Part shown: one piece after another, positions 1 through 23,547 of the stretch
Position numbering within the stretch: the first letter of the stretch is position 1
Layout: the number at the start of each line of letters is the position of its first letter
Virus record (IMG/VR): IMGVR_UViG_3300051215_000120
Location: 1 to 23,547 of that record
Length of the DNA stretch: 23,547 nucleotides
Source of the DNA: a virus
Strand: one strand, 5' to 3'
Position numbers and translations under genes: made by a program
Notes under the pieces: model-generated
Told to the model about the DNA's origin: nothing
Databases searched by the model: none
The model's input: only the letters and a program-made list of their open reading frames with translations

Positions 1-1339
1 ACTGGTTAATGGTAGAATAGGCGCACCGTTTAGATGGGGAAACGTACAGTTTGAAAACCTATCAAAGCTTAACTTAGCTAAGTCTGTTTTCTCTAAGGAC
101 AAGTCTATGATACTCACTGGGGCGTTAACTAACTTCAATATAAAGTCTATGGACGAGTTTATAGACTACTCATCTAGGTACTTTTACTGGTATGATGAAA
201 CAAGCTTAGGGGTTATAGGTGATGCCGCTAGTTATGTCTTACCGTTCTTTAACTACAGGGTAAAAAACATACATGGAACATTCCGTCAGCTAATTCACAA
301 CCCCTCTCGTTTTGGGAATTACCTACAGTTATACGCCGCCCTCAATGCACCAATGCAGAAGGAAGACTTCCCTAATGGTGCTGTACCTGAGTATGTCTGG
401 GGGCAACAACCTGTGTTCTTTAAACTAGACAAAGAGAAAACAGGTCTTAAGCAGGACACATTTTTCTACTTTCCTACCGCCTCTCTAATTCAACAGATGG
501 GGGCATTATCTGACTTGCAGAGGTTGGGTGAGTTATTGGGTGTAAACGTTTCACAAAGGCGGCAAACACCGTTAGATATGAACCCTGCCAAAACGAGGAG
601 TAACATAGTCCAGAAAATTCTAGATGAGGAGAGTTGGGGATGGTTAAGGCTAATGAAGGCTGTAGCTACAGGTATTGACCCCGACACTGGTTACGAGATA
701 GATAAATGGGGAAGTAAGGCAACCACCTTCTTAGGGGTTGAGACTACTATCTGGACTAAGTATGCACTAGCCTCTATATTCCCCCCTCTAGATAAGCTAG
801 ATAAGTGGAACCCTGGTAGAGTATTCGGTCAACAGGCCTACTATGACCCGTATAAACAAGAGTTTGTAGAGGGTACACCTAGCTTCACGGGAGTAGAGAG
901 AAACAGGAAGTCATCTACTGACCAACCCGTTCGTTTCACCAATGACTTAACTGAGTTCTTTGGTGTGAAGGGGAACTTCATAGACGTTGCCTATAACATG
1001 GGAGCAACGAGAGATGACATTAAACGGACTATATACCAGAATAGGGCTATAATGAAGGCTCTCAGACACAATATGCTACAGGCGGCTACTGAGAGAGATA
1101 AGGCTAGATATGAAGCGCAGTTCCTGTTACTCAGAGACTATACTTTAGCTTTACGGGTAGAGTTCCAGAAAGTTGACAACTGGATGAAGGTCAATGGTTT
1201 CCCAACTGTAAAGGGTTTACGGTACTTAAAGGAACAAGGACTGAGAACACAAGACTTACCCGATATATCTGACGATGAGTATAACAGAATACAGCGTGAA
1301 GTTTACAGTGACAATGATATGAAGTGGACAATAGACTAG
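1..1339 (+). CDS. C-terminal part of a large late (probably internal virion / polyvalent) protein, 5'-partial
   Basis: The reading frame is open from the left edge (first full codon at base 2) to TAG at 1337-1339, so the true start lies outside the window; the Met at 107 is internal. About 446 residues are visible. They are mixed helical, rich in aromatic and charged residues, with no signal peptide or clear membrane span. The stretch with GVETTIWTKYALASIFPP followed by FFGVKGNFIDVAYN and a helical tail resembles the C-terminal associated domains of very large phage 'polyvalent' or ejection proteins; I recall this as LPD38-like but could not check it. It lies on the late strand, is the last gene before the convergent terminator, and ends 52 nt from it. 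A virion-ejected internal protein is the likeliest role, by inference from size, position and lack of enzyme motifs. Confidence 0.6.
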   Translation, partial: LVNGRIGAPFRWGNVQFENLSKLNLAKSVFSKDKSMILTGALTNFNIKSMDEFIDYSSRYFYWYDETSLGVIGDAASYVLPFFNYRVKNIHGTFRQLIHNPSRFGNYLQLYAALNAPMQKEDFPNGAVPEYVWGQQPVFFKLDKEKTGLKQDTFFYFPTASLIQQMGALSDLQRLGELLGVNVSQRRQTPLDMNPAKTRSNIVQKILDEESWGWLRLMKAVATGIDPDTGYEIDKWGSKATTFLGVETTIWTKYALASIFPPLDKLDKWNPGRVFGQQAYYDPYKQEFVEGTPSFTGVERNRKSSTDQPVRFTNDLTEFFGVKGNFIDVAYNMGATRDDIKRTIYQNRAIMKALRHNMLQAATERDKARYEAQFLLLRDYTLALRVEFQKVDNWMKVNGFPTVKGLRYLKEQGLRTQDLPDISDDEYNRIQREVYSDNDMKWTID

Positions 1340-1390
1340 AAGAGAGAGTAGGAGGTGTTCTTTTAACCTAGCTCAACCGTAATAGACACA

Positions 1391-1440
1391 AAAAAGGGGG
1401 AGACAGACACAGGTAGTAAGCCTGTATCCATCTCCCCCAA
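1391..1440. terminator. Bidirectional hairpin terminator between the convergent late and early operons
   Basis: An 8-bp perfect stem, GGGGGAGA (1396-1403) with TCTCCCCC (1431-1438), encloses a second 5-bp stem, ACAGG (1409-1413) with CCTGT (1421-1425). On the minus strand the stem is followed by TTTTTTGTG, a standard intrinsic terminator tail. On the plus strand the tail is weaker (AATTCTTTC). It lies 57 nt after the late-gene stop and 11 nt beyond the stop of the last leftward gene, as expected for a shared end point. Confidence 0.88.
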
Positions 1441-1448
1441 TTCTTTCA

Positions 1449-1571
1449 TTACCCGAAACCATTCCCATAAGGAAAAACCATTCCACAATAACCTACTTTA
1501 GGCGTGTACTGGGCTGTAAGTTTTACCCAATAGTACCAGTTAATTAATGATAGGTGTGCTAGTAAGTACAT
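1449..1571 (-). CDS. Small hydrophobic-aromatic protein, 40 aa, last gene of the leftward operon
   Basis: ATG at 1571-1569 directly abuts the TAA of the upstream gene (1574-1572) and follows a perfect Shine-Dalgarno, AAGGAGG, six bases upstream. The protein runs MYLLAHLSLINWYYWVKL... and ends ...PYGNGFG at TAA 1451-1449. The N-terminal 18 residues are hydrophobic and aromatic and could form one short membrane segment; the C-terminal half is Gly/Tyr rich with a single Cys. No family is recognised. It sits just before the terminator. A small membrane-active or host-interaction peptide is possible but unproven. The strong ribosome site and zero-gap junction support a real gene. Confidence 0.6.
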   Translation of the reverse strand: MYLLAHLSLINWYYWVKLTAQYTPKVGYCGMVFPYGNGFG

Positions 1572-1940
1572 TTATACCTCCTTATCTTGTTGTTGCTGTC
1601 GTTGTACCAGTGTATCATAGGTACACATCAACTTCTCACGGTAGTCACAGAACTCAAAATACTCAATACAGATGGAACGGTGACACTTATGACCTTGTTG
1701 GTAGGTAGCTGTACCATTAGCTACCCGTTTAGCGTTGTTACTCAGTAATTCTACTGCCTCTGCTCTAAGTTTAGTCTCATATTCTGAGTTACCTTTGATA
1801 GTTGTGTCCTTTAGCAAGTGCTTAAGGTTACGTCGGTATTCGTCTAAACTCTGAAATTCATTCATCATTACAATAACCCCTGTAAATGCAAGAAAAACTA
1901 TAAATAAGGCTACCAAAACACACACATTTGCTAATGACAT
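1572..1940 (-). CDS. Membrane-anchored protein of unknown function, 122 aa, paralogue of the gene at 12818-13096
   Basis: The start at 1940 is preceded by AGGAGA seven bases upstream. Residues 4-26 (ANVCVLVALFIVFLAFTGVIV and following) form one clear hydrophobic helix, so the protein is probably anchored in the inner membrane with the rest on one side. Residues 32-117 align with the 92-aa protein encoded near the other end of the operon: SLDEYRRNLKHLLKDTTIKGN against QIDDNRRNFERILKDSVVTGN, then NNAKRV against HNAERV and YREKL against FERKE. The paralogue lacks the membrane segment. The C-terminus is Gln rich (QRQQQQDKEV). There are several Cys residues. The function is unknown and I know of no family for it. 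It is followed with no gap by the 40-aa gene. Confidence 0.75.
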   Translation of the reverse strand: MSLANVCVLVALFIVFLAFTGVIVMMNEFQSLDEYRRNLKHLLKDTTIKGNSEYETKLRAEAVELLSNNAKRVANGTATYQQGHKCHRSICIEYFEFCDYREKLMCTYDTLVQRQQQQDKEV

Positions 1941-1959
1941 ATAACATCTCCTGCTGTCT

Positions 1960-2952
1960 CTAGTGGTTATTCATGTTAGCTAATGCAGTGGTATCTACAT
2001 TAGGCTTAAAAGACTGGTACTGCTCAGGGTAGTAGTAGTCATATACATATTTTCGAGGTTGACCATAGATGTTTTTTCCATCATACCAGACATAGTGCAG
2101 GTCAGGGTATTTTATAGTAGCTGGTACGTACAACTTAGGTCTATCGTTATGTGACCAGTAAGCTACCTGTTTAGCTTTAAGTTCTACTGACGGGGGCTGT
2201 GGTCTAAACAGGGTATAAGCTTCGTCAAAGCAGGTGAGTGTTTTGCTTGCGTCCACTATTTTTCTCAGTCTCTCTAGTCTCGGCTCATACTTTTCTTTTT
2301 GAACCTTTTCTATGTGGAAGGCTTGAGTGTCCTTATGAGTCATCAACCAGTACCCTTGTATGTTAGGGTACTTTTCTTTGAAAGACTCAACGTAAGCACC
2401 CAATTGAGTAAGGTATCCCCGCTCGTCACCAGTACCGTACTTCTCACACTGGTCAAAGTAAAAACCACACGCTGTCTTAGTCTCTAGTACGAATATCTCA
2501 CCGTCAGTTTCATCTCTGCAAAGGAAGTCTATGTGTCCTCCTATCCCGTAGTAGTTAACTGGTGTTTGTGACCCTAGTATCGTGTACCCTAGTCTTTTAA
2601 GGGTAAACACTACCCACGCCTCAAAGGTGTCTCCTACATGGAACAGGTATCTCTGCTGCGGTGAAACAGTAGAGCTTCCACCTACAGGGATAACTCCAAA
2701 GTGTCTAGCTAATATCTCTAGTGCTGGCTGTCTTCCTATTTGAGAGAGTCTCCAGACGGTCTGTTTTGTGTCGTCCTCAATGTACTGCCTAACTAAAGAA
2801 TGTTCAAATACTTTAGACGCTTCCTTAGCTAACTTCTTCTCTAGGTTAAGCTTAGTCTTTGCAGTAGCTTTATAAGCGTCGTTCTCTTTTAGTAACTGTG
2901 GGAATGATACGTTAAACATGGTAGGAAAGGGTACACTATATTGTGTACCCAT
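1960..2952 (-). CDS. RecB-like PD-(D/E)XK exonuclease, 330 aa
   Basis: Residues 107-190 carry the RecB/Cas4-like nuclease core: E111 in GDTFEAW, D142 in GGHIDFL, E157 and K159 in FVLETKT, and Q183...Y187 in YLTQLGAYV (the QxxxY motif of RecB-family nucleases). The usual role is 5'-3' resection of dsDNA ends to give 3' tails for an annealing protein, and an ERF annealing gene lies two genes upstream, so the two probably form a recombination pair. The start at 2952 is 10 nt after the upstream stop and has no visible Shine-Dalgarno. A perfect 8-bp hairpin begins at the G of the start codon (see 2929-2950). Met12 is another possible start but also lacks a ribosome site. Translation may depend on coupling to the preceding gene. 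Confidence 0.85.
   Translation of the reverse strand: MGTQYSVPFPTMFNVSFPQLLKENDAYKATAKTKLNLEKKLAKEASKVFEHSLVRQYIEDDTKQTVWRLSQIGRQPALEILARHFGVIPVGGSSTVSPQQRYLFHVGDTFEAWVVFTLKRLGYTILGSQTPVNYYGIGGHIDFLCRDETDGEIFVLETKTACGFYFDQCEKYGTGDERGYLTQLGAYVESFKEKYPNIQGYWLMTHKDTQAFHIEKVQKEKYEPRLERLRKIVDASKTLTCFDEAYTLFRPQPPSVELKAKQVAYWSHNDRPKLYVPATIKYPDLHYVWYDGKNIYGQPRKYVYDYYYPEQYQSFKPNVDTTALANMNNH
2929..2950 (-). promoter_or_regulatory. Perfect hairpin covering the start of the exonuclease gene
   Basis: GGGTACAC (2929-2936) and GTGTACCC (2943-2950) are perfect inverted repeats with a 6-nt loop. In the mRNA the stem begins with the G of the ATG and runs through codon 8. It could hide the start codon and make translation depend on ribosomes arriving from the upstream gene, or be a protein-binding site. 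That reading is inference; the inverted repeat itself is directly visible. Confidence 0.6.
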
Positions 2953-2962
2953 GAATGGTTGA

Positions 2963-3373
2963 TTAGAAGATAGAAGGCTTAGGTGCTAACCGTGACTCTT
3001 GTTGTTTTTCGTCAACATATAGAGTTCCAGTGTAGTCAGGTGCTTTACTGTTTGCCTCTTGTTTCTCAGAGTTATCAAATAAGAACACTACAACGTCCTG
3101 ACCATGAAAGCGTCCTTTAGCATAGGCTATCATTTTCCCTTTTACTTTCTGTTCTATTTCTAGAGAACCTTGGTTAGACCATTTACCGTCCTCTCCTTTA
3201 CGAGAGAGACGAAGGGTTGACTTACCAGTGTCTTTGTCTCGGAAAACTGAGACGTTGAATGGTACAATAGACTTGTCTGTAAGGTTTAGCTTACCCGTAG
3301 CTATAACGGGAGAACTATCGTCTAAGTCTTGTTTTACCCAAAGACTAACGTAACCTAATTTTTCACCAGTCAT
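2963..3373 (-). CDS. Unknown protein, possible ssDNA-binding protein, 136 aa
   Basis: The start at 3373 has AAGGAGAG nine bases upstream, preceded by an (AC)n tract. The protein is beta-strand-like and basic, with alternating hydrophobic strands (KLGYVSLWV, SIVPFNVSVF, DVVVFLFDN) and PDYTGTLYVDEKQQ near the end, resembling small OB-fold or DUF736-like DNA-binding proteins. It ends ...APKPSIF. It lies between an ERF annealing gene and an exonuclease gene, where phages often place an ssDNA-binding protein. I assign that role tentatively from strand pattern and position; no diagnostic motif is visible. Confidence 0.55.
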   Translation of the reverse strand: MTGEKLGYVSLWVKQDLDDSSPVIATGKLNLTDKSIVPFNVSVFRDKDTGKSTLRLSRKGEDGKWSNQGSLEIEQKVKGKMIAYAKGRFHGQDVVVFLFDNSEKQEANSKAPDYTGTLYVDEKQQESRLAPKPSIF

Positions 3374-3395
3374 AATTCTTTACTCTCCTTGTGTT

Positions 3396-3414
3396 TGTGT
3401 GTGTGTGTGTGTGT
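3396..3414. repeat. Dinucleotide (TG/AC)n tract, 19 nt
   Basis: This is an uninterrupted TG repeat on the plus strand (AC in the leftward mRNA), between the ERF stop and the ribosome site of the next gene. Similar tracts occur at 13591-13604 and 14003-14025, each in the untranslated leader of a leftward gene. Confidence 0.9.
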
Positions 3415-3416
3415 AT

Positions 3417-3905
3417 TTAGAACAATGAAACCTTTTTATGGTCTGTTGTTTTAGTTGTAGCAGGTACAGTTGCAGAGGTGGTCTTACGAGAAGAAGATGT
3501 ACTATGAGATGTACCATCGTCTTCTGGTTCACTCTCTCCAGTATCTAGGGCAAACAGCATAAGTAAACCATATTTGCGACCGCCTGTTTGTGCTTTATAG
3601 GTTGACTTGTCTGAGTTTTTGTCAAGGGCATAACCCAGACTTTCAACAAAGACACATTCAGTAGTCTCAACGTCCGTAAGACAGGTGGTAACTACACATG
3701 AACATTCAGTATAGAAACAGCCCTCTCTCTCTACTATTCTCGTCTCGCCTGACTTGATAGTTTGAGTGAGCGTACAGCCTTCTAAGTAAGGTCTTAGGGC
3801 GTTTAGTATGTCTTCTAGTTGAACATACTTGTAGTTCTGAAAAGAGTTATAACCAGACTTCTTAACAGACTTCACTTGTCTTTGAATTTCTAGTAGCTTA
3901 TTCAT
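3417..3905 (-). CDS. ERF-family single-strand annealing protein, 162 aa
   Basis: The N-terminus carries the ERF/Sak pattern: KSGYNSFQNYKYVQLEDILNALRPYL (residues 17-42), then three beta strands with TQTIKSGE and YTECSCVVTTCLTD, then TYKAQTGGRKYGLLMLFALDTGE (about 105-127). The last block corresponds to the family's G...R(R/K)Y.L..LF.(L/I)D motif. ERF proteins anneal complementary single strands after exonuclease resection. The length is slightly shorter than many ERFs. The C-terminal 35 residues are Ser/Thr rich, low complexity, and end in KKVSLF. The start at 3905 overlaps the upstream stop (ATGA), with AGGAGGG about 11 bases upstream. The partner exonuclease is at 1960-2952. Confidence 0.85.
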   Translation of the reverse strand: MNKLLEIQRQVKSVKKSGYNSFQNYKYVQLEDILNALRPYLEGCTLTQTIKSGETRIVEREGCFYTECSCVVTTCLTDVETTECVFVESLGYALDKNSDKSTYKAQTGGRKYGLLMLFALDTGESEPEDDGTSHSTSSSRKTTSATVPATTKTTDHKKVSLF

Positions 3906-4267
3906 TTGTTACAGCCCTCCTGTCTTCTTAATTGGTATAAGCAGAATAAAGCACGACATACAGCGTGAGTCAGTTCCTCGTATGCACTGTCAACGTCCAC
4001 GCTACCTTTAGCGAAGTACATACCCATCATAACATGGTCAACTAGGTGGTTTAAATGACTCTCTAGGTCTATTTTTTTCCAGTTGTCACGAGGGTAGTCA
4101 CCTCCATACTCAGCACAATTAGAGGTCAAGACTTTTAGAACTTCCCGTATGTCGTACACAGAAGGTAATAAAGTCCAGTCAACGTTAAGTTTACTCTGCT
4201 TACCTCCCTGCTTGTTTACGCTTAAGTCATGACCTCTTACAGATATTTCAGTGTGTGTGCCGTCCAT
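3902..4267 (-). CDS. dATP/dGTP diphosphohydrolase-like protein (DUF5664-type), 121 aa
   Basis: The pattern KQGGKQSKLNVDWTLLPS, then REVLKVLTSNCAEYGGDYPRDNWKK, LNHLVDHVMMGMY and the final helix YEELTHAVCRALFCLYQL matches the order seen in phage proteins described as dATP/dGTP diphosphohydrolase N-terminal family (G.K..L.LLP, fGa.KYg..NW, RH...., HaacnalfL). These MazG-like all-helical proteins adjust dNTP pools during infection. The expected Arg-His before the central helix reads N-H here (SHLNHL), so activity is not certain. The start at 4267 is 1 nt after the upstream TAA, with GAGGA in front. The stop overlaps the ERF start by ATGA. Conserved pattern is seen; substrate is inferred. Confidence 0.6.
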   Translation of the reverse strand: MDGTHTEISVRGHDLSVNKQGGKQSKLNVDWTLLPSVYDIREVLKVLTSNCAEYGGDYPRDNWKKIDLESHLNHLVDHVMMGMYFAKGSVDVDSAYEELTHAVCRALFCLYQLRRQEGCNK

Positions 4268-4268
4268 T

Positions 4269-4511
4269 TTAGTATTCCTCGCCTTCTAAGATAGTTTGTG
4301 TGGTAATAATTACGTCACCTTCTGGGTTCGTGTTTATATTGAACAGGAGTTCACCGTCAAAAAGAATGTCCCAGATGTCTTTGGGGATAACGGTTCGAGT
4401 ACAGAACCCATCCCCGTTACCAGCTTCTGTAGCTTGTAAGTGCAAGCCAAATAGAGCTATCCGTAGCACATCTGACTGCTCTAGTTCGGAAAGCTTAAAT
4501 TTTCCAGTCAT
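4269..4511 (-). CDS. Hypothetical acidic protein, 80 aa
   Basis: The start at 4511 is preceded by TAGGAGA, an excellent ribosome site. Residues 1-35 look helical (FKLSELEQSDVLRIALFGLHLQATEAG); the rest is strand-like with FDGELLFNINTNPEGDVIITTQTI and an acidic end, LEGEEY. Two Cys/Thr residues lie in the centre (FCTRTV). No family is recognised. It lies between the polymerase gene (28 nt upstream) and the diphosphohydrolase-like gene (1 nt downstream), so it is cotranscribed with the replication genes. There is faint similarity to the 84-aa protein at 11262-11516 (NGELLINLDN), too short to interpret. Confidence 0.7.
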   Translation of the reverse strand: MTGKFKLSELEQSDVLRIALFGLHLQATEAGNGDGFCTRTVIPKDIWDILFDGELLFNINTNPEGDVIITTQTILEGEEY

Positions 4512-4539
4512 AATTTTTCTCCTACTGTTGTTGTGTTTG

Positions 4540-6342
4540 TTAGTGAGCCTCTTTCCATGACTTACCTATCTTGCAGTCACCTCTCATTTTAACGTTAGGT
4601 AAAAATGACTGAGAGAATAACTCTTGTAAGTCAGTAGCAAAGTCTGTAACGTACTCGTCAGACACCTCAAATAAGACTTCATCATGTACCATTAGGACAA
4701 GCTTAGGCTTAGATAGGTTAGGGTATTTAGCCCCATAGAACTCACATAGAATGAGTCCTTGAACCATAAGCATTTTCATAATGCTTGCTTCTGTAGCTTG
4801 AATAATGAAGTTGAACATCTGACGTTGGGCATGAGCGGAAACCTTCCTGTCTTCTGAGTTTAACTCAGGGTACACCCCACGTCGTCCATAGAGGTCGTGT
4901 ACCACAATACCCTGCTTCCACACTGCCTGTTTTAATTTGCCTATAGATGGAAATAGGCTTACCATTTTTTGCTGCAGTATCTCAGCCTCTTCTTTAGAAC
5001 ACCCCATCATTTTCCCCATTTTATCGGCACCAGAACCGAACATAACTGAGAAGTTAAGGGTTTTACCTTGTTTTCTAGACACGCCTAATAAGTCAGCAGT
5101 AACCTGGTGCGGGTCGGCTGTCTCATTGGTATTAAAGTCATTAGCTAAGGCATGACCATCCTCGGTGTTCCCGTATAAAGCGTCTAAGTATTGAGCCAAT
5201 ATCCGTATCTGGAAGTTAGAGCAGTCACAACCTACTAAGCTAGAGCCTACTGGGGCTATGAATGAACTGCGAATTAAGTCTCCTGCTTCCCCCGACTTAG
5301 GAATGTTCTGTAAGTTAGGGGAACTTGAACTGTAGCGTCCAGTTAAGGTAATAGTTGGGTTAAAGTTAGCGTGAATGCGACTGTCCTCCTGAACGTGCTT
5401 AAGGAAACTTTGCCCGTAGGTAGTGACTAGCTTGTTTATCTCTGAGTATTCAACCAGAAGTTTAGGTAGTTCCCAGTCTAATGTGTCCAGTATCTCAACC
5501 GTTGTTTGAGGTTTACCTGTTTCAGTGAACTCTTTTGGTTCCCAATTATAAAGGAACTTTAAAGCCCAAGTTATCTGGTCACTTGAGTTCGGGTTAAACT
5601 CAACGAACTTTTTGTATAGGTAGCAGTCACTACCATCAGCCGAGTCTTTACCTAAGAAAATGTACTCACCTAACTCAGGCTGTTTCTTACCATCCCAGAC
5701 ACACCAGCATCCTCGTTCACCATTAACCCTCGATGGTGTCTTAGGTGCAACGGGACAAACCTCTAGAATTTTTTCCAGTAACTGTTGAGACCGTATCTCT
5801 AGGTTTTTGTTTTGGTTTTCCCACTGCTCCCTGTCTATTAAAACCCCATTAGTCTCTAAGGCTATGGTAGCCTCTACTGCAGGTAGGTCAATGTTCTTGT
5901 AACATTCATAGGCTTTGTTGTCTGTTTTGAACTTATTCAACAGATACTGGTAGGTTTTGAAGCATATCTCTGAGTCCACTACACAGTAAGGAATTAACTC
6001 CTCTAAGGTAGCTGTCTCGAAGTTGCAGCATTCAAGTTTAGGTAAGCCTATTCTATCTCCCCAGCTTCTCAAGTCATGTGTCCCTGCCGGGAACCAGACA
6101 TAGGACATTATCATTGTGTCCTCATAATGCTTAACCATGAACCCATGCTTTCTTAGAACACGAACGTCAAAAGAAGCATTATGAAAGATAGGAGTTGTGC
6201 TGTCTAGCTTTTCCTGTAACCCGTCAAAGGGGGGTAAGAAATAACCAGACGAGCCGTCTTCATGGTAGAAAGAAATGACTCTGAGAACGTCACCAGATAA
6301 GTCGGTAGTCTCAGAGTCATAGGCGCAAATAGGTTTAGTCAT
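4540..6342 (-). CDS. Family A DNA polymerase with 3'-5' proofreading exonuclease, 600 aa
   Basis: The exonuclease domain (about 1-150) has D9-x-E11 (YDSETTD), N55...D59 (HNASFD) and Y119xxxD123. The polymerase domain has TGRYSSSSPNLQNIP (334-348), motif A GCDCSNFQIR (D373), the O helix R423, K427, F431, F435, and motif C MVHDEV (H553, D554, E555). No 5'-nuclease domain is present, as in T7 gp5. It replicates the phage genome with the helicase-primase encoded upstream. Two substitutions stand out. The residue five after the motif A Asp, normally the steric-gate Glu (E. coli Pol I E710), is Gln378. The O-helix Tyr (E. coli Y766) is Phe435. The start at 6342 has TAGGAGAG nine bases upstream, which overlaps the stop of the 36-aa gene. 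Confidence 0.95.
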   Translation of the reverse strand: MTKPICAYDSETTDLSGDVLRVISFYHEDGSSGYFLPPFDGLQEKLDSTTPIFHNASFDVRVLRKHGFMVKHYEDTMIMSYVWFPAGTHDLRSWGDRIGLPKLECCNFETATLEELIPYCVVDSEICFKTYQYLLNKFKTDNKAYECYKNIDLPAVEATIALETNGVLIDREQWENQNKNLEIRSQQLLEKILEVCPVAPKTPSRVNGERGCWCVWDGKKQPELGEYIFLGKDSADGSDCYLYKKFVEFNPNSSDQITWALKFLYNWEPKEFTETGKPQTTVEILDTLDWELPKLLVEYSEINKLVTTYGQSFLKHVQEDSRIHANFNPTITLTGRYSSSSPNLQNIPKSGEAGDLIRSSFIAPVGSSLVGCDCSNFQIRILAQYLDALYGNTEDGHALANDFNTNETADPHQVTADLLGVSRKQGKTLNFSVMFGSGADKMGKMMGCSKEEAEILQQKMVSLFPSIGKLKQAVWKQGIVVHDLYGRRGVYPELNSEDRKVSAHAQRQMFNFIIQATEASIMKMLMVQGLILCEFYGAKYPNLSKPKLVLMVHDEVLFEVSDEYVTDFATDLQELFSQSFLPNVKMRGDCKIGKSWKEAH

Positions 6343-6357
6343 GTGTGTTTTTCTCTC

Positions 6358-6468
6358 CTAGAGGTGAGAGTATGGATAACCTGCTTTAAGTTTAAGCATC
6401 AGATACACATAGTGTTTGGCGTAGAACTCAGCCCAAAACACATTGTAGACATAAATTGTCATGTCCAT
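6358..6468 (-). CDS. Small aromatic protein, 36 aa
   Basis: ATG at 6468-6466 shares one base with the stop of the upstream gene (TAATG) and has AGGAGAG nine bases upstream. The sequence begins MDMTIYVYNVFWAEFYAKHY and ends YPYSHL before TAG 6360-6358. It is rich in Tyr and Phe and could be an amphipathic helix or short membrane peptide. Its stop codon forms part of the polymerase gene's Shine-Dalgarno (TAGGAGAG), so its translation may help load ribosomes on the polymerase mRNA. Product function is unknown. Confidence 0.6.
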   Translation of the reverse strand: MDMTIYVYNVFWAEFYAKHYVYLMLKLKAGYPYSHL

Positions 6469-6638
6469 TAGTGCTTCTCTCCTGTATAAGTGTGTGTTTC
6501 TTTATGGTAGAACCATTCAACCCCGTTAAGGTTTAGGTGTTCTTTTGGAGCATCTGAGGTTAACTCAGACTGAATTTTAACATAGTCTGAGAACAGAATG
6601 TCTTCCTGTCTTTCTATTGGTAACTGTTTACTCTTCAT
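6468..6638 (-). CDS. Hypothetical small protein, 56 aa
   Basis: ATG at 6638-6636 follows the resolvase stop (TAA 6643-6641) by 2 nt, with AGGAG about ten bases upstream. The protein is polar and charged: MKSKQLPIERQEDILFSDYV near the start, NGVEWFYHKETHTYTGEKH at the end. Its TAA overlaps the ATG of the 36-aa gene by one base. The tight junctions on both sides (2 nt, then a 1-nt overlap) are typical of real genes in this operon. No family is recognised. Confidence 0.62.
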   Translation of the reverse strand: MKSKQLPIERQEDILFSDYVKIQSELTSDAPKEHLNLNGVEWFYHKETHTYTGEKH

Positions 6639-6640
6639 AA

Positions 6641-7105
6641 TTAGCTATCTCCTGCTGTATAGCCTAATACTACCCCACCATCACACTTCTTACATTTATG
6701 CGTTAACGGGAGTTCACCGTCTGCTATTTTGAACCAGCAGTCAGGTACTTCATCACCGTCAGTCATCCAAATATAACCGTGCTTTGTCAACCATTCCCCA
6801 ATAGTTAGCCCCGTTGAAGGGTTTACAATATGTTTTGGTGACGCTAGACATACCCTCAAAAGTGGACGTTCTGAAATGTCTAAATGACTCATCTTCTCGA
6901 CCCACTCCCGACGAGGATAACCCTTGTATTCGATGTATATCGGGTGTTTCTTCCCCGTTATTACAAAGTCTGGTGTCATGGTTTTCACCAATGTCACAGA
7001 AAATACCTTCTGACGTTGTTTCAGGCGAATTAACATCGGGTTCTGTTGATGGAAATAGGCTTCCGCTTTGCTGTCGTATTTGCTCGCTGTCTGTATTGTT
7101 GTCAT
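6641..7105 (-). CDS. T7 endonuclease I-like Holliday junction resolvase, 154 aa
   Basis: The PD-(D/E)XK core is ordered as in T7 gp3: E15 in SKAEAYF, TPDF with D46, then IEYKGY with E59 and K61. The later WLTKHGY and DCWFK segments match the T7 order of a KHG motif followed by a Trp-Ile/Phe-Lys segment. The C-terminus carries a CxxC (HKCKKCDGG) not found in T7. The enzyme class cleaves branched DNA and debranches replication intermediates. The start at 7105 has TAGGAGA six bases upstream. The 5' 347 bases of the gene overlap, in another frame, the end of the primase-helicase reading frame. Because the resolvase family pattern spans the overlapped region, this is probably the older frame. Confidence 0.82.
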   Translation of the reverse strand: MTTIQTASKYDSKAEAYFHQQNPMLIRLKQRQKVFSVTLVKTMTPDFVITGKKHPIYIEYKGYPRREWVEKMSHLDISERPLLRVCLASPKHIVNPSTGLTIGEWLTKHGYIWMTDGDEVPDCWFKIADGELPLTHKCKKCDGGVVLGYTAGDS

Positions 7106-8708
7106 TACTTTCTCCTATTGAACTGAAACACCCTGTTTTAGGTATATAAGTTAGTGAACACTCACCCAATTTACCCGTTGCCCGTTGCTTAACTATTCTG
7201 ATAGAGATAGTCTGGTCGTTGTTTTGCACATCTCTAGCTAGGCTAATGACATTGTGTGAGAACCGTTCAATACTACCTGAACCAAAACCGTCAAACATAC
7301 TGGGAGCCGACTTACGGTCTTTACTCTCACGTCTTTTTGTGTGAGACACGACTAAGGTATGGTGTCCGAACTCTTTACTTAACTGTAGTAACGTAGCTAG
7401 TGTCTGAGATAAGCGTGTAGCTACCTGCGCATCGTCGGCGCAGGCAGCAGTAATATTGTCCAGTACGACTAACTCAGTACCATCAGCCCTCACTGAGTAT
7501 TCAATGAGTGTCTTTAGTTCATCTACTGAGACGCTACCGTTTACTGTACTCACTCGTGCATACTTAGACACCCTCTCAGCTAAGTCTTTAGCCTGCTCCT
7601 CACTTACTTTACTCTCACCGAGACACCCTATGATGGGGCGACCGAGGAGCATTCCCGCTACTTTGGTCAACCATTCACGAGGGGTTTCCTCTAGAGCCAA
7701 GATAAGGACTTGTTTTTTCTGTTGAATAAGGTTCCTCACTACCCAACGGATAACCGAGGACTTCCCAACAGACGGGTCAGCAAACACTGTTGTTACTTCA
7801 CTTCTTCTCATAGTAAAGAGTTCATCTAGGGCAGGTATGCCTGTTAAGCCTATCCCTTCATAGACGCTAGACTTCCCGCTCATCTCATCTAGTAACCATT
7901 GGCTTACTTGTGCTTGGCTTACTATTCCATCGTACTCAGCTTGTTTTGCTTTTTCAAAGTCTGACTTAAACAGTCTTGAAGCCTCACTACTATCTGTGTG
8001 GTTAACCAGGTACTCGTTAGCGTCCTTGTACTGTAAGGTTACACGGTAAGCTTGACCCTTGCGTATAAGGTTCATAACCTCATCACAAGCGTCCTGACCT
8101 GCGCTATCATTATCAAAACACAGGTAAACTGACCTGAAGGACTCTACAAATTGAAGGTGTTTCTTTACAAAAGTACCTGCATTACCTGCCCCATTAGGTA
8201 CAGACAATACCGTGTACTCCGAGCCTAGCATTTGTTTGCAGGCAAGTGCATCGAACTCACCTTCAACTAGAACTAACTTATAACGCTTTGACGTGACGGT
8301 ATTAAACCCAAAGAACTGAATAGACTTCGAGTCACCTTCCCAATAAAACTGTTTCTCTACTGCCGAACGTATTTTTCTTGCTACCTGTACTCCCTGCTCA
8401 TTGTAATAGGGAAACACATATTCACCACGGGAAGCGTCCACTAAGACGTTATACTCTTTACAAATAGTCTTAGTTAGGTTTCTTTTTGTGAGTGCAAGAC
8501 ATTCTAGTTCTCTTGGTTCAAAGACAGTTGACTTTTGGGTTAAGCCTTTCACGGCTTCATCGTCACTTAGACTATTACTACAGTTAGGCGTGAAGCAAAA
8601 ATGAGAAGTAACACCGTAGTCAGTTAGTCTGTACTTTACTAGGTTGTCCTTAGAACCACATACCGGACACGGGAATTTACCCAGTATTTCTTTATTGTAC
8701 TCATTCAT
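6759..8708 (-). CDS. T7 gp4-like bifunctional DNA primase-helicase, 649 aa, with an overprinted C-terminal tail
   Basis: Domains in order: N-terminal zinc ribbon (C14, C17, C38, C43), TOPRIM primase fold (E149 in LVLVEGE; FDND at 198-201), then a RecA-like DnaB/gp4 helicase with Walker A DPSVGKSS (311-318), Walker B LVVLD (D417), SHT (455-457) and KQRATGKLG (507-515). It unwinds the fork and primes the lagging strand. The first Gly of the Walker A motif is Ala (A310). The conserved core ends near residue 530 (TGCFSS), where T7 gp4 has only a short acidic tail. Here the frame stays open for about 119 polar, low-complexity residues lying inside the resolvase gene. ATG 8708 follows GAGAGGTAATAA. 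A shorter functional product cannot be excluded. Confidence 0.92.
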   Translation of the reverse strand: MNEYNKEILGKFPCPVCGSKDNLVKYRLTDYGVTSHFCFTPNCSNSLSDDEAVKGLTQKSTVFEPRELECLALTKRNLTKTICKEYNVLVDASRGEYVFPYYNEQGVQVARKIRSAVEKQFYWEGDSKSIQFFGFNTVTSKRYKLVLVEGEFDALACKQMLGSEYTVLSVPNGAGNAGTFVKKHLQFVESFRSVYLCFDNDSAGQDACDEVMNLIRKGQAYRVTLQYKDANEYLVNHTDSSEASRLFKSDFEKAKQAEYDGIVSQAQVSQWLLDEMSGKSSVYEGIGLTGIPALDELFTMRRSEVTTVFADPSVGKSSVIRWVVRNLIQQKKQVLILALEETPREWLTKVAGMLLGRPIIGCLGESKVSEEQAKDLAERVSKYARVSTVNGSVSVDELKTLIEYSVRADGTELVVLDNITAACADDAQVATRLSQTLATLLQLSKEFGHHTLVVSHTKRRESKDRKSAPSMFDGFGSGSIERFSHNVISLARDVQNNDQTISIRIVKQRATGKLGECSLTYIPKTGCFSSIGESNDNNTDSEQIRQQSGSLFPSTEPDVNSPETTSEGIFCDIGENHDTRLCNNGEETPDIHRIQGLSSSGVGREDESFRHFRTSTFEGMSSVTKTYCKPFNGANYWGMVDKARLYLDD

Positions 8709-8760
8709 TTATTACCTCTCTCTCATGTTCGTAAAAATGAAAGTTAGTTAAAGTTAAGTT

Positions 8761-8796
8761 GTACCGTTGCAAAAACATTAAGACAAGCAACGGTAC
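8761..8796 (-). repeat. 10-bp perfect inverted repeat in the gap before the primase-helicase gene
   Basis: GTACCGTTGC (8761-8770) and GCAACGGTAC (8787-8796) are exact inverted repeats around a 16-nt A-rich spacer. The hairpin fills the only real gap (97 nt) in this part of the operon and lacks a U tract in either direction, so it is not a standard terminator. RNA processing, 5'-end protection of the helicase mRNA, or a DNA-binding site are all possible. Confidence 0.75.
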
Positions 8797-8805
8797 TTGA
8801 CACAG

Positions 8806-9459
8806 TTACATCATTTTAGCTAAGTAGTCAGCTAATTCATCAGGGTTAAAGTGTATCCCAACGTTTACTAGACAGTGTGACGTAAAGCTACAACAAGTCG
8901 GGGAACTAATAGGGAAGAACCCTTTTTTGTCGGTGTTCCATAATATGGGTAAAACACTTGTCCAGTGGAACTTGTGGGTACTACCCACATAGTCTCTTAC
9001 TCTAGTTAATACTCGGTAGTCTTTTAAGACACCTACTACAACGTAGGCTACAGGTCTTCGAGGTTCTTTCTCGAAGTATATCTGTGTTCCACTTGTATTA
9101 TAGTCAACTTGTAAGGTGTCTCCTACCTTAAAGCAAACATGAGTAGTGAATGTATTAGAACGCCCTAACATGAATGCTGTCAGTGCAACTAACCACGCTG
9201 ACCAGTCTTCCGGGTAACAGAAATAAATAGTAACAGGGGTCAAGGCTAGACAATTAAAGTCACTATTCTCATTAAGACCACGCTCTCTCATTGTCTGTGT
9301 CAATGTTCTCGAGAAAATTTTCGGGTAAGTCTGCTGAGAGGACTGCAGTGGTAATTGACTTGCTTTGAGTATATTGATAATACCTCGATGCAAGTAATGA
9401 TAACCTTTGGTAAGTTGGGAACTTACCCGTTGTTTTATAGTTGATATAAGCATACTCAT
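8806..9459 (-). CDS. Unknown protein, possible permuted papain-like (NlpC/P60-type) cysteine hydrolase, 217 aa
   Basis: The start at 9459 is chosen because AAGGAGG lies seven bases upstream, the best ribosome site in the operon. Residues 70-217 look like a compact alpha/beta domain: a helix WSAWLVALTAFM, then THVCF (H107), beta strands (TLQVDY, QIYF, AYVVVGVL), then PTCCSFTSHCLVNVGI (C189/C190) and NPDELADYLAKM. The order His then Cys, with a terminal 'P-x-x-L' helix, recalls permuted papain-like hydrolases in phages; this is tentative. Residues 1-62 overlap the end of the upstream gene in another frame and are Ser/Gln/Thr rich, so they may be an overprinted extension. Confidence 0.6.
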   Translation of the reverse strand: MSMLISTIKQRVSSQLTKGYHYLHRGIINILKASQLPLQSSQQTYPKIFSRTLTQTMRERGLNENSDFNCLALTPVTIYFCYPEDWSAWLVALTAFMLGRSNTFTTHVCFKVGDTLQVDYNTSGTQIYFEKEPRRPVAYVVVGVLKDYRVLTRVRDYVGSTHKFHWTSVLPILWNTDKKGFFPISSPTCCSFTSHCLVNVGIHFNPDELADYLAKMM

Positions 9460-9949
9460 TTATTACCTCCTTAATTGGTTTATCTAAACCAATTTTTTTG
9501 TGTATTCTCGACGCTGTAACTATGTCCCGGATAGTAGGTTGGGTGTGTGCTTCTTTAACGTCTCCTAATTCTAAACTAATGCCTAATGAGCGTGCTTCTA
9601 CAACCAATTCTATCCAAGTTACACGAGCCTTAAGCCTAGATATAACTAGGTTTATGTCGTCATGGTATGCCTTCATGAACTCCAATATTACAAGCATTCT
9701 TTCAGTGTGTTTGGCATACTCTCTCTCCTCATGGGGGTTAGGTGGCAGATACCATGTGTCTTTAGGACACCATTGTTTCCTACCGTAATGTCGCCTAGCT
9801 AGACAAGACGCTAAGTCAGAGAGAGCTACCCACGAGGCATCCCTCTCCTCTCTAGTCATAGAACTACCAGACCGTAGTTTGTCTAGTAGTTCATTCCTAT
9901 CCTCTAGCTTATAGGCATACTCTCTTCTGAGTTCCTTAGCTAGTTTCAT
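9272..9949 (-). CDS. Unknown charged helical protein, 225 aa
   Basis: The start at 9949 is 2 nt after the upstream stop (TAG 9954-9952). The ribosome site is weak (GGGTTATAG), so coupling is likely. The protein is mostly helical and strongly charged at the N-terminus (KLAKELRREYAYKLEDRNELLDKL), with a Trp/Pro-rich turn (QWCPKDTWYLPPNPHEE) near residue 65-80 and a middle helix (RMLVILEFMKAYHDDINLVISRL). No catalytic motif is recognised. Between a ParB-like gene and the helicase gene, it might be a helicase loader or accessory replication factor, but this rests on position only. The last 188 bases are shared out of frame with the next gene. Confidence 0.72.
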   Translation of the reverse strand: MKLAKELRREYAYKLEDRNELLDKLRSGSSMTREERDASWVALSDLASCLARRHYGRKQWCPKDTWYLPPNPHEEREYAKHTERMLVILEFMKAYHDDINLVISRLKARVTWIELVVEARSLGISLELGDVKEAHTQPTIRDIVTASRIHKKIGLDKPIKEVINEYAYINYKTTGKFPTYQRLSLLASRYYQYTQSKSITTAVLSADLPENFLENIDTDNERAWS

Positions 9950-9951
9950 GT

Positions 9952-10296
9952 CTATAACCCGTAGTTAGGTTTGTCTAAGTATTTCAGGTTGAGAGGTGCT
10001 GAGTGTACCCGTTGGGATAGACCTCCTGCTCGTTTAGGAGGAAGTGTTTTCATACTACCGTCCTCAACCATCTTCTGGAAAACAGCGTCCATAACAGAGT
10101 CTAAGATACCACGCTGTTCAACGGTTAACCCGTCCTGATAAACTACCTTTGGTAAGTGGAACAACTCATCAATGTCTTCTTTAGAACAAGGGTTCTTCGT
10201 CACCAGTTGTTCCATCATCTGCTGGTTCGCCTGTCTGTTCGCTATTCTGCTCATCACTCTGCTGTTGTTCGGGTTGTTGTTGTTGTTGCTGTTCAT
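9952..10296 (-). CDS. Unknown protein with an Asn-rich N-terminus, 114 aa
   Basis: ATG at 10296 has TAGGA seven bases upstream. The first 12 residues are nearly all Asn/Ser (MNSNNNNNPNNS), encoded by a CAA-type repeat that is poly-Gln in the overlapping ParB-like frame. The conserved-looking part is probably residues 25-114, with helices (CSKEDIDELFHL, GLTVEQRGILDSVMDAVFQKMVEDG) and a basic end (PPKRAGGLSQRV). A later start at the second Met (residue 15) is possible but has no better ribosome site. No family is recognised. Its first 116 bases overlap the preceding gene. Confidence 0.68.
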   Translation of the reverse strand: MNSNNNNNPNNSRVMSRIANRQANQQMMEQLVTKNPCSKEDIDELFHLPKVVYQDGLTVEQRGILDSVMDAVFQKMVEDGSMKTLPPKRAGGLSQRVHSAPLNLKYLDKPNYGL

Positions 10297-11248
10297 TTTG
10301 TGTTCCTACTAATTTTCTTGCTTCGAGGACGATAACAGTGTCTTCTAGTTTAGCTATGTCTAATGTTTCCATTCCTTCATAGACAAGTTTACCAATATTT
10401 GTGGCATACCGGGCTACGTTGGTGTATTTGACTGTTTTAAGTGCAGTCTCAAGGGAACTAATAAATAGTTTACCTACTTTAGTTAGAACCTCGACATTAG
10501 AGAACCATGTTAAAATACCTTTGTGGTTCTGGGCTAAACTGGTTAAGAATGCACGAGCAATAGAAGCTATAGTGTTACGCTGTAAGCCTAACTTCTCAGC
10601 TACCGTAGGACACGACACCATTAAGATAAATGCCTCTTTAGCGTGTTTGCTAGAGTCAGCACTCATAGCTAATTGGTTAATATCCTGAGTGTCTATCTGT
10701 TGACTTTGTTTTGTGACGTTAAGCTTTTCTGTAGGAGTCATAGCTCGGCTTGCATTAGCCGCAAGCACTGATAGAGCCGCATCTTCCCAAGTCTGGTAAT
10801 AGGACACAGTGACAGGTATCATTACTTCTTTGGGGGCTATACCATTGGCATAAGCCCAAGTCAGTAAACCAGTTATACGGTGACGACCAGACACAGTAAA
10901 GGTAAACTCATTATCTGTCTCATCATCTACGACTTCTGGTAAGTCAGCTTGGCAGTCAACGTAGTCAGACTGATACACGACACCCACCTCAATAGGGGTG
11001 AGTAACTTCCCGATAACTAATAACCCTATCTGAGAGTCTAGTAGGAAGTTCAATGCCTTTTTAGGGTTGACCTCAAATTGGTTTAATAGGGCATCACCCG
11101 ACGCTAGATAAGATAACCGTTCCAGACTTAGTTGTCTGTGGAACCGTAAATTATCACTAATGGTAAACGATAATGTAGAACGTAGCTTACTTAAATTAGC
11201 TACAGTTACGTCACTAGCTTGCAGTTTTGTGTATTGGTTGTTAGACAT
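10181..11248 (-). CDS. ParB/Srx-fold protein with an acidic C-terminal tail, 355 aa
   Basis: The start is placed at 11248 (MSNNQYTK) because AGAGAGGT lies eight bases upstream; an in-frame ATG at 11305 has no such site and would overlap the previous gene. A ParB-like nuclease/CTPase-type motif lies around residues 110-175: TFTVSGRHRITGLL, VMIPVTVSYY, then AANASRAMTPTEKLN, the pattern of ParB N-terminal domains (G-x-H/R-R followed by an 'N..R...t..E' helix). The middle is helical. The last 40 residues are Gln-rich then acidic, ending GDEEPLF, similar in style to the acidic tip of SSB proteins (E. coli SSB ends DDDIPF). It may be a DNA-binding or protein-recruiting replication factor; no partner ParA or parS site was seen. 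Confidence 0.7.
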   Translation of the reverse strand: MSNNQYTKLQASDVTVANLSKLRSTLSFTISDNLRFHRQLSLERLSYLASGDALLNQFEVNPKKALNFLLDSQIGLLVIGKLLTPIEVGVVYQSDYVDCQADLPEVVDDETDNEFTFTVSGRHRITGLLTWAYANGIAPKEVMIPVTVSYYQTWEDAALSVLAANASRAMTPTEKLNVTKQSQQIDTQDINQLAMSADSSKHAKEAFILMVSCPTVAEKLGLQRNTIASIARAFLTSLAQNHKGILTWFSNVEVLTKVGKLFISSLETALKTVKYTNVARYATNIGKLVYEGMETLDIAKLEDTVIVLEARKLVGTQNEQQQQQQPEQQQSDEQNSEQTGEPADDGTTGDEEPLF

Positions 11249-11261
11249 TGTAGTTACCTCT

Positions 11262-11516
11262 CTAATTTTTGTGTGTGCTTGCATTGGAAAACGAACGTTC
11301 CTCATGTTCCCCCTCAGTAATTAATTGGGTAGCTAGGTTATAGTACCCCATTACGGAAGGGTCAGTGTAGTGTTTGTTTAATTGAGCAGCGTTGTCAAGG
11401 TTAATTAATAACTCACCATTTTCATACAAGGTGAAGCTACCACTAAAACTAAACTCTCCCACATACTCAGTTTCTTTACCAGTGTAGAACCCGTCTAGAA
11501 GTTTTCTGTAAAACAT
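11262..11516 (-). CDS. Hypothetical protein, 84 aa
   Basis: ATG at 11516 has AGGAGG six bases upstream, and the ORF ends TAG at 11264-11262 just before the Shine-Dalgarno of the ParB-like gene. The N-terminal half is beta-strand-like (EFSFSGSFTLYENGELLINL), followed by a helix with YYNLATQLI and a charged tail. No family is recognised. An intergenic hairpin element (11541-11585) lies upstream. Confidence 0.7.
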   Translation of the reverse strand: MFYRKLLDGFYTGKETEYVGEFSFSGSFTLYENGELLINLDNAAQLNKHYTDPSVMGYYNLATQLITEGEHEERSFSNASTHKN

Positions 11517-11536
11517 AACAGCCTCCTGTTTAAAGT

Positions 11537-11586
11537 AACTCTATCGGGAGGGATAAGCTTAGTGTCCTTATCCCTATTCGTACAGT
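11537..11586 (-). repeat. Intergenic hairpin element, copy 1
   Basis: A 9-bp stem, AGGGATAAG (11549-11557) with CTTATCCCT (11567-11575), has a 9-nt loop. Reading leftward it contains AAGCTTATCC and is followed by ATAGAGT, as in copies at 12427-12470, 13144-13190 and 13605-13650. No U tract follows it on either strand. Confidence 0.8.
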
Positions 11587-11644
11587 TACCATACACCCCA
11601 TGTACTGAATATTAGTGTGTGTTCTTCTCTCATTGTATTTCCCT

Positions 11645-11803
11645 CTATATTTGTTCTGGATGCAGACTAGGTAAGCTATAACCTACGGCTGCTGTCTGAA
11701 TTTCTCTAGGGTTGACATTAAATTCTAGTGCCTTTTTCACTATGTTGGTATAGTACCTGCTATAATGCCTGTACCCAAACTCGTCTCGGAAAAAGTACAT
11801 CAT
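11645..11803 (-). CDS. Small basic protein, 52 aa
   Basis: ATG at 11803-11801 (second Met directly after) follows TTGGAGGT about eight bases upstream. The protein begins MMYFFRDEFGYRHYSRYY and ends GYSLPSLHPEQI at TAG 11647-11645. It is Tyr/Arg rich in the first 20 residues, then a helix (IVKKALEFNVNPREIQTAAV) that could be a short DNA- or protein-binding helix. No family is recognised. The strong ribosome site and position in the operon support it. Confidence 0.65.
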   Translation of the reverse strand: MMYFFRDEFGYRHYSRYYTNIVKKALEFNVNPREIQTAAVGYSLPSLHPEQI

Positions 11804-11825
11804 AATAAACACCTCCAATTGTCAG

Positions 11826-11876
11826 CTAAGAACTTAAATGTAACGTCTCAAGATAAGCATTGCTGCTGTCTTTCAT
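11826..11876 (-). CDS. Possible micro-ORF, 16 aa
   Basis: ATG 11876-11874 shares one base with the HNH gene stop (TAATG), with GAGGA about nine bases upstream. It encodes MKDSSNAYLETLHLSS and ends at TAG 11828-11826, shortly before the ribosome site of the 52-aa gene. It may be a real micropeptide, a coupling ORF, or chance. Only the junction geometry supports it. Confidence 0.3.
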   Translation of the reverse strand: MKDSSNAYLETLHLSS

Positions 11877-12175
11877 TATGTGTGTTCCTCGTAATATTTA
11901 ACTAAGCTCGATACTCCCACCATGTCCACATAAGCTAGGTTATAGTTACAGAAGGCGCAAATAACTCCTCGTGTTTTCCCAGTCTGGTGTGAATGGTCTT
12001 GTACTTTCCGTTGTCTCCCTGTAGGTTCAAATGGACGACCACAAAGTTCACAGTGAGTAGCTGAGTTATATTCATCAAAGTCACCGTCAGGGTATCTCAA
12101 GTTATAGACACGACGACGGTGATAGTCGGGGTCACTCAGCTTTCTAGCTTCATAAGCTTCCTTGTTGTAAGTCAT
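11876..12175 (-). CDS. HNH / endonuclease VII-like nuclease, 99 aa
   Basis: This is the recombination endonuclease VII pattern: C42-x2-C45, then D60-H61-x-H63-x2-G66-x2-R69-G70 and C73-x2-C76-N77. The two CxxC pairs bind zinc and the DH.H segment is the metal-dependent nuclease site. T4 endonuclease VII resolves Holliday junctions; phage homologues this short may instead be nicking or homing-type enzymes. The start is taken at 12175, where ATG overlaps the upstream stop (TAATG) with GGAAGG in front; an upstream Met at 12202 would lie inside the previous gene. Residues 1-40 are charged and helical. Confidence 0.85.
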   Translation of the reverse strand: MTYNKEAYEARKLSDPDYHRRRVYNLRYPDGDFDEYNSATHCELCGRPFEPTGRQRKVQDHSHQTGKTRGVICAFCNYNLAYVDMVGVSSLVKYYEEHT

Positions 12176-12393
12176 TATACTTCCTTCCCAGATACTAACC
12201 ATATACCTATTGTGTGGTACTTCCAGTTATCAGGGTGAAACTTTGTCCGACCCTCAGAGTCACTCAAGGGTATGCTTGTTGGTACGATATACACACCATC
12301 AAGATAGGTAAGTTTTACCCAAGAGTTAAGTACCGTAACGCTTCCTATTTCCGTGTTTTCCCATGAATAACGGATGACTTTTGTGGTGTTCAT
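12175..12393 (-). CDS. Hypothetical protein, 72 aa
   Basis: The start at 12393 has GAGAGAGGT about seven bases upstream, and the stop overlaps the HNH start by one base. It is beta-strand-rich (SVTVLNSWVKLTYLDGVYIVPT, HTIGIWLVSG) with a charged loop between, perhaps a small beta-barrel. No family is recognised. The leader before it contains hairpin element copy 2. Confidence 0.68.
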   Translation of the reverse strand: MNTTKVIRYSWENTEIGSVTVLNSWVKLTYLDGVYIVPTSIPLSDSEGRTKFHPDNWKYHTIGIWLVSGKEV

Positions 12394-12426
12394 AATAGAA
12401 ACCTCTCTCTCTTTGTGTTCGTTTGT

Positions 12427-12470
12427 TAGAGCCTAGACTCTATCGGGTAAGCTTTGTGCCTTACCCGTAC
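12427..12470 (-). repeat. Intergenic hairpin element, copy 2
   Basis: Two adjacent hairpins: TAGAG (12427-12431) with CTCTA (12438-12442), and CGGGTAAG (12444-12451) with CTTACCCG (12460-12467). Reading leftward: TTGTAC, the long stem with AAGCTTACCC, then ATAGAGT. Nearly identical to copy 4 outside the loop. Confidence 0.85.
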
Positions 12471-12498
12471 AATCTAGTTAGTGCATTCTATACCACCT

Positions 12499-12789
12499 TT
12501 AAATCTCGATAGTTGTCCCATGATGCTCGTACCATTTACGTTGGTAAAACACACCACCTAAGATATAATGCAGACAAGCATCTAAAGACTGAAAGCATTT
12601 CGTTGGTGTGTTATCCCCATAGACCTGCCAGTTACCATCTCTGTACAGGATGGAAGCATCATACTCTTGGTAAAAATGAGGGTCATCGTCAACGTGGTAG
12701 AACGTAACCCCGTGATGAGCTAGAGTCCTTTCATCGTAACGGGTATTAGTTCTGGGATAGTTGAGTCTTAGGTTAGTTGAAGTAAACAT
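12499..12789 (-). CDS. Hypothetical protein, 96 aa
   Basis: The protein is aromatic and His/Asp rich, with HHGVTFYHVDDDPHFYQEYDA (split across residues 25-45), then YRDGNWQVYGDN, CFQSLDACLHYILGG and KWYEHHGTT. It may bind metal through its many His/Asp residues, but no known motif is present. The start at 12789 lacks a clear Shine-Dalgarno (ACACAAACCT precedes ATG), unusual among its neighbours; initiation may use an AC-rich unstructured leader or coupling to the gene 28 nt upstream. Confidence 0.62.
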   Translation of the reverse strand: MFTSTNLRLNYPRTNTRYDERTLAHHGVTFYHVDDDPHFYQEYDASILYRDGNWQVYGDNTPTKCFQSLDACLHYILGGVFYQRKWYEHHGTTIEI

Positions 12790-12817
12790 AGGTTTGTGTC
12801 CGTGTGTGTGTTTGTGT

Positions 12818-13096
12818 CTAAGCTTTGATGAGGGCTAGATATTCTTTTCGTTCAAAGTCTTCCCCTCTTATAATACCGTAACCAGTACACTCGTTACGGT
12901 AAGCTTTGTGGTTTAACCAACCATCATAGACTGTTATCTCACGACGGTTTACCCGTTCAGCATTATGGTACATTAACTGATAAGCCCAGGTTGTTAGCTT
13001 TTCTGCCCGTTGTTTGTTACCAGTAACCACTGAGTCTTTAAGGATACGCTCAAAGTTACGTCTGTTGTCATCTATCTGACCGTTGTATTCTAACAT
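12818..13096 (-). CDS. Hypothetical protein, 92 aa, soluble paralogue of the membrane-anchored 122-aa protein
   Basis: ATG at 13096 has AGAGG eight bases upstream. Residues 6-92 align with residues 32-117 of the protein encoded at 1572-1940 (shared DxxRRNxxxxLKD....GN core, NAxRV, Y..G), which carries an extra N-terminal membrane helix. The helix-rich sequence has a Lys/Arg-rich C-terminal part. The function is unknown. Having both copies in one operon suggests duplication followed by gain or loss of the anchor. Confidence 0.72.
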   Translation of the reverse strand: MLEYNGQIDDNRRNFERILKDSVVTGNKQRAEKLTTWAYQLMYHNAERVNRREITVYDGWLNHKAYRNECTGYGIIRGEDFERKEYLALIKA

Positions 13097-13143
13097 AGTG
13101 TGTGCCTCTAATAGGTAGGTTTCTGTGTAGAGTTAGTATGATA

Positions 13144-13190
13144 AACTCTATTCAGTCAGCACAACTGGATAAGCTTGCTGACTGATACAA
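13144..13190 (-). repeat. Intergenic hairpin element, copy 3 (divergent stem)
   Basis: A 10-bp stem, TCAGTCAGCA (13152-13161) with TGCTGACTGA (13176-13185), has a 14-nt loop containing GGATAAGCT. The flanks match the other copies (leftward: TTGTAT before, ATAGAGT after), but the stem sequence differs while its pairing is kept. That pattern of compensating change suggests the folded RNA is what matters. Confidence 0.8.
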
Positions 13191-13199
13191 TTCATCAAC

Positions 13200-13580
13200 T
13201 TACAGATGGATACAGTTACCTGTTCCTAGTTCATAGACAGCTAATTGGTTGTGTTTTTTTCCGAGTGCCAAAGCTTCATCTTTTGTCTCAACCCATTGGC
13301 TAATGTCAAAGTAGAAGTTGTCATCCTCTGGGTTAAACCATGCCCCTAAGTATTTGTTAGCTTTCACAGATAACTCAGCACGGACTTTAATGAAGTACTT
13401 AGCCAAGTGCTTATCGGTACACTCAGAAGCTGGTACTTTGCACTCGTAATTAGATAAGCTTACTAGGTATCCTTTAGTGTGTTTGATACCATGAGTATAG
13501 CCACCCATGTCTTTAATTTGTTGAACAGTAGGTAGTCTGGTAGCATCGTTCCAGTATTCAGCAGTGTTTTTGTTAGACAT
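13200..13580 (-). CDS. Hypothetical protein, 126 aa
   Basis: ATG 13580 is preceded by TGAGGTTACT, the same context as the next gene upstream (AGGGGTTACT). The protein looks alpha/beta, with WNDATRLPTVQQIKDMGGY near the N-terminus, YFIKVRAELSVKANKYLGAWF in the middle, and FDISQWVETKDEALALGKKH then AVYELGTGNCI at the end. The end resembles small phage proteins that take part in host takeover, but no known family is assigned. It is the second gene from the leftward promoters. Confidence 0.72.
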   Translation of the reverse strand: MSNKNTAEYWNDATRLPTVQQIKDMGGYTHGIKHTKGYLVSLSNYECKVPASECTDKHLAKYFIKVRAELSVKANKYLGAWFNPEDDNFYFDISQWVETKDEALALGKKHNQLAVYELGTGNCIHL

Positions 13581-13590
13581 AGTAACCTCA

Positions 13591-13604
13591 GTGTGTGTGT
13601 GTGT
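13591..13604. repeat. Dinucleotide (TG/AC)n tract in a gene leader
   Basis: A 14-nt GT repeat on the plus strand, AC in the mRNA, directly upstream of the ribosome site of the 126-aa gene and next to hairpin element copy 4. Confidence 0.85.
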
Positions 13605-13650
13605 TAGAGCCTAGACTCTATCGGGTAAGCTAGAACACTTACCCGTACAA
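13605..13650 (-). repeat. Intergenic hairpin element, copy 4
   Basis: TAGAG/CTCTA hairpin (13605-13620) plus CGGGTAAG (13622-13629) with CTTACCCG (13638-13645). It is almost the same as copy 2; the 8-nt loop differs (CTAGAACA against CTTTGTGC). Confidence 0.85.
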
Positions 13651-13659
13651 CCTAGTTGT

Positions 13660-13986
13660 CTAATTGAAGTAGTTGAATGGGCAGGTTATTTCGTCCTCGT
13701 CATCTTTGAACCAAGCCTTGTCGCTTATAGAGTAGCTTGGGTTAACCGATGAGGGTACGTTAGACCACACCACCTCTTGGATAAACCAACCTATTTCAGT
13801 GTGTCCGATAAGGAACAGTGGCTCGTCTATGTACTTCTCGATGTACTCAACTACATCGTCTTCATCACATTCACTACCTATAAGCTCTTGGCTTACAGGG
13901 ATTAACCAACCAGTACGGTTAGGAGCGTTGTGTACGTAAGCGTGTTTTTCAGCGTTGTTAAGTAAGCTTTTAACTACGGTATTCAT
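13660..13986 (-). CDS. Hypothetical acidic protein, 108 aa, first gene of the leftward operon
   Basis: ATG at 13986 follows AGGGGTTACT, itself preceded by a 23-nt AC repeat. The sequence is strongly acidic (SECDEDDVVEYIEKYIDE, FKDDEDEITC) with conserved-looking Trp residues (TGWLIP, IGWFIQEVVW, KAWF). As the first gene after two strong promoters it is made early and in quantity; highly acidic early phage proteins are often host-takeover factors or DNA mimics. That idea is inference from charge and position only. Confidence 0.72.
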   Translation of the reverse strand: MNTVVKSLLNNAEKHAYVHNAPNRTGWLIPVSQELIGSECDEDDVVEYIEKYIDEPLFLIGHTEIGWFIQEVVWSNVPSSVNPSYSISDKAWFKDDEDEITCPFNYFN

Positions 13987-14002
13987 AGTAACCCCTATGG
14001 TA

Positions 14003-14025
14003 TGTGTGTGTGTGTGTGTGTGTGT
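14003..14025. repeat. Dinucleotide (TG/AC)11 tract in the leader of the first early gene
   Basis: This is the longest of three such tracts: 23 uninterrupted bases of TG on the plus strand, about 17 bases upstream of the start codon of the leftward gene. Length variation between isolates would be expected. Confidence 0.9.
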
Positions 14026-14085
14026 CCAAAAACGATATGCTTTGTTGCAAACTTGTTAAGAAGGACACAAGAGACAGAGAAAGAT

Positions 14086-14118
14086 AGATAAGCTTGCCGA
14101 TTAAGGGTAAGCTTGGGA
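14086..14118 (-). repeat. Two copies of the AAGCTTAYC motif in the early leader
   Basis: On the plus strand GATAAGCTT (14087-14095) and GGTAAGCTT (14106-14114) lie 19 bases apart. They are the core shared by the four intergenic hairpin elements; another single copy (GATAAGCTTGC) is near 15721. No strong hairpin forms around this pair. Confidence 0.55.
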
Positions 14119-14175
14119 GTCTGGGTAACACCTGTCCGACCGGAGTGCGGCGGGTTGTTACGACAGTTGTCTCCC
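14115..14175 (-). promoter_or_regulatory. GC-rich structured segment in the leftward leader RNA
   Basis: The nested inverted repeats are GGGAG (14115-14119) with CTCCC (14171-14175) and GTAACA (14125-14130) with TGTTAC (14156-14161), around an apical part much richer in G+C than its surroundings. It lies about 100 nt downstream of PL2, within a leader of about 280 nt (PL2) or 540 nt (PL1) that holds no convincing gene. An attenuator or protein-binding leader is possible. Confidence 0.45.
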
Positions 14176-14260
14176 TGATGACCATCCTACTGTGTTTAGG
14201 TCTCATTCTACAGGAGCGTCTATCCGCTTGTTATTCAGTTGTCTTTCTCTGTCTGTTCTG

Positions 14261-14281
14261 TCCTCACTCTTTCAGTATAAC
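14261..14281 (-). repeat. 21-bp direct repeat overlapping the PL2 -10 region, copy 1
   Basis: The 21-bp sequence on the minus strand (GTTATACTGAAAGAGTGAGG plus A) recurs at 14344-14364 with one mismatch, 83 bp apart. In this copy it contains the -10 box and probable start site of PL2; the second copy lacks a good -35. Confidence 0.75.
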
Positions 14282-14302
14282 TAACTTTTTCTGTTTTGTC
14301 AA
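14274..14302 (-). promoter_or_regulatory. Leftward early promoter PL2
   Basis: Minus strand: TTGACA (14302-14297), 17-bp spacer, TATACT (14279-14274). This is a perfect -35 and a 5/6 -10 for sigma-70-type host RNA polymerase. Transcription would start near 14267 and read into the gene at 13986. Confidence 0.8.
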
Positions 14303-14343
14303 GGGGTTGTTTGTTTTTCTTTTTCTCTGTTCCCCTTTCCTTT

Positions 14344-14364
14344 TCCTCACTCTTTCAATATAAC
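14344..14364 (-). repeat. 21-bp direct repeat, copy 2
   Basis: Same as 14261-14281 with a single A/G difference. It has a -10-like TATATT but no recognisable -35 upstream, so it may be a weak promoter, a processing site, or a duplicated start-site region. Confidence 0.65.
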
Positions 14365-14413
14365 AAATATTTCTGGTCTTAGGCAGGGTAGTGTGACACT
14401 TCTCTAACTGTCC

Positions 14414-14431
14414 ATAGTTCTGATGTACTAC
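14414..14431 (+). repeat. Operator-like motif, copy 1
   Basis: ATAGTTCTGATGTACTAC. Core GTTCYGATGTACTA at 14417-14430. With the bases upstream (about 14390 onward) it forms a roughly 40-bp imperfect repeat of the copy at 14606-14622 (shared ACTGTCC, then ATAGTTCTGATGTACTA). Confidence 0.8.
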
Positions 14432-14456
14432 TTTGCTTACCCAACACGATAAGCCT

Positions 14457-14512
14457 ATGAAGGTGAGGAAATTGTACCAATCCCTGTACCAGTGCATCAC
14501 GCACACCTTCAT
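14457..14512 (-). repeat. 9-bp inverted repeat at the 5' end of the PL1 transcript
   Basis: ATGAAGGTG (14457-14465) and CACCTTCAT (14504-14512) are perfect inverted repeats 38 nt apart, and the spacer holds a smaller GTGC/GCAC hairpin. It would form at the very 5' end of RNA from PL1 and may stabilise it. Confidence 0.55.
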
Positions 14513-14532
14513 CTCTTTCAAGGAATATTTTT

Positions 14533-14562
14533 ATTATAACATATAACTAGGTGGAATGTCAA
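14533..14562 (-). promoter_or_regulatory. Leftward early promoter PL1 (consensus, extended -10)
   Basis: Minus strand: TTGACA (14562-14557), 18-bp spacer, TATAAT (14538-14533), with TG one base before the -10 hexamer (TGTTATAAT). Both hexamers are perfect, so this should be one of the strongest promoters on the phage. The expected start is near 14526. Confidence 0.9.
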
Positions 14563-14565
14563 GAG

Positions 14566-14578
14566 GGTACATTAGAAC
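14566..14578 (-). repeat. Operator-like motif, inverted divergent copy upstream of PL1
   Basis: The minus strand reads TAGTTCTAATGTACCC, close to the plus-strand motif TAGTTCTGATGTACTA. It ends 3 nt before the PL1 -35 box. Confidence 0.55.
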
Positions 14579-14605
14579 TACTGTGCCACTTTACAAACTG
14601 TCCTC

Positions 14606-14622
14606 ATAGTTCTGATGTACTA
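14606..14622 (+). repeat. Operator-like motif, copy 2
   Basis: ATAGTTCTGATGTACTA, ending where the -35 of the rightward promoter (about 14623-14628) would be. It is identical to copy 1 over 17 bases. Confidence 0.8.
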
Positions 14623-14651
14623 ACACAACACCAGAAAAAATAGTATATAAT
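14623..14651 (+). promoter_or_regulatory. Rightward promoter for the 70-aa gene
   Basis: A perfect TATAAT at 14646-14651 lies 36 nt before the start codon of the 70-aa gene. No good -35 is present at the right distance; the operator-like motif copy 2 ends exactly there, so the promoter may depend on an activator. It is divergent from PL1, with about 80 bp between the two -10 boxes' outer parts. Confidence 0.55.
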
Positions 14652-14686
14652 AGAAGAGTAAACAGAACAGACACAGAGGTTACACC

Positions 14687-14899
14687 ATGAACGCTACTAC
14701 CTACGCAATGAACAAAACATTCCAAGTATTCAGACAAAGCCTAGAAGGTAATATGGACTACACAACCGTCAAACAATACTCTGAGATAGTACACACTGAA
14801 GACTTCCTTAAAGTCCTAGAAGCCCTACTGAATATAGGAGTTATAGACTTCCGACCCAACGACGACGACAACAACCAGTACACCTGGTACCTCAACTAA
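14687..14899 (+). CDS. Isolated acidic protein, 70 aa, in its own transcription unit
   Basis: ATG 14687 follows GAGGTTACACC. The product begins MNATTYAMNKTFQVFRQSLE, has a helical middle (DYTTVKQYSEIVHTEDFLKVLEALLNIGV) and an acidic, Asn/Asp-rich end (DFRPNDDDNNQYTWYLN). It has its own promoter (14646) and a strong terminator 9 nt after the stop, and lies alone between the leftward operon and the late genes. The helical centre could be a small winged or HTH-type domain, but no definite motif is visible. A regulator of the early/late switch or a host-inhibiting early protein are the likeliest guesses. Confidence 0.78.
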   Translation: MNATTYAMNKTFQVFRQSLEGNMDYTTVKQYSEIVHTEDFLKVLEALLNIGVIDFRPNDDDNNQYTWYLN

Positions 14900-14907
14900 C
14901 CCCCACT

Positions 14908-14939
14908 AGGACACTCCACAAAGTGTCCTTTTCTTTTTA
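14908..14939 (+). terminator. Intrinsic terminator after the 70-aa gene
   Basis: A perfect 8-bp stem, AGGACACT (14908-14915) with AGTGTCCT (14922-14929), 6-nt loop, is followed by TTTCTTTTT. Confidence 0.92.
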
Positions 14940-15062
14940 TATAGACACAGAATATAAAGAGAATATTAAGACTTATAGGCTGAAACCCTTATTCTTTCGT
15001 TACTTAATACATCAGTATTGTAGGGTTTTGTCTTGTTAACCGTACATATAGTGCATTTCACC

Positions 15063-15092
15063 ATTAATATTCAATGTGTATATTATAGAGTG
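15063..15092 (+). promoter_or_regulatory. Candidate promoter of a small RNA
   Basis: TATTAT (15081-15086) is a 5/6 -10 box, followed by AGAGTG. The -35 is poor. The string ATTATAGAGTG (15082-15092) with GTGTA just upstream recurs before the late genes at 15948-15958. Confidence 0.45.
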
Positions 15093-15224
15093 AAGGAAGT
15101 TAAAGACTTCCGAACGAAACCAAAGACTACTAACGTAGAACGCCTCAAGCGTTCGGAGTGAAGAGTTAAAGACACAGAAGAATACAATGTTCTAAGAGGG
15201 AAGGTCTATCCTATCCCTCTTTTA
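15091..15224 (+). ncRNA. Candidate structured small RNA, about 130 nt
   Basis: Between a -10-like box and a terminator-like hairpin there is no plausible ORF but several local stems: GGAAGT/ACTTCC (15095-15100 with 15106-15111, loop TAAAG) and GAACGC/GCGTTC (15138-15143 with 15149-15154, loop CTCAA). The CGTTC of the second stem can instead pair with an upstream GAACG (15112-15116), giving two exclusive folds. The 3' end is an 8-bp stem, AAGAGGGA (15194-15201) with TCCCTCTT (15214-15221), then TTTATAG. It matches no RNA family I recognise. The direct evidence is base-pairing plus promoter/terminator geometry. Confidence 0.5.
15194..15224 (+). terminator. Terminator-like hairpin ending the candidate small RNA
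   Basis: The 8-bp perfect stem (AAGAGGGA/TCCCTCTT), with a partly paired interior, is followed by a short TTTTA run. The U tract is modest, so efficiency is uncertain. Confidence 0.6.
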
Positions 15225-15315
15225 TAGTAAACACTGATACATTGATACTTAATATATAATAAGAACTTATCTATTATGCCCTGTGTTTAGTACAAGAGCA
15301 ACGACTGTAAAGCAA

Positions 15316-15344
15316 GTACAATGCAACGGTACAGTACAATGCAA
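15316..15344 (+). repeat. 11-bp direct repeat, 18-bp period
   Basis: GTACAATGCAA occurs exactly at 15316-15326 and 15334-15344, with 7 bases between. This could be a tandem protein-binding site. Confidence 0.7.
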
Positions 15345-15433
15345 AGGTTTAACTTGGTCTGTGTTCTTAAAAAGAAAGACACTCATACCTATAATGTTCT
15401 GTGTCCTAACCATTCATGCCTCGTGTTATAGAG

Positions 15434-15451
15434 ATAGTTCCGATGTACTAC
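15434..15451 (+). repeat. Operator-like motif, copy 3
   Basis: ATAGTTCCGATGTACTAC; one base (C for T) differs from copies 1 and 2. Confidence 0.8.
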
Positions 15452-15572
15452 TGTGTTCCTGTGTTTAAATAGATGCACAAACCTTGACTAGCCTGTGTTC
15501 TATAGAGAGAGTGTACCTGTACTCTAGTATGTACTATGGTATAAACGTACTACCTAGTGTTTAATAGAAATC

Positions 15573-15587
15573 GTTCCGATGTACTAC
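15573..15587 (+). repeat. Operator-like motif, copy 4
   Basis: GTTCCGATGTACTAC; identical to copy 3 over these 15 bases. Confidence 0.8.
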
Positions 15588-15772
15588 TTTGGTACTAATT
15601 ACTACAGTACACACCTAGTACAATGGGGGGAACTCACACGCACACCAACAGCCAAAGACAATTCGTACAAAAATGCAACAAACCCTCACTGTGTCTAGTG
15701 TCTAGACTTTACCTATACAGATAAGCTTGCTCCCTTAGTTTTGTCTTAAAAAGTACCTGAATAGAAGAGCTA

Positions 15773-15799
15773 GTCACTAAGTACGAAGGACTTAGTGGC
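15773..15799 (+). repeat. Strong hairpin in the late leader
   Basis: CACTAAGT (15775-15782) and ACTTAGTG (15790-15797) are exact inverted repeats with loop ACGAAGG; a G-T wobble and one more G-C pair extend the stem to 10. No U tract follows. It may be an RNA-processing or antiterminator-type site. Confidence 0.7.
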
Positions 15800-15886
15800 G
15801 GGTTATGGGGTTGAAACCTTTACTGTATCTAGTGTTCATCTATCAATACTACAGTCTGCTGGTACGCCCTGCTAGTAACTGTACTA

Positions 15887-15904
15887 CTCTCTCTCTCTCT
15901 CTCT
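15887..15904 (+). repeat. (CT)9 tract
   Basis: Eighteen uninterrupted CT bases, followed by a pyrimidine-rich stretch to about 15922. It lies just upstream of the hairpin at 15924-15940. Confidence 0.9.
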
Positions 15905-15923
15905 AACCCTTTTCTTCTTCTCT

Positions 15924-15940
15924 GCACCTGTGAGAGGTGC
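15924..15940 (+). repeat. Small hairpin upstream of the shared ATTATAGAGTG box
   Basis: GCACCT (15924-15929) with AGGTGC (15935-15940), loop GTGAG. It ends 7 nt before the box at 15948. Confidence 0.65.
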
Positions 15941-15958
15941 TGGTGTAATTATAGAGTG
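15941..15958 (+). promoter_or_regulatory. Candidate late promoter / start-site box
   Basis: TGGTGTAATTATAGAGTG shares GTGTA and the exact 11-mer ATTATAGAGTG with the small-RNA upstream region. It has -10-like character (TGTAAT) but no -35. It would start an RNA that meets the terminator at 15997-16048 within about 90 nt. Confidence 0.4.
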
Positions 15959-15996
15959 TGTGACCTCCGTGTGCGTGTCATGTGTGAGTAACAACA

Positions 15997-16048
15997 AGCA
16001 GCTAGTGTGATAGGAAGCTTCTAGAACACAACAAGCTGCTTTTTTTTT
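15997..16048 (+). terminator. Intrinsic terminator directly in front of the late operon
   Basis: AGCAGCT (15997-16003) pairs with AGCTGCT (16034-16040), followed by an unbroken run of eight further T. The interior can pair further (GTGT/ACAC and the palindrome GAAGCTTC). The first late start codon is at 16051, only two bases beyond the T run, so no promoter fits between them. Confidence 0.88.
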
Positions 16049-16050
16049 AT

Positions 16051-16350
16051 ATGAGAACACCAACTAAAGATAGACTGAAAAACACAGCCCTACATGGTAT
16101 AGTTCAAACTCTAGACTTCTATGGTCTGACTGTAGAAGACATTACTGAGTACAAGGCTCGTGTCCCTGAAGTTAAGCAGGCTCTCCTAAGTCACAGAGAC
16201 AGAGCCGAGAGAGAACGTAAACGGTTAGAAGGTTTAGAGAAGGCAAGACAAGCAAAACGTGCTGCTGCTGTCACTACTGCAAGTCGGTTTGGGGACGTTG
16301 TAGCTAAGGAAAGAAGAGAAGAGGAGGCTAATAATAATGGGCGCACCTAA
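16051..16350 (+). CDS. Small charged helical protein, 99 aa, first late gene
   Basis: This is the only Met in the frame; no Shine-Dalgarno is present because the terminator U tract comes directly before it. Residues 10-50 are helical (LKNTALHGIVQTLDFYGLTVEDITEYKARVPEVKQALL, split here) and the second half is a long basic/acidic helix, probably a coiled coil, RAERERKRLEGLEKARQAKR. The 'glt.eDi' turn recalls H-NS-type oligomerisation segments, but the DNA-binding domain is missing. Its place, first in the late operon, could fit a small terminase subunit, yet it is not next to TerL, so this is only a possibility. It overlaps the next gene by 14 bases. Confidence 0.65.
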   Translation: MRTPTKDRLKNTALHGIVQTLDFYGLTVEDITEYKARVPEVKQALLSHRDRAERERKRLEGLEKARQAKRAAAVTTASRFGDVVAKERREEEANNNGRT

Positions 16351-16720
16351 AGTAGTAGATACCAGTAAGTCACAGGCTATAGTAGAGACAAAGAAACTTG
16401 CTGCTCAAAAGACAGCAGATGCTTTTGAAGACAGCTTGTACGCAAAACAAACAGAGCTTAATAGTCAAGGTCTAGAAGCAACGCTAAATATCGGTAAAAA
16501 ACAGACAGAGATAGGTGGTATAGAGCTAGACCAGCTTAAGGATAGTACAAAAATACTCACTTCGTTCTTCAACTCTATAGATACCCTTAACGAGGAACGT
16601 CGTAATAGGAATGCTGTGTCTATAACCAACCTAGATAACCTGTTCACCCCTGTAAACCCACCTGTGGATGCTAACTTCAGCATTCTACAACGCTTCTTAA
16701 CTGGAGGGACAGTAGAATGA
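16337..16720 (+). CDS. Probable virion-associated protein, 127 aa
   Basis: ATG 16337 has AGAGGAGG about nine bases upstream inside the preceding gene. The protein is helical and polar (ETKKLAAQKTADAFEDSLYAKQTELNS; LKDSTKILTSFFNSIDTLNEERRNRNA, both interrupted by short loops), with no enzyme motif and a C-terminal segment NPPVDANFSILQRFLTGG. Its stop overlaps the next start by ATGA. The composition is typical of small internal or connector-associated virion proteins; specific function is unknown. Confidence 0.7.
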   Translation: MGAPKVVDTSKSQAIVETKKLAAQKTADAFEDSLYAKQTELNSQGLEATLNIGKKQTEIGGIELDQLKDSTKILTSFFNSIDTLNEERRNRNAVSITNLDNLFTPVNPPVDANFSILQRFLTGGTVE

Positions 16721-17649
16721 ATAATGCAAAAGGTTACAACCTGTATAAACAGCTGCTCGGTTACGACGAAGACACCCTTAATAAACTTAATGGGGGTAGT
16801 GCTTGGGGTGTATTCGGCAAAGCCCTTAACCCAGACGGTACAGTAGATGTGGATACCAATTGGGAAAACCAGTGGATGCGTGGTGCTTACTCAGAGTGGT
16901 ACACTAAGAATGCAGTAAGACAGCAAAAAGAGGAAGCTGCACTAGCTGCACAGATGAGAGCAAATAGTAACGCAGCAGATGCTAGAGCAGCGGCAGCAGG
17001 AGAAGGTACTACTGGAACAGCTACTACAACCAAAGAAGCACCTACCCCGTCGTCGTTGCCTTCTTCTCTTCCTACCTCGTCGTCGTCATCTACTTTACTA
17101 ACCACAACCCCTTCTATTTATTCCCCCTCTCCCTCTACTTCATCTACTGCTGCTGCTCAGTCATCGTCACTGTTTTCTTCTTCTTCCTCTTCTTCCTCTC
17201 TACCGTCGTTAGGTTCTGGTTTGTCGTCGTCGTTGTCGTCCCTAACAAGTCTAGGTAAGTCCATTAACAACAGTAATACAGAGATACAAGGTTATCTAAG
17301 TAACTTAAGTAATGCTGCTCAGAGTGGAATAACCAGTGCAGGAGGTGTAGTTAACAACCTCAATACACAGTTTCAGAATGCCAATGCCTTATCAAACCAG
17401 GTACTTGCAGACGAGAGAGCCGCTAGAGAGAGACAAGCTGCTGAGTTAAAAGCAGCAGAAGCCGAATCCGCTGCCTCTTCTCTACAGAGTTACTTACTAG
17501 AGGAAGGGGCTAGACGAAGAACTGAGTTTCAACAGAAGCTACTAGACGAGAAGTTGGCTGAACAGAAAAAACGTTTAATTTCATCTAGGAGAATGCTGAC
17601 GACCAATAAAGCAGGTGTAGGAGGTAGCTTCTTTAACTCTATTACATAA
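16717..17649 (+). CDS. Ser-rich probable internal virion protein, 310 aa
   Basis: The start overlaps the preceding stop (ATGA). Residues 1-70 are globular with NGGSAWGVFGKALNPDG and a Trp-rich segment; 70-95 are Ala-rich helical; 100-185 are low-complexity Ser/Thr/Pro (runs of up to eight Ser, many TCG and TCT codons). Residues 215-295 form a long coiled coil (DERAARERQAAELKAAEAES). It ends RRMLTTNKAGVGGSFFNSIT, similar in style to the 'R..L.TS..G' C-termini of T7 gp14-like internal core proteins. A role in the internal core or genome ejection is likely but inferred. Ser-rich linkers may vary between relatives. Confidence 0.68.
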   Translation: MNNAKGYNLYKQLLGYDEDTLNKLNGGSAWGVFGKALNPDGTVDVDTNWENQWMRGAYSEWYTKNAVRQQKEEAALAAQMRANSNAADARAAAAGEGTTGTATTTKEAPTPSSLPSSLPTSSSSSTLLTTTPSIYSPSPSTSSTAAAQSSSLFSSSSSSSSLPSLGSGLSSSLSSLTSLGKSINNSNTEIQGYLSNLSNAAQSGITSAGGVVNNLNTQFQNANALSNQVLADERAARERQAAELKAAEAESAASSLQSYLLEEGARRRTEFQQKLLDEKLAEQKKRLISSRRMLTTNKAGVGGSFFNSIT

Positions 17650-17669
17650 CGACACAAAGAGGAGGTACT

Positions 17670-18263
17670 ATGAACTGGACAGAAACATATAGGCAGCTAA
17701 ACCCTACAGCCCAAGAGCTATACAAGAGGTACGCCTCATACCGAGATAAAAATATGTGGAAAGAGCAGGTCATCACTGGTGGTGGTGACTCTGATATAGA
17801 CACAAAACAGTGGAAAGCCGGCTCCGGAGCAAATGCCTTCTACCTGTCCCCTACTGAATACGAACGGTACGATGAATGGTATAAACAGGAGCAGGCTTGG
17901 AAGAAAGAACAAGAGGAGACTAATAAGAACAAGAAGGAAGAGAAGAAGACGACAACGAAAACACAGGAAACACCTGCTAGGCGTACAGTAGCTCCTATGC
18001 CTCAGTATGACCCTCCTGCTGCTAATTTTCAGTACAACCCTACCACACCAGTAGCCTACCCTACTAGACCTTCAGGTGGTGTCGTTCCTCCTCCTCCTGC
18101 TGCTGGCTTCTCCTTCTCACAACCTTCTGTATATACCCCTCAGTCTGCTGTACCTTCTAATGTAGCGCACGCCCCCTTAATGTCTATCTCCGGTGCTGAC
18201 ATTAATGCACAGGTGAACAACCTTCTAACACAGCTAGCTGGCCTGTTAAGCCAACCAAAGTAA
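17670..18263 (+). CDS. Pro-rich probable virion protein, 197 aa
   Basis: ATG 17670 has GAGGAGGT four bases upstream. The N-terminal 90 residues are aromatic and charged (MNWTETYRQLNPTAQELYKR; EYERYDEWYKQEQAWKKEQE), followed by a Lys/Glu-rich helix, then about 75 Pro-rich residues with PYDPP-like and PPPP motifs, then a short C-terminal helix (INAQVNNLLTQLAGLLS). No enzyme motif. Together with its Ser-rich neighbour it looks like a structural, partly disordered virion component. Function unknown. Confidence 0.68.
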   Translation: MNWTETYRQLNPTAQELYKRYASYRDKNMWKEQVITGGGDSDIDTKQWKAGSGANAFYLSPTEYERYDEWYKQEQAWKKEQEETNKNKKEEKKTTTKTQETPARRTVAPMPQYDPPAANFQYNPTTPVAYPTRPSGGVVPPPPAAGFSFSQPSVYTPQSAVPSNVAHAPLMSISGADINAQVNNLLTQLAGLLSQPK

Positions 18264-18291
18264 ACTAACCCTATACCCCCTAGATAAACCT

Positions 18292-18804
18292 ATGGCTATC
18301 GAATACCCTACAGACCAAATTTCTTCATTCCAAGCACAAGACCATACGTTGTTCCTAACTAAAACCTTCTGGACTCGTGTGTTCTATGTCAATGGTACTG
18401 TCGATAACTCCCCTGACGTTAACTTATACATGAAAGATGAAAAGGGAAGTCAGGCTATCTATATTCCCGAAGGCACTTCTGCTGTCGTTCGATGGACAGC
18501 TATCTATAATGTCGGTGGAACTCTGGTAGCTGGGGAAGTTGAAACCGGTGTTATTACCCGTGCAAGTAGTGGTAATACAACCTACACCGGTGGGGTTATC
18601 GGCTCCGGTTCTGGAAACCAGACTGTTACCCCTACTGCGAATACCACTGTCCAGTGTGTAGAGCTAGTTGTCAGTGACTCTGACTCTGAGCAAGCTACAC
18701 GGGTTATTGTATTTGCTGAGTTCTTCAACCTCCCCTACTACATGGAAAGCTTCGGGGTGGCTGGAGCTAATTCTACTGCTGCACTCACCACAGCTGAAGT
18801 ATAG
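18292..18804 (+). CDS. Beta-rich structural protein, 170 aa, without a Shine-Dalgarno
   Basis: The product begins MAIEYPTDQISSFQAQDHTL and is almost entirely beta strands separated by Gly/Ser/Thr turns, with TGGVIGSGSGNQTVTPTANT in the centre and a closing strand EQATRVIVFAEFFNL. This composition suits a head-decoration, fibre or stopper protein. The bases before ATG (CCCCCTAGATAAACCT) contain no purine-rich ribosome site, unlike the genes around it. An alternative start is not obvious. Exact role is unknown. Confidence 0.7.
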   Translation: MAIEYPTDQISSFQAQDHTLFLTKTFWTRVFYVNGTVDNSPDVNLYMKDEKGSQAIYIPEGTSAVVRWTAIYNVGGTLVAGEVETGVITRASSGNTTYTGGVIGSGSGNQTVTPTANTTVQCVELVVSDSDSEQATRVIVFAEFFNLPYYMESFGVAGANSTAALTTAEV

Positions 18805-18832
18805 ACCTATTGGAGAGAGAGAGACACAAACC

Positions 18833-20560
18833 ATGCCTAGAGTCACTAAAGAAAGACGAGTACCAACTAAACAGGAGTTAATTGGGTGTATTACGGACAT
18901 CTGGAAGTTCGCCGACTTAATTAATTTCCACGGTGGCTCTAAAGCATTCGGTGAGTGCCACAAAGAACTCTTAGACCTACGATGGGGAGGTAAACAGATA
19001 TGTACTATCTTCCCTCGTGGTCATTTAAAAACTACCTTAAGCATCCTCAAGTATTTACATCTAATATACGTCAACCCGAACATTAGAATATTTATAGGCA
19101 CAGGTAGAAAGGAACTAGGACAAGCTATAATGAGAGAGATGCAGCAGTACCTAGTTGACCCGTGGAACCAAGAGCATATTTGGAATAATAGACCTCACTA
19201 CCCCGGTGTACGACTTGTCCCCTTAATGGAAAAAGCCTCTGGAGTTACAGCACGTCAGCAGTCTCGTAATGCTCTGTTTGTATCAGACGACGATGAAGCC
19301 ACATACAATACGGACGCTATAGATAAGAAAATTATCTGGAACGCAAACCAAATACAGGTATTAAGAGACATTATATCTAAAGACCCTACTATCGGTGTCG
19401 GTTGTGCTGGGTCTGCCTCTACTGGGTTCCACTACGACGTTATTCACATTGACGATATGATAGACTTCTCAAACTACGACACCACAGCTAAGAAAGAGAA
19501 AATAGACACTTGGAAAAATGACTTATTCTCTGTAGTTGACCCGGAGTTCTTTGATGAGGAACTTTATGAAAGACTAAAACCCCTCAGTAGAGCGAAACAG
19601 TACCAAGAAAGAATACAGTTCCTCTGTCGTGTAGGAGATGAAGTCGGGGTTAATGGGACTCGGTATTTCAGATGGGACTGGTATCAGGAGATAGAAGACG
19701 ACGTTAAAACTGGTGAGTCTTACTGGTTATACTACGAAAAAAATATTTATAAGAATGGGGAAGACAATACAGACGGGTACCTCTGGGGAGAACGTTGGAA
19801 TGACGACGTAGCTAGTAAAAAGCGTAAAAGTATGTCTAATAAGCACTGGTACGCTCAATACTTGAATAAAGTCTTAGTTACTGAGGACATTACCCTAACT
19901 TGGGACAACGTACAGTTTATTAGACCGGGTTCTCTCCTTAAAGAGAAAAACACTAACTACTGGTTGTATAAATTTGGGGACACAGAAGAGGCTCACCGTA
20001 TATTCCCAAGACTCGTCATTGACCCTGCTGGTAAAGCTAATAAAAACAGTGACTACACAGCTATAGGCATCGGAGGTGTGGTTGAGACACCTGACTGGAC
20101 TAGACTTCTTATATTTGACCTTAAGTTCGGTAGATGGACTCCCGAACAGTGGGCAGCGCAAGTTATAGAGTTAGCTCAAAGGTGGGAATGCTGGTCTGTG
20201 TACCTTGAGTCAGTAGCCTTCTCGTTTACACTCTCTACCTATATTAAACAGGCTTCTGTTAAGGTAGGACACCAAGTAATGGTGAAAGAATACTGTCCCC
20301 CTAGAGACAAGTCTAAAAAGGAAAGAATAGAGGCAGGTTTACAACCCCTAATGTTTAATAAGGGGCTTTACCTACCAGCCTACACAGGTTGTCAGAAGGA
20401 ACTTATAGATATGTTTAACCTATTCCCATCGGACACCGTGAAGGATGACCCTCTAGATGTTATTGAAATGATACGGGAGATAGGAAAACCTGTGAAGTTC
20501 CGTTCAGAAAACAAGACACCCCCCAGACCAGTTAATAAAATGTTCGGAGGACTGAGATAA
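18833..20560 (+). CDS. Large terminase subunit (TerL), 575 aa
   Basis: The start is placed at 18833 because GGAGAGAGAGAG precedes it; the frame is open upstream but that part lies inside the previous gene. The ATPase domain has a Walker A-like PRGHLKTT (61-68) and Walker B DVIHIDD (D207, D208; the second acid is Asp rather than the common Glu). The C-terminal RNase H-like nuclease has D397 (VIDPAG), E459 (VYLES) and D542 (KDDPLD). TerL packages DNA into the prohead and cuts concatemers. The stop and the portal start share one base (TAATG). Nothing in the sequence indicates pac versus cos packaging. Confidence 0.93.
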   Translation: MPRVTKERRVPTKQELIGCITDIWKFADLINFHGGSKAFGECHKELLDLRWGGKQICTIFPRGHLKTTLSILKYLHLIYVNPNIRIFIGTGRKELGQAIMREMQQYLVDPWNQEHIWNNRPHYPGVRLVPLMEKASGVTARQQSRNALFVSDDDEATYNTDAIDKKIIWNANQIQVLRDIISKDPTIGVGCAGSASTGFHYDVIHIDDMIDFSNYDTTAKKEKIDTWKNDLFSVVDPEFFDEELYERLKPLSRAKQYQERIQFLCRVGDEVGVNGTRYFRWDWYQEIEDDVKTGESYWLYYEKNIYKNGEDNTDGYLWGERWNDDVASKKRKSMSNKHWYAQYLNKVLVTEDITLTWDNVQFIRPGSLLKEKNTNYWLYKFGDTEEAHRIFPRLVIDPAGKANKNSDYTAIGIGGVVETPDWTRLLIFDLKFGRWTPEQWAAQVIELAQRWECWSVYLESVAFSFTLSTYIKQASVKVGHQVMVKEYCPPRDKSKKERIEAGLQPLMFNKGLYLPAYTGCQKELIDMFNLFPSDTVKDDPLDVIEMIREIGKPVKFRSENKTPPRPVNKMFGGLR

Positions 20561-22632
20561 TGATAAAGCCTACTAAGGACGACCTTTTAGTACAGTTTAT
20601 AGAGGAGACAGACAATATCACCGTCGAGAAGCGTAAAGAATGTATTGTTCGGTATGTTACCGAGACTTTACAGGACTGGTCTTCCAGACGACAAGAAGTA
20701 GAGACTCTCTGGACAGCAGAATGGGCGCATTACTTCTCTACTCCTGAGTCAGCTTCTTGGTTAAGAAAACAAGCTTTTGACTTAGGACAGTCCCTTGATG
20801 AAGGCTCTTGGAGACACCAGATACATACAGGTAAGGGTTTTGACCTTGTAGAGACTGTAAACTCGTACATACAGGCAGCTACGTTCCCTGCTGAGGACTG
20901 GTTTGACCTTATCCCACAGATGCCTAATATTGGTAGTGGTGATGATGGGGGAAAAGACGACGACAACTGGTTGATGAGGCTTGAGAGAGTTAAAAGACTT
21001 CTTCAGAAGAAACTAAAACAAGCTAACTTCATGGACTGGTGGGATGTGTTTGTCCGTCAGTTGTGTGTAGTAGGAACTTCCGTCATGGCTCTCCCATACA
21101 GGTATGATGTAAAACCTACCTTTAGAAAAATAAAAGTAAGAAGACCTAACGGTAAGGAGTCCTTTGACAATATACCAATTGAGAAGGTAATTTATGACGG
21201 TATTGACCTAGAGGTTATTGACCTTTATGACTTCTGGTTAGACCCTTCTAGTCGGTTTTCTGGTACTGTTGACTGTGCCTGTATTCGTAGGATAACTAAG
21301 AGTAAAGCTGAGGTAATACGGTTAGTAGAAGAGGGTGTGTACCCTCTAATAGACATTAGGGATGTTAAAGAAGCTACAAGTACAGACCTTACAACCTCCA
21401 ATGTGCTTAGACGAGACATTAGTGAGATGGTCGGCTTGCAGTATGAGCCTAACTTCAACGCTAACCAGTCATTAGAACTATACGAATACTGGGGAGACAT
21501 CTACCTAGATGACATTGTGTACTTAGATGTAGTCTGTACTATTATGGGCAACAAGCTTCTAAATATAGAAACTAACCCATTCTGGGATGGTAAACCTTTC
21601 ATAGTTGGAACCTATGTGAACACACAGGGTTCGCCCTATGGTGTGTCTTTACTTCAACCGGTCATAGGTCAACTTCACCAAATGTTTGAGGTACAGAACC
21701 ATAGACTAGACTGTGACGAGTTAACGGTTAACCCTATGTACGCTGTAGTTGACGACGGGGTTATAGACTTTGAAAACTTATACAGTGAACCAGGTAAAGT
21801 CATTCGTGTAGAAACACCCGACAATATTCGTCCTATTCCTATAGAGAGAGAGAATAACGTCTCGGTAAGAGATGAACAGTTACTAGACCAGAGAATAGAG
21901 AAAACTACTGGGGTAGGTGCTTACTTAGGTGTGAACTCTGGACGTGACGGGGAACGGGTTACAGCAGAGGAGGTTAAAGCACAGCGTAATGCTGGGGGTA
22001 ACAGACTTAACCGTATTCATGGGCATATTGAGAGTACAGCCCTCTACAAGTTCTTAAATAAGATGTACGCCCATCTTCAACAGTTTCAAGAGACAGAAGA
22101 AGTAGTTCGTATCCCCTCTAGAAAACCCAGTATAGTTTATGACTTCTGGTTAGTTGGACAAGATGAACTAGGAGGCAACTACGATGTCACCCCTCTTGGT
22201 TCTTCTCATGTAGCCGACAAAGAGTATGACATTAAGACTGCTGTGGACTTTGTGTCCGTTATGTCTCAAAACGAACAGTTAGCTAGTAGAGTTAACTGGG
22301 ACGCTGTAGCGGAGCATCTAACATCTAAGTTTATGAGGAGAGATAATTGGCACAAGTTCCTAATTAACCCACAGGAGCAACAACAAGCACAGGCAGCAGC
22401 ACAACTCCCAATGCAGCAGCAGCAAATGCCCCAGCCAATGCCCCAACAGATGATGCCTCAAGCTCAAGCTGCTATGGGTGCTAGTCCAGAGTTGAATGAA
22501 TTAATGGACACTGCTTTAATTACAGGGGGTAAACCCGGACAGCGTGCAGCCCAAACTATAGCCAGCAGCCCAGAAGAACTACAGAAATTCCTACAACTAA
22601 AAGCACAACAGACCTATGCAAAACCAAAATGA
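20560..22632 (+). CDS. Portal (head-to-tail connector) protein, 690 aa
   Basis: ATG 20560 overlaps the TerL stop, with GGAGG about eight bases upstream. The size, the position between TerL and scaffold, and the sequence fit a podovirus-type portal: an N-terminal clip/wing part (WTAEWAHYFSTPESASWLRK), a conserved centre (LYDFWLDPSSRF; GSPYGVSLLQPVIGQLHQ; NPMYAVVDDGVIDFENLYSEPGKVIRV) and the late segment GRDGERVTAEEVKAQRNAG typical of T7-type connectors. The last 110 residues have a Gln/Met/Pro-rich stretch (QQQQMPQPMPQQMMPQ). It forms the dodecameric ring for DNA entry. It is longer than T7 gp8 (about 535 aa), mainly from the N-terminal and C-terminal extensions. Confidence 0.9.
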   Translation: MIKPTKDDLLVQFIEETDNITVEKRKECIVRYVTETLQDWSSRRQEVETLWTAEWAHYFSTPESASWLRKQAFDLGQSLDEGSWRHQIHTGKGFDLVETVNSYIQAATFPAEDWFDLIPQMPNIGSGDDGGKDDDNWLMRLERVKRLLQKKLKQANFMDWWDVFVRQLCVVGTSVMALPYRYDVKPTFRKIKVRRPNGKESFDNIPIEKVIYDGIDLEVIDLYDFWLDPSSRFSGTVDCACIRRITKSKAEVIRLVEEGVYPLIDIRDVKEATSTDLTTSNVLRRDISEMVGLQYEPNFNANQSLELYEYWGDIYLDDIVYLDVVCTIMGNKLLNIETNPFWDGKPFIVGTYVNTQGSPYGVSLLQPVIGQLHQMFEVQNHRLDCDELTVNPMYAVVDDGVIDFENLYSEPGKVIRVETPDNIRPIPIERENNVSVRDEQLLDQRIEKTTGVGAYLGVNSGRDGERVTAEEVKAQRNAGGNRLNRIHGHIESTALYKFLNKMYAHLQQFQETEEVVRIPSRKPSIVYDFWLVGQDELGGNYDVTPLGSSHVADKEYDIKTAVDFVSVMSQNEQLASRVNWDAVAEHLTSKFMRRDNWHKFLINPQEQQQAQAAAQLPMQQQQMPQPMPQQMMPQAQAAMGASPELNELMDTALITGGKPGQRAAQTIASSPEELQKFLQLKAQQTYAKPK

Positions 22633-23401
22633 GAACACGGTGGATAACAACAACCTACAGACACAGACAGAGGAACCAGTAGAGAGTTACGGGTACTTCT
22701 TAAATGATAGCTACACTATGGGTGTGGATGACCCTCAAACTTTACAAGACAAGGCAGACGCTGAGGCTGCTGCAACCTCCTCTGTATCCTCAGAAGAACT
22801 GGCCTCTATAGCCTCTAAACTGGGTGTAGATGTAAATGCTTTGGCAGGCTTACTGGGGGTTTCAGAAGAAGGGACTACACCAGAAAAGGAAGCAGCAGAA
22901 GAAGCAGAAGAAGAACCGGAAGACGATAAAAAGCTTAGAGAACGCCTCCTTCATGTAGATAAGGAGGTTAAAGAGCTTCTAGGTGTAGGGTTACACGACG
23001 TTTACGGGCTTCTTCAGGAACTACAACAGTTTAAGGCTCAGTATGTGGTACAACAACAGACTGAACTTTTAAAACAGGAATGGGGTGACAACTATCAAGA
23101 CACCCTTCGTGAAGTTAAGGGTTACTGGGAAAAACTACCAGACGCTCAGAAAAAAGCACTTGACAATGTCGAGGGAGCTAGACTTATATACGCTCTACTT
23201 ACGAAAGAGAGAGCAGCACCTGCTAGACAGAACTCCTCCTCTCAGTACATTCGTCAAGGGTCTGCTAGACCTCGTTCAGGGGCTACACCTAAGTTTAGAA
23301 TGAGTGAGTTGGTCAAGCTCTCAGAAGCTGAGTATGCACGCATTCAACCTCAACTAGAGGCTGCCTTCCGTAGTGGACAGGTTATTAATGACATTAGATA
23401 A
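22616..23401 (+). CDS. Capsid scaffolding (assembly) protein, 261 aa
   Basis: The start at 22616 lies 17 bases inside the portal gene, with no strong Shine-Dalgarno, so translation is probably coupled. The protein is acidic and helical: an N-terminal disordered Gln/Asn region, an Ala/Glu-rich middle (EEGTTPEKEAAEEAEEEPED), a central coiled coil (LHVDKEVKELLGVGLHDV), then a basic C-terminal part (RQGSARPRSGATPKFRMSEL) like the coat-binding ends of other scaffolds. Located between portal and capsid genes, as in T7 (gp9). Confidence 0.85.
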   Translation: MQNQNENTVDNNNLQTQTEEPVESYGYFLNDSYTMGVDDPQTLQDKADAEAAATSSVSSEELASIASKLGVDVNALAGLLGVSEEGTTPEKEAAEEAEEEPEDDKKLRERLLHVDKEVKELLGVGLHDVYGLLQELQQFKAQYVVQQQTELLKQEWGDNYQDTLREVKGYWEKLPDAQKKALDNVEGARLIYALLTKERAAPARQNSSSQYIRQGSARPRSGATPKFRMSELVKLSEAEYARIQPQLEAAFRSGQVINDIR

Positions 23402-23417
23402 TTCTTAGGAGACTATT

Positions 23418-23547
23418 ATGAGTTTATATGGTATTGCCCCTCAAGGCGCACCTTTCTCTAATGCTACTTCCGGTGTGTTTATCCCGGAGATGTGGTCAAC
23501 GGATGTTATTCGTTACCGAGATGCTAACTTTGCAGCTAAAGAATTAG
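23418..23547 (+). CDS. Major capsid protein, N-terminal 43 residues (3'-partial)
   Basis: ATG 23418 has AGGAGA five bases before it, 16 nt after the scaffold stop. The visible product MSLYGIAPQGAPFSNATSGV continues with FIPEMWSTDVIRYRDANFAA and runs off the right edge. The 'FIPE.WS..V......N' pattern is common at the start of HK97-fold phage coat proteins of the P22/N4 gp56-like type. Position after the scaffold supports this. Confidence 0.85.
   Translation, partial: MSLYGIAPQGAPFSNATSGVFIPEMWSTDVIRYRDANFAAKEL

Follow-up and report, generated by a model that had tools for sequence, protein, structure and literature searches.

On the minus strand of the window, by which we mean the whole stretch of 23,547 nucleotides analysed here (IMG/VR record IMGVR_UViG_3300051215_000120), the gene for a primase-helicase runs on past its conserved core and into the gene for an endonuclease that is read in another frame. 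This 347-bp overlap, which had been pointed out in an earlier note on this DNA, is confirmed by the two open reading frames (ORFs) and takes up 75% of the endonuclease gene (Table 1). The boundary of the helicase core also lies where the note had placed it, at the start of the resolvase. The DnaB_C match extends to residue 529, and the ATG of the endonuclease, preceded by a Shine-Dalgarno sequence, is in helicase codon 535.

Table 1. Features of the helicase-endonuclease locus; positions are those of the window unless another genome is named.
Feature	Position	Strand	Remarks
Primase-helicase, T7-gp4-like, with long C-terminal tail	6759..8708	(-)	649-residue ORF
Helicase core, residues 1-529	7122..8708	(-)	DnaB_C match; AlphaFold2 confidence <50 at residues 532-649
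Helicase tail, acidic, predicted disordered, residues 530-649	6762..7121	(-)	Charge, stop avoidance, suppressed endonuclease-synonymous change
Last 30 residues of the tail	6762..6851	(-)	Most constrained at endonuclease-synonymous sites
T7-type endonuclease I (Holliday-junction resolvase)	6641..7105	(-)	154 residues; phrog_945, profile, model
Out-of-frame overlap, 347 bp	6759..7105	(-)	Endonuclease in phase +1 relative to helicase
Shine-Dalgarno AGGAG	7112..7116	(-)	6 nt upstream of endonuclease ATG
Endonuclease catalytic residues E15, D46, E59, K61	6923..7063	(-)	Invariant in alignments; all inside the overlap
Family A DNA polymerase, candidate tail partner	4540..6342	(-)	DNA_pol_A; downstream of endonuclease
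Unannotated nested endonuclease I ORFs, public Wumptrevirus genomes	L135, L136/L137/L138, L139 3412-4032; L054 4520-5140		
Unannotated nested endonuclease I ORF, TR020	L140 4421-5032		

The helicase matches phrog_239 (E 1e-102) and has the Toprim domain, the T7 helicase-primase N-terminal fold (Helic-prim_T7_N) and the DnaB-like C-terminal domain (DnaB_C) of a T7 gp4-like protein. It also shares with gp4 an acidic C-terminal tail, the overlapping part of which carries a net charge of -9, beyond the null expectation described below. The C-terminal phenylalanine of T7 gp4, which ends in DTDF, is absent from the window helicase, which ends in LYLDD, so the tail may act like that of gp4 without its motif. 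AlphaFold2 gives the tail a pLDDT of about 27-40, which shows nothing past likely disorder.

By profile, catalytic pattern and modelled fold, the product of the second gene is a member of the T7 endonuclease I family. It matches phrog_945 (E 6.7e-9), while PF05367 is matched by its homologues in phages A-4L and CHP58 and not by the window protein itself. The family profile matches T7 endonuclease I structures at 5.6e-22, and the best PDB matches of the structural model are again T7 endonuclease I (1m0d/2pfj), with a Foldseek E of 2e-5 and a probability of 1.0 against 1m0d, at a TM-score of only 0.44-0.56. The catalytic E, D and E-x-K residues, which the earlier note had located inside the overlap, do lie there and are invariant across the aligned relatives.

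The window is a genome fragment; the best phage matches of its portal protein and polymerase (30-37%) are Saffermanviridae cyanophages or CHP58. Its minus strand holds two further long same-strand ORF overlaps, at 9272-9459 (188 bp) and 10181-10296 (116 bp), between unassigned early genes, and similar overlaps occur at 3270-3451 and 2402-2532 in the related IMG/VR contig L003. Near the replication genes, also on the minus strand, a Cas4-domain-like exonuclease (1960-2952) and an ERF-type annealing protein (3417-3905) are likely to form a phage recombination pair.

The earlier note had described the overlap from this phage alone. It is present as described, but it is a clade-wide trait, and in some members the endonuclease is fully nested. 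The same gene pair in the same +1 phase was found in five divergent lineages, namely the window with L003, Anabaena phage A-4L, CHP58, Wumptrevirus and Arthronema phage TR020. L003 is the closest relative (helicase 79% identical, endonuclease about 90%), and its overlap of 344 bp ends the tail at a position equivalent to that in the window. Scans of viral contigs for more close relatives returned only L003 and its copy, and a scan of genome contigs returned none. In CHP58, a Mastigocladus phage, the overlap is 431 bp. In the Wumptrevirus phages Pf-WMP3, LPP-2, PP, PP-DH22, Lsp-JY17 and Lbo-JY12, a 206-residue ORF with the endonuclease motifs lies wholly within the helicase gene; it lacks annotation in every annotated record, the PP-DH22 record having no annotation at all. 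TR020 likewise has a nested, unannotated endonuclease, of 203 residues and with a weaker match (phrog_945 E 1e-4). The hidden endonuclease is unannotated in most genomes checked. A different TR020 gene (L140 269-766) is annotated as endodeoxyribonuclease I; its product matches none of the endonuclease I families and looks like a different PD-(D/E)XK protein.

Among 72 fetched loci with both genes, the helicase runs into the endonuclease only in this cyanophage group; one other locus, L116, has the reverse gene order and a short frame overlap. The endonuclease gene of T7 and other Autographiviridae is located upstream of the helicase gene. The stops or frameshifts in close relatives that the earlier note had named as its refutation do not occur, as the tail frame is open in L003, A-4L, CHP58, the six Wumptrevirus phages and TR020. 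A sequencing or assembly error can be ruled out, since independent isolates show the same overlap.

The earlier note had cautioned that the low stop density might be due to chance, and this concern can be set aside. When the synonymous codons of the endonuclease were shuffled with codon usage preserved, the helicase frame stayed open in 0.045% of shuffles for the window, 0.2% for CHP58, 0.4% for TR020, 0.7% for WMP3 and 6.5% for A-4L, and with the codon usage of the helicase core of the same genome in no more than 0.005% in all five lineages. The corresponding frame is interrupted in all 66 non-overlapping endonuclease I genes used as controls. At junctions where a stop could arise, wobble T is absent from the overlaps (0 of 218) vs 265 of 664 in the helicase cores of the same genomes, and wobble G before A-codons reaches 55% vs 19%. 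Evolution under endonuclease constraint alone would be expected to produce about 3 stops in Wumptrevirus and 4-5 in the window and L003, and none is seen. The antisense frame at 6814-7149 (+), which the note had reported as open as well, is not conserved, with at least 2 stops per antisense frame in L003 and other relatives, and antisense coding is ruled out.

Substitution tests near the window depend on its sole close pair, that with L003, in which the tail is 63% identical. At positions where the residue is unchanged, the codon differs in 30 of 93 cases in the overlap. The helicase core gives 210 of 421 (p 0.0014), and the part of the endonuclease beyond the overlap gives 17 of 34 (p 0.053). 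Over the last 30 tail residues, a stretch picked post hoc, only 4 of 25 conserved-residue codons differ, to be set against the core value just given (p = 0.0007). Simulations of this one genome pair, calibrated on the non-overlapping endonuclease end and using a simple mutation scheme with weighted transitions, rejected constraint from the endonuclease alone and likewise the mere avoidance of stops (p about 0.02 or lower); the best fit was a helicase-tail omega of about 0.5.

Conservation of the tail as a protein is weak between the window and L003 (omega about 0.5), and within Wumptrevirus the tail is close to neutral. In that genus the synonymous deficit is not significant (25 of 170 vs 78 of 440, p 0.22), and there are no fewer changes at helicase-nonsynonymous sites (dNN/dNS 1.3), and strong amino-acid conservation of the tail was not found there. 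Selection seems to act on openness and acidity more than on exact sequence. Judged from these comparisons, the tail is weakly conserved in sequence and strongly kept open and acidic. Selection appears detectable in both frames, in the endonuclease through changes that fall mainly on wobble bases (33 of 52) and in the helicase through stop avoidance, acidity and the synonymous deficit.

The acidity goes beyond what an open frame imposes. Under a null in which stops are forbidden while the endonuclease protein and its codon counts are kept, the overlapping tail of the window would be expected to contain 14.3 D/E and 15.5 K/R residues; it contains 19 and 10. Taking the five lineages as independent, the tail is more acidic than this null in each, with lower net charge (z of -3.3, -3.1, -2.9, -2.4 and -3.2; range -2.35 to -3.32). 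Forty control segments from the same genomes gave a mean z of -0.63, none with an equal acid excess, and only one of 18 control endonucleases (S-CBP3) reached that of the tail. The tail ends differ between lineages, LYLDD in the window and a basic RRRTT in Wumptrevirus, so that no single shared binding motif is seen.

The endonuclease seems to have its own start within the helicase gene. A Shine-Dalgarno-like motif precedes it in four of the five lineages; that of CHP58 belongs to an ATG further along than the first GTG of the ORF, and none was found before the A-4L endonuclease. Upstream of its start the endonuclease frame is open for just 0-16 codons, and in Pf-WMP3 and LPP-2 a TAG in that frame directly precedes the ATG, so that a frameshift further upstream could not yield a fusion. 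From these signals we favour internal initiation.

Dual coding of the region is well supported by the sequence comparisons. We favour a process in which ribosomes completing the helicase frame would produce a helicase with an acidic, disordered C-terminal tail of 115-210 residues, while others would initiate within the gene at the Shine-Dalgarno sequence and ATG and produce endonuclease I. The tail, like that of T7 gp4, would then act as a tether that keeps a basic partner at the fork, be it the DNA polymerase or some other protein that handles DNA. We give this combination of dual coding, internal endonuclease start and polymerase-tether-like tail, in which we infer the tether function, a probability of roughly 0.6. 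By analogy the window tail is probably a T7-gp4-like tether, its function and partner being read from gp4. It is conceivable, and we put it forward tentatively, that the tail is selected for charge and openness over sequence, sets the wobble bases of the resolvase and links resolvase supply to fork assembly.

The main rival holds that the open frame serves translation control, such that ribosomes in the helicase frame limit or couple resolvase synthesis and the peptide is mere filler. Excess resolvase would harm forks, the internal Shine-Dalgarno sites are strong, openness is far better conserved than sequence, and the changes in the Wumptrevirus tail are nearly neutral. However, the acidic bias beyond the no-stop null in five lineages indicates that the residues matter, and the suppression of synonymous change between the window and L003 exceeds what stop avoidance would give. 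We consider it unlikely that translation control is the whole explanation, although it is compatible with a tail function and the two can coexist.

Synonymous change might also be suppressed by an RNA or DNA signal within the overlap and not by a tail protein, and the concentration of the window/L003 constraint in the last 30 codons would fit it. As this leaves both the stop avoidance over 114-206 codons and the acidic bias of five lineages unexplained, we regard it as improbable. Less probable still is a neutral run-on, in which the helicase stop was lost and an unselected tail reads through the resolvase by chance. Sister phages lack the tail, its sequence is divergent, and tails in phase +1 are hydrophilic by construction, but this idea is already contradicted by the repeated rejection of chance openness and by the complete lack of the expected stops (about 3 in Wumptrevirus, 4-5 in the window and L003). 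Programmed +1 frameshifting, which would join the endonuclease to the helicase core and make the frame-0 tail a by-product, would be allowed by the +1 phase that all five lineages share but is made very improbable by the Wumptrevirus TAG that abuts the ATG, and it is further opposed by the short open stretch upstream, by the Shine-Dalgarno sites at the ATG, by the alternative explanation of phase +1 through removable stops, and by phages with separate genes, which manage without a fusion.

Returning to the favoured dual-coding scheme, its phase has a simple explanation. In phase +1, the first base of every helicase-frame stop is a T in the wobble position of an endonuclease codon. Since replacing NNT by NNC never alters the residue, an open frame is easily reached; the other sense frame has 12-23 shuffle-expected stops. 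The helicase of the sister phages Pf-WMP4, Lbo240-yong1 and Dor1 ends at the core without a long tail, which identifies the tail as the probable newcomer and bears out the suggestion of the earlier note to that effect. In a gene order helicase-endonuclease-polymerase, the tail would have been overprinted on the endonuclease, most likely through loss of the helicase stop; we infer this order of events from the comparison, in which the tail is probably a newcomer on an older endonuclease. Trees had long branches and weak support and did not separate single from multiple origins.

Overlapping genes are common in viruses. What is unusual here, in a family of freshwater cyanobacterial viruses, is that two core enzymes of replication and recombination overlap at length on the same strand and have kept a single phase in lineages that differ at the level of genus. 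The case shows how the gene of a folded enzyme can take on a disordered acidic tail as a second reading through wobble bases only, makes charge-only selection in replisome tails testable, and gives Wumptrevirus and TR020 an endonuclease I that had gone unannotated. The published eight-gene core of six such phages omits the endonuclease (PMC10140849), although by the present evidence all six have one. No description of the helicase-endonuclease overlap was found in open-access papers.

Among known systems, A-4L (Kozyakovvirus, Saffermanviridae) resembles the window in that its annotated genes A4L_16 and A4L_17 share 401 bp in phase +1, but helicase identity is only about 25%, and the deposited record gives the two genes with no remark. 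Wumptrevirus (Pf-WMP3, PP, LPP-2, Lsp-JY17, Lbo-JY12) and TR020 share the long helicase tail and a +1 endonuclease with E, D and ExK, differing from the window in an endonuclease of 203-206 residues that is fully nested and unannotated. Pf-WMP4, Lbo240-yong1 and Dor1 (Wumpquatrovirus, Morrisvirus) have the same order of helicase, endonuclease and polymerase, but the helicase, of about 460-485 residues, is tailless and the endonuclease is a separate gene. In T7, the acidic tail of gp4 binds basic patches of the gp5 polymerase and raises replisome processivity (PMC5997990, PMC12593628). T7 also has an overlap resembling that of the window, as gene 4.2 (L161 3089-3427), in phase +1, shares 278 bp with the 3' terminus of gene 4; unlike in the window, the overlapping gene 4.2 is not the endonuclease gene (phrog_5140/DUF5480), and the T7 endonuclease is encoded by gene 3, upstream of gene 4.
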